From Verrucomicrobiaceae bacterium (GTDB taxonomy: Bacteria > Verrucomicrobiota > Verrucomicrobiia > Verrucomicrobiales > Akkermansiaceae), in NCBI GenBank assembly GCA_027484055.1, contig JAIXQH010000067.1, positions 1 through 64,000 of the forward strand: a stretch of 64,000 nt of DNA, written 5' to 3'. The translations under genes and the position numbers were made by a program. Positions within the stretch are counted from its first letter, which is position 1. Every line of letters begins with the position of its first letter. The notes below the pieces were generated by a model. That model was not told the DNA's origin and made no database searches. It was given only the letters and a program-made list of their open reading frames with translations. This document shows, in pieces, positions 1 through 64,000 of this stretch.

Positions 1-2
1 GA

Positions 3-1100
3 GGTGGCTGGCAACTGCACACCGAAATCAAGTTCCTCCACGAACTCGGCGGCTGGAACGTGCAAGCGGAGACCAACAGCGCGGGTGAAATCCTGCAAAG
101 CTACGTCTGGGGTAGCGACTTAAGCGGCTCACTAGGTGGAGCAGGGGGCGTAGGCGGGCTACTTTTTACCACAAGCAATCCCGACAACAGCACCCACGCT
201 TACGCCAGTGATTTGAATGGAAATGTCAGCCTGCTCGTGAACACCAATACTGGCCAGTCCTCCGCCAGTTACGAATACGGTCCCTTCGGCGAGCCTCTCC
301 GCGAAAGCGGGTTTTATGCGAAATTGAATCCGTTCCGGTTTTCCAGTAAATACTTTGATGATGAAACGGGACTGGTGGATTATGGGTTAAGATATTACCG
401 GGTGGTGGATGGGCGCTGGATATCGAGGGATCCAATTGAAGAGCGTGGTGGGGTGAACCTGTATGGGTTTTTGAAGAACGATGGGGTGAATCATTGGGAT
501 TATCTTGGTTTAATTGATCCTAATACAGACAGTTGGCACCACATATACTCTCAAAGTGTTTTCACGGAAAATTTTATCAAAAAACACTGTTTAGATCTGA
601 AAATAAATTCTCCTGAAAATGGATGGATTATGATCTGGAAGGATCACTCTCATGTTGATCATCGTTTGGGATGGACGAGAGAGTGGAAAGCCTGGGTTAC
701 AGAGAATGATAATGGTCCCGGCTCCATTACATTGGAGATGGTAAAAAAACAGAAAGAATCCATGTTTTCAAAATATGAACTTGGGTCTGTCGGTTACCAA
801 GCTAACGTTTCTTACAAAAAGGGCGGTCAATGGAAAGCCTTGCTAAAAGACGGGATTAGTAAAAAGCAATCGGCATCAGTAATTATTGGAATGTTGTATG
901 TTGCCGCTTCTCTCAATGAAGTAGATGCAAATGACATGTCAAAAATTTCAAATTTGGCCGTAGATGTCCGAGGTGCTAGCGACTTCAGTGAAGAATTTTC
1001 TGCAAAGCTAGAGCTGATCGAGCTTATTACTATTAATAGTGGAATGCCTGAATCCGCAGTAGCATTGTGGGTAGATAATTATGTGAAAATTAATAATTAA
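3..1100 (+). CDS. Rhs repeat-associated core protein with polymorphic toxin-like C-terminus (5' end outside window)
   Basis: The reading frame is open from the window edge, so only about the last 365 residues are visible. An Rhs core is clear: a DGWN-like GGWN segment, tandem YD-type motifs (SYEYGPFGEPL, NPFRFSSKY), GLRYYRVVDGRW, and the junction SRDPIEERGGVNLYGF near nt 430-475. Rhs proteins form a shell that carries a variable C-terminal toxin. After DYLGL (about nt 515) composition falls sharply in GC and the sequence becomes unique. It starts with Trp-His-His (nt 534-542), then an NGW and an H-x-x-x-D-H stretch followed by W-x-x-x-W. That spacing resembles HNH/Endo VII-type (His-Me finger) nuclease toxins, but this is inference. 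The remaining residues match nothing I recognise. A probable immunity gene follows 4 nt after the stop. Confidence 0.85.
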   Translation, partial: GGWQLHTEIKFLHELGGWNVQAETNSAGEILQSYVWGSDLSGSLGGAGGVGGLLFTTSNPDNSTHAYASDLNGNVSLLVNTNTGQSSASYEYGPFGEPLRESGFYAKLNPFRFSSKYFDDETGLVDYGLRYYRVVDGRWISRDPIEERGGVNLYGFLKNDGVNHWDYLGLIDPNTDSWHHIYSQSVFTENFIKKHCLDLKINSPENGWIMIWKDHSHVDHRLGWTREWKAWVTENDNGPGSITLEMVKKQKESMFSKYELGSVGYQANVSYKKGGQWKALLKDGISKKQSASVIIGMLYVAASLNEVDANDMSKISNLAVDVRGASDFSEEFSAKLELIELITINSGMPESAVALWVDNYVKINN

Positions 1101-1104
1101 AATA

Positions 1105-1719
1105 ATGATAAACATAGTAGTTCCAAATTCATATTTCCCGCTTTCGGGAAATTGCATTTCTGCAGCTCATGCTGATTTAAATGAGGGGAAGCTTTCGATT
1201 AAAAATGGAGAATATTTATTTTCATATAATTCCTTTAATTCCCCACTATTGATTTTCAATAAACTAGGGATAATTGTTCATAGTCTTCTCCGAGACAGGA
1301 TATCCGATGATTTTCAATTCAGAAAATGTCTGAATGGGAAAACTATGTATTTTCCAGTTTCAAAATTATTGCCAATACCAATCAGCTACGATATGGATGA
1401 AGGTATTTCAGAACTTGGTGTTTTCGACTATTTTCTGAAAAAAAAGAAATCAAAGATTATAGCCGATTCTTATCATATTATATTATCCGATTGCAGAAAT
1501 AACATAGTTAGTCAAAAATTATCTAAACCAATAAATTTTGGAATCAGATCAGGAATTAGTGAGAAATCGCTTGTAATACCTGAGAATTTCAACGAATTAG
1601 GATTTTACTCCGAAAAAAGCGTTTGGGTTTTTAATGATGAAAAATTTTCAATTATTAGTAAATATATAGATAGCGACTACTACACTGTTCTAATTCTAGA
1701 AGAGAATGATTTCTTTTAA
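1105..1719 (+). CDS. Probable immunity protein for the Rhs C-terminal toxin
   Basis: A 204-residue protein starting 4 nt after the Rhs stop, with no signal peptide and no membrane segment. It is very AT-rich and Lys/Ile/Asn/Ser-rich, matching the Rhs tip and unlike the GC-rich genes that follow. I recognise no family. The immunity role rests on position (immediately behind a polymorphic-toxin tip, same strand), size and composition. The ATG at nt 1105 has no clear Shine-Dalgarno, so translation may be coupled to the upstream stop. A downstream Rhs-like fragment supports the idea that the tip plus immunity gene was inserted as a cassette into an older Rhs gene. Confidence 0.6.
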   Translation: MINIVVPNSYFPLSGNCISAAHADLNEGKLSIKNGEYLFSYNSFNSPLLIFNKLGIIVHSLLRDRISDDFQFRKCLNGKTMYFPVSKLLPIPISYDMDEGISELGVFDYFLKKKKSKIIADSYHIILSDCRNNIVSQKLSKPINFGIRSGISEKSLVIPENFNELGFYSEKSVWVFNDEKFSIISKYIDSDYYTVLILEENDFF

Positions 1720-1722
1720 TAA

Positions 1723-1941
1723 CAATACAGCTGTAAGACCATCTCGCGCGCGTTTGATGTTTTAGGAAAAGCCAGCCTCAGCGCCACCGTCACCGTGAAC
1801 AGCCTCCCCGCTACTCGGCTCGACGAGTATTTCTACCGCGAGATTCCTGCACCGATTGTCAGTGATCCTAGGTCGAGCTGGAGGCGGGTCATCTCAGCCA
1901 TAGCTGGACGTTATCAGGAACCGGGCTGTGGAATCCACTGA
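1723..1941 (+). pseudogene. Orphan Rhs gene fragment
   Basis: Directly after the immunity gene the GC content jumps back up. A frame open from nt 1723 to the TGA at 1939-1941 reads AFDVLGKASLSATVTVNSLP followed by ATRLDEYFYREI, which looks like internal Rhs/YD-repeat protein sequence. There is no plausible start codon, and the last part overlaps the 3' end of the convergent esterase gene. Such orphan fragments are typical leftovers of Rhs tip exchange or of Rhs duplication. The Rhs resemblance of this short piece is by eye only. Confidence 0.55.
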
Positions 1942-2807
1942 TTTCTGGTGAGCCAGCGGGTGAGGTTACCGAATGCTTCATTGCGGATGGCGTCGTCGCG
2001 AAAGCCGTGGTCGCCCTGCGAAAGGACGTGGAGTTCCACGCTGACCTTGGCCTTGCGGCAGGCTTCGGCGAAGTGGATGGAATTTTCCGGGGGCACGCCC
2101 TTGTCGGTGCCGCCGTGGATGAGGAAGGTGGGTGGGGTGTTTGCGGTGACGTGCAGATCGGTGGAGAGTTCTTGCCAAAGTTCTTGGCGAGTGCCGGTGA
2201 GGTTGCTGCGTGAGCCTTTGTGGACGAAGGCTTCATCGACAAAGGTGATGACGGGGTAAATGAGGACGGCAAAGTCCGGGCGGGCGGATATTTGATCCAT
2301 GGGCGCGCTGGCATCGGGTTTGCCGGTGTCGATGCGAGTGATGACCATGGAGGCGAGGTGGCCACCGGCGGAGAAGCCCATGATGCCGATGTGGTCGGGC
2401 TTGAGCTTGTATTCTTCGGCGTGGGAGCGCACCCAGCGCACGGCGCGATGAGCATCTTCTAAGGGGATAGGGAATTGAAACCTCGGCGCGTGCCGGTAGC
2501 GGATGACGAAAGCGGTTATGCCGTGATCGGTGAGAAGTTTGGAGGCATTTACCCCTTCAAAGTCCATGGAAACACCGCCGTAACCGCCGCCGGGTAGGAC
2601 GACGACGGCAGTGCCGTTTGCGGTGCCCGGGGCGGGTAGATGCACGTCCACGGTGGGGATGGCGGGGTCGCCTTCGGTTTCTTTTCCCGCTGGGATGGAG
2701 TTTTCTGGCCAGAGTGGGAGACGGGTGACGGCTGGGGCAACTTCAGCGGCGTGAAGGGTAAGGGAAGCCAGGCTGCAGAGGCTGAGAAGGTGGCGGAGTT
2801 TTTTCAT
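1914..2807 (-). CDS. Secreted alpha/beta hydrolase (acetyl-esterase type)
   Basis: A 297-residue protein with an N-terminal signal peptide (residues 1-20, ending LHAA). It shows the alpha/beta-hydrolase fold of the BD-FAE/acetyl xylan esterase type: oxyanion PGGGY (72-76), nucleophile GFSAGG (144-149, Ser146), Asp235 in HGGTDKGVP and His267 in GDHGF. It is the last gene of a minus-strand operon behind a GH105-like hydrolase (6 nt gap) and an alpha-L-rhamnosidase. The likely job is therefore removal of acetyl groups from pectin (rhamnogalacturonan) fragments outside the cytoplasm. The fold is seen directly; the substrate is inferred from the neighbours. Confidence 0.85.
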   Translation of the reverse strand: MKKLRHLLSLCSLASLTLHAAEVAPAVTRLPLWPENSIPAGKETEGDPAIPTVDVHLPAPGTANGTAVVVLPGGGYGGVSMDFEGVNASKLLTDHGITAFVIRYRHAPRFQFPIPLEDAHRAVRWVRSHAEEYKLKPDHIGIMGFSAGGHLASMVITRIDTGKPDASAPMDQISARPDFAVLIYPVITFVDEAFVHKGSRSNLTGTRQELWQELSTDLHVTANTPPTFLIHGGTDKGVPPENSIHFAEACRKAKVSVELHVLSQGDHGFRDDAIRNEAFGNLTRWLTRNQWIPQPGS

Positions 2808-2813
2808 GAGAAA

Positions 2814-4817
2814 TTAGCGGGTGAATTGGGATTCGAGAAAGGCGGTCCATTGTTCGGCGGTGGTGATTTCCCCGTCGGCGGCGTAGGCGAATCCTGAGCG
2901 ATAGCTGACTTTGCCCGAGGCATCAGGCCGGGTGAAGAGGAGGACTTGTTCGTTTTTCCCGCCCTTGTCGGTGGCGGGAAGCTGGCCGACGCGGAGTATC
3001 TTGCTGGGGTCGATGACAACGCCAGTGCCGAGGTTTTTGCCTTCGAGGGGTTCATAAACGGCGAGGTAACCTTTTTCTGGGGCGAGGGTGATTTTGGCAC
3101 CTTTGTTCTGGGTGTTGAGGCCGACGGCGATGTCGTAGGGGAAATTCTCCATTGGCTTAGGGCCGTTGTCGGGCTCGGTGGGCCGGTGAGAGAAGATGCA
3201 GGTGATGTCCGAAAGTCGCTCACCAAGGCGCAGGCGGGTAGTGCGGTGCTCGTAAACCGGTTTCCCGTCGATTTTAATAGGATAGAGGTAAAGGGCGCGG
3301 AACTCGGCGACGTCTGGTGCAGTCCAAATGATGTCGGCGGATTGGTAGGTGTCTGCGGTGACGAGTTTGCCATCGATCCAGAGGCCGAGGCCGCCGCAGC
3401 CGCGGGTGTCGCCGACGTGATAGCCGTCGAACCCTTCGCCGTGGTCTTTGTGATAACTCAGCTTGGCGAGACGGTCTTGGTCATACCATTTGTCGAGGAT
3501 GGGGTAGGGGACTTTCTTGCACCAAGCGTCGATGCCGCTGTCTTCGGGGCCGGAGCGCAGGGCGGGGCCGTAGATGCGGAAGGCGACTTTATCATTTTCC
3601 CAAGCGAGGTCGTCCATGCGCTCAGGGACAAGGCGGGCGTAAGCGCGGGGTGTCTTGGACTCGGATTTGAGGAGGTCATTCGCCGCGGCGAGGAGGGCGC
3701 TGGGAGTGGTCTTGGACTCGGCATGAAGGGTGCGGAGGATCTCGCTACCGGCGAGCAGGAAGGCTCCGGTGCCGTAGTCTTGGAAGGAATCCGGGCCAAG
3801 CGGTGCGGGTGCGGAGCCGATGTTCTGGACGTAGCCAACGTAGCCGTCAGGCTTGACGCGGGTGAGTAGGCCGTCCCAAGCGCGTATGACGCGGGGCCAG
3901 TAGGTGGCGCGGTCGAGTAGGCCGTGGTTGATGCCCCAGGCGAGGCCGAAGGTGAAGAAGCCACTGCCGCTGGTCTCGCCGAGGGGGATTTGCTCGGGAT
4001 CGAGCAGGCTTGGGCGCCAGAGGCCATCGGGCTGCTGGGCGGCGAGGATAGCACCGGTCATTTCGACGAAGATTTTTTCGTAAAAGGGCCGGGTGGGGTG
4101 GTTCTTGGGTAGGTGCTCAAGCATGAGAGCTAGGCCGCCGTAAACCCAGCCATTTCCCCGGCTCCAGAAGGTCTTTTTGCCAGCGGGGGTCTTCTTGTCG
4201 ATGAAGGTGGCATCGCGGAAGAAGAGATGCTCGGTGGGATCGTAGAGGTGGTCGTAGGTGTAGCGGAATTCTTGGTCGATGAAGGTGAGGTATTTCGGGT
4301 CGCCGGTGGCGGTGAAGAGGCGGGCGAGGGTGGGTGGTGCCATGTAGAGGGCGTCGCACCAGCTCCAGCGGTCGCTAATGGTGACGCCGGGTGTTTTCGG
4401 CTTGGTGCCGTGGGCGACTGCTTCGGTGCAAGGATGGGCGATGATGTAGGAAAGTCGCTCGGCCATGGGGCTGAGGCGTTCTTTCTTGGACGGGTCCATG
4501 AGGTAAATGTCGAGCCAAGCGTGGCCGACGGCATGGTCGTCTGCGTGGTAGACGCGATCGGCAGGCAGCCAGCCGGACTGGGTGCCAAAGCGCAGGGTGG
4601 CGGCGAGGTATTTCGGGTCACCGGTGGTGATGGCGGTGCGGAGGAGTCCATCGTAAAGCGGGGCGATGACCCAGTTCCGCGTGGGGATGCCGCTGGGCTT
4701 GGCGAGGTGCCAGTCGGCGGAGCGCTTGAGGGCGGCGGCGACATCTGCGGGAACGGGTTCTGCGGCGTGGCTGGTAAGGGCAGCGAGGCCGGTGAGGATG
4801 AGGGTTTTGATTTTCAT
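2814..4817 (-). CDS. GH105/GH88-type unsaturated rhamnogalacturonyl hydrolase fused to a DUF4861 domain
   Basis: A 667-residue exported protein (signal residues 1-19, ending SHAA). The N-terminal half is an (alpha/alpha)6-barrel of the YteR/GH105 type: HAVGHAWLDIY near 95-104, WSWCDALYMAPP around Asp155 (the catalytic acid position), FWSRGNGWVYGGLA at 217-230, and GSGFFTFGLAWG further on. From about residue 400 the sequence switches to a DUF4861-like domain (WENDKVAFRIYGPAL, GIDAWCKKVPYPI, HKDHGEGFDGYHVG). GH105 enzymes remove the unsaturated galacturonyl residue left by pectate or rhamnogalacturonan lyases. It lies 6 nt downstream of the rhamnosidase and 6 nt upstream of the esterase, so the three are almost certainly one transcript. 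Confidence 0.88.
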   Translation of the reverse strand: MKIKTLILTGLAALTSHAAEPVPADVAAALKRSADWHLAKPSGIPTRNWVIAPLYDGLLRTAITTGDPKYLAATLRFGTQSGWLPADRVYHADDHAVGHAWLDIYLMDPSKKERLSPMAERLSYIIAHPCTEAVAHGTKPKTPGVTISDRWSWCDALYMAPPTLARLFTATGDPKYLTFIDQEFRYTYDHLYDPTEHLFFRDATFIDKKTPAGKKTFWSRGNGWVYGGLALMLEHLPKNHPTRPFYEKIFVEMTGAILAAQQPDGLWRPSLLDPEQIPLGETSGSGFFTFGLAWGINHGLLDRATYWPRVIRAWDGLLTRVKPDGYVGYVQNIGSAPAPLGPDSFQDYGTGAFLLAGSEILRTLHAESKTTPSALLAAANDLLKSESKTPRAYARLVPERMDDLAWENDKVAFRIYGPALRSGPEDSGIDAWCKKVPYPILDKWYDQDRLAKLSYHKDHGEGFDGYHVGDTRGCGGLGLWIDGKLVTADTYQSADIIWTAPDVAEFRALYLYPIKIDGKPVYEHRTTRLRLGERLSDITCIFSHRPTEPDNGPKPMENFPYDIAVGLNTQNKGAKITLAPEKGYLAVYEPLEGKNLGTGVVIDPSKILRVGQLPATDKGGKNEQVLLFTRPDASGKVSYRSGFAYAADGEITTAEQWTAFLESQFTR

Positions 4818-4823
4818 AGAGGT

Positions 4824-6572
4824 TTATTTGACTTCGAGAGTTGCGCTGCCGGTGACTTCTTGGGTGACGAGCCAGCGGCTGCCACTGCGGGTGGCAGGTG
4901 TGGATTTACCGTCGAGCGTGACGCCCTTGGAGGCCGGGGTGGCGGGGAGCTCTAGCTTGGCGCTGATGCCGGGTGGGAGCTTGACGGAAATTTTAAAGGT
5001 GCTGTCGTTTTTCCAAAGAATCTGAATGGGGCCGCGTGGGGTGGGGATTTTTCCTTCGGCGGATTTCAGGGCTCCTGGATGTGGGCGGATGAGAGCGCGA
5101 TTCCAGCCGGGGCTGAGCGGCGCGGCACCGATGAGGAAACGCGGTAGTAGGTTCGCAGGTGCCGCTCCCCAAGCATGATTCCAGTCTTGGTTGGACTTGT
5201 ATTTCTGGTCCCAGGCTTCCCAAGTAATGGTGGTGCCGCTTTCAACCATGTGTTTCCAACTGCGGTCGTTCGCGGCGGTGATGAGGGAGATGGCTTCGGT
5301 GCTGGCGTCGTTCATGAACAGCCCTTCGAGAAGATACTGGGCAGCGTAAACGGAGCAGGCCATTTTCCGTTTGAGCACGAAGGCGGTGACGGCGGGGCGG
5401 TGTTCTTCTGGGACAAGTTGGAAGGCGAGGGGAAATAGATTGGCGTGTTGTGAGCTGTGGTCGGTGCCTTCGCCGTCGCGGTAGGTTTTGGTGGTAGGGT
5501 TGAAGAGGATTTTCTGGAATGAGGAGAAAGCTTGTTCTTCAAGGGTGGCGTAGCGGGTGGCGTCTGGTTCATTGCCGAGGGCCTTGGCCATTTCCGTCAT
5601 GAGGTGGAGGGTGCGAAGGTGGAAGGCGTTCACCACCGTATTAATAGGGGTGAAAACGTAGCCGTCGCGCTCGGCTTGCGGCCAATCGACGATGTCGTCG
5701 CGTTTGACTTGTTTGGCGTTGCTGAGAACGAGTCCGTCTGGGCGAGTGCGGGTGAGGAGGAGCTTGGATTTGAGGGATTCGTAACGGGAGGAGAGCCAGA
5801 CTTTATCCCCGGTGTGCATAAAATCCGCATGGGCCATGAAAATCAGGTGCGAGGCCCACTCGGTCGGCCAAGTGGGGCTTTTCATGAGGTGGTCGAAGGT
5901 GTCGCGCGCGATCTGGATGTCTGAGTCCGAGGCGTAGTGGCTGATTTGATTGAGGTAAGCATCGGCCTCGTAGGGGATGCGCTCGCGGTCACCGTCGACG
6001 TAAACACCCGCGAAAGTGGTGGCTTTGATGGAGTATTTGCAGAGATCCCAAATCTGGTTGAGGAGTGGGTCTGAGCAGGTGAAGGAAGCGGCTTTGTCGT
6101 CCCACGCGGTGAGAAATGCCGAGCGCCGGGTAATTTGTTCGGGGCGTAGTTTGCCTTTCCAGCCTTCGATTTCTACCCAGCGAAAGGGGGCGATGACACC
6201 CCAGTCAGCGGGGGTAAGGACGGCGGCGGGTTGTTTGGTGTTGCGGGAATCCGCAGTGGGCGCGGCGATGAGTGGAGTGCTGCCATTCAGGGTGATTTTA
6301 ACCGTGGAGTAGCGCACGGAGCCGGGTGGTTTGCGATCCACGCGGTTTTTGGCCATGGCCTCGCCGAGATGGAGGGTGATCTCGCCCGCTGCACCGGCTG
6401 CAGGCGTGAGGCGGAGATTGCCGAAAGCGACCTTGCCGAAGTCCACGAGCTGCGTGCCGTCGGGGAGTTGGGTGATGGTCACGGGTGCCTCGTCCACTAG
6501 GCGGGTAGGGGCGGCTAGTGCGCCGATTGGGATGAAAAGGGTGATGTAAAAGATTGGAGAGAAAAATTTCAT
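4824..6572 (-). CDS. Alpha-L-rhamnosidase (GH78-like), exported
   Basis: I chose the ATG at 6572 (582 residues) over an in-frame ATG 66 nt upstream because it places a signal peptide (MKFFSPIFY..., ending GALAA) at the start. The GH78 barrel shows VDGDRERIPYEADAYLNQ, the counterpart of the family's DCPQRDERLGWTGD acid loop, and later WEAWDQKY...DWNHAWGAAP plus FLIG and PGWNRALIRPHPG, typical of the barrel end and C-terminal beta domain. The protein is shorter than the usual 800-1000 residues; the N-terminal accessory beta-domains are mostly lacking. It is first in the operon with the GH105-DUF4861 protein and esterase. The product would be L-rhamnose from rhamnogalacturonan or a rhamnoside. 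Confidence 0.85.
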   Translation of the reverse strand: MKFFSPIFYITLFIPIGALAAPTRLVDEAPVTITQLPDGTQLVDFGKVAFGNLRLTPAAGAAGEITLHLGEAMAKNRVDRKPPGSVRYSTVKITLNGSTPLIAAPTADSRNTKQPAAVLTPADWGVIAPFRWVEIEGWKGKLRPEQITRRSAFLTAWDDKAASFTCSDPLLNQIWDLCKYSIKATTFAGVYVDGDRERIPYEADAYLNQISHYASDSDIQIARDTFDHLMKSPTWPTEWASHLIFMAHADFMHTGDKVWLSSRYESLKSKLLLTRTRPDGLVLSNAKQVKRDDIVDWPQAERDGYVFTPINTVVNAFHLRTLHLMTEMAKALGNEPDATRYATLEEQAFSSFQKILFNPTTKTYRDGEGTDHSSQHANLFPLAFQLVPEEHRPAVTAFVLKRKMACSVYAAQYLLEGLFMNDASTEAISLITAANDRSWKHMVESGTTITWEAWDQKYKSNQDWNHAWGAAPANLLPRFLIGAAPLSPGWNRALIRPHPGALKSAEGKIPTPRGPIQILWKNDSTFKISVKLPPGISAKLELPATPASKGVTLDGKSTPATRSGSRWLVTQEVTGSATLEVK

Positions 6573-6680
6573 AGCAGTCGATACGGCTCTTTTAGGGCGG
6601 AGTTTTTCATAAGTCAGCCGTCTAATGGAAGAAGACATGAAATGAATGCGACATTCTTAAAGTATGCTTCACTTCGAACC

Positions 6681-7868
6681 ATGAAAAAAATCCTCAACTC
6701 GATGCTCTCGCTTGCTGCGTTCAGCCTTTTTGGCAGCTCGGCTCACGCTCAACCTGGCTTCCCTGATGGGATGAAAGAACTGAATATCGGCGATGCTGCG
6801 CCAGATTTCTCCCTGCCAGGCATCGACGGCAAGACGCACCAGCTCGCAGATTACAAGGATGCCAAGCTGCTGATGATTGCTTTTATTTCCAATCATTGCC
6901 CGGACTCCCACGCCTCAGAGCCGCGGCTCAAGCAGCTCGTCGCGGACATGAAGGGGAAGGGCCTCAGCGTCGTCGCCATCAATCCAAACAGCCCCGAAGG
7001 TCTGCGCGCTGACGAACTCGGCTATTCAGCATACGGCGACTCCTTCGAGGACATGGTGAAATACGCCGCCGAGCAGAAATTCAATTTCCCCTACTTGGAC
7101 GATGGGAAAACACAAGTCACCGCCAAGGCTTATGGTTGCCTCGCCACCCCGCATGTCTTCATTTTCGATGCCGAGCGGAAACTGCGCTACAAGGGGCAAT
7201 TCGACGACTCACGGTTCCTCGATCCGGCATCGGTGAAATCGCCAGATGCGCGAAATGCCGTGGAGGCGCTACTCGCCGGTCAAGCCGTCGCGACGCCCGT
7301 AACCAAGCCGCACGGCTGCTCGACGAAATGGCTGGAGAAAAAAACAGAAGTCGCCGAGAAAAAAGCCAAAATCGACGCCACTCCGGTGGAAGTCGAGCTG
7401 ATCGATGCCGCCGCCGTGGCCGCGCTGCGCAAGAATGGATCACCGAACCTCCGTTTATTCAACGTCTGGGCCACCAGCTGCGGGCCTTGTGTGAAGGAAT
7501 TTCCCGACCTAGTCAGCATCGCACGCAAATTTGGGATGCGGAACTTCGAGCTCATCACCCTCAGCACGGATGATCCGAAAGACAGCGCCAAGGTTAAAGC
7601 TTACCTCGAAAAACAAGGTGCCGCGCCTGTCGGCCAGGCCGCTGCGTCACTCGCCAAGCAGGGGCGCAAGAGCAACAGCTTCATTTACTCCGGCGCGGAT
7701 GTGAATGAACTGATGAAAGCCCTCGATCCTGAGTGGCCAGGGGGCATGCCGCATTCCGTTCTGGTCGCTCAAGATGGCAGCATCCTTTGGCGGCATAACG
7801 GCCCCTTCGATGGCGACGAACTCCGCCGTAAAATCCTCGAAGTCCTTGGCACGACGTATTCCCGCTAA
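6681..7868 (+). CDS. Exported protein with two tandem thioredoxin-fold domains
   Basis: A 395-residue protein starting at the ATG at 6681, which gives a clean signal peptide (residues 1-23, ending SSAHA). Domain 1 (about 33-215) is AhpC/TSA-like (IGDAAPDFSLPGIDG) but its active-site loop is SNHCPDS with a single Cys73. It ends with the HGCSTKW element (Cys213) seen in this redoxin subfamily. Domain 2 (about 240-395) is TlpA-like with the intact Cys-Gly-Pro-Cys motif at 267-270. This suggests an envelope thiol oxidoreductase in which the second domain does disulfide chemistry. It is divergent from the rhamnosidase operon and its stop overlaps the folB stop by 4 nt. Confidence 0.85.
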   Translation: MKKILNSMLSLAAFSLFGSSAHAQPGFPDGMKELNIGDAAPDFSLPGIDGKTHQLADYKDAKLLMIAFISNHCPDSHASEPRLKQLVADMKGKGLSVVAINPNSPEGLRADELGYSAYGDSFEDMVKYAAEQKFNFPYLDDGKTQVTAKAYGCLATPHVFIFDAERKLRYKGQFDDSRFLDPASVKSPDARNAVEALLAGQAVATPVTKPHGCSTKWLEKKTEVAEKKAKIDATPVEVELIDAAAVAALRKNGSPNLRLFNVWATSCGPCVKEFPDLVSIARKFGMRNFELITLSTDDPKDSAKVKAYLEKQGAAPVGQAAASLAKQGRKSNSFIYSGADVNELMKALDPEWPGGMPHSVLVAQDGSILWRHNGPFDGDELRRKILEVLGTTYSR

Positions 7869-8221
7869 CGGCGCCGCTCGAGATGCACCGCCACGCACTC
7901 CGTGTTGGGCAGAATGTGTTTTTCAATGCTGACGGCGACCTGCGCCACGGCGTGATGGGTCAGTAAGTGATCGGCAATTTCCACGGCGAGTGTCTCGATC
8001 AAGCACCGCGGGCGGGCTGCGGCCAGGGCTTCGATTTCTAAACTCACGGCGTAGTAATTGATCGTGCGGGAAATCTCGTCCGCCAAGCCGTCGAACCCTT
8101 GCGACGGCGTGATCCGGAGCGTCACCCAGAGCGTTTGTGGCTCTGCGCGTTCCTCGTCAGGCACGCCGATGTGGGTGCTGACGCGGAGGCGGCGGATTTC
8201 AATCGTATCAGGCGGGTGCAT
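7865..8221 (-). CDS. folB: Dihydroneopterin aldolase
   Basis: A 118-residue protein of normal FolB length. The start at 8221 (MHPPDTIEIRRL) is the first ATG that gives the canonical N-terminal strand, and it overlaps the end of the upstream HAD-Nudix gene by 14 nt, indicating translational coupling. Visible features are GVPDEERAEPQTLWVTL (the conserved Glu/Gln segment), the INYYAV tract, and VSIEKHILPNTECVAVHLER with the catalytic lysine. FolB cleaves dihydroneopterin to hydroxymethyl-dihydropterin in folate synthesis. No other folate gene is adjacent, although the Nudix domain encoded just upstream could act on a pterin triphosphate precursor (speculative). Confidence 0.85.
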   Translation of the reverse strand: MHPPDTIEIRRLRVSTHIGVPDEERAEPQTLWVTLRITPSQGFDGLADEISRTINYYAVSLEIEALAAARPRCLIETLAVEIADHLLTHHAVAQVAVSIEKHILPNTECVAVHLERRR

Positions 8222-9260
8222 GAGAAATGAGTCCTCGGAGGTGGGCCTCGGTGAGTAGAAAGCGGGTTGGTTCGTTGAGGTCCAGCTCCAGCGCGGCGGC
8301 GTAGGGCAGCCATTGGAAGGCTTCGGCCTCATTGTTCAGCACGACGGCGGTTCCCTTGGCGCGGGCGATGTAGTTGAGAAGGATGAAATGCTCAGGACGG
8401 ATAAACTCGGGCGAGTCGATGGAGTCTTGGGTGAGCACGAACTCGACATCGGTGATTTCCAAGCCCGTTTCCTCCATGATTTCACGCTGCAGAGCTGCTA
8501 GAGAAGATTCGCCCCGTTCGATTTTCCCGCCGGGGATGCCCCAGCGATTTCCCCATTTGCGCGTGCGAACCATCAGTAAATTTCCCGAATCATCCTGGAG
8601 CAGGGCCGCCACCGTGGCGATAGGGCGCGTCACGGTGCGGCGGCGGTCGAAGAGGCTGCGAAGCACACCTAGATCCGGCACCGTGATGTCTGGGCGCACC
8701 GTGGCCAGAAGCTCTGCGTGGTTGTAGCCGGTGAGCACGGCGATGGATGAGATCCCGCCGTGACGTGCCGTCTCCACGTCATGGGTCATGTCGCCGACGA
8801 AGGCCGTTTCTTCCGGGCGAAGGCCGTGGGTGGCGAGGATTTGATGGATGAGATCCCGTTTGTCGATCACGCCTGAATAGGTCGCCTCGAAGAAATCACG
8901 GAATCCGAAATCATCCATCTGCCGCTCGAATGCGATGGTATCCATGGAGGTGAGCACAAAAATCCGCAAGCCGAGTGCGCGGCACCATTCGAGTTTTTCA
9001 CGGGCGTGGGGTAGCACCGTGACCGGAGTCAGCGCCGCGTCAAAGGCCGGGCGAAAATGGCTTTCCAGTTCCACAAGGGGGACGTGCGGTAAAATTTCTG
9101 CGTAGAACTCACTGTAGGGCAAGCGGAAGGCGCGGCGGAATCCTTCGCGGTCCAGTTCTGGGATTTGGTAGTTACTTAAAACGACGTTGGTCGCCTCGAT
9201 GACAGGTCCAAGGTCGTCCACGAGTGTGCCTGACCAGTCAAAAATGAGATTGTGAAACAT
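8208..9260 (-). CDS. HAD-family phosphatase fused to a Nudix hydrolase
   Basis: A 350-residue two-domain cytoplasmic protein. Residues 1-205 are a phosphoglycolate phosphatase-like HAD domain: motif I DWSGT (8-12; Asp8 nucleophile), motif II LTSMD (103-107), and the late acidic motif GDMTHD (156-161). Residues 210-350 are a Nudix domain with a complete Nudix box at 244-266 (GGK...GES...REIMEETGL). I see no frameshift between the two halves, so the fusion looks real. It is translationally coupled to folB by a 14 nt overlap. The substrate is unknown; HAD plus Nudix suggests successive phosphate or pyrophosphate removal or nucleotide-pool cleaning. Confidence 0.85.
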   Translation of the reverse strand: MFHNLIFDWSGTLVDDLGPVIEATNVVLSNYQIPELDREGFRRAFRLPYSEFYAEILPHVPLVELESHFRPAFDAALTPVTVLPHAREKLEWCRALGLRIFVLTSMDTIAFERQMDDFGFRDFFEATYSGVIDKRDLIHQILATHGLRPEETAFVGDMTHDVETARHGGISSIAVLTGYNHAELLATVRPDITVPDLGVLRSLFDRRRTVTRPIATVAALLQDDSGNLLMVRTRKWGNRWGIPGGKIERGESSLAALQREIMEETGLEITDVEFVLTQDSIDSPEFIRPEHFILLNYIARAKGTAVVLNNEAEAFQWLPYAAALELDLNEPTRFLLTEAHLRGLISHAPA

Positions 9261-9284
9261 CGTGGAAAAAAGAATGAGGCCGTT

Positions 9285-9656
9285 TTAGCCGAGTGAAAAT
9301 TTGATCGTTTTAATACGTCCGGCCCCGAGCTGGGCGCGGATTCTTGAGAGCAGCATCGGCTTCATTTGCTCCAATTGAAAGCGCAGTGCTGGCTGGGTGA
9401 CCCGCAGAATCAAGTGGCCACCTTTGACCGAGAGCGGCTCGGTGTGGCGGGCGATGAAGTCGCCGGCGAGTTCTTTCCATGTCGCACGGACCTCGTCCTC
9501 GTTCAGGCCGTCCTCCATGCCTGCGCTTTTGAGAATCGCCGCTACGAATTGCTGCGCCCGAAAAATGCCGGCGTTTAGGTCACTCGGCTCTTCACTGCCT
9601 CGCCATTCACGTAGGATTTCCTCGCGGATTCTACTAGAATGTGAGGGCTTTTTCAT
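9285..9656 (-). CDS. DUF721 / DciA-like protein
   Basis: A 123-residue protein matching the DUF721 pattern: an N-terminal helical part, then WKELAGDFIARHTEPLSVKG and GHLILRVTQPALRFQLEQMK followed by LLSRI. DciA proteins of this family help load the replicative helicase in bacteria that lack DnaC/DnaI. It lies 24 nt upstream of the HAD-Nudix gene and 11 nt downstream of the ferredoxin gene on the same strand, so it is probably in one transcript running ferredoxin to folB. The family call is firm; the replication role is from family knowledge only. Confidence 0.75.
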   Translation of the reverse strand: MKKPSHSSRIREEILREWRGSEEPSDLNAGIFRAQQFVAAILKSAGMEDGLNEDEVRATWKELAGDFIARHTEPLSVKGGHLILRVTQPALRFQLEQMKPMLLSRIRAQLGAGRIKTIKFSLG

Positions 9657-9667
9657 CGCGGGAGTCT

Positions 9668-9904
9668 TTACTCGCCGCCGTCCTCACCGATGGCTTCAAC
9701 TGGGCAGCCTTCCATCGCTTCGCGCGACTGGGCAAGCTCCTCATCCGTGGTGGGCTGCTTGAAAACAAAGGAATACCCTTCATCCTCCGCACGGGTGAAA
9801 TTGTTCGGTGCCGTCTCACGGCAGAGGTCACAGTCGATGCACTGGCTGTCCACGTAGAACTTACCAGGCACATTTTCCACATTCTTGTCTTCGCGATCAG
9901 CCAT
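9668..9904 (-). CDS. Small ferredoxin (4Fe-4S)
   Basis: A 78-residue acidic protein with a single-cluster ferredoxin arrangement: C22-x2-C25-x2-C28 (CIDCDLC) and C67-P in EGCPVEAIG. It resembles the small ferredoxins found in many bacteria next to housekeeping genes. It is cytoplasmic, an electron carrier of unknown partner. It is the first gene of the minus-strand run ferredoxin, DciA-like, HAD-Nudix, folB. The divergent gene on the plus strand starts about 170 nt away, leaving room for both promoters. Confidence 0.85.
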   Translation of the reverse strand: MADREDKNVENVPGKFYVDSQCIDCDLCRETAPNNFTRAEDEGYSFVFKQPTTDEELAQSREAMEGCPVEAIGEDGGE

Positions 9905-10075
9905 GAAATTTAAAGGATTAACGGCCTTTGGATGCCTTTACGGCGGGCTTGTTGCAATCTGATTTTTCAAAAATGGAAAATCGGCTTTCGCGCTGGCCAA
10001 GACGCCGCTGCACAATTACAGGTTCCTCCTATCGTTATGAGTTCTTCGCCCACGCCACCCCCAGAAGGAACTTCT

Positions 10076-11179
10076 ATGCCGCGTCGGCATCGCCCGAATT
10101 TGGGGAGTTTGTCTAAGGATCAAACAGAGAAGGACTTATGGTTGTTTGATGAGCTTGACTCGGTGGCTGATACATCAGCAGCAATGGACCCCACACCCCC
10201 GCGTGGCTTAAAAAGTAAGCGCCGGAAGCCCGCGGATAGTTCATCTCCCAACCCAAACGACACGCAAGCGGCGCATTCTGACTTGGATCAGGATTTACCG
10301 CCTGTTCGCGATGAAGATGAGGGGCGAAACGTGAAGTTTAATGCGGCGGTGAAGCCAATTAAACCGATCCTTCAAGGCTTAAGTCCCCTCAAATCCAAGC
10401 CACCCAGTGATTTTGACGATCTCGAGCAATGGGATGAGCCGGACGCCGCGCCGGTCACGCGGATCACGACCGGGAAAATCGTTGCCGAAGTTCCACCTGT
10501 GCTGCCTCACATTAGCGCCAAGGATTCGCCACCAGGCGCCGAGCCAGAGTCAAAGGCAGTGGATGGAGAACCAACAGCCCCAGAAGAACTGCCTCCTGCA
10601 GCCTCGAAGACTGCGGTTTCGCCAGCGCCTGGGCCATCCAGATTTTTTCTAAAATTATCAAAACTGGAGCGGATCGGCATGGCCACCTTGGCAGCTTTGT
10701 TGCTGATATCTGGGACACTGATCTATGCTTTCTCAGTCAATCGCTTGCATGGCTCAGCTGCGGGTGCGGGCCTCAATGATTTACCGATCAAGGGCAGTTA
10801 CCTTTCAATTACGGATGTTGATAGCTTTTGGCGCGCCCCCATCACCGACGGCCCCAGCAAAGATACGTTCCGTCGTGGAACCCAACTCATTCCCGTGGTG
10901 GAAGTCACCCTCAGTGGCGGCCCAGGTGCGCTGCGGGTCTTTTTCCGGGACGGGGACGGAGCTGTCATTGGCGACGTGGTGACGCGACGCGTCGAAGCCG
11001 CCCAGAAAATCCATGTCGCGGCCACCGTTGGCTTTGACGACATCGGGATGCATGCGGCCTATCGCACTGGGCAAACTAAACCTTGGACGGTCGACATCTA
11101 TGAGGCACCGTCCGAGAATTCAGAGGCCTCAGTTTTCAAGAAGCTGCTCCGCCTCGATGTCTCCACCACTCGACGCTAA
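10076..11179 (+). CDS. Single-pass membrane protein of unknown function
   Basis: I chose the ATG at 10076 because AGAAGGAA lies 5 nt upstream; an alternative in-frame ATG at 10037 lacks a ribosome-binding site. The protein (367 residues) has a long, low-complexity, Pro/Ser/Asp-rich cytoplasmic part, one membrane segment at about 201-221 (MATLAALLLISGTLIYAFSV), and a 145-residue outer domain with beta-rich sequence (SYLSITDVDSFWRAP, TLSGGPGALRVFFRDGDG). I recognise no family. It is followed 7 nt later by the coproheme decarboxylase gene, so the two are probably co-transcribed, but nothing in the sequence shows a heme role. Confidence 0.65.
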   Translation: MPRRHRPNLGSLSKDQTEKDLWLFDELDSVADTSAAMDPTPPRGLKSKRRKPADSSSPNPNDTQAAHSDLDQDLPPVRDEDEGRNVKFNAAVKPIKPILQGLSPLKSKPPSDFDDLEQWDEPDAAPVTRITTGKIVAEVPPVLPHISAKDSPPGAEPESKAVDGEPTAPEELPPAASKTAVSPAPGPSRFFLKLSKLERIGMATLAALLLISGTLIYAFSVNRLHGSAAGAGLNDLPIKGSYLSITDVDSFWRAPITDGPSKDTFRRGTQLIPVVEVTLSGGPGALRVFFRDGDGAVIGDVVTRRVEAAQKIHVAATVGFDDIGMHAAYRTGQTKPWTVDIYEAPSENSEASVFKKLLRLDVSTTRR

Positions 11180-11186
11180 TTCTCTC

Positions 11187-12014
11187 ATGCAACCCTCAGA
11201 AGTTACTCCACTAGTGCCCCGTGAAGGTTGGCACGTTATGCATCTTTTCTATCACGTGGACCACGCGCAGTGGGCTCTTTATAGCGACGATGAAAAGCGC
11301 CAGGCCAAGACTCATCTCACCGAGTTAGTTCAGGAAATCCGCGCCACGCCAGACACCCACTTGCTCATTTTCTCGATTGCTACGCCCAAGGCGGATTTGG
11401 GGTTCATGCTGCTCACGCCGGACTTGCAGGTGGCGAATCTCTATGAGAAGCAGTTGAGCCTCTCACTTGGGCCTGAAATTCTCAGTCCTGCGTATTCCTA
11501 CCTGTCACAAACAGAAAGTTCCGAATACACCAGCACCCGGGAGCAATACTCAGCCGAGACTTTAGTCGGCGAAAAAGGACTCATGGAAGGCTCCGTCGAA
11601 TTTGAAGCGAGTCTCAAGGAGTTCGACGAGCGGATGGCTCACTACCTGAAGCATCGGCTCTACCCTGTGCTGCCAGATTGGCCGGTCATTTGTTTCTACC
11701 CGATGTCGAAGCGCCGCAATGGTGGGGATAACTGGTACGCGCTTGATTATGAGGCTCGCCGTAAATTGATGGCGGGTCACGCCAAGGTGGGCCGAACTTA
11801 TGCGGGAAGGATTCTCCAGCTAATCACGGGCTCGACGGGGCTGGATGAGCATGAATGGGGCGTCACTTTGCTCGCGAAGGATACGATCGATATCAAATCC
11901 ATCGTCTATGAAATGCGCTTCGATGAAGTCACGGCACGCTACGGAGAGTTCGGAGACTTTTACATCGGCATGCAGCTACCGCTGGATGTGCTATTTCGGC
12001 GGGTTTGCCTGTAG
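11187..12014 (+). CDS. hemQ: Coproheme decarboxylase (HemQ / chlorite dismutase-like)
   Basis: A 275-residue protein starting at the ATG at 11187, 7 nt after the preceding stop. The C-terminal half carries the HemQ signature: CFYPMSKRR with the catalytic Tyr171, NWYALDYEARRKLM, then the heme-ligand His198 in AGHAKVGRTYAGRI, and WGVTLLA. No chlorite-dismutase-type Arg is evident in the distal region, which fits HemQ rather than a true chlorite dismutase. HemQ converts coproheme to heme b with two decarboxylations in the coproporphyrin-dependent pathway. The gene ends in a good intrinsic terminator. Confidence 0.85.
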   Translation: MQPSEVTPLVPREGWHVMHLFYHVDHAQWALYSDDEKRQAKTHLTELVQEIRATPDTHLLIFSIATPKADLGFMLLTPDLQVANLYEKQLSLSLGPEILSPAYSYLSQTESSEYTSTREQYSAETLVGEKGLMEGSVEFEASLKEFDERMAHYLKHRLYPVLPDWPVICFYPMSKRRNGGDNWYALDYEARRKLMAGHAKVGRTYAGRILQLITGSTGLDEHEWGVTLLAKDTIDIKSIVYEMRFDEVTARYGEFGDFYIGMQLPLDVLFRRVCL

Positions 12015-12017
12015 CTG

Positions 12018-12052
12018 AAAAGGCGGCTCAGGATTGCTGAGCTGCCTTTTTT
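12018..12052 (+). terminator. Intrinsic terminator after hemQ
   Basis: A near-perfect stem pairs GGCGGCTCAG with CTGAGCTGCC (one G-U pair) around a 5-nt loop. It is preceded by A4 and followed by T6. It sits directly after the hemQ stop codon and before the convergent secreted-protein gene. Confidence 0.85.
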
Positions 12053-12083
12053 AAAAGGATCTGAGAGGCTTCGAGGAGCTCCG

Positions 12084-12977
12084 TTATGGGCCTGGATCGG
12101 TGACCGGCGGGGTGATGATCGGAGGCGGAAGGGGGGGAGCTGGCATGGGCCCCGGTCCTGGAGGTGGTGGTCCACCACCTTTGCCACCTGGAAAGTCGAG
12201 TGGACTTGGCATGGAAGCGACTGAGTCTGGGATGATCGATTTTGAATCTTTCGAGCTCTTTGAGCTTTTCGAACTGTTGCCAGTCGCACCCGCATTCGGA
12301 TCATACTTCGCTAGAAGCGCTTGGACACCGGCAAGGGCTTCGGGCATCGCGGCGATGGCGCACTGCGAGGCGAGGTTCATAGTTTCAGGAGCGGCTGTGA
12401 TGGATGTTTCCACGATGGCCACCACCAGATCTACGTCCGCATCGCTGGCTTTAATGGCAGATTTTACAATCTCACAGGCGCAGCCGGCATTGGTTTGTAG
12501 TTCGACTTCGACGATTTGCAGGGTACTGGACGGGTCGAGTTTGATTTTTTGTTCGACGGAAAGAGAGACGCTGCGGCAGTCGGCATCGGGTTTACCAGCT
12601 TCGCGGTAAGTCGCAGAAATGACGGCCAGATCTTGTTGGATCGCGTCCACTGGGATCGTGTTTGGCTTTAACGATTTACCCATGGCAATGCTACGGAAAG
12701 GTGAGCGCTTGTTCAGCACGGAGAAATCGACAACGCGGTCCACCCCCGTCGTGCGAGTGAAGCGATGGCCCATGGAATCGACATCTAGCATCGAATACTG
12801 AGCCGATTCCTTGGCAGGCTGGCCTTGAGCCTTAATGACTTCTGGGGTTTCAAGCTGTTCAATCCCCGTAAGGCCAGTCCCTCCAATGTTCTCTTTCAGA
12901 GGCGCGAAGCTCTGGGCTGAAAGAGGTGCCACGATCCCTAAAACTAGGTAAGTGGCCATGAGGGGTAAAGGCTTCAT
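12084..12977 (-). CDS. Exported protein with proline-rich tail, unknown function
   Basis: A 297-residue protein with a signal peptide (residues 1-21, ending LSAQ). The middle part is a globular domain with Cys residues in DADCRSVSL and NAGCACEIVKSA. A Ser/Lys-rich tract (SSKSSKSSKDSK) follows at about 235-247, and the protein ends in a Gly/Pro-rich tail (GGPPPPGPG, APPLPPP). I recognise no family. The tail is typical of surface-exposed or wall-spanning regions. It is convergent with hemQ and separated by that gene's terminator. Confidence 0.65.
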   Translation of the reverse strand: MKPLPLMATYLVLGIVAPLSAQSFAPLKENIGGTGLTGIEQLETPEVIKAQGQPAKESAQYSMLDVDSMGHRFTRTTGVDRVVDFSVLNKRSPFRSIAMGKSLKPNTIPVDAIQQDLAVISATYREAGKPDADCRSVSLSVEQKIKLDPSSTLQIVEVELQTNAGCACEIVKSAIKASDADVDLVVAIVETSITAAPETMNLASQCAIAAMPEALAGVQALLAKYDPNAGATGNSSKSSKSSKDSKSIIPDSVASMPSPLDFPGGKGGGPPPPGPGPMPAPPLPPPIITPPVTDPGP

Positions 12978-13083
12978 AAGATGCTACGCGAGGACTTAGC
13001 AGGATTCTCAGCCATGGCAATGATTAAATCCCGGCGACGTTTTTACGGCGATCAAGCTTGGGAGAGCAAAGAATCGCGGTAGC

Positions 13084-13971
13084 TCAGGTTGAGCATGGCG
13101 CGGCGGCGTTTCTTCGGGAGATTGTGCGGGTATCGGTTAGGCCGATTTTGAGGAGATTGAGGACGATCCGGCGCAAGGCTCCGAGGTTTTTGGACGCATG
13201 GCCGATGAAGTTTTTGTTGTGGTCTTCGCGGAATGCGGTTTCCAGAACCCAGTGGCAGCTGTTCTCGATACCCCAATGCTGACGAACTTGGCTCTGGAAC
13301 GCGGAGGTCGGTTTGTTGAGGGTGCTGATGTTGTAGCGGGCTTTACGGCGGATTTCATCGCTGTCGAATTGGGTGGGTTGGGTTTCGACGTGAATCAGGC
13401 TGAGGAGATCGCCCCATTTTCCTCGGATCTCGGTGTCCATCCAGTTGATGGGGTGGTTGACCGTGACGCTTCGCGTGACGGTGCGGCCGTTGGATTTATC
13501 GATCCTCTTTTTGTAACTCCAGCCCTCGCTGTGCGCGAGATCGAGATTACGAATGGCGAAGTGGAATTGATCCTGTGCTTCCTTGTTAAGGTTCCCTTGG
13601 TTGTCTTTGAGGACACGATGTATTCTGCTTTCTTCTGGATCATGGCATCGAGGGGTGATGATCTGGCCGGAAAGGGCATGCACCTCGATGAGGCAGGGAA
13701 TGGCGGTGATTTCGTTGCTTTTAACCACAACATAATCCTAAGCAAGACTGAGTCCGCTTTTCGCTGCCCAAGCGCTCAGGACGTGGCTGGCTTCGGTATC
13801 GATATCGTAGCTGCCGCTCAGCCGCTTGCCATCGATGGCGCTTGAGAACGGGATGGAGCGCACCGATTTGCTCGGCCAAGCAGCGGTTGAAGCCCACGCC
13901 GATCGTCCCCACGTCGGATCGATATCGTCGATGAGTCTCAGATAGATGAGGGCGCTAAGGTAACACCCCAT
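13084..13971 (-). pseudogene. Degenerate ISAs1-family transposase
   Basis: The C-terminal part is unmistakably an ISAs1-type DDE transposase (VVKSNEITAIPCLIEV, LKDNQGN, RQHWGIENSCHWVLE, FREDHNKNF, LRRIVLNLLK). The frame is interrupted by a TAG at 13738-13740 between GLSLA and DYVVVKSNEI, where intact members have a Gln codon. The DxM-x-x-QKK segment after ITP lies in another frame (DAMIQKKA), and FNRCLAEQIGALHP is in a different frame from the following AIDGKRLSGSYD. About 100 N-terminal residues are missing. I could not recognise terminal inverted repeats. This is a dead remnant at the left border of the stress-gene island. Confidence 0.85.
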
Positions 13972-13973
13972 AG
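13956..13973 (+). promoter_or_regulatory. Stress-island motif copy 1 (upstream of BON protein)
   Basis: TAAGGTAACACCCCATAG, 69 nt before the BON-protein ATG. It aligns without gaps to three other 18-nt copies in this island and with one extra base to a fifth. The general form is TAGGGT-N3-ACCCCATAG, an inverted-repeat-like site. It overlaps the end of the dead transposase. Confidence 0.6.
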
Positions 13974-14042
13974 TATGAAGTCATGGTGAGACATAAGCTC
14001 GTAGTGGATGGAGAACTCATCCTGACCCAAGAAACCATCAAC

Positions 14043-14813
14043 ATGAAAATAGACCACATCCAAACATCCGCCATATTCCTAGCCACCGCAGCGCTCTTCC
14101 TGCCAACCCTGATGACGCGGGCCTCCGAAACGGACGACCGCATCGAGATGGCAGCTACCCAGTCTTACGTGTATAAGACCTATCTAAATAATGATGCCAT
14201 CATCGTTAAATCTGAAAGTGGCTCCGTGACACTAACCGGCACTGTCAAACAGCAGTTCCATAAATCATTAGCTGCTGATTCAGTCAAAGCATTACCAGGC
14301 GTAAAAAGCGTAGATAATCAACTGACACTCAAAGAAGAAACCCCCGTCGATAGCGCAGACCGCTGGTTACGATTGAAAGTGGAGACAGCCCTTTTATTCC
14401 ATACCGATGTCAACGCGATGACCACCAAAGTATCTGCTGAAAACGGCACGATTACCCTCCGTGGTGAGGCAACAGACGCGGAGGAAAGGAGTCTCGCTGC
14501 GGAATATGCGAGGGATGTAGAAGGCGTGGTATCGGTGAAAAATGAAATGACACTCCCGGCAGCCCCAAATCCCCCTCACCGGACTCTAAGCGAAAAAATC
14601 GACGACGCATCCATCACGACCTTGGTGAAGGCTTCCCAGCTCGCCCATTTATCGACGAGCACCATCACGACAAAAATTGAGACGAGAGACGGGGTGGTCA
14701 CAATCACCGGCGTCGCGAGAAGCGCTCAAGATAAAAAGCAGATCACCCGACTCGCCTCAAAAACCATTGGCGTTCAGAAGGTGGTGAACGAAATGACGGT
14801 CAAAGGCAACTAA
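14043..14813 (+). CDS. Periplasmic protein with three BON domains
   Basis: A 256-residue exported protein. The ATG at 14043 gives a signal peptide (residues 1-28, ending TRAS). Three BON (OsmY-type) domains follow, each with a KSESGSVTLTGTV-like beta hairpin: about 38-100 (SESGSVTLTGTVKQ), 105-175 (SAENGTITLRGEATD) and 185-256 (ETRDGVVTITGVARS). BON proteins bind membranes or phospholipids and are induced by osmotic or stationary stress in the known OsmY case. It is followed 34 nt later by a small lipoprotein gene, probably in the same transcript. Motif copy 1 lies upstream. Confidence 0.85.
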   Translation: MKIDHIQTSAIFLATAALFLPTLMTRASETDDRIEMAATQSYVYKTYLNNDAIIVKSESGSVTLTGTVKQQFHKSLAADSVKALPGVKSVDNQLTLKEETPVDSADRWLRLKVETALLFHTDVNAMTTKVSAENGTITLRGEATDAEERSLAAEYARDVEGVVSVKNEMTLPAAPNPPHRTLSEKIDDASITTLVKASQLAHLSTSTITTKIETRDGVVTITGVARSAQDKKQITRLASKTIGVQKVVNEMTVKGN

Positions 14814-14847
14814 GCTCAAACAAAAAAAGAAATAACAAAAAACGACC

Positions 14848-15228
14848 ATGAAATTCATCAATTCGCTAGTTATGATCTCCCTCGTGGGTGCATCTCTGAC
14901 CTCCTGCGTTGTGTCTGACTACCCCGGTGGGTCTATTGCCCCTCTCACATCATCCCTGACTTTTGGGACTTATGAGACCCTACCAACGAACTATGTAGGA
15001 GATGCCTATTATTATAAAAGCCGGTATTACTACGGCGGAAACTACCAGAATGGTAATTACATTTATCAAGGAAGGCCTTACAGCAGTCGGTATTATTATA
15101 ATGGTAATTACTATTACGGAGGCCGCCACGAGCACCGGGATAATCGAACACCACAAAGGTCCGATAGTAACCCGTATCGATCGGGCAGCCAAAGTTACAA
15201 CCGCGACCATAATCGCAACCGGAACTAA
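14848..15228 (+). CDS. Small Tyr/Gly/Asn-rich lipoprotein
   Basis: A 126-residue protein with a lipoprotein signal (MKFINSLVMISL..., lipobox LTSC, lipid Cys at residue 19). The mature part is dominated by repeats such as YYYKSRYYYGGNYQNGNY and SRYYYNGNYYYGG, then an Arg/Asn/Ser-rich polar tail. No known domain. It probably sits in the outer membrane and follows the BON protein in the same transcript. The role is unknown; the composition resembles small envelope or biofilm-associated stress lipoproteins. Confidence 0.75.
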   Translation: MKFINSLVMISLVGASLTSCVVSDYPGGSIAPLTSSLTFGTYETLPTNYVGDAYYYKSRYYYGGNYQNGNYIYQGRPYSSRYYYNGNYYYGGRHEHRDNRTPQRSDSNPYRSGSQSYNRDHNRNRN

Positions 15229-15432
15229 TCTAGGTGTAGTTGCGTCGATAATCATCGAGCGTGGCGGACAGCGGTATCCGTCACGTGACCAAGGGACACC
15301 GTAGCGAAAGACCCGAGAGTAGGGTTACACCTCATAGAGAGTCATCAATTACGAGATAAGCTAAGATGTTTGAATGGGTCTAATTGGACGCATCAAAAAC
15401 AACCGCAATCCAAAAACTAAAAGAATCAGCGT
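15229..15432. other. Intergenic region with motif copy 2
   Basis: About 200 nt without a credible gene. It holds the second copy of the shared stress-island motif and otherwise no hairpin terminator or RNA that I can recognise. Confidence 0.5.
15320..15337 (+). promoter_or_regulatory. Stress-island motif copy 2 (upstream of PRC-barrel protein)
   Basis: TAGGGTTACACCTCATAG, 95 nt before the PRC-barrel ATG. It differs from the consensus TAGGGTTACACCCCATAG at one base. Confidence 0.6.
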
Positions 15433-16131
15433 ATGTCTAAAAAAATTAATGAACTCTACGGTAAAAAAATCAATGCCTCTGATGGAGACATCGGAACCAT
15501 TGAAGATTTCTACTTCGATGACCAATCGTGGAAAATTCGATACTTGGTCGCAGAAACCGGGACGTGGCTTGATGAACGGCAAGTCTTGATTTCTCCTTAC
15601 AGCATTGAGCGACTTGATCTTGAGGATGACGTCGTCATCGTCAATTTAACCCGCCTACAAATTGAGGACAGCCCTCCAATTGAACGACATAGACCCGTGT
15701 CGCGTCAGTTTGAGACAGAATACTACACTTATTACGGGTGGCCATACTACTGGAGCGGTGATGGAATCCTAGGTCTCGGAGGTTATCCAATGACCTACTC
15801 ATCGCCTGCGTATGATCCTGAAGTGGACGCTGAAAAACACATGCGTGAAGACATCCACTTGCGCAGCACTCTCGATATCGTGGGTTACGAAATCGAAGCC
15901 AGCGATGGCAGCATTGGTCGGGTCACCGATTTCACGGTAGATGACAACACATGGACGATTAAGGAACTAGTGGTCGAGGCTGGGCACTGGTATTCCGGTA
16001 AAGAAGTCCTTATCCCTACAGCTTCGGTCAATAGCATTAGCTATGACGAATCAAAGATTCATGTCAGCCTTACTACGGCGGACATTGGGCAAACGAGCGT
16101 GGATCACGTCGTGCATACCAGTCACCATTGA
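15433..16131 (+). CDS. Protein with two PRC-barrel domains
   Basis: A 232-residue soluble protein without a signal peptide. Two PRC-barrel domains are visible: residues 5-75 (LYGKKINASDGDIGTIEDFY, then WKIRYLVAETGTWL, VLISPYSI) and 143-215 (IVGYEIEASDGSIGRVTDF, then WTIKELVVEAGHWYSGKEV, LIPTASV). A Tyr/Gly-rich linker (TYYGWPYYWSGDG) joins them. It ends in a His-rich tail. PRC-barrel proteins of this duplicated type recur in bacterial stress clusters; no enzymatic activity is known. It is a single-gene unit bounded by motif copy 2 and a strong terminator. Confidence 0.85.
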   Translation: MSKKINELYGKKINASDGDIGTIEDFYFDDQSWKIRYLVAETGTWLDERQVLISPYSIERLDLEDDVVIVNLTRLQIEDSPPIERHRPVSRQFETEYYTYYGWPYYWSGDGILGLGGYPMTYSSPAYDPEVDAEKHMREDIHLRSTLDIVGYEIEASDGSIGRVTDFTVDDNTWTIKELVVEAGHWYSGKEVLIPTASVNSISYDESKIHVSLTTADIGQTSVDHVVHTSHH

Positions 16132-16151
16132 TGGGTCTTTGCTTCCCTCAT

Positions 16152-16187
16152 AATCCGACTCCTCGATGTTGAGGAGTCGGATTTTCT
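16152..16187 (+). terminator. Intrinsic terminator after PRC-barrel gene
   Basis: A perfect 13-bp stem pairs AATCCGACTCCTC with GAGGAGTCGGATT around a 6-nt loop, followed by TTTTCTCATTT. Confidence 0.85.
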
Positions 16188-16201
16188 CATTTAGGTATGT
16201 A

Positions 16202-16396
16202 CTACCCGATCAATTCCCGCTTTGCGTTTTCCCAATCTAATTTGCACGTTTCATGTGGCTTACGTCCTTCGACGACTGCCAATTCGACGGCGCGCTGGCG
16301 GACCATTCCACGAGTCACGCCGACAGTTTCTTTGGGATAAGTGGATACGCCCTCAGTGCAGAGGGTGTGAGTTACGACGATGGGGAAAGATTTCAT
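16202..16396 (-). CDS. Small DUF2934-like protein
   Basis: The likely start is the ATG at 16396 (MKSFPIVV), giving 64 residues; a longer frame would overlap dps. The C-terminal half reads VRQRAVELAVVEGRKP followed by a W-x-x-AKREL ending, matching the short DUF2934 helix-pair pattern (R-A-x-x-L-x5-GR...W-x-x-A-x-x-EL). It resembles the small protein encoded at 20837-21031 in the same island. It lies 22 nt after the dps stop on the same strand, so it is probably the third gene of the oleate hydratase-dps unit. Function unknown. Confidence 0.6.
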   Translation of the reverse strand: MKSFPIVVTHTLCTEGVSTYPKETVGVTRGMVRQRAVELAVVEGRKPHETCKLDWENAKRELIG

Positions 16397-16418
16397 GAAG
16401 TGTGGGAGTTGTAAGCCA

Positions 16419-16940
16419 TTATGCTTTAGCCTGTGAATGAGCTTCAACAAACCAAAGCCACTTATCGACTCCCCGCGAGACTTCGGTGAAAAGATCCGCC
16501 GTGTCTGCGTCATTCAATTCCTCGGCTTCACCGATGGTCGAGCGAGCTTCTTCACCGAAGGTCGCGAGAGCTGTGGCTACGGCGTCGACATGGGCCATTC
16601 CTTCTGAAATGGTGAGTGGGTATTCGCTGAGTCGTGAACGTTTAGCCGCCACGCGAATGGTGCCTTCAGCGATACCACCTAGTTGCACGATCCGCTCTGC
16701 AATCATGTCAACATATCCTTCTACGGCTTCATCAATTTTGTCAAAAAGCTCGTGCAGGCCGATGAAGTTTGGGCCCTTCACATTCCAGTGCGCTTGTTTC
16801 ATCTGAAGTTGTAAGTCGATGGCGGAAGAAAGCCGTAAGTTCATAAGAGTATTGATTTCATTACGCTCATTGAATGGCAGGTCGTTTTTTGTTTTATAAG
16901 TCGTAGGGACATCGGCCAGTGTGTTTGTGCTATTTTTCAT
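16419..16940 (-). CDS. dps: Dps family ferritin-like DNA-protection protein
   Basis: A 173-residue protein of Dps length. The intersubunit ferroxidase residues are intact and fall at the same numbers as in E. coli Dps: His51 (HWNVKG), His63, Asp67, Asp78 and Glu82 (DMIAERI). It has the Dps family core QMKQAHWNVKGPNFIGLHEL. It should form a dodecamer that oxidises Fe(II) with H2O2 and may bind DNA; a short polar N-terminal extension is present. It lies 40 nt downstream of the oleate hydratase gene and has no motif of its own, so it is probably expressed from the promoter upstream of that gene. Confidence 0.93.
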   Translation of the reverse strand: MKNSTNTLADVPTTYKTKNDLPFNERNEINTLMNLRLSSAIDLQLQMKQAHWNVKGPNFIGLHELFDKIDEAVEGYVDMIAERIVQLGGIAEGTIRVAAKRSRLSEYPLTISEGMAHVDAVATALATFGEEARSTIGEAEELNDADTADLFTEVSRGVDKWLWFVEAHSQAKA

Positions 16941-16980
16941 GGTGCTATTTTTGGGAGAGTAGTTGAGTCGATAGAAGAGG

Positions 16981-18582
16981 TTATTTGAAGGTTTTGATTA
17001 GAGCCTCGAGTTGGGTTGACAGCGATTTGTCGTGTGGAGTCACAGGAGGAATTTTCAATTTGATGCCAAGGAGTTGGTAAACCGCCATTTGGGCAACTCT
17101 TACTGAGTATTCGACCGTGAAAACGACATCTTCAGGAATTTCTACGTATTGGCTGATAAAGGCAAAATTCTCGGTATTCGGCGGGACAGGAAGTGGGCGA
17201 TCACCGGGCAAACGCGGCATGAACATGCTGGTGATGTATGGCATGATGCAGGGCAGGCAGATGGCGGATCCCATGATTTCTGGGTCTATCCGAAGGTGCC
17301 CGTTAAGTTCTCGCAGGATCTCTTCTCCGTTGCATTCATCCATGGATTTAGGAACGAAGTTTCCCACGCGATCTGGAAATAGCGAGTAGCCCCAGAAGAC
17401 TTGGACCGAGTCGGGTTGATTTGGGAAATGTGGTTGATGCGCGAGGACGATTGACATCATCCAGTTCGAGTCTTTGAAAGTGACCAGTCCACCTGTTCCA
17501 GGCTCATTACCTGTGAAGGATGTCATCAGGTCAAAAAATTCATGGTTCTTTAAAGTGACCGTGAATGACTCCCATGAAGATTGTGCGATGCAATTGTTGA
17601 ATGCTTCAGGCTTGCCGAAGTCCGGGCGACTTGCTGCTAAGATCTCCCATAACTGCCAGCCTCCACTGTCTTCTTTGGTGAGCTTTTTGGGGGCCTCATT
17701 CATTGAACCCAAACTGGATGCGTCGGTCATGGATCCATTTTGCATGAAGACTAGGTCATTTGTGTTCACGGTCGTAAGCCCGCTTTCATGCTGGTGCTTG
17801 GTGTGTATGGCGGTGACCCGAAAGATTTCGTTCGAAGGGGTTTGATCGATTTCGGTAACCTCGCAATCTGTAAGAAAGTGAACACCTTGTTTTTTTAACC
17901 AAGTTTCTAAGGGTAGTACTAAAGAGTCGTATTGATTAAAGATGGTTCGCTTCACGCCAGCCAATGTTTCGATGCGGGAAAATTCCATCATGAATCGATG
18001 TAGGTATCTATTGAATTCAATGGCACTGTGCCAGGCCTGGAATGCAAACGTCGTGGACCACATGTGCCAGAATGGCGTTTGAAAAAATCCGGGGGAGAGC
18101 CAGTCGGTAATCCGGCTATCGGTAAGCTTCACCTCATCCGTCATGCTGAGTTTTAGAAGCTCCATCCGGTCCTGCATGGTGAATCCCATGGATGTTACAC
18201 GGACAGCAGCGCGCTGTTCGTCGATTAAACGAGCCATGGAGTGTGAGGGGTAAGTCTCGTTAAACTCCATCGTCTCGTCGAAAACTGACTTGCCTGCGTT
18301 GTAGAGGGAGGGGATCGTTTTAAAGAGAGCCCACATGCATTCGTAATTTGCCGTGGTTAACATTCTCCCACCACGTAAGGAGTAGCCTGATTCGGGATTA
18401 CCTGCGCCGTCTAGACTACCTCCTAGGGCAGACGAACCTTCAAAAACAACAATGTTTGTTCCAGCGAACTTGCCATCTCGGATGAGGAACGCAGCAGCTG
18501 CCAAAGAGCCAATGCCGCCACCAATGAGGTAGGCTTTACGCTCGATTGCCGCTTCTTCGTGAGACGCCGGCGATGCTGTCAT
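16981..18582 (-). CDS. ohyA: Oleate hydratase (FAD-dependent)
   Basis: A 533-residue protein from the ATG at 18582; a GTG at 18603 would add seven residues. The FAD-binding GGGIGSLAAAAFLIRDG, then VVFEGSSALGGSLDG and the RGGRML segment are characteristic, followed by YECMWALFKTIPS, FWHMWSTTFAFQAWHSA and EFNRYLHRFM. It is slightly shorter than the usual 560-590 residues. Oleate hydratases add water to cis-9 unsaturated fatty acids to give 10-hydroxy acids, a detoxification or membrane-lipid reaction. Its link to dps in one transcript and the regulatory motif upstream point to a stress role here (inference). Confidence 0.9.
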   Translation of the reverse strand: MTASPASHEEAAIERKAYLIGGGIGSLAAAAFLIRDGKFAGTNIVVFEGSSALGGSLDGAGNPESGYSLRGGRMLTTANYECMWALFKTIPSLYNAGKSVFDETMEFNETYPSHSMARLIDEQRAAVRVTSMGFTMQDRMELLKLSMTDEVKLTDSRITDWLSPGFFQTPFWHMWSTTFAFQAWHSAIEFNRYLHRFMMEFSRIETLAGVKRTIFNQYDSLVLPLETWLKKQGVHFLTDCEVTEIDQTPSNEIFRVTAIHTKHQHESGLTTVNTNDLVFMQNGSMTDASSLGSMNEAPKKLTKEDSGGWQLWEILAASRPDFGKPEAFNNCIAQSSWESFTVTLKNHEFFDLMTSFTGNEPGTGGLVTFKDSNWMMSIVLAHQPHFPNQPDSVQVFWGYSLFPDRVGNFVPKSMDECNGEEILRELNGHLRIDPEIMGSAICLPCIMPYITSMFMPRLPGDRPLPVPPNTENFAFISQYVEIPEDVVFTVEYSVRVAQMAVYQLLGIKLKIPPVTPHDKSLSTQLEALIKTFK

Positions 18583-18636
18583 TTCGAGGGGGTTTGGTTT
18601 CACGGATCTGAGTTATTCAAAATCGATCTGTCACTT

Positions 18637-18654
18637 ATATAGGGTGATACCCTA
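18637..18654 (-). promoter_or_regulatory. Stress-island motif copy 3 (upstream of oleate hydratase)
   Basis: Read on the minus strand this is TAGGGTATCACCCTATAT, containing a perfect inverted repeat TAGGGT-ATC-ACCCTA. It lies about 35-55 nt upstream of the candidate starts. It is the most symmetric copy and suggests that the site is bound by a dimeric regulator. Confidence 0.65.
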
Positions 18655-18687
18655 CCTATAAGCACGCTCCCGCCATCAATCATGAAG

Positions 18688-18705
18688 TAGGCTTACACCC
18701 CATTG
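18688..18705 (+). promoter_or_regulatory. Stress-island motif copy 4 (upstream of DUF883 protein)
   Basis: TAGGCTTACACCCCATTG, 87 nt before the DUF883 ATG and back to back with copy 3 in the same divergent intergenic region. Confidence 0.6.
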
Positions 18706-18792
18706 AGACCAACGACGCCATGCGTGAACCTATACATCTAGTGCCGATCGAATGGCTAGCTAGGCGATAACCAATACGACCATCAAATTGAC

Positions 18793-19098
18793 ATGAGCAC
18801 TCCTACCCAAAAAATTGACAATGATCTAAGCCAGCTCGCAGAGCACGCACGCGCCCTCATCGAGGCGACTGCTGATGTCGCGGGCGACCACGTTAAAGAC
18901 GCCAGAGATCGCCTCTTAACGTTGCTGAACAGCGGCGTATCATTATCGAGCCGGATCCGAGCGCAAGCCGCTTCCCAAACCCGCGCTTGTGATCTGGTGA
19001 TTCACCAGAATCCGTATCAAGCCATAGGAATTGCGATGGGCTTGGGTGCACTACTTGGCTACCTGTCCGGTCGTGAGTGTGCAAGAGACCGTCGCTAA
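18793..19098 (+). CDS. DUF883 (ElaB/YqjD-type) inner-membrane protein
   Basis: A 101-residue protein with a long amphipathic N-terminal helix (QLAEHARALIEATADVAGDH). It ends in the family's hydrophobic tail HQNPYQAIGIAMGLGALLGY plus a positively charged end. In E. coli the ElaB/YqjD family are tail-anchored ribosome-associated proteins induced in stationary phase. It starts the run DUF883, PRC-BON protein, glycine-zipper protein, all on the plus strand with short gaps, under motif copy 4. Confidence 0.85.
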   Translation: MSTPTQKIDNDLSQLAEHARALIEATADVAGDHVKDARDRLLTLLNSGVSLSSRIRAQAASQTRACDLVIHQNPYQAIGIAMGLGALLGYLSGRECARDRR

Positions 19099-19139
19099 CC
19101 TACATTTATATTAACGATCCATCTATTACAATTGCCATC

Positions 19140-19901
19140 ATGAAATACCTACCAAGAAACGTTCTAATATCGCTTGTCCCGCTCCTGACGCTGATCGGCG
19201 CTTATGCGGAAAGCGCCGAGCTTGCCACGACGCTATCCTCAACTCCGCACAAAATTAGCAATGCCCACGCGTGGCGATCTTCTCAAGTTATCGGCCAAGC
19301 TGTGAAAAATTCCGGTGATGAAACCATCGGGGTCGTTCAAGACCTCTTGCTGGACATGAAGTCAGGAGTCGTCCAAGCGGTCGTTATTTCCTCGGGTGGC
19401 TTTCTCGGAATCGCGGATACCCTGAGCGCCGTTCCGGTGTCGGCACTCCGCTTCGACGTGGATGCGAAGGCATTCAAGACCAAGCTAACCAAAGAGCAAC
19501 TCGTTAAAGCCCCGCAATTTAAAACAACGACTTGGCCTGATTTTAGTGATACTGCCATGCTTGAGGCAATGCGTTCCTACCGAAATTTCATTCATGATGA
19601 CACCACGGATCCAGACAATTCTGCTCAGAATGACGCGACACTGAAGCAGAACGCCATATCACCTACTTCACAGGGTAATAGTGAGAAGGACATAAAGATT
19701 ACCAAAGACATTCGCTCGTCGATCATTGCTACAGAACTCTCGTTCGACGCCAAGAACATCAAGATCATCACCAAGGATGAACACGTATTCCTAAGAGGGG
19801 TGGTAGAAAATCACTCTGAGCACCTAGTGATCCTCAATATTGCCAAAAACCATGTCAGTGCGAATCAGCTTACAGACGAGATTTCCGTCAAGACCAAGTA
19901 A
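19140..19901 (+). CDS. Exported protein with PRC-barrel and BON domains
   Basis: A 253-residue protein; the ATG at 19140 gives a signal peptide (residues 1-22, ending GAYAES). Residues 40-115 are PRC-barrel-like (SSQVIGQAVKNSGDETIGVV, LLLDMKSGVVQAVVISSGG, VPVSALRFD). Residues 180-253 are a BON domain (ITKDIRSSIIATELSF, IITKDEHVFLRGVVEN). It combines in one polypeptide the two domain types found separately in the neighbouring genes. It is 41 nt downstream of the DUF883 gene. Function unknown beyond an envelope stress role by association. Confidence 0.8.
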   Translation: MKYLPRNVLISLVPLLTLIGAYAESAELATTLSSTPHKISNAHAWRSSQVIGQAVKNSGDETIGVVQDLLLDMKSGVVQAVVISSGGFLGIADTLSAVPVSALRFDVDAKAFKTKLTKEQLVKAPQFKTTTWPDFSDTAMLEAMRSYRNFIHDDTTDPDNSAQNDATLKQNAISPTSQGNSEKDIKITKDIRSSIIATELSFDAKNIKIITKDEHVFLRGVVENHSEHLVILNIAKNHVSANQLTDEISVKTK

Positions 19902-19938
19902 CCTTTACGAAATATACAAACCATTAACTAATCCATTT

Positions 19939-20475
19939 ATGAAACACAAATCAGTCTACGCCATCGCCACTTCAGAAAGCCAAGCCAGTCGCATCGTCGA
20001 TTATCTTGAAACTGCGGGATTTTCTACAAACGATATCTCTGCGCTCTTTCCGGACCAAGCGAGCTCGCATCAATTTTCCCATGAAAACCATTCTAAGGCA
20101 CCAGAAGGCGCGGTCACGGGTGTAGCAACGGGCGGCGCGATCGGCGGTGCCCTCGGCCTACTTGTTGGTATTGGCGCTTTGGCGATCCCTGGCGTTGGGC
20201 CACTGATCGCGGCCGGGCCACTTCTGGCAGCTCTCAGTGGTGCCGCCGCTGGTGCCACGGTGGGTGGGATTGCCGGGGGCTTGATCGGTCTAGGTATTCC
20301 TGAAATCGAAGCAAAACGTTATGAAAACCGAATCAGCGAGGGGAATATCCTGATCTCCGTCCACGCGGAAAATGGAGACGAAGTCAGTCGAGCCAAGAAG
20401 GTACTTCATGAGGCCGGGGCTGAAGACATCTCCAGCACGTCCATGGGCGAGATCCATGCAAGTCACCATGGGTGA
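19939..20475 (+). CDS. Glycine-rich membrane protein, general-stress type
   Basis: A 178-residue protein starting at the ATG at 19939. The N-terminus is a ferredoxin-like alpha/beta module (KSVYAIATSESQASRIVDYL) of the type seen in general-stress or DUF1269-like proteins. The centre is a hydrophobic glycine-zipper hairpin at about 57-120 (GGAIGGALGLLVGIGALAI, AGPLLAALSGAAAGATVGGI). The C-terminus returns to an alpha/beta module (NILISVHAENGDEVSRAKKV). Probably inner membrane. It ends the plus-strand run. An inverted repeat pairing TGAATTGAAAT with ATTTCAATTGG follows downstream. Confidence 0.75.
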   Translation: MKHKSVYAIATSESQASRIVDYLETAGFSTNDISALFPDQASSHQFSHENHSKAPEGAVTGVATGGAIGGALGLLVGIGALAIPGVGPLIAAGPLLAALSGAAAGATVGGIAGGLIGLGIPEIEAKRYENRISEGNILISVHAENGDEVSRAKKVLHEAGAEDISSTSMGEIHASHHG

Positions 20476-20551
20476 ATCCTTCGTGAATTGAAATATCCGG
20501 GAAATCACCCGCAGAGCAGCTTTCATTTCAATTGGGAGCTGTTCTCCATAA

Positions 20552-20570
20552 TAGGGAGATCACCCCATAG
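20552..20570 (+). promoter_or_regulatory. Stress-island motif copy 5
   Basis: TAGGGAGATCACCCCATAG, 72 nt before the ATG of the small protein at 20643. The right arm ACCCCATAG is identical to copy 1; the spacer is one base longer. Confidence 0.55.
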
Positions 20571-20642
20571 CTCACTGAATCATGAAGTTCGAGGGTGTGG
20601 TGTGTTTCTGCTGACCGCGCCGAGCCAAACCGTTATCTCAAC

Positions 20643-20840
20643 ATGAAGAATTCCTTAAACTCGACGGTCAACGAGTGGAACAATTACGACTCGGTGAGCA
20701 ACCCATCCATCGAAGCATGGCGGAGACCCGCTTCCACCCAGCCAACCGAAACGCTGAATGACGGGCGATTCGCGAAGGAACTGCCCCGCGACGATTTAGA
20801 TCAAGATACAACCTCAAACGCTCAAACACCGATCCTATGA
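20643..20840 (+). CDS. Small polar protein, unknown
   Basis: A 65-residue hydrophilic protein rich in Asn, Asp, Ser and Thr, without signal, membrane segment or known domain. Support for coding: it starts 72 nt after motif copy 5 and overlaps the next small gene by ATGA, a classic coupling arrangement. The product is probably a small, disordered stress-induced protein. Confidence 0.5.
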   Translation: MKNSLNSTVNEWNNYDSVSNPSIEAWRRPASTQPTETLNDGRFAKELPRDDLDQDTTSNAQTPIL

Positions 20841-21031
20841 TTCCCCTCACTCCCGTCACCGATCGCCCGGCGATGAATCCAACTCAGCTCCGCCCTACGC
20901 ATGAAATGATACTCTCGCGCACCACCGAACTCGCGTCCTTGGCAGGCAGAGAAGCGCAGCACATCCGGCAGGCGGACTACGTGCAGGCGAAGCGTGAGTT
21001 GACGGGGGAAACCTGTTTTGGGCATCGGTGA
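20837..21031 (+). CDS. Small DUF2934-like protein (second copy)
   Basis: A 64-residue protein whose start overlaps the previous stop (ATGA). Its C-terminal half (ILSRTTELASLAGREAQ, then DYVQAKRELTGE) aligns with the small protein encoded at 16202-16396 (R-x-x-EL-A-x3-GR...AKREL-x-G). Both are 64 residues long and both belong to motif-bearing transcription units. Function unknown. Confidence 0.55.
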   Translation: MIPLTPVTDRPAMNPTQLRPTHEMILSRTTELASLAGREAQHIRQADYVQAKRELTGETCFGHR

Positions 21032-21133
21032 TTCTTGGGCTGCACGCAGTCCAAGGTAAGCCGAGACAACCATAAACCTAGTAAACGCGAATCACTAGAT
21101 GCACGTCCACTCGCGGTTTCCCGCTCGGGACAA

Positions 21134-21166
21134 AAAAACCGGAGCCCTCAAGGACTCCGGTTTTGT
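21134..21166 (-). terminator. Bidirectional intrinsic terminator
   Basis: The stem pairs CCGGAG with CTCCGG, extended by flanking A and T runs (A7 on one side, T4 on the other). It lies between the small plus-strand gene and the convergent secreted-protein gene and can serve both. Confidence 0.75.
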
Positions 21167-21197
21167 CAATTTACAAGTCTGAGAAGCGAACCTCAAT

Positions 21198-22406
21198 TCA
21201 GGGCTGAAGCGCGATCCGGTAGAAGGCTGAGCCGGATGGTGGAGATGGATCGGTGTAGGTGGCAGTTCCTGCTGTTCCTGGAACGGTGGTAATCGCTGTC
21301 CAGCTTCCGACACCCAGAGTTGTGCTACGCAGCACTTGGAAGCTCACTCCTGTCACACTTGGCCAACTGAGCGCACCTGCCGCACTGCGTGTAACCGCGA
21401 AGCGTGAGCTGCCCGAATTTGGAATCAAGCCAAGGCGGAATTCAGTCAAGTTTTCCGTCCCGTCCGCATCGAAGTCGCCCGTGGCCGTTTGTGCCAGATT
21501 TCCGAAGTAGGTGGTCTCCCAAGTGTCGGTCATGCCGTCATTATCCGTGTCACCACTCGGTGCCGCTGAAGGCACGGCGACAATTTTGAGATTTCCAGCT
21601 GCATCAATGGTCAGGGTGCCGATGAACTGGCCCGTTCCAACCACTGCATTTCCGGTGGAAGCTCCTGCTGTCAGGTCTGCGCCAGTGGCGTTGTGGAGGA
21701 CGCGATAAACATCAAGCGCTCCTTCCGCAGACGAGCTGCTAGTGATCCGTCCGTCGCCCAAGATTTGGCGGGGATCGATGCCTTGTCCAAAATAAAGACC
21801 CGTGGTCAAGGGTGGCATAAAATCTTCGATGGAGTTAATCGCCGTGGTCGCGATTTGCACACCGTCAGTATTTGCTCCGGTGATCTGCGTTGCGCCATTG
21901 GTACCTGTGAAAAAGGATCCGATCTGCGTGCTCAACGTGCCGCGATTTCCAGAGGTGATTGACGCAATTGTGGTGCTTGGACCGGTAGCGGTATCAGCGA
22001 GACTCGACCGCGAGCGCGAGAAATAGATCGTCCGAGGAGGATCACCATCGGTAGTCGGGTCGCCGGAACCCACGACACCCACCACCATCCAGCGGACTGG
22101 ATTTAAGGTGTCGTTTGCCCAGTTTTCGCCGAACGCATCGACCAGTTGAGGGCCGATGTTACTGCTGACAAGGCTGGTATTGATCGAGGAAACGGAAACT
22201 CCAGTGCTGGTGTTTTCACGGAAGAGACTCGATTGACCAAGGTCAAAGACGAAGGTGTTTGGTTCTACGACGGTGCCTGCTGCATTGGTTTGGTAAAAGA
22301 CAACGGTGAGGCTGCCAGGTCCGAGCGAGATGTTTGCCATGGCTGGCATGGCGGTTACGAAGGCTCCCGCGAGGGCGAAAAATGAGGATTTGAGGAATGG
22401 TTTCAT
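21198..22406 (-). CDS. Secreted protein, paralogue of the PEP-CTERM protein but with an alternative C-terminus
   Basis: A 402-residue protein with a signal peptide (ending MPAMA). Residues 25-270 are closely similar to the protein encoded at 24559-25470 (shared FYQTNAAGTV, TFVFDLGQSSLFREN, NPVRWMVVG, GNRGTLSTQIGSFFTGTN, GLYFGQGID, EGALDVYRVLH). Instead of a PEP-CTERM tail it continues with a calcium-binding-like repeat, DTDNDGMTDTWE and DFDADGTENLTEF (about 286-325). It then has a beta domain ending SAFYRIALQP, a form common at the C-termini of verrucomicrobial secreted proteins. Probably exported and surface-associated; function unknown. Confidence 0.75.
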   Translation of the reverse strand: MKPFLKSSFFALAGAFVTAMPAMANISLGPGSLTVVFYQTNAAGTVVEPNTFVFDLGQSSLFRENTSTGVSVSSINTSLVSSNIGPQLVDAFGENWANDTLNPVRWMVVGVVGSGDPTTDGDPPRTIYFSRSRSSLADTATGPSTTIASITSGNRGTLSTQIGSFFTGTNGATQITGANTDGVQIATTAINSIEDFMPPLTTGLYFGQGIDPRQILGDGRITSSSSAEGALDVYRVLHNATGADLTAGASTGNAVVGTGQFIGTLTIDAAGNLKIVAVPSAAPSGDTDNDGMTDTWETTYFGNLAQTATGDFDADGTENLTEFRLGLIPNSGSSRFAVTRSAAGALSWPSVTGVSFQVLRSTTLGVGSWTAITTVPGTAGTATYTDPSPPSGSAFYRIALQP

Positions 22407-22492
22407 AAATTGGAAAGTTGAAGCCGTAGGACTGCTTTCAAAAATGTTCCAAAGCGATGGCTATGATCTCACGACCCGTCAAAGGATGTGAA

Positions 22493-22508
22493 GTGACGGA
22501 ACTGTCAC
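22493..22508. promoter_or_regulatory. Palindrome shared with the PEP-CTERM paralogue
   Basis: GTGACGGAACTGTCAC, arms GTGAC and GTCAC, about 87 nt upstream of the secreted-protein start. The same arms and spacing occur at 25706-25721 upstream of its paralogue. TGTCAC also resembles a PhoB half-site; the assignment is open. Confidence 0.45.
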
Positions 22509-22515
22509 AGACAGG

Positions 22516-23271
22516 TTAGGGGGTGGTGGATGCCCTCTTTTGAGCCGCGATGGCGGATAGGCGATTGAAACGGTCCCAGCCTAAAGTTAGCCGAAGTTGC
22601 TCGTCTTGGCGGAATTGAGCACTTTTCCAATACGAGAAATACTCAGGGGTTTCTGGGTTTTGTGAGGGGCTGGCGGAAATATCTTGAGTGAAGCGTTGCT
22701 GGACTTGATGGATCGCTGATTGCTCCTGAGGACTGAGTTGCGTTACTGTGCTTTCTGGAAGTGCGAGTGCAATGGGCAGTTTGGCTTCTTCGACGAGCGC
22801 TATAGGAGGCGGCTGTGATTCTTGACCGGCGAGTGATACTGGGGCGGGCGTGTGACCGTATGACTCTTTAGAGCGGGTTTCTAAAACCTCAGCTGCGTTG
22901 GTTTCAGTTCGCGCGGTGGCATCGGCTCCACGCGCTAAAAGGTTTTGAACCGGATGATCTGAGTTTTGATGATCGCTGAGTGACGCCGCAGTGCCAGATG
23001 TCTGTGTCGACGGGAACGGACGCGTGCGGGTGGGTGAAGATTGAGCGGTGGCGGTGACTGGTGGGGCGGTGGTTTCAGCCGTGCCTGTGGTGCTCGCGTT
23101 AGGCGACTCTGGCCGGGTGGAACGCTTCTGAGAATGATGCTTTGCAGCGGGTTGGATCGAGGCTTCCACAGCTTGGGTGGCGGGCCGCATCTTATAGGTC
23201 AGAGCCACGGCTAGGGTGCAAAGGAGGAGAAGCACAACGTTAACGAATGGATTTCTGAATCGCTGGTGCAT
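22516..23271 (-). CDS. Membrane-anchored low-complexity protein, unknown
   Basis: A 251-residue protein with one N-terminal membrane segment (about 9-26, VNVVLLLLCTLAVALTY). A Ser/Thr/Pro/Ala-rich linker of roughly 130 residues follows. The C-terminal region (about 175-250) is helical, with LSPQEQSAIHQVQQRFTQDI and LRLTLGWDRFNRLSAIAAQK, recalling short sequences seen in verrucomicrobial anchored proteins. No known family. It lies between the PstS-like gene (after its terminator) and the secreted paralogue on the same strand. Confidence 0.6.
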   Translation of the reverse strand: MHQRFRNPFVNVVLLLLCTLAVALTYKMRPATQAVEASIQPAAKHHSQKRSTRPESPNASTTGTAETTAPPVTATAQSSPTRTRPFPSTQTSGTAASLSDHQNSDHPVQNLLARGADATARTETNAAEVLETRSKESYGHTPAPVSLAGQESQPPPIALVEEAKLPIALALPESTVTQLSPQEQSAIHQVQQRFTQDISASPSQNPETPEYFSYWKSAQFRQDEQLRLTLGWDRFNRLSAIAAQKRASTTP

Positions 23272-23302
23272 GGGGAGACGATGAGGATTTGAGATACATT
23301 GA

Positions 23303-23335
23303 AAAACCGACGCGGGGATAGAACCCGCGTCGGTT
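23303..23335 (-). terminator. Intrinsic terminator after PstS-like gene
   Basis: A strong 12-bp stem pairs AACCGACGCGGG with CCCGCGTCGGTT. On the minus strand it is followed by TTTTTC, directly downstream of the PstS-like stop. Confidence 0.85.
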
Positions 23336-23389
23336 GGTGAGAGATCGAACTGATCAATTATCAGAGCGATAGATTCGAATCAAAGCCGA

Positions 23390-24508
23390 TTACAGCGGGG
23401 AAATCGGTGAGCCGTCAGCGGCACGCTCGACATTCATGGTGCTGAGCAGGATCAAGCCAGTGCCGGGAGCGGCAAGGAGGTTGGTCTTGAGGTCATCATA
23501 GAATGTCGCGGTGTCACCCGTGAGGGTCATGCTGGACTGGTGAAGATAGCCCCAGAAGGTGTAAGCGCCGTTACGGATCAAGTCGCTGTTGCTGCCGAGT
23601 GTCACGCCATTGAAGGACATTTCGACCGCACCGTTGGTGACGGCGGTGGCCCAATCGGATGCTCCGAGATAGCCGACGATGTCACCGCCTGCATAGGTGC
23701 CACCCAAGAGAGTGGAAACACCGCTGCCGCTGCTAAATCCGCCGTTTGCGACGTAGGTAAGTGTTGCGACATTGCCCGTGACCGTGCCTGTGTATTGGTT
23801 AAGTGCTGCGAACACGCCTGCTCCTGTTTCGGCAGCAGTGGTGATGCGAGTTCCGGAGAATTCGTCACGGCCAGTTGCAAAAACGAGGGAAGTGTTAGCT
23901 GCATTTCCGGTGAACAAGGAAAGAGGAGCCTCACCGAGAGAACCATAGAGGAAACGAAAGGCACCCGGTGTCATATTGGTGAGTCCAGCGGATGCGCCTT
24001 CGTTCTTGAAGAACTTGAATGGGATCACACCGACAGCATCCTCTTGCACGAGGCTATTCGTGGTAAATGCGGTTGAGGATTGGAACACGTCGGAGAATCC
24101 GATTTCCGAAACCGTTTCAGCAGAAGCAGCAGCAAGTGTCGGTGAAGTAATGTTCACACCGGCGGCGGTGGTGCCAGCGCTCGTGTCCGTGGTCTTGTCG
24201 AAATAGGATGCTGCAAGCTGAGGAGCGTTTGAGATGTCACGGACGCCAGCAGCGGAACCGGACCAGAAGGTGCGGACGATGACAGGATTGCCAAGGTATG
24301 TACCTTTGTAGATCACGCGGGTTGCACCTGCGGCATTCGATCCACCGTTCCATGCAAGTGTCTCACCGGAGAGGAGAGCGAGAATCTGTGAGTGGACGGC
24401 CGAACGACCTGCGGTGGACCCGGTGATGTCGATGACGGTTTGCGAGTAGCTGGTGCCAACGAAGGCGCCAGTGGCGGCGAGTGCGAGTAATGATGTTTTA
24501 AGTTTCAT
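23390..24508 (-). CDS. PstS-like periplasmic phosphate-binding protein
   Basis: A 372-residue exported protein from the ATG at 24508 (signal ending GTSYS). It has the periplasmic binding fold of the PstS group: DITGSTAGRSAVHSQI near the mature N-terminus, FWSGSAAGVRDIS, EIGFSDVFQSS, VGVIPFKFFKNEG, LTNMTPGAFRFLYG and GRDEFSGTRIT. The SGS/GRD-SGTR combination corresponds to phosphate-contacting loops in PstS. No transporter genes (pstC/A/B) are next to it. It follows the PEP-CTERM gene after 50 nt on the same strand, suggesting co-expression. Ligand assignment is inferred from family resemblance. Confidence 0.7.
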   Translation of the reverse strand: MKLKTSLLALAATGAFVGTSYSQTVIDITGSTAGRSAVHSQILALLSGETLAWNGGSNAAGATRVIYKGTYLGNPVIVRTFWSGSAAGVRDISNAPQLAASYFDKTTDTSAGTTAAGVNITSPTLAAASAETVSEIGFSDVFQSSTAFTTNSLVQEDAVGVIPFKFFKNEGASAGLTNMTPGAFRFLYGSLGEAPLSLFTGNAANTSLVFATGRDEFSGTRITTAAETGAGVFAALNQYTGTVTGNVATLTYVANGGFSSGSGVSTLLGGTYAGGDIVGYLGASDWATAVTNGAVEMSFNGVTLGSNSDLIRNGAYTFWGYLHQSSMTLTGDTATFYDDLKTNLLAAPGTGLILLSTMNVERAADGSPISPL

Positions 24509-24558
24509 GATGAGATGAGTTAGTTGGATTTTATGACGTTTTGTGGAGTGAGAGCGGA

Positions 24559-25470
24559 TCAAGCGGAACGCTTGCGACGAACGAGTCCAAGTGTGCCGAG
24601 CACACCCAAGAGCAGAGCGCTCGAAGGTTCTGGCACCGCGCCGATGGCGAGTTTACCAGTCCCGTCGATGGTGAGCGTGCCAATGAATTGGCCAGCGCCG
24701 ACGGTTGCGTTACCACTGCTTAAGCCAGCGGTGGGATCAGCACCCGTGGCGCTGTGGAGAACACGATAGATGTCGAGAGCGCCTTCTGCATTGCTGCTGT
24801 CGGTGATGAGGCCAGCACCGAAGGTTTGACGAATGTCAATGCCTTGGCCGAAATAGAGGCCGGTTGTGGTTGGGGGCATGAAATCTTCGATGGAATTCAC
24901 TTGATTGGTCGCAACTTGCACACCGTCGGTATTTACGCCGGTGGTTTGGGTGGCGTTATTGGTGCCAGTGAAAAAGGATCCGATTTGAGTGCTCAGAGTG
25001 CCGCGGTTTCCAGAGCTGATGGCAGCAATCGTGGTGCCAGGACCGGTTGCGCCATCTGCGAGGCTAGACCGTGAGCGTGAGAGATAGGTCGTCCGCGCTG
25101 GGTCGCCGTTAGTCGTTGAGTCGGCTGATCCGACGAGGCCTACAACCATCCAGCGAACTGGGTTGGTGGTGTCGTTGGCCCAGTTCACGCCGAAGGCATT
25201 GACTAACTGTGCGCCGATGTTGTCACTGGCGAGGCTGCCGTTGACAGTCGAAACCGAGACGCCGCCCGTTAGGGTATTTTCACGGAACAGGCTGGATTGG
25301 CCCAGGTCGAACACGAAAGTGTTCGAACCGTTCACAGTGCCAGCGGCGTTAGTTTGGTAGAAAGCAATGGCAAGACTGCCTGCTTCGAGTGAGATCGCTG
25401 CCTTGGCTGGCGAGGCGAAGAGTGCAACTCCCGTGCAAGCGAGGAGTGCGTTTTTAAAGGTGGATTTCAT
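24559..25470 (-). CDS. PEP-CTERM sorting domain secreted protein
   Basis: A 303-residue protein with a signal peptide (ending SPAKA). The C-terminal PEP-CTERM signal is complete: VPEPSSALLLGVLGTLGLVR then RKRSA, that is PEP, a membrane segment and a basic tail, recognised by an exosortase. The 250-residue body is shared with the protein encoded at 21198-22406. It belongs to a repeated verrucomicrobial secreted family of unknown function with FDLGQSSLFREN and GNRGTLSTQIGSFFTGTN motifs. It is probably first in a transcript with the PstS-like gene. A 16-nt palindrome lies about 236 nt upstream of its start. Confidence 0.85.
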   Translation of the reverse strand: MKSTFKNALLACTGVALFASPAKAAISLEAGSLAIAFYQTNAAGTVNGSNTFVFDLGQSSLFRENTLTGGVSVSTVNGSLASDNIGAQLVNAFGVNWANDTTNPVRWMVVGLVGSADSTTNGDPARTTYLSRSRSSLADGATGPGTTIAAISSGNRGTLSTQIGSFFTGTNNATQTTGVNTDGVQVATNQVNSIEDFMPPTTTGLYFGQGIDIRQTFGAGLITDSSNAEGALDIYRVLHSATGADPTAGLSSGNATVGAGQFIGTLTIDGTGKLAIGAVPEPSSALLLGVLGTLGLVRRKRSA

Positions 25471-25761
25471 AGGTTCGTTTTAATGCAGTTAGTTTTCATG
25501 TGCCGAGGTTGCCCTAGGCGCTGCGCATCAAGTGCATTCAACGAGTGATGGTCAAAGATCTGGGCGTGACGATTACGCCACATGAATAGGACTCTGAGGT
25601 CGCATTCACGGATGTAAGGAACTGCCACTAAGGATCTCATAGGTGTTAGGAACTATGTGAAAAACCTACTTTGGCGACACGCGGCCGCTTCCTAAATCTA
25701 ATTATGTGACAACTCTGTCACGTTCCAGAACCGTCTGGGAGTGGAGCTGTTCCTCGGGGGC
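25471..25761. other. Intergenic region upstream of PEP-CTERM gene
   Basis: About 290 nt without a gene. It holds the palindrome at 25706-25721 and presumably the PEP-CTERM promoter. No RNA gene or clear terminator seen. Confidence 0.5.
25706..25721. promoter_or_regulatory. Palindrome GTGAC-N5-TGTCAC
   Basis: GTGACAACTCTGTCAC, the same arms and spacing as 22493-22508. On the minus strand the right part reads TTGTCACATAATTAG, which fits one PhoB-box half-site (TGTCA plus an AT-rich tail). Confidence 0.45.
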
Positions 25762-26382
25762 TCAGCCTCGCTGGCGCTCGAGAATGACGAGCATCAGATA
25801 AGAGAGTAGTAAATTCAGTTCCTCCCGCGGGTTTAGTTCACCCATTTTCTCGATTTTGAAGCGGCCTTCCCAAAAGGCTGGCTGCTTGGTCAGCCGCATG
25901 ACGGGCTGGCCGTGAGTGCGGGTGGCGAGGTAGCTGGGTTGGAAAAAGTAGCCACTGGCCATGCCGATGATGGGGATGTCGCTGAGGATCGAGTCAGCGA
26001 CTTTGACCCAAGGATTTTCCTCTTGGATCGAAAAGTCTGGGGAGCTGTCGCCAGGGTTGAAAGTCTCGTAGTGGGCTTTCCAAATGGAGCGCCAGCCCCG
26101 GCGGCCGACGCTACCGATTTCACCGCCTTGTGCGTCCGTGGAGAAGTAGCGCGCAGACCAGTCGATGAGTTGGTTTGCCTTGATGTGTGCGAGGCGGGTG
26201 CCTTGCGATTTGTCAGTCCAGATTTCCACATGCTCGCGGAACTTGAAAAGCTTCTGCTTGGTGTAGAGAACGGTGCGTCCGCTAGAATCCGTGACAGTGG
26301 CTTGAGTGGCGAGAGCGAAGAGCTTGAAAGAGAGATCGAGCGGGTATTGGATTCCTTGAAGCTGATGAGAAAGATCGTCCAT
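25762..26382 (-). CDS. LURP-one / scramblase-like (Tubby-fold) protein
   Basis: A 206-residue soluble protein of the LOR/Tubby-C2-like group: YPLDLSFKLFALATQATVTD, SSGRTVLYTKQKLFKFREHV and the following beta strands (IWTDKSQGTRLAHIKAN), then a central segment SILSDIPIIGMASGYFF and the C-terminal helix LNLLLSYLMLVILERQ. The family forms a beta-barrel around a hydrophobic helix. The biochemical role in bacteria is unknown. It is monocistronic here as far as I can see. Confidence 0.7.
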   Translation of the reverse strand: MDDLSHQLQGIQYPLDLSFKLFALATQATVTDSSGRTVLYTKQKLFKFREHVEIWTDKSQGTRLAHIKANQLIDWSARYFSTDAQGGEIGSVGRRGWRSIWKAHYETFNPGDSSPDFSIQEENPWVKVADSILSDIPIIGMASGYFFQPSYLATRTHGQPVMRLTKQPAFWEGRFKIEKMGELNPREELNLLLSYLMLVILERQRG

Positions 26383-26460
26383 GGCACGATGCTAGAGGAA
26401 ATCTTTAAAAGGTCAAATCTCCGCGTTGTGATGGGCTTGAATACTCTCTGCGGCGTCAAA

Positions 26461-26479
26461 GCGGGCAGCAGGCTGCCGC
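26461..26479 (-). terminator. Possible weak terminator after arsC
   Basis: GCGGGCAGCAGGCTGCCGC can fold into a short GC-rich stem. On the minus strand it is followed by only three T residues, so termination here is uncertain. Confidence 0.3.
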
Positions 26480-26501
26480 AGTCCAAGAATCATCGGTTCC
26501 G

Positions 26502-26930
26502 CTATTTTTCGAGCAGGCCGGCGGCGTAGGCGCGGAAGACTTTGGCGATTTCGTCGCGCACGCGGCGGAAGACTTGGAGTTGCTCTTCTTCGGTGCCGGT
26601 GGCGTGGGCGGGATCGTCAAAGCCCCAGTGGTAACGATTCATCTGGCCGGGAAACAGCGGGCAGGCTTGGTCGGCATTGCCACAGACGGTGATGACGGTG
26701 GAGACCTCGTCGCTGAGGAAGTCATTCATGTGCTTGGAGTGGTGATGGCTGATATCGATGCCGATTTCCGCCATGACCTTGACGGAGAGTGGGTGGACGT
26801 AGCCGGAGGGATTGGAGCCGGCGCTGGCGACGCGGAAATGCTCGTTGAGCGCGGCACGGAGGATACCCTCGGCGAGGTGGGAGCGGCAGCTATTTCCGGT
26901 GCAGAGGATGAGGATGGCAGGTGGTTTCAT
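26502..26930 (-). CDS. arsC: Arsenate reductase (low-molecular-weight phosphatase type)
   Basis: A 142-residue protein starting at the ATG at 26930. The phosphatase loop CTGNSCRSHLAEG near residue 9 matches the thioredoxin-coupled ArsC / LMW-PTP group (C-x5-R), with SAGSNPSGYVHP, the Cys of VITVCGNADQACPLF, and YHWGFDDPAHA as general-acid region. It reduces arsenate to arsenite. It is the last gene of arsR, DUF6428, arsC. No arsenite efflux gene is present in the window, so export must be encoded elsewhere. Confidence 0.88.
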   Translation of the reverse strand: MKPPAILILCTGNSCRSHLAEGILRAALNEHFRVASAGSNPSGYVHPLSVKVMAEIGIDISHHHSKHMNDFLSDEVSTVITVCGNADQACPLFPGQMNRYHWGFDDPAHATGTEEEQLQVFRRVRDEIAKVFRAYAAGLLEK

Positions 26931-26953
26931 CGGTGATAGGGGATTTGAAATGA

Positions 26954-27433
26954 TCAGCAACCTGCAGGGCCGCAGCAGGGGGCGGGTTTTGCGCCGATGG
27001 CGGGGAGGCGGTTGAAGGCGGGGAGGCCGCAGAGTTCGGGGGCGAGGCACTCGGTGTGCTTGTGGGCGAGGACGAGGAGCACGGAGTCGGGGAGGATCTC
27101 GTGGCTGGCGAGGGTGTATTGGGAGATGACTTGGTCTTCGTATTCGATTTCCACGGGGACGGAGGAATCAGGGAGGATGGATCTGGCCTTGGCGAGGATG
27201 GAGGCCATTTTCCCGGTTTCGATGCGGTGCTGGTAGTCCTCGCCGACCCAGACTTGGAGTTGGCAGGTGTGGGATTCCCGGAGGGTGCCGCCGCAGTCGA
27301 GGAAGGTTTTGTGGAGGTGGCCGACTTCGGTGATGTGGAAAGATTGGGGGATGGCGGCACCGCCGGGCAGGCGGAGGCGGAAGGCGAGGTGGGCGTGGTC
27401 GCTGAGAAGCGTGGTGAGGTCGTGGAGTGTCAT
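26954..27433 (-). CDS. DUF6428-type protein of arsenic operons
   Basis: A 159-residue protein; the start ATG at 27433 overlaps the arsR stop (ATGA). It has a DUF6428-like core (FHITEVGHLHKTFLDCGGTL, then CQLQVWVGEDYQHRIETGKM) and a C-terminal cysteine cluster PAPCCGPAGC that looks suited to binding a thiophilic metalloid. The family is known mainly from its position between ArsR and ArsC genes. Its reaction is not established. Confidence 0.75.
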   Translation of the reverse strand: MTLHDLTTLLSDHAHLAFRLRLPGGAAIPQSFHITEVGHLHKTFLDCGGTLRESHTCQLQVWVGEDYQHRIETGKMASILAKARSILPDSSVPVEIEYEDQVISQYTLASHEILPDSVLLVLAHKHTECLAPELCGLPAFNRLPAIGAKPAPCCGPAGC

Positions 27434-27795
27434 GATAGGAGGGATTTGGGGCCGGGGCAGCAGCTTTCCGCGCGCTGGGCGAGACGCTGGCTGGCGCGAA
27501 TGGTGTCTTGGTGGTGGAGTGAGTTGTCTGAAGCAGCGAAGAAGGATTCGAGAGTGCGAATGAGTGGTTGGTGGTGAGGGTTGATGCGGAAGTAGGTCCA
27601 TTTTTCACATTTTTCGCTCTCAAGGAGGCCGGCCCTGCGGATGACTTGGACGTGGCTGGATACCGAGGATTGCGGCATTTCGAGAATCGCTGCGAGTTCG
27701 CAAACGCAGAGGGCGTCGTCGAGCACGAGGCGAATGATGCGCCAGCGGGTGGGATCGGCGAGGGCGCGGGAGAAAGTGATGATGGAATTCGTCAC
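27430..27795 (-). CDS. arsR: ArsR-family metalloregulator
   Basis: A 121-residue protein from a GTG at 27795; an upstream ATG in frame would add 50 implausible residues crossing the operator. It has the winged-helix core: RALADPTRWRIIRLVL, then DDALCVCELAAILEMPQSSV with the Cys-Val-Cys pair used by ArsR to sense As(III)/Sb(III), and SSHVQVIRRAGLLESEK. A further Cys pair lies near the C-terminus (ESCCPG). It is first gene of the operon and presumably represses it from the palindrome just upstream. Confidence 0.88.
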   Translation of the reverse strand: MTNSIITFSRALADPTRWRIIRLVLDDALCVCELAAILEMPQSSVSSHVQVIRRAGLLESEKCEKWTYFRINPHHQPLIRTLESFFAASDNSLHHQDTIRASQRLAQRAESCCPGPKSLLS

Positions 27796-27806
27796 GGGAT
27801 TTATCG

Positions 27807-27824
27807 TAACGAGTAATATCGTTA
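27807..27824. promoter_or_regulatory. Probable ArsR operator
   Basis: An inverted repeat TAACGA-gtaata-TCGTTA lies 12 nt before the arsR GTG, in an AT-rich stretch between arsR and the divergent gene. Dyad, spacing and position fit an autoregulatory ArsR site. Confidence 0.6.
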
Positions 27825-27918
27825 TGACAAGTGGAAATTCGACGGATGAAATGGTTGGGGCAAAAGGCTTCCCATGCGGAACTGAGCGCTTAGGGTGCGC
27901 ACGTTCTCTCAACGGTAT

Positions 27919-28782
27919 ATGCAATTTACGAAAATTCTCACTCACCCCGGCGGCTCACATAAGGATGAGTTTTTGGCCTGCTGTCTTCTCATGGCGGGGA
28001 ATCGCGTGCCAGTGGTCCGGCGGGAGCCGACGGCGGAGGACTTGGCGGATGTGACGATGGCAGTGGTGGATGTGGGCCATGAGCATGCGCCGGAGCGGGG
28101 AAACTTCGATCACCATCAATTTCCGAAGGATCACCCGCCCTTGTGCGCGCTGAGCTTGGTGCTGCAGCATCTGGGGCTTTATGAGGATGCACGGGAGTTT
28201 TGCGATTGGTTGGAGCCAGCGGAGTGGTTTGACACACGCGGGCCGATCGAGACGGCACGATGGCTGGGGCTGCCGCGGGAGACTTTGTTTAAGCTGAATT
28301 CGCCGATCGATACGACCTTGTTGAGACGGTTTGCGGGGTGCTCGGAATTAAGCCCTGGCGAGCCATTGTGGGAGGTGATGTGCTGGATTGGTGAGGACTT
28401 ACTGACGTATTTGAGGACGCTGAGGGAGCGCTTGAATGAGATCGAGCAGGTGGCGGAGCTTTGGGAAATCGAGAGTCCGCGAGGGGGCTTCCGGGTGCTA
28501 TTTATGCCACGGACTGAGCCGATGGCGGATGAACCGTCGGCGGGATTGGCCAGATTCATCTCCTCGCGCGAAGACGGCAAGGAAGTGGTCGGCTTGGTGT
28601 ATCCAGACCGACGGGGGAGGGGCTTCGGCCTTTCGCGGCATAACGATCACCCGGGGCTGGATTTCACCCGGATCGATTCCTGCGAAGATGTGCATTTTGC
28701 GCATGCTCGGGGATTTGTGGCGAAAACCTCGGCCACGGAGCGGGAGAGGCTTCGTGAGCTGCTGGTGCAGGCGTGGGGCTAA
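27919..28782 (+). CDS. MYG1-family (UPF0160) metal-dependent hydrolase-like protein
   Basis: A 287-residue protein from the ATG at 27919; an upstream GTG or ATG in frame is less likely. The N-terminus THPGGSHKDEFLACCLLMAG and the later VVDVGHEHAPERGNFDHHQF fit the MYG1 pattern (HPGG-H-D, DxG, DHHQ). That pattern resembles the DHH phosphoesterase metal sites. The C-terminal part ends HPGLDF and HARGFVAKT as in the family. Human and yeast MYG1 have 3'-5' RNA exonuclease activity; the bacterial role is unclear. It is divergent from arsR. Confidence 0.75.
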   Translation: MQFTKILTHPGGSHKDEFLACCLLMAGNRVPVVRREPTAEDLADVTMAVVDVGHEHAPERGNFDHHQFPKDHPPLCALSLVLQHLGLYEDAREFCDWLEPAEWFDTRGPIETARWLGLPRETLFKLNSPIDTTLLRRFAGCSELSPGEPLWEVMCWIGEDLLTYLRTLRERLNEIEQVAELWEIESPRGGFRVLFMPRTEPMADEPSAGLARFISSREDGKEVVGLVYPDRRGRGFGLSRHNDHPGLDFTRIDSCEDVHFAHARGFVAKTSATERERLRELLVQAWG

Positions 28783-28885
28783 GTCGATTTCTCCCTGCTG
28801 AAACGAGCGCTTGCGTGGATAGGCTAGAGGTGGGAGTCATTGTGAGAGAGAGTAACCATGGATTTTTCAATTTTTCAGTACCCAG

Positions 28886-29704
28886 ATGCGTGAGGCTTTA
28901 ACGGTAATCGGTCTAGTCATGTTGGCAGTGGCGCTGCGCACGGCACGAGTCAATCTTCTGCGGAAATTGGGCGCGGTGACGATGTTGGTGGCCACTTACT
29001 TGATGGTGTATTTCCTGACGGGGTGTCTGTCACTGGGCTTGGTGGGGGTGTCGGTGTGGTTTTTGCTGCCATGGGTCGAGCTGCTGACGCGTGTGCGTGA
29101 GATGCGCTTGCCGCTGAATAATCGGCTGCGACACCGGAGCTTGCCGAATCCCTCATTTTTCCCAAATGCGGCGGAAGCCTCGGTGGCGATGGAGGAGGCG
29201 GGATTCGAGCATGTGTCGGACTGCGGGTGGGATTGGGCAGGGATGCACCAATTTTTCAGGATTTTCTGGCACCCTGAGGAGCGCGCGGTGGCGGCGGTGT
29301 GCTTGTGCGAGCAGCGCGAGGTGGCGTTTGCGTTCATCACGGTCACGTCGTACGACGAAAATGGCAGGACGTGGCGGACGACCAATTTTCCGTTTTCTCC
29401 CACGCTGCAGTGCCAGTCAACAGTGCGCTGGAACCATGTGCCGTGCGAGCGGAGTTGTTTTCACCTGATCTTAGAAGATCACCGGGCGTATTTGCGGCAG
29501 ATGAAAATCGAGCCGGATCACCTGAGGATGCCAGATCCTGAGGTGCTTGAAGACCAGATCGAAAATGAGATGAAAGCGCAGGTGGAGCACAATTTAGCAG
29601 TCGGGTTCGTCAAGCTGACGGGCGACGGGCATTTCCGCTACTCGGTGCGAGGGCTTTTTTTCCTCTGGGGGCAGTTCATCAAGGATATGATCCGCCTCTG
29701 CTAG
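28886..29704 (+). CDS. Two-TM membrane protein, unknown
   Basis: A 272-residue protein with membrane segments at about 5-20 and 31-60 (ALTVIGLVMLAVALR, VTMLVATYLMVYFLTG and GLVGVSVWFLLPWVEL). A soluble domain of about 200 residues follows, with EEAGFEHVSDCGWDW, FITVTSYDENGR and CFHLILEDHRAYL. No family recognised. Its last codon overlaps the convergent uppP stop by 4 nt. Confidence 0.65.
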   Translation: MREALTVIGLVMLAVALRTARVNLLRKLGAVTMLVATYLMVYFLTGCLSLGLVGVSVWFLLPWVELLTRVREMRLPLNNRLRHRSLPNPSFFPNAAEASVAMEEAGFEHVSDCGWDWAGMHQFFRIFWHPEERAVAAVCLCEQREVAFAFITVTSYDENGRTWRTTNFPFSPTLQCQSTVRWNHVPCERSCFHLILEDHRAYLRQMKIEPDHLRMPDPEVLEDQIENEMKAQVEHNLAVGFVKLTGDGHFRYSVRGLFFLWGQFIKDMIRLC

Positions 29705-30585
29705 ACACTCAGCGTGCCGGCATAGACGAGTGAGCCAATGATGAGGCCAAGCGCGATGCGATACCAACCGAACACAGCGAGGCCGTGACTTTGAAGGTAG
29801 CTAACCAGCCATTTCACCGCGAGGGCCGCAGAAATGGCGGCGGCAAGCACGCCGATGATGAGGGGAGTGCTGCCATACACATGGAGCATTAATTTCGTGC
29901 CGCCGAAGAGGGTGTCGTAGGCGGGATCGAGGTCTTTGACTTTTTCCACAGCTTCCTTGGCAGTGGCGGCGGTGAGGGTGAGCACACCGAGAAGAAATGA
30001 ATACTCGACGGCAGCTTTCACCGTGAGGCCGACGAGTAAGCCACCACAAATGGTCATGAGGCTGCGGCTGACGCCCGGGCACATGGCGACGCACTGGAGG
30101 AGGCCGATAATGAGAGCCATTTGCCAAGTGAGTTCAAAAAGCTCGCTGCCACCATCCCGGGGTGGGTGACTTTTGCGCCACCAAGAGACGGCTAGAATCC
30201 CGCCGCCGCCGATGACCCATGCGGCGATGACGGGCCAAATGCCGAAGAGGGTGGCCTTGATCCAATGGCTCAGGATCAAGCCGAAGAAGGCGGCGGGTAA
30301 AAATCCGGCGATGGTGGCGATGGCGAGCTTCAAGCCCTCTGGATCTTGGCCGATGACTCCGCGGATCATCTGAAGGACGCGCTTGGAATAGAGTCCAAGG
30401 ACCGCTAGGATGGCCCCGCCCTGAATGCAGACGGCGAAGGCATCTGCGGCAGCTTTTGTCTCGGCTCCACCGCCGCCGATGCCCATGAGCCGCTGTGCGA
30501 CAATCAAGTGGCCAGTCGAACTAACGGGGAGATACTCGGTGATCCCTTCGATCACGCCTAGAATGAATGCTTGCCAAGGATGCAT
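29701..30585 (-). CDS. uppP: Undecaprenyl-diphosphatase
   Basis: A 294-residue multi-spanning membrane protein from the ATG at 30585. The BacA/UppP signature EGITEYLPVSSTGH is at residues 13-26, and the second conserved loop reads QCVAMCPGVSRS with the catalytic Arg/Ser. It recycles the C55 lipid carrier by dephosphorylating undecaprenyl diphosphate, supporting peptidoglycan synthesis, and can give bacitracin tolerance. Membrane helices occupy most of the length. It is convergent with the upstream gene and divergent from the DUF2062 gene. Confidence 0.93.
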   Translation of the reverse strand: MHPWQAFILGVIEGITEYLPVSSTGHLIVAQRLMGIGGGGAETKAAADAFAVCIQGGAILAVLGLYSKRVLQMIRGVIGQDPEGLKLAIATIAGFLPAAFFGLILSHWIKATLFGIWPVIAAWVIGGGGILAVSWWRKSHPPRDGGSELFELTWQMALIIGLLQCVAMCPGVSRSLMTICGGLLVGLTVKAAVEYSFLLGVLTLTAATAKEAVEKVKDLDPAYDTLFGGTKLMLHVYGSTPLIIGVLAAAISAALAVKWLVSYLQSHGLAVFGWYRIALGLIIGSLVYAGTLSV

Positions 30586-30692
30586 GGTGAATTTCCAGAA
30601 ACGTGGGGAACTCCGCTGTGAGGAGCAAGGCATTTACAGTTGATTCGTCGCACGGGGTGAGGGAGGCTACTCGCAGTGTTGCCCAAGAAATT

Positions 30693-31244
30693 ATGAAAGT
30701 CCGTTACCTAAGAATCGTGCGGCGGGCATTTCGTGCATTGCGGCACCCCAAGCTCCGGCATCGGCCTTGGTGGCAGCGGCTTTCCAAGCCTTTATTCCAC
30801 CGCAGCTTGTGGGTGCCGTGCCGGGACACGGTGGCGTCGGGCCTGGCCATCGGGCTGTTCTTTTCCATGGTACCGTTGATCCCACAGTCGATCGTCGCGG
30901 CGATCCTTGCGATGAGAGTGAAGGCAAATGTTCCTTTCGCGATGGCGGCGTGCTTTCTGAGTAATCCGTTCACCAATGTGCCATTTTGGGTGGCTCAAAT
31001 TTGGCTGGGGCACTGGGTCATTAAGTTTTTTCACCTTCCGATTCCGTCATTTTTCGCCAAGGTGCAAATCACGCTCCCAGGAGTGGGGGCCATTTTAATG
31101 AGCGATTTCATCGTCGGATTTATAGCGTTGGGAGTCCTCCTCGCTCTCGCGGCCTATCCGCTGGTGCATTTGTTTTCCGCGATTTTACCGAGGCATTTGC
31201 CAGTCCGCGCGCGAAAGCTCCGAGCTGCACCGATGATGAAATAA
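30693..31244 (+). CDS. DUF2062 membrane protein
   Basis: A 183-residue protein from the ATG at 30693. It shows the DUF2062 pattern: a basic N-terminus, then SGLAIGLFFSMVPLIPQSIV, LSNPFTNVPFWVAQIWLG and a third hydrophobic region near 130-160. Members are inner-membrane proteins of unknown biochemical role, often near envelope genes. It is divergent from uppP with about 105 nt between. The gene for a TPM-like protein converges 6 nt after its stop. Confidence 0.8.
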   Translation: MKVRYLRIVRRAFRALRHPKLRHRPWWQRLSKPLFHRSLWVPCRDTVASGLAIGLFFSMVPLIPQSIVAAILAMRVKANVPFAMAACFLSNPFTNVPFWVAQIWLGHWVIKFFHLPIPSFFAKVQITLPGVGAILMSDFIVGFIALGVLLALAAYPLVHLFSAILPRHLPVRARKLRAAPMMK

Positions 31245-31250
31245 GGATGC

Positions 31251-32009
31251 TCAGACCCGCTGGGTAGAGTCCCCAAAGCGATGTGTCGTCACGCTGGCAC
31301 CACAGGGAGCGGCTAGGCGTTCATGAGATTCGACGCTGGGGAAACGAAATTTTTGCGCCGCTGAAATACTGGAGAACCGAACTATGCTGCCTGCGACGAG
31401 GGTTGCTAGCCCTAGCAGAGCGAGTGTGCCGACGATGACGAGCGTGATTTTTAGCGTTCTTTCTGGGGGAGTCTTGATGGTAAGGTTGGAGAAATAGTCG
31501 TCGAAGCCTGCGGTTAAGTTTTCCATGAGTTTCGCCAAATAAACGTCCGGAGAGCTTTTGGGGTCCGGGCTGGCGAGGGCGCGGTTCAGAATGGCGGACG
31601 TTTTGTAGGACGGAATCCCGCTCTCTGATTCCTGGTCGAGCTTGTGGATGTTGAGGATGTCAAAGCCAATGGCGAGTTGGCTGCTACTTGACTCGTAAAC
31701 GACGACGACGCCATCCCCCGCTGGTGCCCATCGTTTCCTGAGTTCGTGAGCCCGCTCGGGCACCGTCACTCCGATGAGGAGGGGCTCGATCACCAGATAG
31801 ACTTTAAAGGCATGTTTCCGCTTTAGCTCCGCAATCTGCTCGACGATCCGTGCGAGGACGGTGGGCTGTTGTCGGAAAAAACCACCTTCATCCAAGACCC
31901 CACTGGGAGGAGGCGGGGCGATCGGCTCTTTGATGAGTTGAGCATGACTCAGGGAAAGCCATCCAAGCCAGCAGCATCCCATCAGTAATCCCCGTTTCAG
32001 CCCGTTCAT
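31251..32009 (-). CDS. Exported TPM-domain-like protein with C-terminal membrane segment
   Basis: A 252-residue protein with a signal peptide (ending LSHAQ). The N-terminal part resembles the TPM fold (VLDEGGFFRQQPTVLARIVE, KVYLVIEPL, GDGVVVVYESSSSQLAIGF). One membrane segment lies at about 193-213 (ITLVIVGTLALLGLATLVAG), followed by a short tail. TPM domains are known in photosystem repair and in exported membrane proteins; no activity can be assigned here. It is divergent from the mraZ region. Confidence 0.6.
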   Translation of the reverse strand: MNGLKRGLLMGCCWLGWLSLSHAQLIKEPIAPPPPSGVLDEGGFFRQQPTVLARIVEQIAELKRKHAFKVYLVIEPLLIGVTVPERAHELRKRWAPAGDGVVVVYESSSSQLAIGFDILNIHKLDQESESGIPSYKTSAILNRALASPDPKSSPDVYLAKLMENLTAGFDDYFSNLTIKTPPERTLKITLVIVGTLALLGLATLVAGSIVRFSSISAAQKFRFPSVESHERLAAPCGASVTTHRFGDSTQRV

Positions 32010-32314
32010 GAGGCATTCTCTTCACTATTTACGAGGGGAAAACAAGTGTGATTCACAGGAGTGATTTTTGGCGAAGCATACGCCTCTGCCGCCATCGGCA
32101 AATTTTCACCCAAAATTGGGAATCGAAGTACACTGGACTCAATTTTTCGGATAATTCTGTGGTTTTCTTCTGGATTATTCGACAGTTTTTCTTCGGATTT
32201 GCCCGATTTGACATCTCAGAAGCAACAAAAATTTGTTGTAAGTCGTTTATTAATAAGTGTTTAGCGATGAATTTAACAGATCGGAATTTTTTCTTGTTGG
32301 CTTGGTGAACTAAA
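32010..32314 (+). promoter_or_regulatory. AT-rich leader upstream of mraZ with three 23-bp direct repeats
   Basis: A 305-nt AT-rich region, unlike the GC-rich flanks, that must hold the dcw promoter. Three imperfect direct repeats centred on (C/T)GGAT start at 32148, 32171 and 32194, exactly 23 bp apart (units about 32143-32165, 32166-32188, 32189-32211). An 86-codon frame in this region shows no protein-like character and I do not call it. Confidence 0.5.
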
Positions 32315-32806
32315 GTGTATCAATCAACCACTGACACGCTGTCGGATTTTCTCGTGAGCACTGCCGCCCAATGTAACAAAGGTACTTATACCTACAAAAT
32401 GGACCCCAAGTTCCGGGTGTCCATTCCGCCACAATGGCGCCCTGCGGGAGGGGAAGTTTTGCACCTGCTTAAATCCAAAACACACGGCATGCCGATGATT
32501 AAAGTCCTCTCGTTGGAGGCCTTTCAGCACCGAATGGATACGATCGAAAACAGCGATCTCAATGCTGCGCAGAAATACGACCTGATTGGCAGACTGTCGG
32601 CGAATAGCCGTCCCGCGACTCTGAATGATCAGGGTAAACTGCTGATCCCCAAGGAGCTGAGCGACGAAATCGGCATCCTCGCAGAAACCGAAATCTCTCT
32701 CGTCGGGCGGGGCCTGCATTTCGAAGTCTGGAATAAGGACAATTACGCGGAAGCCGTCGCCATCGAGTCCGATAGCAAGGAATTCGCCCACCTCGGAGTT
32801 CTCTAA
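32315..32806 (+). CDS. mraZ: Transcriptional regulator MraZ
   Basis: A 163-residue protein from a GTG at 32315. The two SpoVT/AbrB-like halves are visible: YKMDPKFRVSIPPQWRP (residues 27-43) and LNDQGKLLIPKELSDEIGI (about 98-116), with VSLVGRG-like ISLVGRGLHFEVW at the end. MraZ is the conserved first gene of dcw clusters and binds direct repeats in its own promoter. The N-terminus is about 20 residues longer than in E. coli. Confidence 0.9.
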   Translation: MYQSTTDTLSDFLVSTAAQCNKGTYTYKMDPKFRVSIPPQWRPAGGEVLHLLKSKTHGMPMIKVLSLEAFQHRMDTIENSDLNAAQKYDLIGRLSANSRPATLNDQGKLLIPKELSDEIGILAETEISLVGRGLHFEVWNKDNYAEAVAIESDSKEFAHLGVL

Positions 32807-32836
32807 AATTCTCACCCACCACACATAACAACTGCA

Positions 32837-34204
32837 ATGTTGTCCACCCCACCAACTCTGGCACTTGACGCGCACCGCTATTCAGCGGCTTCGGTCGCTC
32901 ACGCCCAAGTGCCCGAGTCGGTTTTTTACCCGATTTTAGAAACGATCGAGGCGTTGCGACGTCTCGCTTTCCAATCGACTGTCTGCACCGCTTCAAGGGA
33001 GTTCTCGGTGCGGCAGACGCTGATTTTCATGGCTGGGCGCACGAAGTCTCTCGGGACAGAGCTTCACGCGCTTTTTATGACGAGGGACCGCACTGCGCCT
33101 GGCTGGTTGTCGGTGCGTCCCTCGAATTTTCTCCTGGCTGGGCGTGGAAAATCTCTCGGGACAGAGATTTTTACGCTTTTTATGACGATGGTCCGCGCTG
33201 CTCCTGGCTGGTTGTCAGCGCGGCCATCGACTCTTTCTGACTCATTCCGCGCGGATTTTTCGACACCCGTTGCGGCGGGTGACTACCACCTGCCCGTTTT
33301 TCCTGCCGAAGTTGGCGAATGGATGGCTGCTAAACCTGAGAGCTTCATCATCGACGGCACCCTAGGCGGAGGTGGACATAGTGAAATTTTTCTCAAAGCG
33401 GGTGCCCGCGTGCTCGGGGTGGATCGTGACCCTGAGGCGCTGGCTCATGCGCGTGCGCGGCTGGCAGAGTATGGTCACCGCTTCACAACGTGGGAGGGGA
33501 ATTTCTCAAGAATCGTGGAAGTGCCTGAAATCAAACAAGGCATGCGTGCAGATGGCCTTTTGCTTGATCTGGGGGTTTCGTCACGGCAGCTGGATTCGGC
33601 AGTGCGCGGGTTCTCATTCATGCGCGAGGGGCCGCTTGACATGCGCATGGGGCCATCGTGCGTGACGACGGCCGCCGACATCGTGAATCGGTGGCCAGAA
33701 GCTGAAATCGTCCGGATCTTGTTCGAATTCGGTGAGGAGTCTCGGGCTCGGCGCATTGCCGGGGCGATTTTGAATCAGCGTGCAACGAAGCCGTTCGAAA
33801 CCACTCTCGACCTTGCAAATTGTATCGAGCGTGCCATTGGCCGTCATGGTCGAACCCACCCCGCAACTAAGACATTTCAAGCCATTCGCATGGCGGTCAA
33901 CGAAGAATTGGAATCCTTAGCCACCGCGCTCGCGGCGGCTCCAAGTGTTTTGAAACCCGGCGGACTCCTGCTCATTATCACCTTCCACAGCCTAGAAGAT
34001 CGCATGGTGAAACGATTCTTGAAACATCGCTCCACTGCCTTTTTGGATGAACCAGGCTGGCCCGAACCCCGGCCAAATCCTGAATATCAATTCAAGCTAC
34101 TCGCCCGGAAATCCATCGCACCGACTGCCGCAGAAATCACCCGCAACCCGCGTGCTCGTAGCGCAAAACTACGAGTTGCACAGCTTTTAGCACCCACCTT
34201 ATGA
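32837..34204 (+). CDS. rsmH: 16S rRNA m4C1402 methyltransferase with unusual N-terminal extension
   Basis: The methyltransferase body starts at about residue 150 (HLPVFPAEVGEW) and is canonical: DGTLGGGGHSE (SAM loop), VLGVDRDPEAL, DGLLLDLGVSSRQLD, RGFSFMREGPLDMRM, KTFQAIRMAVNEELE and TFHSLEDRMVKRF. RsmH methylates C1402 of 16S rRNA. Normal RsmH begins close to this point, so the first 150 codons are extra. They include two 35-residue tandem repeats (GRTKSLGTELHALFMTRD, GRGKSLGTEIFTLFMTMV) encoded by a 105-bp DNA repeat. No ATG lies near the canonical start; a TTG in the second repeat could also initiate. The end overlaps ftsL by ATGA. Confidence 0.85.
   Translation: MLSTPPTLALDAHRYSAASVAHAQVPESVFYPILETIEALRRLAFQSTVCTASREFSVRQTLIFMAGRTKSLGTELHALFMTRDRTAPGWLSVRPSNFLLAGRGKSLGTEIFTLFMTMVRAAPGWLSARPSTLSDSFRADFSTPVAAGDYHLPVFPAEVGEWMAAKPESFIIDGTLGGGGHSEIFLKAGARVLGVDRDPEALAHARARLAEYGHRFTTWEGNFSRIVEVPEIKQGMRADGLLLDLGVSSRQLDSAVRGFSFMREGPLDMRMGPSCVTTAADIVNRWPEAEIVRILFEFGEESRARRIAGAILNQRATKPFETTLDLANCIERAIGRHGRTHPATKTFQAIRMAVNEELESLATALAAAPSVLKPGGLLLIITFHSLEDRMVKRFLKHRSTAFLDEPGWPEPRPNPEYQFKLLARKSIAPTAAEITRNPRARSAKLRVAQLLAPTL
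32981..33229 (+). repeat. Tandem palindromic element with covarying hairpins in the rsmH 5' region
   Basis: Two 105-bp units begin at 33031 and 33136 (both GGCTGGGCG). Each has hairpin A, with loop CGGGAC (copy 1 33037-33071, copy 2 33142-33176), and hairpin B, with loop core CCTGGCTGGTTGT (copy 1 33081-33124, copy 2 33186-33229). Stems are kept while bases change: GAAG/CTTC becomes AAAA/TTTT in A, and CGAGGG/CCCTCG becomes CGATGG/CCATCG in B. A further hairpin at 32981-33018 sits where hairpin B of a preceding unit would be. The unit length is a multiple of three, so the frame stays open. Confidence 0.75.
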
Positions 34205-34542
34205 ACCGCCGCCGCAATCAAGCCCGCACTCCCATCTTGATCTTCGTCGCAGTCATCCTGTGCTCCGGGATCAGTGCCTGGTTTGGCGCACGCTACGTGT
34301 ATTTTAAAAATCGCCAAATCATCGTCAATCGCGAGATCGATGCCGCAGACCGCCGTACGGAAAAGTGCAGGCTCGACATTCGGACCACCCAAATGCGGAT
34401 GGATGAACTCGTGAGTTACTTCGTGATCGCTCGGAAAATGAAAGAAAATCAATCGCTGCTGCGGCCGATTCCTTCAGGCGTCGTCGAAGAAGTTGACTCC
34501 ACTCTTTCCACCGACCACAGCGTAGCCTCTGCCTCTCCTTAG
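34201..34542 (+). CDS. ftsL: FtsL-like cell division protein
   Basis: A 113-residue bitopic protein with a basic N-terminus, one membrane segment at about 11-29 (PILIFVAVILCSGISAWFG) and a helical extracytoplasmic part, as expected of FtsL. It sits in the classic position between rsmH (ATGA overlap) and ftsI (4 nt gap). Sequence conservation of FtsL is low, so position carries most of the assignment. FtsL works with FtsB and FtsQ to activate septal synthesis. Confidence 0.75.
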   Translation: MNRRRNQARTPILIFVAVILCSGISAWFGARYVYFKNRQIIVNREIDAADRRTEKCRLDIRTTQMRMDELVSYFVIARKMKENQSLLRPIPSGVVEEVDSTLSTDHSVASASP

Positions 34543-34545
34543 CCA

Positions 34546-36465
34546 TTGAAAGCCGCCTTCCAAACTCGCTGCATCCTCCTGTGCTCGGTCCTAGTGGCCG
34601 GGCTCAGTGCGCTTTCGGCCAGATTGGTGCAAATCCAACTCGTGGACCGTCAGCACTACGCGGCAAGTTCGCGAAACGCCTACCACTCCATCGAGAAACT
34701 CCCCGCCACTCGTGGCATGATCGTCGATCGCCGGGATGAGCCGCTGGCCAAGAGCATCCCAGTCGCCAGCTTGTATGTGGATAAATCCTTTTTAAATAAT
34801 CCTGAACTCGCAGCACTCGGACTGGCCTTCCAGCAAGCCTGTGAGGACGAGAAATGGGCAGGGCTCAACGACGAGAAAAAGAAGCAGCTCATCCGGAAAA
34901 CTCGCGCTGATATACTCCGCAAAGAAGATCCGGAAATCATCAAGCAGAAATACCTCGCCTACGCCATCAGCATCCTTGCCCAGCCGCTGGAGATGGAGCG
35001 CAATGAGCTTCGGGAAAAAATCAGCAATACCAAAGGCTCCTGGTTCCCGATTGTAAAAAATCTACCAGCCGACGTCGCCGACCAATTGCGCGAAACCGTC
35101 GAATCCCATTGGCTCCAAGGCTTCGAATTTGAAAACTCCAGTAAGCGTTGGTATGCCGCGCCGGACCTTGCCACCCATCTCACCGGCTTCATCGGTGAGA
35201 TTGAAAAAAAGGACGAGGCCGGGAAATCACACCCACAGATGGTGGGTCGCTTCGGGGTGGAATCCGCCATGGACAGCTTCCTCACCGGACGCGACGGCAT
35301 GCGCGAGCACTACCGCGACGCCAGTGGCCTCGTGATTCCCGGAAATGCCGCTAGCCTCAGCCCTCCACGCGCCGGCTTAAACGTGCGCCTTACCATCGAC
35401 ATGGGCATCCAAGCAATCGTCGAAGAAGAGCTCGACGCCGGTCTTGCCCAGTTCAAGTCAGACCGCGGCGCAGTCGTCTTGATGGATCCGAAAACGGGCG
35501 AAGTCCTCGCCTTGGCCAGTCGTCCTCATTTCAATTTGAACGAACGGAAAGACATCGTCGCCAATGGCTACAACTACGCCATCCAAGCGATTTACGAACC
35601 CGGCTCCACCATTAAAATCGTAGCCACATCCGGCGCGCTAAATGAGGGTCTCGTCTCTCCGCAGAGCTCGATTTTCTGCCACAATGGGCATTATCAATCA
35701 GGTAAAGTCGTCGTGACAGACGAGCACGCCGCCGGCAGCCTATCCTTCGAAGGGGTGCTCCAGAAATCCAACAACATCGGCACCTACAGCATCGCTCGGC
35801 AGCTCGGAGCCAAGCGCTTTTACGATTACCTCCAACGCTACGGTTTCGGCCGTAAGTCCGGGATTCTTCTCAGTGGTGAAAGCAGTGGCATCGCTCGGAA
35901 TTCTGGAAACGAAGTCGATTTTTCACGCGCCTGTTATGGGTATAACACCAGCGTGACACCACTCCAGCTAGCCTGTGCCTACTCCGTCATCGCGGGAGAT
36001 GGAAATCTCCGTAAACCACACATCGTCAAAGCGCTCATCGCAAATGACGGCACCGTCGTGGAAGATTATGCACCAGAAATCGTCAACAAGGTCTTAACTC
36101 CAAAAGCCGCCACGCAAATGCGAGCCGCTCTAGAAAAAGTCACCCAAGAAGGCGGCACCGCCAAGCTCGCCGTTGTCGAAGGATTTCGCGTCGCTGGGAA
36201 AACAGGAACCGTGCAAAAACACAACCCAAAGGGCGGCTACATGGCTGGGCACTACATCGTCTCCTTCGCTGGCATGATGCCTGCGCAAGATCCCGCCTTC
36301 GTCTGCATCGTAGTAGTGGATGATCCAAGAATCACTGGAATGCATATCTATGGCGGACTCATCGCAGGTCCGATTTTCAGCAAGATCGCCACCCGCGTCG
36401 CCACGCATATGAATTTACAACCCACCGAGCCGATTTCCCCTAAAATTTCCACCGCTGCCCGATGA
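34546..36465 (+). CDS. ftsI: Penicillin-binding protein 2/3 (division transpeptidase)
   Basis: A 639-residue class B PBP from a TTG at 34546. One N-terminal membrane segment (about 5-22), a dimerisation domain (RGMIVDRRDEPLAKS) and the transpeptidase domain follow, with S354-T-I-K357 (nucleophile serine), SNN at 408-410 and KTGT at 552-555. It crosslinks septal peptidoglycan together with FtsW, which is encoded at the end of this cluster. The stop overlaps murE by ATGA. Confidence 0.93.
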   Translation: MKAAFQTRCILLCSVLVAGLSALSARLVQIQLVDRQHYAASSRNAYHSIEKLPATRGMIVDRRDEPLAKSIPVASLYVDKSFLNNPELAALGLAFQQACEDEKWAGLNDEKKKQLIRKTRADILRKEDPEIIKQKYLAYAISILAQPLEMERNELREKISNTKGSWFPIVKNLPADVADQLRETVESHWLQGFEFENSSKRWYAAPDLATHLTGFIGEIEKKDEAGKSHPQMVGRFGVESAMDSFLTGRDGMREHYRDASGLVIPGNAASLSPPRAGLNVRLTIDMGIQAIVEEELDAGLAQFKSDRGAVVLMDPKTGEVLALASRPHFNLNERKDIVANGYNYAIQAIYEPGSTIKIVATSGALNEGLVSPQSSIFCHNGHYQSGKVVVTDEHAAGSLSFEGVLQKSNNIGTYSIARQLGAKRFYDYLQRYGFGRKSGILLSGESSGIARNSGNEVDFSRACYGYNTSVTPLQLACAYSVIAGDGNLRKPHIVKALIANDGTVVEDYAPEIVNKVLTPKAATQMRAALEKVTQEGGTAKLAVVEGFRVAGKTGTVQKHNPKGGYMAGHYIVSFAGMMPAQDPAFVCIVVVDDPRITGMHIYGGLIAGPIFSKIATRVATHMNLQPTEPISPKISTAAR

Positions 36466-37961
36466 TCCTTCGCGAGTTAATTTCAAGCCTTACACGAGTC
36501 ACGGTCGCAGGATCGCTGGACGCAAATGTCCACGCCATGACCACTTCCTCGAATGAGGTCGCGCCGGGACTGTTGTTCGCCGCCATCCGCGGCACAGCGG
36601 CAGATGGTCACCACTTCATCAATACCGCGCTTGCGGCCGGAGCGACCGCGATCCTTGCGGAAACCGCGCCTCCGAGCGACTACACGGCCTCCGCAACGTG
36701 GCTACATGTGCCAGACACCCGTGTCGCTGTCGCCATTCTCGCGTCTGTTCTAGCAGGGCACCCTTGGAAAGATCTAACCATTGCCGGCGTCACCGGCACG
36801 AATGGGAAAACCACCACCGCCTTCCTGATGCATCACATCATGAAAACGGCATGGCACCGCGTCGGTCTGCTCGGGACCATCCTCGTTGACGACGGCGAGA
36901 CCGTGGAAAATGCCAAGCACACCACGCCCGGCTCCATCGAGCTGGAAAGCATCCTCACCCGGATGAGAGACCACAGCTGTCGGGGCGTGGCCATGGAAGT
37001 CTCGTCCCACGGGATCGATCAACGCCGCTGCTCCAGCATCGGTTTCGACGCCTGTGTTTTCACCAATCTCACCCAAGATCACCTCGATTACCACGGCACC
37101 ATGGAGGCCTATTTCAAGGCGAAGGCGCAGTGGTTTCTCGATCTCGCTGCCGATCCCCTTGGGAAAAAACCCGTCGCTATCATCAATACGGACGATGCCT
37201 ATGGCGCTGAGCTGGCCGCCATGTTAGAGGGGAAGATGCCGGTCCTTCGTTTCGGTTTCGGAGTGCACAATGAGTTCCGCGCGAACAACCTCCGGCAAAG
37301 CGCGCGTGGCATGGAATTCGAGCTCACCGCCAAGGGGAAAAGCTACCTCGTTCGCGCTCCATTGATCGGGCGCTTTAACGCGTATAATCTCCTCGCCGCC
37401 ATCGCCGCCGCCAGCGTGTGCGGTATCCGTCCGCGGGACGCCATCGCCTCACTTCTCGACGCTCCGCAAGTCCCCGGACGTATGGAAAATGTCGGAAACG
37501 CCGGTGGTGCGACCGTCTTCGTGGACTACGCACACACCCCAGATGCCTTGGAAAATGCCTGCCGTACGCTCAAGGAGCTGGATCCCCGCCGCCTCATCAC
37601 CGTCTTCGGTTGTGGTGGTGCGCGCGACATCGGCAAGCGCCCACTCATGGCGGCGGCGGCTGCTCGCCACAGCGACGCCTGCGTCGTCACTTCCGATAAT
37701 CCGCGCTCGGAAGACCCGCTAGAAATCATCCGCCAGATCGAGAGTGGCCTAGTCGGCAAGGCTTACCGCAGTATCTCGGATCGGGCAGAAGCCATCGATT
37801 TCGCCATCCAAAACGCCCTTTCTGGTGATATCATTCTCATTGCTGGAAAAGGTCATGAAGCCACTCAGCAATTTGCCGATCACAGCATCGACTTCGACGA
37901 CCGCAAGCACGCCAGCAAAGGCCTGCGAGATCGTGCCCAAACGATAGCCGACCAGCGATGA
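36462..37961 (+). CDS. murE: UDP-MurNAc-L-Ala-D-Glu:meso-diaminopimelate ligase
   Basis: A 499-residue Mur ligase. The ATP loop is GVTGTNGKTTTAF (near residue 110), with EVSSHGIDQRR, FTNLTQDHLDYHGTM, and TSDNPRSEDP near residue 410. The DNPR motif indicates meso-diaminopimelate as the added residue, so the wall is of the A1-gamma type. It overlaps both ftsI and murF by ATGA, showing strong translational coupling. Confidence 0.94.
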   Translation: MILRELISSLTRVTVAGSLDANVHAMTTSSNEVAPGLLFAAIRGTAADGHHFINTALAAGATAILAETAPPSDYTASATWLHVPDTRVAVAILASVLAGHPWKDLTIAGVTGTNGKTTTAFLMHHIMKTAWHRVGLLGTILVDDGETVENAKHTTPGSIELESILTRMRDHSCRGVAMEVSSHGIDQRRCSSIGFDACVFTNLTQDHLDYHGTMEAYFKAKAQWFLDLAADPLGKKPVAIINTDDAYGAELAAMLEGKMPVLRFGFGVHNEFRANNLRQSARGMEFELTAKGKSYLVRAPLIGRFNAYNLLAAIAAASVCGIRPRDAIASLLDAPQVPGRMENVGNAGGATVFVDYAHTPDALENACRTLKELDPRRLITVFGCGGARDIGKRPLMAAAAARHSDACVVTSDNPRSEDPLEIIRQIESGLVGKAYRSISDRAEAIDFAIQNALSGDIILIAGKGHEATQQFADHSIDFDDRKHASKGLRDRAQTIADQR

Positions 37962-39322
37962 AGCCCATTTCCGCCCAGCAACTTGCAGACATCCTCGGCG
38001 TCCCGCTCGCCGCAGGGTCGGGTGGTGTGATGATTTCCGGTGGCGTCTCCACCGATACTCGTGCACTACCGGTCGGATGTGCTTTCTTCGCCTTACGGGG
38101 AGAAACGTTCAATGGTGATCTCTTTGCCCAGCAAGCTCTCACCTCGGGAGCCTGCGTCGTCGTGGTCCAAGATTGGCAAGGCGTCTGCCCGCCAGACGCT
38201 GCCGTCATCGTGGTGGCAGATACGCTCCGCGCCTTGCAGCGGCTCGCGTGCTGGTGGCGTCAGCAGTTGGATCTCCCTGTGGTGGCCATCACCGGCTCAA
38301 ACGGGAAAACGAGCACCAAAGATTTCACCGCCGCCGTGCTCCGCCAGCGCTACAAGGTTTCTGCGACACGCGGGAATTTAAACAACCACATCGGTCTGCC
38401 ACTCACCGTGCTGGCCACCACCCTCAAGCATACCGCTGCCGTCTGGGAAATGGGGATGAACCATGCTGGGGAAATCGCACCACTCTGTGAAATCGGCCGT
38501 CCGCGCTATGGCATCATCACCAACATCGGCACCGCGCACATCGAGTTTCTCGGCAGTCGCGAGGCAATCGCCGATGAAAAGGGCATGCTGGCCCGTGCGC
38601 TCCCTGCCGATGGAGTACTGTTCCTACCAGTCGCCTGTGATTTCCATGATTACCTGCGGAAGCGCACTCGCGCCCACTCGATTTCCGTGGGAAATGGCCG
38701 CGGTGCCGTGCGCGCTGAGAACCTACAGTTCGCGGCGGATACGACCCACTTCACCCTCGTCATCGACGGCGCTGAGCCAGCCGAAGTCATACTACAGGTG
38801 CCGGGGCGTCACATGGTGCAGAATGCGCTACTCGCAGCAGGCGTCGGCTGGAAACTCGGCCTGACTGTTCAGGAAATCGCGACCGGCCTATCTTCAGCCA
38901 GCCTCACGGGCGGGCGTCTGGGGCGCTACGAATCCGGCGGCGTGAGCATCATCGACGACACCTACAACGCAAACCCAGAATCCATGGCCGCAGCCATCGA
39001 GACCTTGGCCGTGATGCCCTTGGCAGAGGGCGCCCGTCGCATCATCGTTCTAGGCCGCATGGGCGAGCTCGGCCCCTTCGCCAAAGAAGCCCACCTGCGC
39101 ACGGGCGCACTCGCCGCAGAGCGGGCGCTCACGGTTCTCGCCGTGGGTGATGGGGCAGAGGCGATCGCAGAAGGTGCGAAGAGTTCACTCTATTTTCCGG
39201 ACCTCGCTGAGGCCGCCTCATGGCTGAAGCGCGAGGTGAAGCCTGGTGAGGTCGTGCTGTTCAAGGGCAGCCGCTCCGCCACTGTTGAACGCGTCATGCA
39301 CGCCGCCTTTCCCTCTAACTAA
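37958..39322 (+). CDS. murF: UDP-MurNAc-tripeptide:D-alanyl-D-alanine ligase
   Basis: A 454-residue Mur ligase with the ATP loop ITGSNGKTSTKDF (near residue 110), NLNNHIGLPLTVL, WEMGMNHAGEIAPL, TNIGTAHIEFLGS, and DDTYNANPESMAAAI, all typical of MurF. It adds D-Ala-D-Ala to the tripeptide. Start overlaps the murE stop (ATGA); its last base is the first base of the mraY ATG. Confidence 0.94.
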   Translation: MKPISAQQLADILGVPLAAGSGGVMISGGVSTDTRALPVGCAFFALRGETFNGDLFAQQALTSGACVVVVQDWQGVCPPDAAVIVVADTLRALQRLACWWRQQLDLPVVAITGSNGKTSTKDFTAAVLRQRYKVSATRGNLNNHIGLPLTVLATTLKHTAAVWEMGMNHAGEIAPLCEIGRPRYGIITNIGTAHIEFLGSREAIADEKGMLARALPADGVLFLPVACDFHDYLRKRTRAHSISVGNGRGAVRAENLQFAADTTHFTLVIDGAEPAEVILQVPGRHMVQNALLAAGVGWKLGLTVQEIATGLSSASLTGGRLGRYESGGVSIIDDTYNANPESMAAAIETLAVMPLAEGARRIIVLGRMGELGPFAKEAHLRTGALAAERALTVLAVGDGAEAIAEGAKSSLYFPDLAEAASWLKREVKPGEVVLFKGSRSATVERVMHAAFPSN

Positions 39323-40536
39323 TGCTCCCTGCAATCTACGATTTCTGGCGCCAAGCCTTCGAAGCCGAGCTCGCCTCTGGCCAACACGGCTGGGCCTACA
39401 TGTGCTCGTTCCTGAATCTCTTTCAATACATCACTTTCCGTGCGGCATCTGCTGGTTTGTTAGCCTTCATCCTCTCCGTCATCTGCGGCCCGAGGGTGAT
39501 TCGGCGTTTGATCTCGCTGAAAGTCGGCCAGCCGCTCCGCACCGCCGAAGAAGTGCATAAACTCGCTGAACTACACGGCGGTAAAGTCGGCACTCCTACC
39601 ATGGGGGGCGCGCTTATCATCGGCTCAGTGCTCGTCTCCACCCTCATCTTCGCTCGGCCGCTTAACCCATTCATCGCCCTCTGTGCTTGCACCATGACCG
39701 CTTGTGGATTGCTAGGCTTTTGCGATGATTATAAAAAAGTGAAGGAGAAGAAGTCCGACGGCATCAGCAGTCGGAAGAAATTAGCTTGGCAGTTAGGCAT
39801 ATCTCTAGTGGCTGCTTGTTTTCTTTACTTTAAAACGGAAATTTCCGGGTTCGGCGCGAGTCCTGAGCAGATTTCAGAAGGTCTTGCCGGCTATCGTCTT
39901 GGGGCGAACCCCATCGGCATCGGCGCGATTTGTTTTCCACTCCTAAAGATTCCGATCATCGATCTCCACTGGGGCATTATCCCATTTTTCGCACTCGTCA
40001 TCATCGGCTGCTCAAATGCGGTGAATCTCACCGACGGTCTAGACGGATTGGCCACCGGCACGACGATCACCGTGGCGCTTTCCTACGCCTTACTCGCTTA
40101 CTTGGCTGGCCATTTTTTCATGGCCACAGAGTATCTCGTCATTCCGCACAATCGTTACATCGGAGAGCTTGCTGTGTTCCTCATGGCGCTGGTCGGAGCG
40201 GGCTTCGGATTTCTTTGGTTCAATTGTCACCCGGCGAAGGTGTTCATGGGGGATACCGGATCACTCGCCATCGGTGGCGCTCTCGGCACAGCAGCCCTCT
40301 GCACCAAGCAGGAGCTGTTGTTAGTCATCATCGGCGGCGTTTTCGTGATGGAGGCTGTCTCGGTGATTCTGCAAGTGGGAAGCTATAAATTACGGAAAAA
40401 GCGAATCTTTAAAATGGCTCCCATTCACCACCACTTCGAGCTGCTCGGGTGGAAAGAAAACCAAGTCATCATCCGCTTCTGGATCATCTCGATCATGCTC
40501 GCACTGTTCGGGCTCGCATTGCTGAAAATTGCCTAA
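39322..40536 (+). CDS. mraY: Phospho-MurNAc-pentapeptide transferase
   Basis: A 404-residue protein with about ten membrane helices. Hallmarks are GTPTMGGALII, the catalytic aspartates in FCDDYKKV and NLTDGLDGLATG, VFMGDTGSLAIGGALG, and MAPIHHHFELLGWKENQVI with the HHH motif. It makes lipid I from UDP-MurNAc-pentapeptide and undecaprenyl phosphate, the carrier whose recycling needs UppP encoded upstream. The N-terminus is somewhat long. Confidence 0.95.
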   Translation: MLPAIYDFWRQAFEAELASGQHGWAYMCSFLNLFQYITFRAASAGLLAFILSVICGPRVIRRLISLKVGQPLRTAEEVHKLAELHGGKVGTPTMGGALIIGSVLVSTLIFARPLNPFIALCACTMTACGLLGFCDDYKKVKEKKSDGISSRKKLAWQLGISLVAACFLYFKTEISGFGASPEQISEGLAGYRLGANPIGIGAICFPLLKIPIIDLHWGIIPFFALVIIGCSNAVNLTDGLDGLATGTTITVALSYALLAYLAGHFFMATEYLVIPHNRYIGELAVFLMALVGAGFGFLWFNCHPAKVFMGDTGSLAIGGALGTAALCTKQELLLVIIGGVFVMEAVSVILQVGSYKLRKKRIFKMAPIHHHFELLGWKENQVIIRFWIISIMLALFGLALLKIA

Positions 40537-40542
40537 CGTTTT

Positions 40543-41853
40543 ATGAATCTCACCGGTCAACACATCGCCATCCTCGGCGTAGGACGCAGCGGTCGCGCTG
40601 CGGCCGCGCTAGCCTTGCGAGAAGGCGCCACGGTTTCTGCCTGGGATAGCGCGGGGCCAGAGGCTTTTGTGGGCCTACCACCGAGTGTTGAAATTCACCC
40701 CTTCGCTACGGAAGCACAAGGAGGCGAGTTGCGCTGTGATGTGCTAGTGGTCAGCCCGGGGATCGATACCTTCGGTTCCTATGTCGCAGCATTTTCAACG
40801 CACGCTGGAGAAGTCATCGGCGAGGTGGAGCTGGCGGCCCGATTCTATCAGGGCCGCATCATCGGCATCACCGGCACCAACGGGAAAACCACTACCACCG
40901 AGCTGGTCGCGCGGATCCTCGCCCACGCCGGCCTCGGCGGCAATCCTTGCGGCAACTATGGCACCCCGTTTGCCGAAGTCGTGCTGCTCGCGAATCCGCC
41001 GGCCTATGTCTCGTTAGAGCTCAGTTCATTTCAGCTAGAAACGATTCGTCAACTCCACCCCGTAGCCGCGATCTGGTTAAATTTCGCGCCCGACCACATG
41101 GACCGCTACCCGACGGTGGAGGCCTATCGCGCCGCGAAATTGCGGATTTTCATGAATCAAACGGCAGCAGACATCGCCGTCATCCGCGCTGGAGAGAATC
41201 TGCCAAAGACAGCGGCACGGCTGATCACCTTTTCCAGCGAAGATCCTACCGCAGACTGGTTCTACAATGAGAAACAGATCCTTCAAGGCTCCGTGCCGTG
41301 GCTGGATTTAGAACAAGAAACCAGCCTGCGCGGTCTCCACAATGCGGAAAATACGATGGCCGCCATGGCGGTTTGCGAGACCCTTGGACTCAGTGCCCAT
41401 ACCATCCGGGATGCTCTCCAAGGCTATGCGCCGCCCGCACACCGCTGCGAGTTGATCCGCACGCTTGATGGCGTTGAATACCTGAACGATTCCAAAGCGA
41501 CGAATCTCCACGCCTTGGAAAGCGCCTTACGCTCGCAAACTCGTCCCGTTGTGCTCATCGCTGGAGGTAAGGAGAAAGGCTTGGACTATTCATCGCTGCT
41601 CCCCTTGTTAGGCGCAAAGGCCCTCGCCGTCGTCACATTCGGTCAAATCGCCCGGCCACTCTCCGTGCTCTTCTCGGCGGCCGTCAACAGTGAAGCCGTC
41701 GCCACACTTGCGGATGCGGTCGCTGTGGCACGCAGCCTCGCTCCGCGCGGAGCTACCGTTCTTCTTTCTCCTGGCACCTCTTCTTTCGACCAATTCACCG
41801 GCTACGAGCAACGTGGAAACACCTTCCGCGACCTCGTCCACCAGCTTCGCTAA
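40543..41853 (+). CDS. murD: UDP-MurNAc-L-alanine:D-glutamate ligase
   Basis: A 436-residue Mur ligase: N-terminal UDP-binding domain (AILGVGRSGRAAAAL), ATP loop GITGTNGKTTTTEL (near 112), CGNYGTPFAEV, SLELSSFQLETI, LNFAPDHMDRYP and NDSKATNLHALESAL plus IAGGKEKGLDY. It adds D-Glu to UDP-MurNAc-L-Ala. It starts 6 nt after mraY. Order and spacing match dcw clusters of other bacteria. Confidence 0.94.
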   Translation: MNLTGQHIAILGVGRSGRAAAALALREGATVSAWDSAGPEAFVGLPPSVEIHPFATEAQGGELRCDVLVVSPGIDTFGSYVAAFSTHAGEVIGEVELAARFYQGRIIGITGTNGKTTTTELVARILAHAGLGGNPCGNYGTPFAEVVLLANPPAYVSLELSSFQLETIRQLHPVAAIWLNFAPDHMDRYPTVEAYRAAKLRIFMNQTAADIAVIRAGENLPKTAARLITFSSEDPTADWFYNEKQILQGSVPWLDLEQETSLRGLHNAENTMAAMAVCETLGLSAHTIRDALQGYAPPAHRCELIRTLDGVEYLNDSKATNLHALESALRSQTRPVVLIAGGKEKGLDYSSLLPLLGAKALAVVTFGQIARPLSVLFSAAVNSEAVATLADAVAVARSLAPRGATVLLSPGTSSFDQFTGYEQRGNTFRDLVHQLR

Positions 41854-41858
41854 TCTGC

Positions 41859-42635
41859 ATGAAACCTCATACTCTCCCTGTCAAACGCACTCCTGCCAAA
41901 AATGGCATTTTCAAACGCCTCCGCGCCGTCACCAGTAAGCGCAAGCAACACGCTGCCGCTGCCGCAGACATGGAAATGGACGATGGTGGCTCGAAGATTT
42001 CCCGTGCCCTCGTCATCGTATTTCTTTTCCACATCGTCGCGATTGGGCTCGTTTTCATTCACCACAATTTCCTCGACAGTCGTAAGCCGGTTGAGCCGAA
42101 AAAAGTGGCAAAAGTCGTCTTGGCGGACGCTGCGAACTTCACGCCACCCCCAGCACCCCAGACCGATCTACCCCGCATCGAGCCGGGCGAGAAATCGGTC
42201 GTCGTCACCATGGGTGACAACTACGCGCGCATCGCCGCCCGTGAAGGCGTGGATGAAGGGGATCTAAAAGCCATCAACGAGCAAGCCGACCTCAAGACTG
42301 GGATGCTTTTAAAAATCCCCGCCAAACGGCCCGTCGTCGCCGCTCCATCCAGCCTCCTGCCGACCCTTGTCGATGAAGCTGACGGTCTGGTGGACGTGGT
42401 TCCTACGGGAGCTGCCGTAGCTGCACCGCCACGCGCCATCTTAGTCCGCCCCAAAAGCGCACCATCAGCATCGACCACTTCGGCTACCGGGAAATCCTAC
42501 ACTGTGCAAGCGGGCGACAGCATCTGGCGCATCGCGAATAAGTTTAAAGTGAAACAGGAAGCACTCCTGAAGGCAAATTCCCTCGGTAAAGATGGTAAAA
42601 TCAAAGCGGGAATGACCCTCGTGATTCCCCACTAA
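41859..42635 (+). CDS. LysM-domain membrane protein
   Basis: A 258-residue protein with a basic cytoplasmic start, one membrane segment at about 52-69 (ALVIVFLFHIVAIGLVFI) and two LysM modules outside. The first is about 108-152 (VTMGDNYARIAAREGVDEGD), and the second 211-258 (YTVQAGDSIWRIANKFKVKQ ending MTLVIPH). LysM binds peptidoglycan glycan chains. Its place between murD and ftsW, with 5 nt gaps on each side, suggests a division-site or wall-anchoring role. It is not part of the textbook dcw set. Confidence 0.85.
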   Translation: MKPHTLPVKRTPAKNGIFKRLRAVTSKRKQHAAAAADMEMDDGGSKISRALVIVFLFHIVAIGLVFIHHNFLDSRKPVEPKKVAKVVLADAANFTPPPAPQTDLPRIEPGEKSVVVTMGDNYARIAAREGVDEGDLKAINEQADLKTGMLLKIPAKRPVVAAPSSLLPTLVDEADGLVDVVPTGAAVAAPPRAILVRPKSAPSASTTSATGKSYTVQAGDSIWRIANKFKVKQEALLKANSLGKDGKIKAGMTLVIPH

Positions 42636-42639
42636 ATTC

Positions 42640-43785
42640 ATGACCCGCCATTGCTCCATCATTCTCTGCACAGCCGTCGCACTTCTTGTCGCGCTCGGAC
42701 TGATCATGCTCACAAGCACGGGCGCATGGGTGAAAAAGATCGAGCCTTATCACTTCGTCGAGCGCCAAGCCTACATGGCTGCGACGGGGTTGGTCTTTGC
42801 GTTCATCGCCTCACGATTTCCCATCGAGAAATTACGGGCCTATTCCCTGTGGATGTTAGCGGGCATGTGTGTGTTGTTAGTGCTCTGTTTCGTGCCGGGC
42901 ATCGCCGACCCACAGTGGGGCTCTAACCGTTGGATCAAGGTTCCTTTGATCCGCCAGTTTCAGCCCTCGGAAGCGGCGAAGATTGTGATCATGTTTTGCC
43001 TCGCTTCTTGGTTCGCACGTTGGCAGACGGAGATTCAGACCTTCTGGCGCGGATTTATCATTCCAGGCTGCATCGCTGGGGTCCCGATGCTGCTCATCGC
43101 GGTAGAAACGGATGTCGGCACGGCGCTTTCCATCGCGGTAGCCGTCGGCGCGGTGATGTTTTGTGTCGGAACTCGGCTGTGGTTCATCATCCCGACAGCG
43201 GTTACCGTCATTTCGGGCGCGAGCTACTTTATCATGCATGATCCAGTCCGCTGGGGGCGGATCGAAGCTTGGCTGGATCTTGAGAATCCCATCCATCAGC
43301 GCGGTGTCGGCGCACAGCAGTGGCATTCACTACTCGCGCTTGGCAATGGCGGGCCATGGGGTGTCGGTCTCGGAAATGGCTTGGAAAAGCTGGGCTCGCT
43401 CACGTTTGCTTACACGGATTTCATTTTCCCGGTCATCGGAGAAGAATGGGGCTTGCGTGCCACCTTAGGCGTGGTCGGTTGCTATGTAATCATCGCCCTC
43501 GCCGGCTGTGGAATCGCTCTTCAAGCGCAAACCGTTTTCAACCGCTGTCTCGCGCTTGGCCTGACCTGCATGCTCGTCGTCCCCGCCATGCAAAACATCG
43601 CCGTCACCACCGCCAGTTTGCCGAATGACGGCCTGCCGCTGCCCTTCGTGAGCTTTGGCGGCACTAGTATGGTGTTTAGCCTAGTCGCCGTAGGCATACT
43701 TGTGGGCATTCACCGCCGCTCGAGTCAGCAAGTTGTCCAAGAGTATCCACTCAGCCGGACTACCCGCCTTGCGGTAAAATTGTAG
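42640..43785 (+). CDS. ftsW: Septal peptidoglycan glycosyltransferase FtsW
   Basis: A 381-residue SEDS protein with about ten membrane helices. Visible signatures are GSNRWIKVPLIRQFQPSEAA (the WI-x-P...QPSE stretch), PDVGTAL-like ETDVGTALSIAVA, YTDFIFPVIGEEWGL and PLPFVSFGGTSM. FtsW polymerises lipid II at the septum together with FtsI. It is the last gene of the cluster here: murG, murC, ddl, ftsQ, ftsA and ftsZ do not follow. The next gene encodes a secretion ATPase. Confidence 0.93.
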   Translation: MTRHCSIILCTAVALLVALGLIMLTSTGAWVKKIEPYHFVERQAYMAATGLVFAFIASRFPIEKLRAYSLWMLAGMCVLLVLCFVPGIADPQWGSNRWIKVPLIRQFQPSEAAKIVIMFCLASWFARWQTEIQTFWRGFIIPGCIAGVPMLLIAVETDVGTALSIAVAVGAVMFCVGTRLWFIIPTAVTVISGASYFIMHDPVRWGRIEAWLDLENPIHQRGVGAQQWHSLLALGNGGPWGVGLGNGLEKLGSLTFAYTDFIFPVIGEEWGLRATLGVVGCYVIIALAGCGIALQAQTVFNRCLALGLTCMLVVPAMQNIAVTTASLPNDGLPLPFVSFGGTSMVFSLVAVGILVGIHRRSSQQVVQEYPLSRTTRLAVKL

Positions 43786-44010
43786 GCCGGGCGACGGTTC
43801 GTTACGGCGCAACTCTCGCAATGCATTCGCATAGTCATTACATCCCCTGAATAACAAGGGTTTTAAGCCGCGAATTGGAAGAATTTCCCCCAACTGACCA
43901 TGTGGTTTGTTGACAAAGGTGAGTGGGGTTGACCACCTTGGAACAGATTCAATTCAGCCCGTGGCTGGAATTGCCAATCAGAAAATCCACCTAATAGGAC
44001 TCATAGCCCA
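43786..44010. other. Intergenic region between the dcw cluster and the pilus/secretion genes
   Basis: About 225 nt without a gene. A TTGACA occurs near 43912 and a second TTGAC near 43928, but no convincing -10 element follows, so I do not assign a promoter position. No terminator hairpin was clear. Confidence 0.4.
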
Positions 44011-45684
44011 GTGTTTTCCAACGAAGATTACCTTGCAGAACTGCTCGCCGAAGCCGGAATGGTGAGCGCCGATGAACTCGCCCAGTCGCGTAGTGCCCTC
44101 TCGGGTGACGAAACGATCGTCGAGTATCTCCTAGCCCACACCGCTCTCACTCAGGAAAGCGTCGCTAAAACCCTCGCAGTTAACGCTGGGATTCCCTTCA
44201 TCCGCCTTGCGGATGTGACTTTCGAGGCAGGGGTGATGGAGTCAATCACGGACGACATCGCGAAGCGATACCGCATCATCCCTGTGGAAGATGATGGCTT
44301 GTCACTCACCATCGCACTCGCCGATCCTCTCGATTTCGAAGCGTTGGACAGCTTGCCACACGTCCTGGGTCGCCAATTGAATCTGGTCTGTGTCACACAA
44401 AAGGACATTCACGACCATCTTCGCCAGTTTTACCACTCTACTGAAGCCGCTGCGGGAAGTGACGGCTACTCGGTCACAGGTGGCGATGACGAAGCCGGCC
44501 CCTCCGCGAGTGATGCGCCGATCATCAAGCTGGTCATGCAGCTGCTCACCGAAGCATTTCGCCTACGCGCATCTGACATTCACATCGAGCCTCTTGAAAC
44601 TTCCGTGCGGGTCCGCTATCGCTTGGATGGTAAGCTCGTCCACGTGGATACCCATCCCAAAAAACTTCTGCCTGCGATCATCGCCCGGCTGAAAGTGATG
44701 AGTGGATCGATGTCGATCGCAGAAAAGCGCCTCCCTCAAGACGGTCGGATTCAGCTCAAGATGGGCGACAAAGAAGTCGATCTCCGTGTCTCTTCCGTGC
44801 CTTCAAACCATGGCGAGTCCATCGTCATGCGGATCTTGGACAAGACCGCCCTGATGCTGGGTCTTCCAGAACTTGGCTTCTTCTCAGACGACCAACAGTT
44901 GTTTGAGCAGATGCTGGGACTGCCAGACGGAATTCTCCTCGTCACAGGCCCCACAGGTTCGGGAAAAACCACCACTCTCTACGCCTGTCTCAACGTCATC
45001 AACAGGCCGGACAAAAAGATCATCACCGTGGAAGACCCGGTCGAGTATGAGCTTCCCGGAATCAACCAAGTCATGGTGAAAACCGACATCGGCATGACCT
45101 TCGCCGCTGCCCTGCGAGCCATGCTCCGCCAAGCGCCGAACATCATCATGATCGGAGAAATTCGGGATGCGGAGACGGCAAACATCGCCATCAACGCCTC
45201 ACTCACCGGTCACTTGGTCTTTTCCACCCTGCACACGAATGACGCACCTTCCGCAGTCGCTCGTCTCGCAGACATCGGGGTGAAGCCCTTCCTCATCGCC
45301 TCTGCCGTCCGTGCCGTGCTCGCCCAGCGCCTTGTGCGGAAACTCTGCCCGATTTGTAAAGCTCCGGCCATCCTCACGGAAAAGGAAATGCGTGCACTCT
45401 CCCTCGACTCCTCGCGGATGACAGAGGCCACGATTTTCGGACCTGTCGGTTGCGAAAAATGCCGTGGCAATGGTTTCAAGGGCCGGATGGGTATTTTCGA
45501 AATCTTCGTCATCGATGACGAAGTCCGCTCGATGATCAACAATGGTCTGACTACTACTCAGCTTCGCCGCCGTGCCCGCGAGCTCGGCATGCGGACCCTC
45601 CGAGAAGACGGCATCCGCAAGGTGCTTTCCGGCCTCACTTCCGGTGGTGAAGTCGTCCACGCCACCATGTCTGACCTCGACTAA
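44011..45684 (+). CDS. Type II secretion / type IV pilus assembly ATPase (first of two)
   Basis: A 557-residue GspE/PilB-type ATPase from a GTG. The N-terminal GspE-N/MshEN region (about 1-150) is followed by the ATPase with SDIHIEPLETSVRVRYRLDG, Walker A GPTGSGKTTT from residue 313, EDPVEYELPG, the Walker B region IIMIGEIRDAETA, and LVFSTLHTND. A four-cysteine zinc site is intact (CPICK and CEKCRGNG). It powers pilus or pseudopilus assembly. It is followed 46 nt later by a second complete ATPase gene of the same family. Confidence 0.92.
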   Translation: MFSNEDYLAELLAEAGMVSADELAQSRSALSGDETIVEYLLAHTALTQESVAKTLAVNAGIPFIRLADVTFEAGVMESITDDIAKRYRIIPVEDDGLSLTIALADPLDFEALDSLPHVLGRQLNLVCVTQKDIHDHLRQFYHSTEAAAGSDGYSVTGGDDEAGPSASDAPIIKLVMQLLTEAFRLRASDIHIEPLETSVRVRYRLDGKLVHVDTHPKKLLPAIIARLKVMSGSMSIAEKRLPQDGRIQLKMGDKEVDLRVSSVPSNHGESIVMRILDKTALMLGLPELGFFSDDQQLFEQMLGLPDGILLVTGPTGSGKTTTLYACLNVINRPDKKIITVEDPVEYELPGINQVMVKTDIGMTFAAALRAMLRQAPNIIMIGEIRDAETANIAINASLTGHLVFSTLHTNDAPSAVARLADIGVKPFLIASAVRAVLAQRLVRKLCPICKAPAILTEKEMRALSLDSSRMTEATIFGPVGCEKCRGNGFKGRMGIFEIFVIDDEVRSMINNGLTTTQLRRRARELGMRTLREDGIRKVLSGLTSGGEVVHATMSDLD

Positions 45685-45730
45685 TTGTCACTAAACCCTC
45701 CTTTCCAAAAAGCTTTCGCCTCTCCGTCCC

Positions 45731-47401
45731 ATGGACAATCAACAGATCATCGACTTATTCCTTTCGCGGGGTCTCATTGACCCAGCTCTCTCTCAAGACA
45801 TCCTTGCGGAGGTAGGGCACAGCGGTAAAGAAATCGCTGAGATCCTCGCCGACTACCAAGTCATTCAACACCGCGACGACATTTGGCCCGTCGTGGCCTC
45901 AGAACTCGGTGCAAGCATGGTGGACCTGAAAAATTGGACCCCGCCAGAAGCCCTACTCGCGCTCGTGCCCGCTGGCACTGCTCGTCTACACGGAGCCTTA
46001 CCTGTTAATTTCGACGAAACCGGCCTCTATGTCGCCCTCGTCGACCCCCTTAACCCACAGACTCCCGAAGACTTACGCTTCGCCCTCGGTCGTGAAATCC
46101 ACATCGTGGTGGCCCCTGACTACCTTGTCGAATCCAAGATCAACGAGTGCTACGGCGGTGAAGGCAAGGCCATGGAAGACATTCTCAGTCAGCTGGAACT
46201 GAGTGGCGACAGTCTCAATGCAGCAGACCTCGAAGCAGAAGCCAATTCTGCGCCGATTATCCGCTACGTGGACCTCGTGCTCTATCAGGCGATTAAGGAA
46301 AAGGCCTCCGATATTCATTTCGAGCCCTTCGAAAAGGACTTTAAAATCCGCTATCGGGTGGACGGTGCGCTCTATGAAATGGCACCGCCGCCGCCTCATT
46401 TGGCTCTCCCGATCCTTTCCCGGGTCAAGGTCATGTCGAACATGAACATCGCTGAGCGGCGAATCCCACAGGACGGTCGAATCGTCAAACAAGTCGGTGA
46501 CAAGCAGGTGGACATGCGTGTTTCCTCGCTCCCCACTCACCACGGCGAGTCAATCGTGCTGCGGGTGCTTGACCGCTCATCCGTCAACCTATCGCTTGAA
46601 AATCTCGGTCTCACCGACCACATTTACAACTACATCACCGACACGATCGAGAAGCCAAACGGCATCTTCATCGTCACCGGACCTACCGGTGCCGGGAAAA
46701 CGACCACACTCTACGCCGCGCTGCGCCGGATCAATACCATCGACGCCAAGCTCCTCACCGCAGAAGATCCTGTCGAGTATGACATCGACGGCATCATCCA
46801 GATCCCCATCAACGACGCCATCGGTCTCGATTTCCCACGAGTTCTCCGCGCGTTCCTCCGCCAAGATCCAGACCGGATCATGATCGGGGAAATGCGGGAT
46901 AAAGAAACCGCCACGATCGGCATTCAGGCTGCTCTCACCGGTCACTTGGTTCTCTCCACTCTCCATACGAACGATGCCCCTGGTGCCGTGACCCGTCTTG
47001 TTGACATGGGTTGCGAGCCATTCCTTGTTTCTGCCTCACTCGAAGGTATCCTCGCCCAGCGTCTGGTCAGGACAATTTGCAAAGACTGCAAAATGCCATA
47101 CGAGCCCAACGAATCCATCCTCAATCAGCTCGGGATCTCCGCTCATGAATTGGGCGACAAGCAATTCTTCACCGGTGGTGGCTGCACCTCTTGCGGACAA
47201 TCCGGTTACCGTGGTCGTCGCGGACTCTACGAGTTGCTCAATGTCACGGACCCAATCCGCGAACTGATCACCTCGCGTGCTCCTTCGGTAGTGCTGAAAC
47301 AAAAAGCGGTCGAACTGGGGATGAACACCCTCCGCGAAGACGGTCTGCGCAATATCTACATGGGAGCCACGACGATCGAAGAAGTTCTCAAATACACCTA
47401 A
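45731..47401 (+). CDS. Type II secretion / type IV pilus assembly ATPase (second of two)
   Basis: A 556-residue paralogue of the preceding protein with all ATPase motifs: SDIHFEPFEKDFKIRYRVDG, Walker A GPTGAGKTTT from residue 317, AEDPVEYDIDG, IMIGEMRDKETA, LVLSTLHTND, and the zinc cysteines CKDCK and CTSCG. The ATPase halves are alike while the N-terminal parts differ, so the two may contact different platform partners or form a mixed hexamer. The PilC/GspF-like gene follows after 89 nt. Confidence 0.92.
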   Translation: MDNQQIIDLFLSRGLIDPALSQDILAEVGHSGKEIAEILADYQVIQHRDDIWPVVASELGASMVDLKNWTPPEALLALVPAGTARLHGALPVNFDETGLYVALVDPLNPQTPEDLRFALGREIHIVVAPDYLVESKINECYGGEGKAMEDILSQLELSGDSLNAADLEAEANSAPIIRYVDLVLYQAIKEKASDIHFEPFEKDFKIRYRVDGALYEMAPPPPHLALPILSRVKVMSNMNIAERRIPQDGRIVKQVGDKQVDMRVSSLPTHHGESIVLRVLDRSSVNLSLENLGLTDHIYNYITDTIEKPNGIFIVTGPTGAGKTTTLYAALRRINTIDAKLLTAEDPVEYDIDGIIQIPINDAIGLDFPRVLRAFLRQDPDRIMIGEMRDKETATIGIQAALTGHLVLSTLHTNDAPGAVTRLVDMGCEPFLVSASLEGILAQRLVRTICKDCKMPYEPNESILNQLGISAHELGDKQFFTGGGCTSCGQSGYRGRRGLYELLNVTDPIRELITSRAPSVVLKQKAVELGMNTLREDGLRNIYMGATTIEEVLKYT

Positions 47402-47490
47402 GTTCCTCAGTTCACTCACTCGTTTTTCCTCCGCATTCACTTCCTTTCTTTACAGAAGCTCCTAAAACTCTAAAAAAAATCCCAACTCGT

Positions 47491-48774
47491 ATGGCTAACT
47501 TTCAATATTCCGCGCTCGATGCAAAAGGTGAGCAAACCACAGGTGCCGTCTCCGCGGCGAATGAAGCCGAAGCCGTACAACAGCTCCGCGCCAAAGGCCT
47601 CTACCCCACCCAGATCACGGAAGAAGGAAAAGGTAAGGGCAAGGCAAAGAGTGCTCCTGCGAAAGCGAAGGGGAAAACCAAGGGTAAATCCGCCGGAAAA
47701 GGTCAGACGGGTGGCCGGATTAAGCCGAAGAGCTTGATGATTTTCACGCGCCAACTCGCAACCCTCATTGACTCCGGTCTGCCGCTTCTTCGCAGCCTCA
47801 CCGTGCTCGAAAAACAAGAGCCGAATCCCGTGCTCCGTGCCACCGTCAGCGCACTTGCCGAGAACGTGCAAGGCGGCTCGACCTTCTCCGAGTCGCTCGC
47901 CCAGCACCCGAAAATTTTCAACAAGCTCTACGTCAACATGGTTAAGGCTGGCGAACTGGGTGGTGTTCTTGAAATCGTTCTCAATCGTCTCGCTGAATAC
48001 CAAGAAAAAGCTCAAAAGCTGAAGAACAAGATCGTTTCTGCCATGGTTTACCCGGTGATCGTCATGTTCATCGCCGTGGCCATCTTAGTTTTCCTGATGA
48101 TCTTCATCGTGCCGAAGTTCAAGGAAATGTTCACTAACACGGATTCCGAGCTCCCACTCATCTCGAAGATCGTCTTCGGCATGTCTGAATTCTTCCTCGC
48201 CAATCCGCTCTACGTGCCCAACGTCGTCTTCTTCTTCATCGCTTTCGGCGTCGGTGTCTTCCTCTTCAATCTCTGGGGCGCGACGGTCGGTGGCCGTAAA
48301 ATCATCGACACCATGAAGCTGAAAATGCCCGTGCTCGGTGACATCCAACGGAAAAGTGCCGTTTCTCGCTTCTCCCGCACCCTTGGAACTTTGGTCACTT
48401 CAGGTGTGCCGATTCTCCAAGCACTCAACATCACTCGCGACACCGCTGGAAATGTCATCATCTCTCAAGCCATCGAGAAAGTCCACGAAGCGGTCAAGGA
48501 AGGGGAAACCATCGTCATCCCACTCCAAGCTTCTGGAGTTTTCCCGAACATGGTTATCTCCATGGTCGATGTGGGTGAAGAAACCGGTCAGCTCCCCGAA
48601 ATGCTCTTGAAAGTGGCAGACGTCTATGACGACGAAGTCGATAATGCCGTGACTGCACTCACCTCCATCCTTGAGCCGATCATGATCGTGATCCTCGCCC
48701 TCATCGTGGGTGCCGTGGTCTTCGCCTTGTTCCTGCCTCTGATTAAGATGATCTCGACCATGGGCAACCAGTAA
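47491..48774 (+). CDS. Type II secretion / type IV pilus platform protein (GspF/PilC)
   Basis: A 427-residue protein starting at the ATG at 47491 (MANFQYSALDAKGEQTTG), the normal GspF start; a longer frame upstream is not used. Two GspF cytoplasmic domains (FTRQLATLIDSGLPLLRSL at about 82-100, FSRTLGTLVTSGVPILQAL near 290) are each followed by membrane helices. A Lys/Gly/Ala-rich low-complexity insert at about 48-75 (KGKGKAKSAPAKAKGKTKGK) separates the first module from the N-terminal part; it is unusual and basic. Confidence 0.92.
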   Translation: MANFQYSALDAKGEQTTGAVSAANEAEAVQQLRAKGLYPTQITEEGKGKGKAKSAPAKAKGKTKGKSAGKGQTGGRIKPKSLMIFTRQLATLIDSGLPLLRSLTVLEKQEPNPVLRATVSALAENVQGGSTFSESLAQHPKIFNKLYVNMVKAGELGGVLEIVLNRLAEYQEKAQKLKNKIVSAMVYPVIVMFIAVAILVFLMIFIVPKFKEMFTNTDSELPLISKIVFGMSEFFLANPLYVPNVVFFFIAFGVGVFLFNLWGATVGGRKIIDTMKLKMPVLGDIQRKSAVSRFSRTLGTLVTSGVPILQALNITRDTAGNVIISQAIEKVHEAVKEGETIVIPLQASGVFPNMVISMVDVGEETGQLPEMLLKVADVYDDEVDNAVTALTSILEPIMIVILALIVGAVVFALFLPLIKMISTMGNQ

Positions 48775-48817
48775 TCCTGCTGGCTACCATCCGACATCCG
48801 TTCAAAATCTCCGGGAC

Positions 48818-49408
48818 ATGAAAAACTCATCACTCCGCCAGAAGGCTGGCTTCACCTTGATCGAAATCTTGGTCGTCATGGCGATCATTGCCATACTGGC
48901 CAGTATGGTCATCGGTGCGCTTAGTTTCGTTAAAGAGAAACAAAAACGCGAGCAGGCGAAGATTCAAATCGCCCTGCTGAGCAAATCGATCGAAGAGTAC
49001 AAGTTGGACATGGGGAAATACCCAGGGCTGACGGATGACACACCCGCGACGGGTCAGGGGATGACGGAACAACTCTACCAAGCCCTGTTCTATGAAGGCT
49101 ATTTGGCAACGGAAAATACCGGTTCGTCCAATCCTATTGGAGCGAAAAAAGTTTATCTAGCGGACCTAGATCCCACCACGACGAACCAAAAGTGGGTCCA
49201 AAAAGTAGCGGGTCCGGGTGCGTTAGTTCCTGCAGTATCAAAAATTAACGATCCTTGGGGCAACGAATACCTCTATCGTAAAGGCAATAATGCAATCAAT
49301 CCAGACTTCGATCTCTGGTCTGCCGGCAAGGATGGAGAGACGAGCACGGGCAACACAGCGGCGGATCTTAAAGATCCAAAAGCGCTAGATGACGTTCGGA
49401 ACTTTTAA
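48818..49408 (+). CDS. GspG-like pseudopilin / type IV pilin-like protein
   Basis: A 196-residue protein with a type III signal: short basic leader MKNSSLRQKAG, cleavage before FTLIEILVVMAIIAILASM (Glu+5 present). The C-terminal region is GspG-like (EEYKLDMGKYPG, INDPWGNEYLYRK, FDLWSAGKDG with the calcium-loop acidic residues). It should be the major pseudopilin of the machine built by the upstream ATPases and platform protein. The central part is longer than in GspG of Proteobacteria. No prepilin peptidase or secretin gene is in the window. Confidence 0.9.
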   Translation: MKNSSLRQKAGFTLIEILVVMAIIAILASMVIGALSFVKEKQKREQAKIQIALLSKSIEEYKLDMGKYPGLTDDTPATGQGMTEQLYQALFYEGYLATENTGSSNPIGAKKVYLADLDPTTTNQKWVQKVAGPGALVPAVSKINDPWGNEYLYRKGNNAINPDFDLWSAGKDGETSTGNTAADLKDPKALDDVRNF

Positions 49409-49477
49409 GTGCCAACTCTTCAACAGAGCCTAGAATCTTAGCCTGCTCTTGCGAACTAACTTTCAAGGAGTCACATC

Positions 49478-50077
49478 ATGGATGTGGCTCCATTTTTTAA
49501 CCACATGACCGAATCATCTGCCCCTATTCCCGGAGACTCTAAGCCCAAATCGGAGAAACCGATGACCTCCGCGAAAAAAGTTTCAAGTCCACGGCCAAAG
49601 AAGGTGGCAAAGGTCAAAGATTTGGTGGAGGCGGCGCTTCCCGTCCCAGCACCTCAAGAAACCTTTACCGAGCCGAAAACAGAATGGCCTGAGCCTGAGG
49701 ATGCCTCATCTGGTGGGAATCAGTCGCAGACCGATTCCGTCAAGCGCAAGCGACGTCGGCGTAAAGGCAAAGGTGCGTCGAACGCGCCACCCCAGAACCC
49801 AATGGACTCTGTTCAAGACGATGCGCCTTCGCCGACTCCGACTGAGGCAGCACCAGACCAGCGCATCCGCCCGCCTGCTCCAGCGCCACAGTCACAGATA
49901 CCGCCCCGTCCTAAAGTTGACCCTGCCCTTTTGACGAAAAAGGCGTGGAAAATCTTCCTCGCTGAAGTCAGTGAAGAAGGCGTTGCGCTCATCGGAGACA
50001 GTGATGCTAAAGACCTATCCCGCCGATGCTTTAGGCTGGCAGAAATCTTCATCGAGGAGCAGTCCCGCCGCCGCTAA
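49478..50077 (+). CDS. Disordered basic/proline-rich protein, unknown
   Basis: A 199-residue hydrophilic protein with AAGGAG upstream of its ATG at 49478. The first 145 residues are low-complexity (Pro/Glu/Ser/Lys) with a KRKRRRRKGKG patch at about 88-98. The last 50 residues form a likely folded piece (LTKKAWKIFLAEVSEEGVAL, LSRRCFRLAEIFIEE). No family recognised. The basic patch suggests binding to nucleic acid; this is inference. Confidence 0.6.
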   Translation: MDVAPFFNHMTESSAPIPGDSKPKSEKPMTSAKKVSSPRPKKVAKVKDLVEAALPVPAPQETFTEPKTEWPEPEDASSGGNQSQTDSVKRKRRRRKGKGASNAPPQNPMDSVQDDAPSPTPTEAAPDQRIRPPAPAPQSQIPPRPKVDPALLTKKAWKIFLAEVSEEGVALIGDSDAKDLSRRCFRLAEIFIEEQSRRR

Positions 50078-50101
50078 AAAAGAGCAGCGAGTTCTTGCCG
50101 C

Positions 50102-51841
50102 TTAGTAAACATCCCGTAAGTAACGCTTCTCTTTCTTCAGCTGAGCGATGTAGGCAGCCGCTTGTTCAGCGCTGAGCTTGCCATGAGTTTCTGCGATCGA
50201 GAGCAGCGCTTGATCCACGTCTTTAGCCATGCGTGAAGCGTCGCCGCAGACATAGAAGGCGGCTCCGTTTTGCAACCAGTCCCAGAGTTCAGCACCTCGG
50301 TGAAGCATGAGGTTTTGCACGTAGATCTTCTCTTTCTGGTCGCGTGACCATGCGAGGTCCAGCTTGGTCAGCACTCCTTCAGAGAAGTAGCCCGAGAGCT
50401 CATCTTGATAGAGAAAGTCGGTTGCGCTGTGGGGATTTCCAAAGAAAAGCCAGTTTCGGCCGGCTGCTGCCGTGGCTTTTCGTTCTTCCAAAAAGGCGCG
50501 AAAGGGGGCGATTCCCGTGCCTGGTCCGACCATGATGACATCCGTTTTTTTCTCAGCAGGTAGGCGGAAAGCGTTGTTCTGATGGACGAATACCCGGGGC
50601 TGAATTTCGGGGCCGACTCGATCTGCCAAAAAGGTCGAGCAAATGCCGCCACGGTCACGTCCAAATGTGGTGTAGCGGACGATTCCTACACAAAGATGCA
50701 CCTCACCAGGATGGGCGAGTGGGCTGGATGCGATGGAGTAGAGACGCGGTTGGAGTTTTTTCAGAATCGAGACAAACTCTTCGGCATCTGTGAAATCGGC
50801 CGGGTGATCGATAACGAGGTCGATGAGGTCGCGCCCCCAGCAGAAGTCGTCATAGGCTTTTTTATCATCGGCGAGCACCAGTGAGCGGAGAAATGGCGAG
50901 CCGCTTTTGGCCTGCCATTTTTGGAGGATCGACTTGTTCAGCGAGCCGATGTCGTAGTGCTGGATCAGGGCCTGACGCAGTGAAACTTCTTCACCCGAGC
51001 CTAGCATCACCGCGCTTGGCTTGAAGGGCAGATTCGCAATGATTTCATCCACCACATCTGCTGGGTTGAGCGGGTAAACTCCAAGCGCATCACCCACCTC
51101 GTAAGCTAAATCTGAACCGACGAGTGACAGGGCGATTTGATGAGTCTCTTTCGCGCCTGGGCCATTTAGGTTCCGGTTTTCAAGGACTGGCGCTGGGAAG
51201 GGATTACTTTTTGAGAAGCCGGCTTCTTCAGCGTCCTCCGCCACGGTTGCTGATTCGTGGCTTGCGCTGTCTGCGGGTGGAGCGAGTAGCGCGATCACGG
51301 CGGAACTCCACTCGGCGTAGGGTGCGTCTGGGTCCACATCGACATCCACACGTTGGTAGAGCTTGGTGGCGCCGAGTTCTGCTAGGCGGGTATCAAATTC
51401 GATGCCGCATTTACAGAAATCTGGGTAGCTCGTGTCGCCCAGTGCGAGCACCGAGTAGGAAAGTTGTTCCAAGCGCGGCGCGGCATCACTCATGAGCCAT
51501 GCATGAAGCTCCATCGCGCTGTCGGGCGGCTCTCCGTCGCCATAGGTGGAGGTGATGATGAGGAGATTTTTTTCGTCGGCGAGTGCGGCTCGGTCATAGC
51601 TCGCCATGTCCCGCAGTTCTGGAATGAAGTTTCCTTTTTTTAAGGTTTTTGTCAGTTTTTTGGCCAGTCCCTCGGCGGTGCCTGTTTGTGAGCCGTAGAG
51701 AACGGTTACGGGCACGGCCGGTGCTGCTGCGATGTTGTCCGGCTTAGCACCAGAAAGGGCTTTGGTCAGGAAATCATTTAGCCATGCCCGCTGTTCTGCG
51801 TTGAATGGTGCGTCGTCTGGGATTTGAATCGGAAAAACCAT
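50102..51841 (-). CDS. Sulfite reductase flavoprotein-like diflavin reductase (CysJ type)
   Basis: A 579-residue diflavin reductase. The flavodoxin domain (about 45-190) has the FMN loop GSQTGTAEGLAK, STYGDGEPPDSA and LGDTSYPDFCKCG. The FAD domain has RLYSIASSPL and GGICSTFLADRV. The NADPH domain has MVGPGTGIAPFRAFLEER and the C-terminal YLRDVY ending typical of CysJ. It transfers electrons from NADPH via FAD and FMN to a partner, usually the sulfite reductase hemoprotein CysI. No cysI is adjacent, so the partner is unknown. Confidence 0.88.
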   Translation of the reverse strand: MVFPIQIPDDAPFNAEQRAWLNDFLTKALSGAKPDNIAAAPAVPVTVLYGSQTGTAEGLAKKLTKTLKKGNFIPELRDMASYDRAALADEKNLLIITSTYGDGEPPDSAMELHAWLMSDAAPRLEQLSYSVLALGDTSYPDFCKCGIEFDTRLAELGATKLYQRVDVDVDPDAPYAEWSSAVIALLAPPADSASHESATVAEDAEEAGFSKSNPFPAPVLENRNLNGPGAKETHQIALSLVGSDLAYEVGDALGVYPLNPADVVDEIIANLPFKPSAVMLGSGEEVSLRQALIQHYDIGSLNKSILQKWQAKSGSPFLRSLVLADDKKAYDDFCWGRDLIDLVIDHPADFTDAEEFVSILKKLQPRLYSIASSPLAHPGEVHLCVGIVRYTTFGRDRGGICSTFLADRVGPEIQPRVFVHQNNAFRLPAEKKTDVIMVGPGTGIAPFRAFLEERKATAAAGRNWLFFGNPHSATDFLYQDELSGYFSEGVLTKLDLAWSRDQKEKIYVQNLMLHRGAELWDWLQNGAAFYVCGDASRMAKDVDQALLSIAETHGKLSAEQAAAYIAQLKKEKRYLRDVY

Positions 51842-51935
51842 AGCTCTGGGGAAGAAAAACCCTGACTCGGGCGGGAGAAACTGTGTCGGCAGGAAAAGAA
51901 TTCAAGCCTGATTCGTGCCAAGGTGCACAGATCCC

Positions 51936-52253
51936 TTATGAATATTTTAAGTCCTTGGATGGATCTAATTCATAATCCATCGCGAAGTAATTACTTGTGC
52001 TAGGTTTGAGATATTTTTCGACCAACTTGATGTAATACGGATCATCGACCGTGGTTTTTAGTTTATCGAGCGACCCTACCTCGATGGAGAAAAAGAACTG
52101 CCATTGAGAATTCGGGTCTAGGTTCCTACCCGACTTCACACTCAAGACTTCCGGGATTTTCAGTAAAAGGCTGCGACTCGTCCGCACGAGCTCTTCGATG
52201 GTATTCTTCTTTGCCTCTGGCTTGAGTTGGAAGTAAACCACATGGTAGATCAT
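51936..52253 (-). CDS. Dabb (stress-responsive A/B barrel) domain protein
   Basis: A 105-residue protein with the dimeric alpha/beta-barrel pattern: MIYHVVYFQLKPEAKKNTIE at the start, LLKIPEVLSVKSGRNL in the middle and the DPYYIKLVEKYLKP helix. Family members are small stress-induced or enzymatic proteins; no active site can be named. It begins 9 nt after the nuoA stop on the same strand, so it is co-transcribed with nuoA. Confidence 0.8.
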   Translation of the reverse strand: MIYHVVYFQLKPEAKKNTIEELVRTSRSLLLKIPEVLSVKSGRNLDPNSQWQFFFSIEVGSLDKLKTTVDDPYYIKLVEKYLKPSTSNYFAMDYELDPSKDLKYS

Positions 52254-52262
52254 GAGGTGACC

Positions 52263-52634
52263 TTAAGCTTTCCAATTTAAGGCACCCTTCTTCAGGGCAT
52301 AAACGTAGGCGAACACCAAGATCCCAGCGAAACCAGCCATGCTGACCAAGGCACTAGGTCCTTGCGCCGCTAAATCCCGAAACTGAACAGCCCATGGATA
52401 CATGAAGACCACTTCAATGTCGAAAATCACAAAGAGCATCGCCACAAGGTAGAATTTAACGGAAAACCTCGGAGCGCCATCGCCAATTGGAAGCATCCCG
52501 CACTCGTAAGCACTGTCTTTCATCGCATTCCGCTTCGCGGAGCGGCCGAACACAATACTCAGCGAGAGAGTGCTCACGGCAAATCCGAGGGCGATCAGGA
52601 TCTGAAACAGAACGGGAAGGTAGTCTTGTGGCAT
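52263..52634 (-). CDS. nuoA: NADH-quinone oxidoreductase subunit A
   Basis: A 123-residue protein with three membrane helices and the NuoA signatures DSAYECGMLPIGDG and FYLVAMLFVIFDIEVVFMYP followed by WAVQFRDL. It is a membrane subunit of complex I at the quinone-site interface. Normally nuoA is followed by nuoB and the rest of the operon. Here the next gene encodes a Dabb protein, so this copy is isolated. It appears intact. Confidence 0.92.
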   Translation of the reverse strand: MPQDYLPVLFQILIALGFAVSTLSLSIVFGRSAKRNAMKDSAYECGMLPIGDGAPRFSVKFYLVAMLFVIFDIEVVFMYPWAVQFRDLAAQGPSALVSMAGFAGILVFAYVYALKKGALNWKA

Positions 52635-52686
52635 AGGTCAAAGGGCGGCTGGACTGGATGTAGTCGCGGGAGAGAGAAATGGGTAG

Positions 52687-52723
52687 AAAAAAAACCCGCG
52701 CCCAGAGTTGGACGCGGGTTTTG
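52687..52723 (-). terminator. Intrinsic terminator
   Basis: An 8-bp or longer stem pairs AAAACCCGCG with CGCGGGTTTT, flanked on the minus strand by a T8 run, right after the stop of the 52737-53060 gene. Confidence 0.85.
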
Positions 52724-52736
52724 GTAAAATTAAGAA

Positions 52737-53060
52737 TTACGCTTCTTCCTGTGCAGCGGCTTCTTGTGCGGCTGCGTAGGCGCTAGATGCTTCGTGAACA
52801 CGGGCAGTTCCTTTGTATTCCTTGCCGATTTTCTCAACGAGGCCGCGGGTCACCAAGTTCTGAAGTTTCTCGTAAGCCCGGAGGCGAAGCATCTCCTCGC
52901 CACCGCTGACGGCGTTACGAACTTTGAGATTGGCGAAAACGCGCTCGAAAAGATCGTTGAAACCGAAAATTTTCTTTTCGGCAAGGACGTTGCAAAGTTC
53001 GTCTGTGACGTGGTCAGGGAGGCGACGTGAGAATCGGGTACGTTTCGTGGTGATTGCCAT
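52737..53060 (-). CDS. Small alanine-tailed protein, possibly DNA-binding
   Basis: A 107-residue protein from the ATG at 53060. The basic N-terminus (TTKRTRFSRRLPDH) is followed by helices with AEKKIFGFNDLFERVFANLK and LRAYEKLQNLVTRGLVEKIG and a hairpin-like GKEYKGTARVHE, which could be a winged helix. An Ala/Gln/Glu tail ends it. No family recognised. It is a single-gene unit with its own terminator. Confidence 0.6.
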   Translation of the reverse strand: MAITTKRTRFSRRLPDHVTDELCNVLAEKKIFGFNDLFERVFANLKVRNAVSGGEEMLRLRAYEKLQNLVTRGLVEKIGKEYKGTARVHEASSAYAAAQEAAAQEEA

Positions 53061-53266
53061 AACGACGCCACCATACAGGTCTTTGTGACAAAAGCGACTC
53101 AAAAATCCGGAAGATTATCCCAGATGACATGATTTATTTTGCAAGCGTTTATTTTTAAATTTGATCCAATTGTTGAAATTGCGGTTGATGCCGTCTTGAC
53201 AGCCTCATTTTTTCAACCAACCTCCCCCTCCCGTCGCGTCGGTAACGTGACTGGAACTCTACTCCC

Positions 53267-53536
53267 ATGAAAAAGGACCTTCATCCGAAATACAATCCGG
53301 TCGTCTTCGTTGACATGACCACCGGTAAGCGTTTCATCACTCGCTCGACTAAAACTTCTGAGAAAAAAGAAGTCATCGACGGGGTGGAACATAGCATCAT
53401 CTCGATCGGTATCACTTCAGATTCCCATCCATTCTTCACGGGCCTCGCCCAGTTTGTGGATACCGAAGGACGCATCGACAAATTCCAAAAACGCTTCGGT
53501 GCCGTTCGCCGCGTTGGGAAGCCGAAACTCGACTGA
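53267..53536 (+). CDS. rpmE2: 50S ribosomal protein L31 type B
   Basis: An 89-residue protein with the type B L31 pattern: MKKDLHPKYNPVVFVDMTTG, SDSHPFFTGLAQFVDTEGRI and DKFQKRF. It lacks the zinc-binding cysteines of type A L31, so it is the zinc-independent form, which in some bacteria replaces type A under zinc limitation. Terminator directly downstream. Confidence 0.95.
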   Translation: MKKDLHPKYNPVVFVDMTTGKRFITRSTKTSEKKEVIDGVEHSIISIGITSDSHPFFTGLAQFVDTEGRIDKFQKRFGAVRRVGKPKLD

Positions 53537-53561
53537 TCCAGTCCATTTCCCAAATTTCACC

Positions 53562-53598
53562 AAAACGCCTGACTGCTTCACTGCCGTCAGGCGTTTTG
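53562..53598 (+). terminator. Intrinsic terminator after rpmE2
   Basis: A perfect stem pairs AAAACGCCTGAC with GTCAGGCGTTTT, followed by GTTTTG, located 25 nt after the rpmE2 stop. Confidence 0.88.
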
Positions 53599-53635
53599 TT
53601 TTGATTCTTAGACGTTCCTCTCCAAACCTCCGCCC

Positions 53636-54403
53636 GTGCTCGCTAAACGAATCATTCCTTGCCTAGACGTGACCGATGGCCGCGTCGTGAAAGGCGTTAA
53701 CTTTGTCGATCTCATCGATGCCGGCGATCCGGTCGAGTGCGCCATCGCCTATAATTTACAACAAGCGGACGAGCTCGTCTTTCTCGACATCACGGCGTCC
53801 TCGGACAACCGCAATACGATGGTGGATGTCGTCCGGCGGACCGCTGAAAAGTGCTTCATTCCGCTCACCGTGGGTGGTGGGATCCGGACGGTGGACAATA
53901 TGCGGGAAATGCTTCTCGCCGGTGCCGATAAGGTCGGGGTGAACACGTCTGCGGTGACCAATCCCAGCCTGGTGGACGCTGGAGCCAAAGCGTTCGGCAG
54001 CCAATGCATCGTCGTGGCGATCGATGCAAAAAAGGAAGGTCCGGGTAAATGGGGAGTTTACACTCACGGCGGCCGGACGCCTGTCGGGCGGGATGTCGTG
54101 GAATGGGCCATGGAAGTCTGGCGGCGTGGGGCAGGGGAGATTCTACTCACCAGCATGGATGCGGATGGCACCCAAGCGGGCTATGACATCGAGCTAACCG
54201 CGGCTGTATCTGCTGCGATTGGCATTCCGGTCATCGCCAGCGGCGGTGCGGGAAATCTCGACCACATGGTGGATGTGCTAGACCGCGGCAAAGCGGATGC
54301 GGTGCTGGCGGCAAGTATTTTCCATTTTGGAAAACACACCGTCGGCGAGGCTAAGCGCCACTTCGCCGAGCGCGGTGTGCCCGTCCGGCCGGTGGTGGGT
54401 TGA
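53636..54403 (+). CDS. hisF: Imidazole glycerol phosphate synthase cyclase subunit
   Basis: A 255-residue (beta/alpha)8 protein from a GTG. It has the catalytic Asp in [19 protein letters not shown] and the second in [14 protein letters not shown], with [11 protein letters not shown] and [12 protein letters not shown] at the phosphate sites. HisF with HisH makes IGP and AICAR in histidine synthesis. No other his gene is nearby. Its stop abuts the convergent opcA stop with no spacer. Confidence 0.95.
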
Positions 54404-55468
54404 TCATTTGACCAACAGTCCCCGGAAACGAGGGAGCATTTTCTGGTAGAGCGAGTTTTTCCCGCCACGTGAAAGCTGGATGGCGACGAGATCTGCAGGG
54501 CTGGTCGGGTCGATCGGAGACAGCGAGCTGGCCTTATATCCTGCGGTTTCCACTTGCCGCTCGACGTGTGACGAGCCTGCTTTTTGGGTGACTTGGACCG
54601 AGGTACGATTCTCGCGAATGACGAGCGACGACAAGGGAGGTCCGCTCGCATCTTCGCTGAGCTTCAGTGAAATCGCCTTGCCGTGGCTCGATTCAAAAGC
54701 CCATCCGGCGTCGGTCACAGCGTCTTTCCAGCCCGCCTGCACGGCCAACCATGCCAACACTTGCAACGCGGTATTCCGGTGCGCTGGGTGGTAAGTAATT
54801 TCGACGGCGTGGATTTCAGGAAGCGCTTCCTGCGCGATCGGGTCATCAAACAGACTCGCGATTCCGATGCGGAATTGCCACGAGCGTGTCCAAGCGTGGT
54901 CCTGGATGATAAGATCGGGATTCGCCTGCGAAGCCTCTTCGATCATGGTGAAGGATGCTGCGGGATCTGCCCATGATGAGCTGTCGATGACGAGTCGGTC
55001 GATGACGCTGACGAGACGCTCGGTCAAAATTTCCGATAACTCACCCTGCCACCAGAAAATGAGGGGAAGATCTGAGTTGAGGTGAGCGAAGACCGTATTC
55101 CGAAAGCGTCCCGTCACCCGGCCCGTGAGATGGAAAGCGATTTGCTCACAGCACACGGATTTCCGGCCGTCCGCCAAATGGCAATGCGCGGTGATCCATG
55201 CCCGTAGTGTCGGCTCCGGTTCGTGACGGTCGATGCCCACCAAGATCGCCCGGCAGGCGTGCTCGCGAGTGAGTTCGCGGATGATGGCGGAGTTCTCAAT
55301 CAGTGCTCCGGCTTTCTCCGAGTAAACGACTAGATTCATCAGCGAGGCATTCGTCGTGGCATCATCCTGCTCCCAGAGCTTGTGAAGCTCGCGTTCGATG
55401 ATGGCGACGGGCACTTCGATGCCGAGTTCAGGGCAAATTGCGGGAATGGAGTCGAGGGGAGCAGTCAT
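54404..55468 (-). CDS. opcA: OpcA-like glucose-6-phosphate dehydrogenase assembly protein
   Basis: A 354-residue protein from the ATG at 55468; an upstream in-frame ATG would cross the intergenic region. It has OpcA-like features: MNLVVYSEKAGALIENSAII, CCEQIAFHLTGRVTG, HLNSDLPLIFWWQGEL and VIDRLVIDSSSWADP. OpcA promotes assembly or activity of G6P dehydrogenase in cyanobacteria and actinobacteria. It follows zwf after 43 nt on the same strand, as in those groups. Confidence 0.85.
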   Translation of the reverse strand: MTAPLDSIPAICPELGIEVPVAIIERELHKLWEQDDATTNASLMNLVVYSEKAGALIENSAIIRELTREHACRAILVGIDRHEPEPTLRAWITAHCHLADGRKSVCCEQIAFHLTGRVTGRFRNTVFAHLNSDLPLIFWWQGELSEILTERLVSVIDRLVIDSSSWADPAASFTMIEEASQANPDLIIQDHAWTRSWQFRIGIASLFDDPIAQEALPEIHAVEITYHPAHRNTALQVLAWLAVQAGWKDAVTDAGWAFESSHGKAISLKLSEDASGPPLSSLVIRENRTSVQVTQKAGSSHVERQVETAGYKASSLSPIDPTSPADLVAIQLSRGGKNSLYQKMLPRFRGLLVK

Positions 55469-55511
55469 GTGGGAGAGCTTGGGTAAAAAATACGGAGTTG
55501 ATTCCCCCATT

Positions 55512-57041
55512 TCAAAGCCTGCGCCATGCGTTCCCATCCTGCTGCAACAGTTCGTCCGCTTCTTTTGGGCCCCAGGAACCAGCAACGAATTCCGCCATCA
55601 CGGGTGGGCTGTCGGACTCATGCCATGCGCGCTCGATGTGATCGATGAATTTCCAGGCTTCTTCCACTTCGTCGCGGCGGGCGAAGAGGGTGGCATCACC
55701 GGCGATGGCGTCTAGAAGCAGGCGCTCGTAGGCTTCTGGGCTGCCCTTGCCGAAGCTGGTGGAGTAGTGGAAATCCATTTTCACCGGCTCAAGACGGAGA
55801 CTGGTGCCGGGTATTTTGGACACCATCCGCAGGGAAATCCCTTCGTCAGGCTGGATGCGGATGACGAGGACATTTCCCCCGGGAACTCCACCGGAGAGGG
55901 CGTTAAAAAGCACGCAGGGGGCATCCTTGAAATGCACGGAAATCTCGGTGGACTTTTTCGGCAAGCGCTTGCCCATGCGGATGTAAAATGGAACTCCGCT
56001 CCAGCGCCAAGTGTCGATGAGTAGGCGCACCGCGACGTAGGCTTCTGTCTCGGATGTCGGGCTGACCCGGTCTTCTTGCCGGTAGCCTGGGACGGCGGTG
56101 CCATCGATGTGGCCGGCGGTGTATTGCGCACGGACGACGTTTTTTGCAACTTTCTCTCGGGTGTCCCACTGGCGTAGGGAGCGGATGACTTTAACCTTTT
56201 CGTCGCGCACGCCATCAGCAGAGAGGTCGGTCGGTGGCTCCATGGCCACGAGGCTCAGGAGCTGGAGGAGGTGGTTCTGCACCATGTCGCGAAGGGCACC
56301 GGACTTTTCATAATACCCGCCGCGGCCACCTTCCATGCCGAGGTTTTCGGCGCAGGTGATTTGGATGTGGCTGATGTATTTGCTATTCCATAGTGGCTCG
56401 AAAATGGAGTTGGCGAAGCGCAGCACCATGAGGTTTTGCGCGGTTTCTTTCCCTAGGTAGTGATCGATCCGGTAGGTATCGCTCTCGTGGAAGGTGTCAT
56501 TCACCACTTGGTTCAGGTGCTTGGCGGTGGCCAAGTCGGTGCCGAAGGGCTTCTCGACGATCACGCGGGCCCAGCAGCCAGGCTTCGCTTCGTTAAGGCC
56601 GGCATTCTTCAGAGCGATGAGGATTTCATCGAAAAACTCAGGTGCCGAGGCGATGTAAAAGAGTCGGTTGCCCTTGCCGCCACGCTCTGCGTCGATGGCA
56701 TCTAACTTTTCCGCAAGACGGCGGTAGCCATCTGGATCGGTGAATTCAGAAGTGTGGTAGGAGACGGTCTGGATGAAGCTATCCCAGATTTCATCATCAT
56801 GCCCAGAGCGGGAAACTTTGCGGTTCAACTCATCCAGCCCAGCACGGAATTCCGCGTCTGACTTTTCCCGTCGCGCAAAGCCGATAATTTTCACCCCCGT
56901 CGGCAGCTCACCATCCACTGCAAGATTGTAGAGGGCAGGGATCAGCTTGCGGTGGGTCAAATCACCCGTCGCACCGAAGATCACGATGCTGCATGGCTCA
57001 GGACGCGAGCGGGAAACGAGGTCTTCGCGGAAGGGATTCAT
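55512..57041 (-). CDS. zwf: Glucose-6-phosphate 1-dehydrogenase
   Basis: A 509-residue protein. It has the NADP loop GATGDLTHRKLIPALYNLA, EKPFGTDLATA, the active-site YRIDHYLGKETAQNL with catalytic His, and later GMEGGRGGYYEKSGALRDMV. It catalyses the first step of the oxidative pentose phosphate pathway. The ATG lies 2 nt after the end of a 14-bp-period repeat. The upstream gene encodes ribose-5-phosphate isomerase, another pentose-phosphate enzyme, so the three genes form a functional block. Confidence 0.95.
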   Translation of the reverse strand: MNPFREDLVSRSRPEPCSIVIFGATGDLTHRKLIPALYNLAVDGELPTGVKIIGFARREKSDAEFRAGLDELNRKVSRSGHDDEIWDSFIQTVSYHTSEFTDPDGYRRLAEKLDAIDAERGGKGNRLFYIASAPEFFDEILIALKNAGLNEAKPGCWARVIVEKPFGTDLATAKHLNQVVNDTFHESDTYRIDHYLGKETAQNLMVLRFANSIFEPLWNSKYISHIQITCAENLGMEGGRGGYYEKSGALRDMVQNHLLQLLSLVAMEPPTDLSADGVRDEKVKVIRSLRQWDTREKVAKNVVRAQYTAGHIDGTAVPGYRQEDRVSPTSETEAYVAVRLLIDTWRWSGVPFYIRMGKRLPKKSTEISVHFKDAPCVLFNALSGGVPGGNVLVIRIQPDEGISLRMVSKIPGTSLRLEPVKMDFHYSTSFGKGSPEAYERLLLDAIAGDATLFARRDEVEEAWKFIDHIERAWHESDSPPVMAEFVAGSWGPKEADELLQQDGNAWRRL

Positions 57042-57043
57042 GA

Positions 57044-57144
57044 GAGGGATAAGAGATAGGGGATGGTGAATAGGGGATGGAAGATGCAGAAGCAGATGTC
57101 GGACCGCTGGATCTTTATCGCTGATTCCCGATCTCCAATCCCCG
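57044..57144. repeat. Palindromic intergenic element built from 14-bp units
   Basis: Left arm: three 14-bp units at 57044-57057, 57058-57071 and 57072-57085 (for example AGGGGATGGTGAAT and AGGGGATGGAAGAT). Right arm, read on the other strand: CGGGGATTGGAGAT (57131-57144) and CGGGAATCAGCGAT (57117-57130). The arms face each other across about 31 nt. A single similar unit AGGGGATTTGAAAT lies between arsC and the DUF6428 gene at 26938-26951. Confidence 0.6.
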
Positions 57145-57155
57145 ATCTTCTTCCA

Positions 57156-58829
57156 TCACCACGGCAGTGGGAAATCGCGGTTAAAGGCGAAGACCCGCTC
57201 GCGGATGGCGTGGAGCTTGGCGAGATTTGTGTGATCGGACAAGGCTTCACTGATGAAATCCGCGACTTGCTCGACATGAGCTTCCTTCATTCCACGAGTG
57301 GTGATGGCGGGTGTGCCGATGCGGATGCCGCTGGGTTTCATCGGGCTTCCGGTGTCGAAGGGGATGCCATTTTTGTTCACGGTGATGCCCGCTTCATCGA
57401 GTGCATGTGAGGCGTCGGTGCCGTTCAGTCCCTTGTCGCGGAGGTCCACCAGCATGACGTGGTTGTCGGTGCCGCCAGAGCAGATCCGGAATCCATGATG
57501 CGTGAGCCGGGCGGCGATGGCTTGGGCGTTTTTCACCACCTGTGCCGAGTATTCCTTGAACTCAGGCTTCAAAGCCTCCCCGAAGCAGATCGCTTTCGCC
57601 GCGATGACGTGCATCAGTGGGCCGCCTTGGATGCCGGGGAAGACTTGCGAGTCGATTTTTTTCGCGAACTCCTCTTTGCATAAAATAATCCCGCCGCGCG
57701 GACCGCGCAGGGACTTATGCGTCGTGGACGTGACGAAATCCGCATGAGGAAATGGGCTAGGATGCACGCCCGCTGCGACTAGGCCCGCGATGTGTGCCAT
57801 ATCGACAAACAAATAGGCACCGACTTCCCTTGCAAGCTTGCCCATGCGGTCGAAATCGATGACCCGCGAGTAGGCAGAAGCCCCCACGGTGATGAGTTTT
57901 GGCTTCAGTTCACGAGCGGTTTTTTCCAACTCGGCATAGTCGATCTGCTCGTCTTCGGGGCTCACTCCGTAGTGAGTCACCGCGTAGAAGCGGCCGGAGA
58001 AATTTGCCTTATGGCCGTGCGTCAGGTGACCGCCGTGGGCCAAGTCCATGGTGAAGATCTTGTCGCCAGGGTTCAGCACGGCGAAATAGACGGCTGTATT
58101 GGCTTGGCTGCCCGAGTGTGGCTGCACGTTTGCATGCTCTGCGCCGAAAAGCTGCTTCGCGCGGTCGATCGCAAGTTGCTCGATGACGTCCACATTTTCA
58201 CAACCTCCATACCACCGGCGGCCGGGGTAGCCCTCGGCGTATTTATTCGTCAATAGTGAGCCTTGGGCTTCCATCACAGCGGGCGATGCGAAATTCTCGG
58301 ACGCGATCAGCTCGATGTTGTTCCGTTGGCGGCGCTCTTCCGCGACCATGGCCGCGTAAATCGCGGGGTCGGTCTCGGAAATCCGGCTACCGGAAGATTT
58401 GCAAACTCGTGCTTCATGACGCCCGCCTTCAAAGCCAGTGGCCAGAAAAGCATCTGCCATGGCGCAAGCAGTCGGCGCATCGGTGAATTTCCCGCTGAGG
58501 CAGAGCACGTTGGAGTCGTTATGTTGGCGGGTCGTGACGGTTTCTTCCACCGAGCGCACATTGGCAGCTCGCACATGGCGGTGACGATTCGCCGCGATGC
58601 ACATGCCCACGCCTGATGTGCAGGCAAGAATGCCGAAATCATACGTCCCATCCGCCACTGTGCGGGCGACAGAGTTGGCATAATCCGAGTAATCCACGGA
58701 TTCATGGCTGTGTGTGCCGAAGTCGAGAACCTCATGGCCCTGCGCCTTTAAGTGGGCTACGACGGTGTTTTTAAGATCAAAGGCGCCGTGGTCGGCTCCG
58801 ATGGCGATGCGGTAAGTAGAATGACTCAT
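57156..58829 (-). CDS. Ribose-5-phosphate isomerase B - serine hydroxymethyltransferase fusion
   Basis: A 557-residue protein from the ATG at 58829. Residues 1-150 are RpiB ([21 protein letters not shown], the catalytic Cys in [18 protein letters not shown], then VRAANV and RQHNDSNVL). From about residue 160 it is a complete SHMT ([42 protein letters not shown], the PLP-lysine segment [12 protein letters not shown]). The linker has no stop or frameshift. RpiB interconverts ribose- and ribulose-5-phosphate; SHMT makes glycine and methylene-THF from serine. It is followed by zwf and opcA on the same strand. Confidence 0.92.
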
Positions 58830-58927
58830 GGAATGATGGCCGATTGAAAGCCGGGAAGCAGAACTTGCAAACCGCAAAATTTTTGGAAATTGATCTTCGC
58901 GCATTTTTTCGCGATGAATCCTGTCTC

Positions 58928-59266
58928 ATGGATCTTCCTGCGGCCATCGCCCATTGCTTAGCCCTGCCGGAAGCGGAAGAGACCACTCCATTTGGCCCAG
59001 AGGTGCTGGTTTATAAAATTGGCGGGAAAATGTTTGCCGCCACCCAGCCGGATGATTTCCCAGCGCGGATTAACTTAAAATGCGATCCCGAGCGCTCCCT
59101 CGCCTTGCGCGACGAGCACCCAAGCATCGTCCCAGGCTACCACATGAACAAGCGCCATTGGAACACCGTCATGCTCGACGGCTCGGTGCCGAGTCCGCTC
59201 GTCCGTGAACTCATCGACCACTCCTACCAGCTCGTCGTGGCGTCCTTGCCGAAGCGGAAGGGGTGA
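58928..59266 (+). CDS. MmcQ/YjbR-family protein
   Basis: A 112-residue protein from the ATG at 58928. It has the CyaY-like YjbR fold pattern: AIAHCLALPEAEETTPFGPE, KMFAATQPD, INLKCDP, and YHMNKRHWNTVMLDG plus LIDHSYQLV. The family is thought to bind DNA, with unproven function. It is divergent from the rpiB-glyA gene and 40 nt upstream of the permease gene, possibly co-transcribed. Confidence 0.85.
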   Translation: MDLPAAIAHCLALPEAEETTPFGPEVLVYKIGGKMFAATQPDDFPARINLKCDPERSLALRDEHPSIVPGYHMNKRHWNTVMLDGSVPSPLVRELIDHSYQLVVASLPKRKG

Positions 59267-59306
59267 AACGGCTCGCTCGGCCCATGATCTGCTAGCGAAC
59301 CCACCG

Positions 59307-60674
59307 ATGCCTGAAACTCCGCCGATCCACTCTGGCCTGCAACCTTCCCTAGGGCCTTGGCAGGTTCTTTTTTACGGTCTCGGCTCGATGCTAGGCGCGG
59401 GGATCTATGCACTCGTCGGCCGGGCTGCTGAGTCACTGGGAAATGCGATCTGGCTGGCATTTCTCGCGGCAATGGTGGCGGCGCTGCTGACTGGCTTGTC
59501 CTACGCCTGTGTCGGTGGGCGCTACGCCAAGGCCGGAGGCGCAGCTTACGTCACGCAGCGTGCACTTGGCCGTCCAGCGCTGAGTTACATGGTCGGTATC
59601 GCGGTGATGATGAGTGGCTTGACGAGTATGGCGACGGGATGTCAGGCGATTGCGGAAAATTTAGAGAAAGCGCTGGGAATGGCTCTTCCGATCAAGGCGG
59701 TGGCCATCTTGATCGTATTTCTCGTCGGCTGCGTGATCGCACGTGGCATGAAGGAAAGCATGTGGCTGAATATCCTCTGCACGGTGGTCGAGGCCTCGGG
59801 TTTACTTTTCATCATCGTGGTCGGGATGAAGTTCTGGGGGGCGGTGAATTATTTGGAAACCCCGACGGATGTCAGCGGGGTCGGCTCGGGAATCACGCTT
59901 GCGCTCGTGCTGCAAGGCGCGGTTTTGATGTTTTTTTCGTTTATCGGCTTCGAGGATATTTTGAATGTCAGTGAGGAGGTGAAAAATCCTAAAAGGGACA
60001 TCCCGTTTGGCCTGATCGGCGCGATGATTGTGGCGACGCTGATCTACATGGCAGTGGCCATCACAGCGGTGTCCGTGCTGCCATGGCGGGAGCTGGCAGC
60101 GAGTAAAACGCCACTCATGGAGGTGGCAAAGCGGGCGGCTCCGTGGTTTGGCGGGATTGACCGAATTTACCTAGGAGTGACGATTTTCGCAATCGGGAAT
60201 ACTGCGTTGCTCAACTACTTGATGGGGTCACGCTTGCTCTATGGCATGAGTCATCAAGGGCTTATGCCGTCATTTCTTGGGCGGCTGCACACGAAGCGCA
60301 GGACGCCACAGATGGCTATCATGGTGCTTTTTTGCATCGTCGCGCTGCTGATTTTGAGTGGCGGTGTGAAGCCTCTGGCGGAGGCGACGGTCCTTTTGCT
60401 ACTCGTCGTTTTCACCTTGGTGAACGTGTCATTGCTCGTGCTGAAGCATCGGGAAAACGAGCCGGTAGATGGCTTCGACGTGCCACGGCTCGTGCCGATT
60501 CTGGGCGCGGTGGTTTGCAGTGTTCTGGTTGCGGTGCGTGTGCAATCCGCCTTCACAAGCACCAAGCCGGATGCGGGTGTCGCCCCATTGATCGCGTTGG
60601 CGACTTTCATGGTGAGCTACGTGCTTTTTCGCCTGCTTAAACCAAAGGCGGCTTCAGCCGTGGCTCCCTTGTGA
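59307..60674 (+). CDS. APC-superfamily amino acid permease
   Basis: A 455-residue protein with 12 predicted membrane helices from the ATG at 59307. The first helix motif GLGSMLGAGIYALVG is the amino-acid-binding unwound region of APC transporters; FSFIGFEDILNVSEEVKNP and RDIPFGLIGAM are the consensus loop after helix 6. Substrate cannot be told from sequence. It is convergent with the DeoR gene (16 nt between stops). Confidence 0.88.
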   Translation: MPETPPIHSGLQPSLGPWQVLFYGLGSMLGAGIYALVGRAAESLGNAIWLAFLAAMVAALLTGLSYACVGGRYAKAGGAAYVTQRALGRPALSYMVGIAVMMSGLTSMATGCQAIAENLEKALGMALPIKAVAILIVFLVGCVIARGMKESMWLNILCTVVEASGLLFIIVVGMKFWGAVNYLETPTDVSGVGSGITLALVLQGAVLMFFSFIGFEDILNVSEEVKNPKRDIPFGLIGAMIVATLIYMAVAITAVSVLPWRELAASKTPLMEVAKRAAPWFGGIDRIYLGVTIFAIGNTALLNYLMGSRLLYGMSHQGLMPSFLGRLHTKRRTPQMAIMVLFCIVALLILSGGVKPLAEATVLLLLVVFTLVNVSLLVLKHRENEPVDGFDVPRLVPILGAVVCSVLVAVRVQSAFTSTKPDAGVAPLIALATFMVSYVLFRLLKPKAASAVAPL

Positions 60675-60690
60675 CAGCGAGGTTGCCCAA

Positions 60691-61452
60691 CTACTCGCCT
60701 TTTAACACTTCGATCCCACGGCCTTCGAGTTGTTCGATGAAGGCTGGGTCACCTGCGCGGTCTGTAATGAGGCAGCTTAAATCCGCGATTTCACCGAAGA
60801 AAAAGGAAGCCTTTTGGCCCAGCTTCGAGTGGTCCCCCAAGAAGACAACGTCCTCGGCACTTGCGATCACCCGTTCTTTGAATGCCGCTTGCCGTGCGTT
60901 GCGTTCGCTTACGCCCCGCTCTAAGTGAAGGCCATTTCCTGAGAAAAACATCCGATGAATGTTGTAGCGTTTCAGGGATTTTTCCGCAGTCAGCCCGATG
61001 AATGAGCGCGAGCGGGAATCGAACAGGCCGCCAGTGCAAATAAGGTCCAGATTGGGGCGGTCCGAGAGCACGTTGAAAACGTTCAGCGCATTCGTTAAAA
61101 CGGTCAGCGGTAAGTCGGGTAAAAACTCGGCGAGCGTCAGCACGGTAGAACTCGCATCGAGAAAAATCGTCTCGTTTGCTTGAATCCGATTGGCGGCCAA
61201 GCGGGCGATGGCCTGCTTTTCCTCGCGACGGACGGCCTGGCGCTCGGTGAAGGGGAGTTCCTCACCCGTTCTCTCTGGTCGGCTGGCTCCGCCGTGAGTG
61301 CGAATGAGTTCGCCCCGCCGCTCCAGGATTTCAAAGTCTTTGCGAATCGTTTCGTCCGTCACGGCCAGCTCAGCAGCCGTCTCGATAGTTCTCAAAGATC
61401 CCGCGCCGTGCAGGAGTTCTAAAATTCGGCGTTGTCGGTCAATGGCTAGCAC
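60691..61452 (-). CDS. DeoR-family repressor, probably of the BMC operon
   Basis: I use the GTG at 61452 (253 residues); a TTG at 61509 would leave only 28 nt before the divergent gene. It has a DeoR helix-turn-helix at about 5-55 (RQRRILELLHGAGSLRTIET, VTDETIRKDFEILERRGELI) and a sugar-phosphate-sensing C-terminal domain with IFLDASSTVLTLAEFL, LTNALNVFNVL and CTGGLFDSRSRSFIG. It is divergent from pduL. In PVC bacteria a DeoR regulator flanks this BMC type, so it likely senses a rhamnose or fucose catabolite (inference). Confidence 0.88.
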   Translation of the reverse strand: MLAIDRQRRILELLHGAGSLRTIETAAELAVTDETIRKDFEILERRGELIRTHGGASRPERTGEELPFTERQAVRREEKQAIARLAANRIQANETIFLDASSTVLTLAEFLPDLPLTVLTNALNVFNVLSDRPNLDLICTGGLFDSRSRSFIGLTAEKSLKRYNIHRMFFSGNGLHLERGVSERNARQAAFKERVIASAEDVVFLGDHSKLGQKASFFFGEIADLSCLITDRAGDPAFIEQLEGRGIEVLKGE

Positions 61453-61537
61453 AATTGGTTTTTTTCTGTGTTTTGTTGGAAATTTTTGGAAATTCGGTTG
61501 ACTTGTCAATCAAATCCGACGAAACCGTGACTCCCAC
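61453..61537. promoter_or_regulatory. Divergent BMC/DeoR control region with repeats
   Basis: Two copies of TTGGAAATT start at 61476 and 61486 (10-bp period, one helical turn). Next to them is the palindrome TTGAC-TT-GTCAA at 61498-61509. Both lie between the deoR-like gene and pduL and are the best candidates for the DeoR operator. Confidence 0.5.
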
Positions 61538-62218
61538 ATGGCCGCACCGATCACCCAATCTACTCCACGAGCCGTCGTCGAACACATGGTTCGCGAGCAA
61601 GTCTATGCCAGCATGGGCTTATCCTTGCCAGCGGCTTCCAAGGCTCCTAATGCTTTGCTTGTCAACATCTCCGCTCGCCACTGCCACCTTACGCAAGCAG
61701 CGGTCGAAGCCCTCTTCGGACCCGGGCATCAGCTCACGCCGATGAAGGGGCTTTATCAAAATGGCCAATTCGCCGCGAAGGAGTCCATCACACTGATCGG
61801 CCCACGCAGCCGGATCATTTCCAACCTCCGCATCCTTGGTCCTTGTCGTGACTTAAATCAGGTTGAGCTCGCTTATACCGATGCGATTTCACTCGGTTTC
61901 GACATTCCTGTCGCCATGTCCGGTGCCATCAAGGGCACTCCGGGTTGCATGTTGATGGGCCCCCACGGTTATTTCCAAATGGACGAAGGCGTCATTCGCG
62001 CTCAACCCCATGCCCACATGCATCCCGATGATGCGGCTTATTACGGTGTCAAGCACCTCGACACCATGAAGCTGAAAGTCCACGGCCCACTCGCCATGAC
62101 TTTCGACAACTTGATCGTCCGCGTCGATCCATCCTTCAAACTCGAAGTCCACATCGACACCGACGAAGGCAACGCCTGTGGCCTCAAGCCTGACACTTTC
62201 TGCGAACTCACCAAGTAA
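61538..62218 (+). CDS. pduL: BMC phosphotransacylase PduL
   Basis: A 226-residue PduL. The N-terminal amphipathic helix (TPRAVVEHMVREQVYASMG, about 9-27) looks like an encapsulation peptide. Zinc-binding histidines are in LVNISARHCHLT and the HAHMHPDDAAYYGV segment; two PduL beta-barrel repeats are present. PduL converts acyl-CoA to acyl-phosphate inside the BMC, recycling CoA, and the acetate kinase encoded downstream makes ATP from the product. It is the first gene of the plus-strand BMC run. Confidence 0.92.
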   Translation: MAAPITQSTPRAVVEHMVREQVYASMGLSLPAASKAPNALLVNISARHCHLTQAAVEALFGPGHQLTPMKGLYQNGQFAAKESITLIGPRSRIISNLRILGPCRDLNQVELAYTDAISLGFDIPVAMSGAIKGTPGCMLMGPHGYFQMDEGVIRAQPHAHMHPDDAAYYGVKHLDTMKLKVHGPLAMTFDNLIVRVDPSFKLEVHIDTDEGNACGLKPDTFCELTK

Positions 62219-62251
62219 TCTCAATCCAATCCCATATCACCAACTAACATT

Positions 62252-62524
62252 ATGAGCACTGCACTCGGCATGATCGAAACTAAAGGCTACGTCGGCAGCG
62301 TCGAAGCCACCGACGCCATGGCTAAGGCCGCCAACGTTGAACTCGTCAAACAAATCCAAACTGGCGGTGGCTTCCTCACCGTCCTCGTCAAAGGCGACGT
62401 CGGCAGCGTGAAAGCAGCCGTTGATGCCGGTGCAGAAGCAGCAGGCCGCGTAGGCGAGCTGGTTTCTTCCCACGTCATCGCTCGTCCGCACATCGAGCTC
62501 CTTAGCCAATTCGGCATCGCTTGA
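62252..62524 (+). CDS. BMC-H hexameric shell protein (first)
   Basis: A 90-residue single Pfam-BMC protein: ALGMIETKGYVGSVEATDAM, LVKQIQTGGGFLTVLVKGDV, VKAAVDAGAEAA, and ending VIARPHIELLSQFG. The GGGF loop forms the central pore region. Such hexamers tile the facets of microcompartments. It starts 33 nt after pduL. Confidence 0.94.
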   Translation: MSTALGMIETKGYVGSVEATDAMAKAANVELVKQIQTGGGFLTVLVKGDVGSVKAAVDAGAEAAGRVGELVSSHVIARPHIELLSQFGIA

Positions 62525-62560
62525 ACCTTCATTTTTTAACCCTCTAAACTTACCAATACC

Positions 62561-62839
62561 ATGGCCAAGCAAGCAATCGGCATCATCGAAACCAAAGGTT
62601 TCGTCGCCCTCATCGAAGCCTCGGACGCAGCTCTCAAGGCAGCGGACATCAAAATGACCGGCTGGGATAAAATCGGCTCCGGCCTCGTCACCGGTTTCTT
62701 CACGGGAGACGTCGCAGCTGTCAAAGCCGGCCTCGACGCCGCCGCATCAGCCGGCTCCCGCATCGGCACGGTGACTTCCGTGCAAATCATCCCACGTCCA
62801 CACGACGACCTGTCGAAGCTCGGCACTTGGATCGCCTGA
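62561..62839 (+). CDS. BMC-H hexameric shell protein (second)
   Basis: A 92-residue paralogue of the preceding protein (AIGIIETKGFVALIEASDAA, IGSGLVTGFFTGDVAAVKAG, IIPRPHDDLSKLG). The pore loop differs (IGSGLV instead of TGGGFL), suggesting different metabolite gating in mixed shells. Two adjacent BMC-H genes are the arrangement known from the Planctomycetes-Verrucomicrobia BMC loci. Confidence 0.94.
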   Translation: MAKQAIGIIETKGFVALIEASDAALKAADIKMTGWDKIGSGLVTGFFTGDVAAVKAGLDAAASAGSRIGTVTSVQIIPRPHDDLSKLGTWIA

Positions 62840-62858
62840 TTTCGTTAAACGTTAGATA

Positions 62859-62893
62859 TTAAAAGTTAAAGGGATATTCCTTCTAACTTTTAA
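62859..62893. repeat. Hairpin between shell and acetate kinase genes
   Basis: A perfect 10-bp inverted repeat TTAAAAGTTA...TAACTTTTAA with an inner AAGG/CCTT. It is AT-rich and has no T-tract after it, so it looks like a processing or attenuation hairpin rather than a terminator. Confidence 0.5.
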
Positions 62894-62922
62894 CAAATAA
62901 CCAATAACCTCATTTAATACCC

Positions 62923-64000
62923 ATGCTCGTTCTCGTCGCCAACCTTGGCTCCACTTCATTTAAATACCGTCTCTTCCGCATGAATGAGAACGGTGGAGAT
63001 GTCATTGCCAAGGGAGGCTACGAGCGCGTCACGGATCATGCCGTTGTCATCGAGGACGCACTTGCGACCCTCCAGAAAGACGGCATCATCGCGAGCGCTG
63101 ACGAGATTGAAGCTGTGGGTTTCAAGACGGTTTTAGGAAAAGATGTGAGTGGCTGCGTCATCGCCGATCAGACGGTGATCGACGCGCTCGATGGCTTCAC
63201 CGCTGTCGCTCCCGCGCACAATCCTCCTTACGCCGCCGGCATTCGTCAGTTTGAAAAGGCGCTGCCAAAGGCACGTCTCGTCGCGCTTTTTGAAACCGCT
63301 TTCTACCAGTGGACCTCCCCAGCGTATTACAACTACGCTATCCCACAAAGCTGGCGTGACATTGGCATTCGTCGCTACGGCTTCCATGGTGCCAGCCATA
63401 AATTCATCGCTGAGCGTTCCGCAGAACTCTGCGACCGCGAGGACATCGCGGAAATTGCCCGCCGCCTTTACTTGGACGGGCCTCAGGAAGTTTCCGCCAA
63501 GCCATTCCGCGTCGTTTCTTGTCACCTCGGTGGTTCAAGTTCGGTGACCGGCATCCGCAACGGTGTCGCTATCGGTTCCAGCATGGGCTTCTCGCCCCAA
63601 AGCGGACTCCCGCAAAACAATCGTGTCGGCGACCTTGATTCCGGTGCAATCCCCTATGCGATGCGCACTCTCGGACTCTCACTCGATGAGGCCGAGCGTC
63701 AATTGGCCAAAGAATCCGGCCTGCTCGGACTTTCCGGTGTCTCCAATGACGCCCGCGACATCGAAAAAGCCGCTGCCGAAGGAAACCCCGCCGCCGTTCT
63801 CGCTCTCGAAGCTAACATCCACTCGATCCGTCACTGGATCGGTGCCTTCCTCCTTGATCTCGGCGGCCTCGACGCCCTCGTCTTCACCGCTGGCATCGGC
63901 GAAAATGGCCGCGACACCCGCGCTGCCGTTTGCAAGGACCTCGAAGCCTTTGGAATCTTTTTGGATCCCGAAAAAAACGCGGCCTGTCGCGCCACGGAGG
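62923..64000 (+). CDS. ackA: Acetate/propionate kinase (3' end outside window)
   Basis: The first 359 residues of an acetokinase, from the ATG at 62923. It has NLGSTSFKYRLF (the N-terminal phosphate loop), APAHNPPYAAGIRQFEKALP, FETAFYQW, YGFHGASHKFIAERS, VVSCHLGGSSSVTGIRNG, and FTAGIGENGRDTRAA. It turns the acyl phosphate made by PduL into the acid plus ATP. The N-terminal phosphate loop has STSFK where AckA usually has SSSLK. No encapsulation peptide is visible at the N-terminus. The gene runs off the window end. Confidence 0.92.
   Translation, partial: MLVLVANLGSTSFKYRLFRMNENGGDVIAKGGYERVTDHAVVIEDALATLQKDGIIASADEIEAVGFKTVLGKDVSGCVIADQTVIDALDGFTAVAPAHNPPYAAGIRQFEKALPKARLVALFETAFYQWTSPAYYNYAIPQSWRDIGIRRYGFHGASHKFIAERSAELCDREDIAEIARRLYLDGPQEVSAKPFRVVSCHLGGSSSVTGIRNGVAIGSSMGFSPQSGLPQNNRVGDLDSGAIPYAMRTLGLSLDEAERQLAKESGLLGLSGVSNDARDIEKAAAEGNPAAVLALEANIHSIRHWIGAFLLDLGGLDALVFTAGIGENGRDTRAAVCKDLEAFGIFLDPEKNAACRATE

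Follow-up and report, generated by a model that had tools for sequence, protein, structure and literature searches.

A tandem hairpin array within the reading frame of rsmH as a candidate structured RNA of the division cluster in Luteolibacter-type bacteria

The beginning of the rsmH (mraW) gene in this 4.4 Mb draft genome carries a tandem array of hairpin repeats, which lies downstream of mraZ and within the first 150 codons of the rsmH frame. The reading that we favour, and hold to be somewhat probable, is that of a structured RNA array on the sense rsmH message, which is overprinted on a disordered tail of RsmH and would act in cis on the mraZ-rsmH message. The hairpins, the covariation of their stems, the constancy of their loops, the bias towards the sense strand, the open and selected reading frame and the restriction to one locus, in those genomes of two related genera that were checked, come directly out of the computations. 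Judged from sequence, RNA structure is superimposed on a tail of RsmH that appears to be translated and is predicted to be disordered, and the array is presented as a new candidate structured RNA within a protein-coding gene.

Architecture of the array at the mraZ-rsmH locus

The window, i.e., the whole analysed stretch of 64,000 nucleotides, contains the following features.

32315..32806, + strand: ORF of mraZ, the upstream neighbour of rsmH (ORF list; Pfam MraZ, E 6.4e-07)
32837..34204, + strand: rsmH (mraW) ORF, from the conserved ATG through the stop codon (Pfam Methyltransf_5, E 2.3e-99)
32837..33286, + strand: N-terminal extension of RsmH, 150 aa, bearing the array and predicted to be disordered (AlphaFold2)
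32923..33028, + strand: unit 0, decayed (covariance model, E 4.9e-5)
32980..33019, + strand: H2 hairpin of unit 0 (sequence, fold)
33028..33133, + strand: unit 1 (covariance model, E 7.1e-20)
33037..33071, + strand: H1 hairpin of unit 1, loop CGGGAC at 33052-33057 (sequence, fold)
33081..33124, + strand: H2 hairpin of unit 1, loop including CCTGGCTGGTTGTC at 33098-33111 (sequence, fold)
33133..33238, + strand: unit 2 (covariance model, E 4.0e-22)
33142..33176, + strand: H1 hairpin of unit 2, loop CGGGAC at 33157-33162 (sequence, fold)
33186..33229, + strand: H2 hairpin of unit 2, loop including CCTGGCTGGTTGTC at 33203-33216 (sequence, fold)
33287..34201, + strand: methyltransferase core of RsmH (Pfam; 1wg8 and E. 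coli RsmH 3tka among the best Foldseek hits)

The true start codon of mraZ may sit inside the ORF as called. Each unit consists of two hairpins, H1, which is capped by the hexaloop CGGGAC, and H2, whose loop lies around CTGGCTGGTTGT. The first-pass annotation had described two 105-bp units of two hairpins each, and alignment and folding confirm this for 33028-33238: units 1 and 2 align over 105 columns, 81 of which are identical in both by our own count. That the loops are conserved while stem changes preserve the pairing, as it had also claimed, can be read directly in the sequence (GAAG/CTTC versus AAAA/TTTT; CGAGGG/CCCTCG versus CGATGG/CCATCG; GCGC/GCGC versus GCGT/ACGC). The third hairpin seen ahead of the units turns out to be H2 of the decayed unit 0 (approximately 32980-33019), and the open frame said to add about 150 residues to RsmH amounts to 150 residues by ORF and Pfam analysis.

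The + strand of positions 32975-33235 folds with -113.1 kcal/mol (z -3.54) and the - strand with -103 kcal/mol (z -5.19), and for either strand 0 of 200 shuffles was as good. The pair of units was not reported by the repeat finder at default settings. A search of the source genome on the DNA level and with the covariance model yielded no second array locus; for the H2 loop or its complement, one match with one mismatch was found elsewhere in this genome versus two for a reversed control pattern. Scanning 2.3 kb for terminators resulted in five sites versus a shuffled mean of 2.9 (sd 1.3); terminator-like sites fall on 33005-33023 in the decayed unit 0 and on 33274-33294 just past the array, whereas the four hairpins of the full units 1 and 2 bear none, so that simple attenuation at these hairpins is not supported. 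The leader upstream of the rsmH ATG (here, e.g., 32812-32836) is C/A-rich and CACCCACACCCAACAGCAGCAATG-like in many of the 17 leaders viewed.

Selection on RNA structure and on the reading frame

For the comparison across genomes, a set of 146 units was collected by requiring exact CGGGAC and TGGCTGG, of which 82 were left after removal of near copies, and 82 units of the Luteolibacter-type genus served to train a covariance model, R1. In the model alignment of the 126 units found by R1, 93.2% of the cells are paired versus 77.5% after shuffling, 343 cells are changed on both sides versus 121, and the covariation score is 0.485 versus 0.206, with slid-partner controls of at most 0.107. Of the 17 stem pairs, 15 changed on both sides; this alignment (A3) is fitted to the R1 structure and its pair counts lean towards R1, and a MAFFT alignment made without structure again gives 15/17. 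The constancy of the loops must be read from the 126 model matches, because the 146-unit set required exact loops: TCGGGACA forms the H1 loop in 106/126 units and CCGGGACG in 11/126, which shows that the closing pair changes on both sides, and TGGCTGGTTGTC stands in the H2 loop of 96/126 (own sum).

The kind of mismatch tolerated in the stems points to the strand. Leaving out the two innermost pairs, alignment A2, whose pair columns were taken from RNAalifold on the sense strand, holds 62 G-U pairs versus 26 A-C mismatches, where independent columns would give 133 versus 96. The model alignment holds 138 versus 35, or 100 versus 35 without helix 4 (two innermost pairs dropped). A model-blind count gives 30 versus 9 if four Watson-Crick flanking pairs per side are demanded, 105 versus 65 with three and 795 versus 632 with two, at a ratio of 1.33 to 1 expected from composition, i.e., the excess fades as the flanks shorten. 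This preference for G-U over A-C makes the sense-strand RNA a likelier target of selection than the DNA.

The palindromes might nevertheless act on the DNA level, as binding sites (e.g., for MraZ or a nucleoid protein) or by forming cruciforms or hairpins of single-stranded DNA, to which we assign a small chance. The period of 105 bp is close to ten helical turns, successive H1 hairpins are mostly 105 nt apart across the loci of the genus, and the - strand folds well too (see z above). However, DNA would not need the excess of G-U over A-C (62 versus 26; 30 versus 9 with four flanking pairs), even though that excess weakens with shorter flanks; R1 matches span 100 to 114 nt (one cut piece set aside); and variable stems with near-constant loops are the pattern of an RNA that is read at its loops.

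Selection on structure with compensatory change, as proposed in the first-pass annotation, is further supported by shuffles in which synonymous codons were permuted, keeping the protein and its codon usage. In 49/56 genomes of the genus none of the 40 shuffles folds as well as the natural sequence (z -4.7 on average; 50/56 below -2; for L042 and L047 the regions were trimmed to the last 720 nt), and 7/56 fail to beat all of them. In the rsmH core of six genomes, used as control, z was 1.1, -0.7, -1.1, -3.2, 0.1 and 0.1, i.e., five of six between -1.2 and +1.2 and the sixth at -3.2. Moreover, the extension shows a lower dS than the core in 16/17 related species pairs (e.g., 0.15 versus 1.12); these pairs share genomes and are not independent.

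A mutational mechanism without function, in which tandem duplication combined with quasi-palindrome correction keeps the arms complementary in the absence of selection, seems decidedly unlikely to us. Quasi-palindrome correction works by template switching. The number of units does vary between genomes, and some units within a genome are near copies, 6/56 loci holding a pair at an identity of at least 0.90. The mechanism leaves unexplained, however, the constant loops, the low dS, the persistence of the H1 loop across two frames, the sense bias and the confinement to one gene. Units that are two apart are more alike than neighbours (0.68 versus 0.55), indicating a higher-order period of approximately 210 nt; the unit counts behind these comparisons of identity and period are pattern-based and represent lower bounds.

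The frame that runs through the array is kept open. In the 53 loci with mraZ, the rsmH frame contains 4 stops, whereas the two alternative frames contain 142 and 145, and 51/53 loci have no stop in the rsmH frame, the first 60 nt downstream of the mraZ stop being skipped in the count. A broken or shifted frame within the array is seen in 3/56 loci (L029, L134, L143), all of them from draft assemblies. In one of these, L134 (G029), two hairpin units stand in another frame than in the similar L138 (G019) with the loops kept; this array lies at a contig edge, so that the difference is possibly an assembly error. Both hairpins keep the usual frame in 131 of the 146 H1-H2 pairs; in 12 others H1 is displaced by one base while H2 remains in frame, and in the last 3 H2 is out of frame as well. 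In the slipped H1 the peptide LGT turns into SGQ and the loop stays unchanged; these 12 units come from nine related genomes and may trace back to one event.

On the protein level, the repeat unit comprises 35 residues (LGTE..APGWLSARPS). Differences at the three codon positions sum to 303, 309 and 450 over the 17 related pairs, with no third-position excess in some of them, and dN/dS of the extension is below 1 in 17/17 pairs (0.24-0.85). The method used tends to give values below 1 where transitions dominate, and the constraint on the protein is thus real but modest. AlphaFold2 predicts residues 1-149 with pLDDT below 50 and the RsmH core with confidence over most of its length (14 sequences), and no folded domain is predicted in the extension. 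In a Pfam search with E up to 1, the sole match of the extension was an insignificant one to Harakiri (E 0.15).

These data also bear on the idea that the peptide repeats are what is selected and that the palindromes are a by-product, which we regard as very unlikely. It would account for the preserved frame, for the dN/dS values and for the codon positions, at which some pairs lack the third-position excess. It does not account for the loss of structure in the codon-preserving shuffles (49/56), for synonymous change below that of the core in 16/17 pairs, or for the exchange of LGT for SGQ on the frame slip, and the tail concerned is predicted to be disordered.

Conversely, the array might form an untranslated structured leader with the rsmH start just before the core and a frame that is open by chance. 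An in-frame ATG, GTG or TTG occurs within 25 codons before the core in 49/56 loci (ATG in 11/56), many of these candidates being, by eye, the TTG of the last H2 loop, and no Shine-Dalgarno-like run was seen by eye ahead of the upstream rsmH ATG in 17 leaders. Against this, just 16/56 loci offer a start codon at 12 codons or fewer from the core, an in-frame ATG follows the mraZ stop at 7-45 nt in 50/53 loci (at 24-45 nt in 48), the source locus among them, and the stop counts given above are hard to reconcile with chance, which makes this explanation highly improbable. The structured leader RNA offered as an alternative in the first-pass annotation has therefore to be divided: a structured cis-acting RNA comes closest to the data, whereas the region is not an untranslated leader, because its frame is kept open.

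Distribution among relatives

In a DNA search, the array was matched in 35/37 genomes of the Luteolibacter-type genus, counting the source genome, and in 0/22 genomes of other genera of the order, which answers in the affirmative whether the insert in rsmH is found in related species: it is conserved across this genus and gives no match in those 22 genomes. R1 matches 39/41 genomes of the genus with 1 to 8 matches per matched genome, genome G028 having five; R1 was trained on units of this genus, so that these matches are partly by construction, and genus g19 together with the rest of the phylum serves as the independent test. Both genomes that R1 missed, G008 and G033, likewise yielded no rsmH when orthologues were searched for. 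Genus g19 stands outside the training set, yet at least 17 of its genomes were matched. In the family, at least 39/145 genomes matched, at least 22 of them Luteolibacter-type and at least 17 from g19, i.e., 2/16 genera among the matches listed; in the order 7/112 genomes from two genera matched, and in the phylum sample 7/288, only from the Luteolibacter-type genus and g19. The scans of genus, family, order and phylum were run with stricter filters, by which weak matches may be lost, and cmsearch dropped units sharing 1 nt with an adjacent one.

In the scans of genus and order, every match listed lies beside rsmH on its contig or on a piece at a contig edge, and 7/7 of these edge pieces carry mraZ; among the matches listed in the family scan, those of one genome likewise cluster. 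In 53 loci of the genus, 363 to 982 nt separate the rsmH core from the stop of mraZ. The orthologue search underlying these loci gave a match in 58/61 genomes and an orthologue in 56 (G008, G025 and G033 without match; G026 and G081 with a paralogue only), and the 53 do not include 3 of these loci, whose contigs run out before mraZ is reached. A second RsmH-like gene, with approximately 34-42% identity to the dcw copy, is present in many genomes of the genus (e.g., G000:C47:58915-59661, in the source genome).

The copies in 39/41 genomes of the genus and in g19, which the covariance model search of relatives proposed at first reading did bring up, and a fold that beats shuffled sequence are the opposite of what the first-pass annotation had named as speaking against its proposal, namely no copies or conservation in any relative and a fold no better than shuffled. 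Its analogy to Rickettsia palindromic elements fails, as every match listed in the scans of genus and order is at mraZ-rsmH or on edge pieces that bear mraZ. A mobile element of this type inserted in frame into rsmH shares with the array the in-frame palindromic unit of about 100 nt, and it is rejected as extremely improbable, because, at the sensitivity of the searches, neither the source genome nor the relatives checked hold a second site.

Two further lineages were viewed. In the one genome examined of the more distant genus g21 (L162), which gives no R1 match, H1-type hairpins occur twice without H2, their loop lying around AAGGGACG and TGGCTGGGCGG standing ahead, and the second of them ends where the RsmH core begins; this is possibly an early stage of the array. 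In genus g18 (L185-L190, L192-L196), RsmH carries a different, non-repetitive N-terminal extension of approximately 200 aa instead of the array. Two of ten such extensions show a weak match to Pfam Y1_Tnp (best E 0.00051), one of the two containing an NHVHV motif that we take to be HUH-like, and a profile search of solved structures gave no transposase; from these sequence matches, RsmH may here carry a transposase-like domain that was domesticated and joined to it. As an origin of the array it was discarded, for it has no such hairpins, bar one weak GGGAC loop in L192.

Possible function and comparison with known systems

Returning to the structured RNA on the sense message, near-constant loops on variable stems imply that the loops are read by something, and tandem copies suggest additive or cooperative binding. 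The array is placed approximately 90-400 nt into the ORF, so that its structure would be present only when ribosomes are sparse. Taken together, these three properties favour a translation-coupled cis element for rsmH and the division cluster. We infer a control of the following kind: translation of the rsmH start region would melt the hairpins, and sparse ribosomes on it would let them form; a putative RNA-binding factor would then recognise the repeated loops, and its binding would tune the expression of rsmH and of the genes downstream or the decay of the message, with the number of units setting the strength of the effect. Since a ribosome melts hairpins inside an ORF, any such effect would depend on the translation state, and the array would act in cis on the message of the division cluster.

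A bolder version, to which we give little credence, holds that the copy number of this regulatory RNA is an evolving dial and that RsmH or its tail reads its own message, thereby autoregulating a link between rRNA methylation and the division cluster; if true, the same DNA would encode both the hairpins of the array and the repeated peptides of the resulting protein. Two further ideas were dropped. CsrA recognising the GGA of the H1 loop was rejected, as CsrA is found in 0/39 genomes by a search that does find it in the controls E. coli, B. subtilis and T. maritima. A mimicry of the 16S C1402 region by H2, suggested by eye, was given up because the similar bases fall into the variable stem.

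The case matters in several respects. Two codes are clearly laid on one strand, an open frame and paired hairpins, one hairpin being slipped in frame with its loop kept. A putative RNA reader would be tied to a division-cluster gene, that of a 16S rRNA methyltransferase. As the units can be counted, dosage experiments would be simple, and in Verrucomicrobium spinosum mraW is not essential, targeted mutagenesis and a viable deletion being described in the excerpts of PMC12283558, which makes the gene open to manipulation in this phylum. Searches for structured RNAs that centre on intergenic regions would miss the array, because it is located inside a reading frame.

No prior description of the array was found by titles and abstract openings among the best matches of larger result sets, nor was literature naming both Luteolibacter and rsmH. 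Rfam gave two matches to mir-4041 in the source region at E up to 1, neither of them within the array and both well short of the gathering score, and 0 matches in six relatives at E up to 0.5. The mraW RNA motif of Actinomycetales (Rfam RF01746) is a candidate structured RNA according to the excerpted text of PMC2864571 and is named after the same gene, mraW/rsmH. The array is without an Rfam match, the two being compared by listing and Rfam search, and it differs as a set of repeated hairpins within a translated ORF that is matched, in the phylum sample, only in two verrucomicrobial genera.

Among repetitive elements, PARCELs are characterised in the available parts of PMC2996958 as amphipathic repeats of 25 residues, which occur in genes whose function is unknown and are thought to spread horizontally. 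The array shares with them tandem, in-frame coding repeats with dyad symmetry in the DNA; in contrast, its repeats measure 35 residues, are disordered by prediction and are not amphipathic 25-residue (DUF285-like) repeats, its loops are conserved and its stems covary, and it is confined to a single housekeeping gene. Mobile association and horizontal spread are not seen either, the array being single-locus in the genomes checked and present in two genera of the phylum sample. Rickettsia palindromic elements, placed at many unrelated genes per genome by the portions of PMC10969869 at hand, have a palindromic unit of similar size that is read in frame within a gene, as the array has, but the array is tandem and at one locus instead of dispersed. 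REP/BIME elements occur in many copies between genes. The source genome holds 13 matches above cut-off to Y1_Tnp (the IS200/REP-associated transposase family). Despite these, the array stays at one locus, whereas elements moved by REP-associated transposases are multi-copy.

Candidate structured RNAs overlapping cas genes, some of them palindromic, are reported in the excerpts of PMC9067536; compared by description, they resemble the array in predicted structure over coding genes and differ in the genes concerned. For Rhodobacter sphaeroides, the passages of PMC5089854 describe an extended dcw 5' leader with the sRNA UpsM, which is part of the untranslated leader ahead of mraZ and is terminator-ended. 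Both are RNA structures in the message of the division cluster of one lineage; the array differs by its position downstream of mraZ and within rsmH and by the lack of a terminator on its full hairpins in the scan. UpsM serves as a precedent for a lineage-specific RNA in the division cluster message. Finally, structure backed by covariation and a fixed position at one gene, as expected of cis-regulatory structured RNAs in general, are both found in the array.
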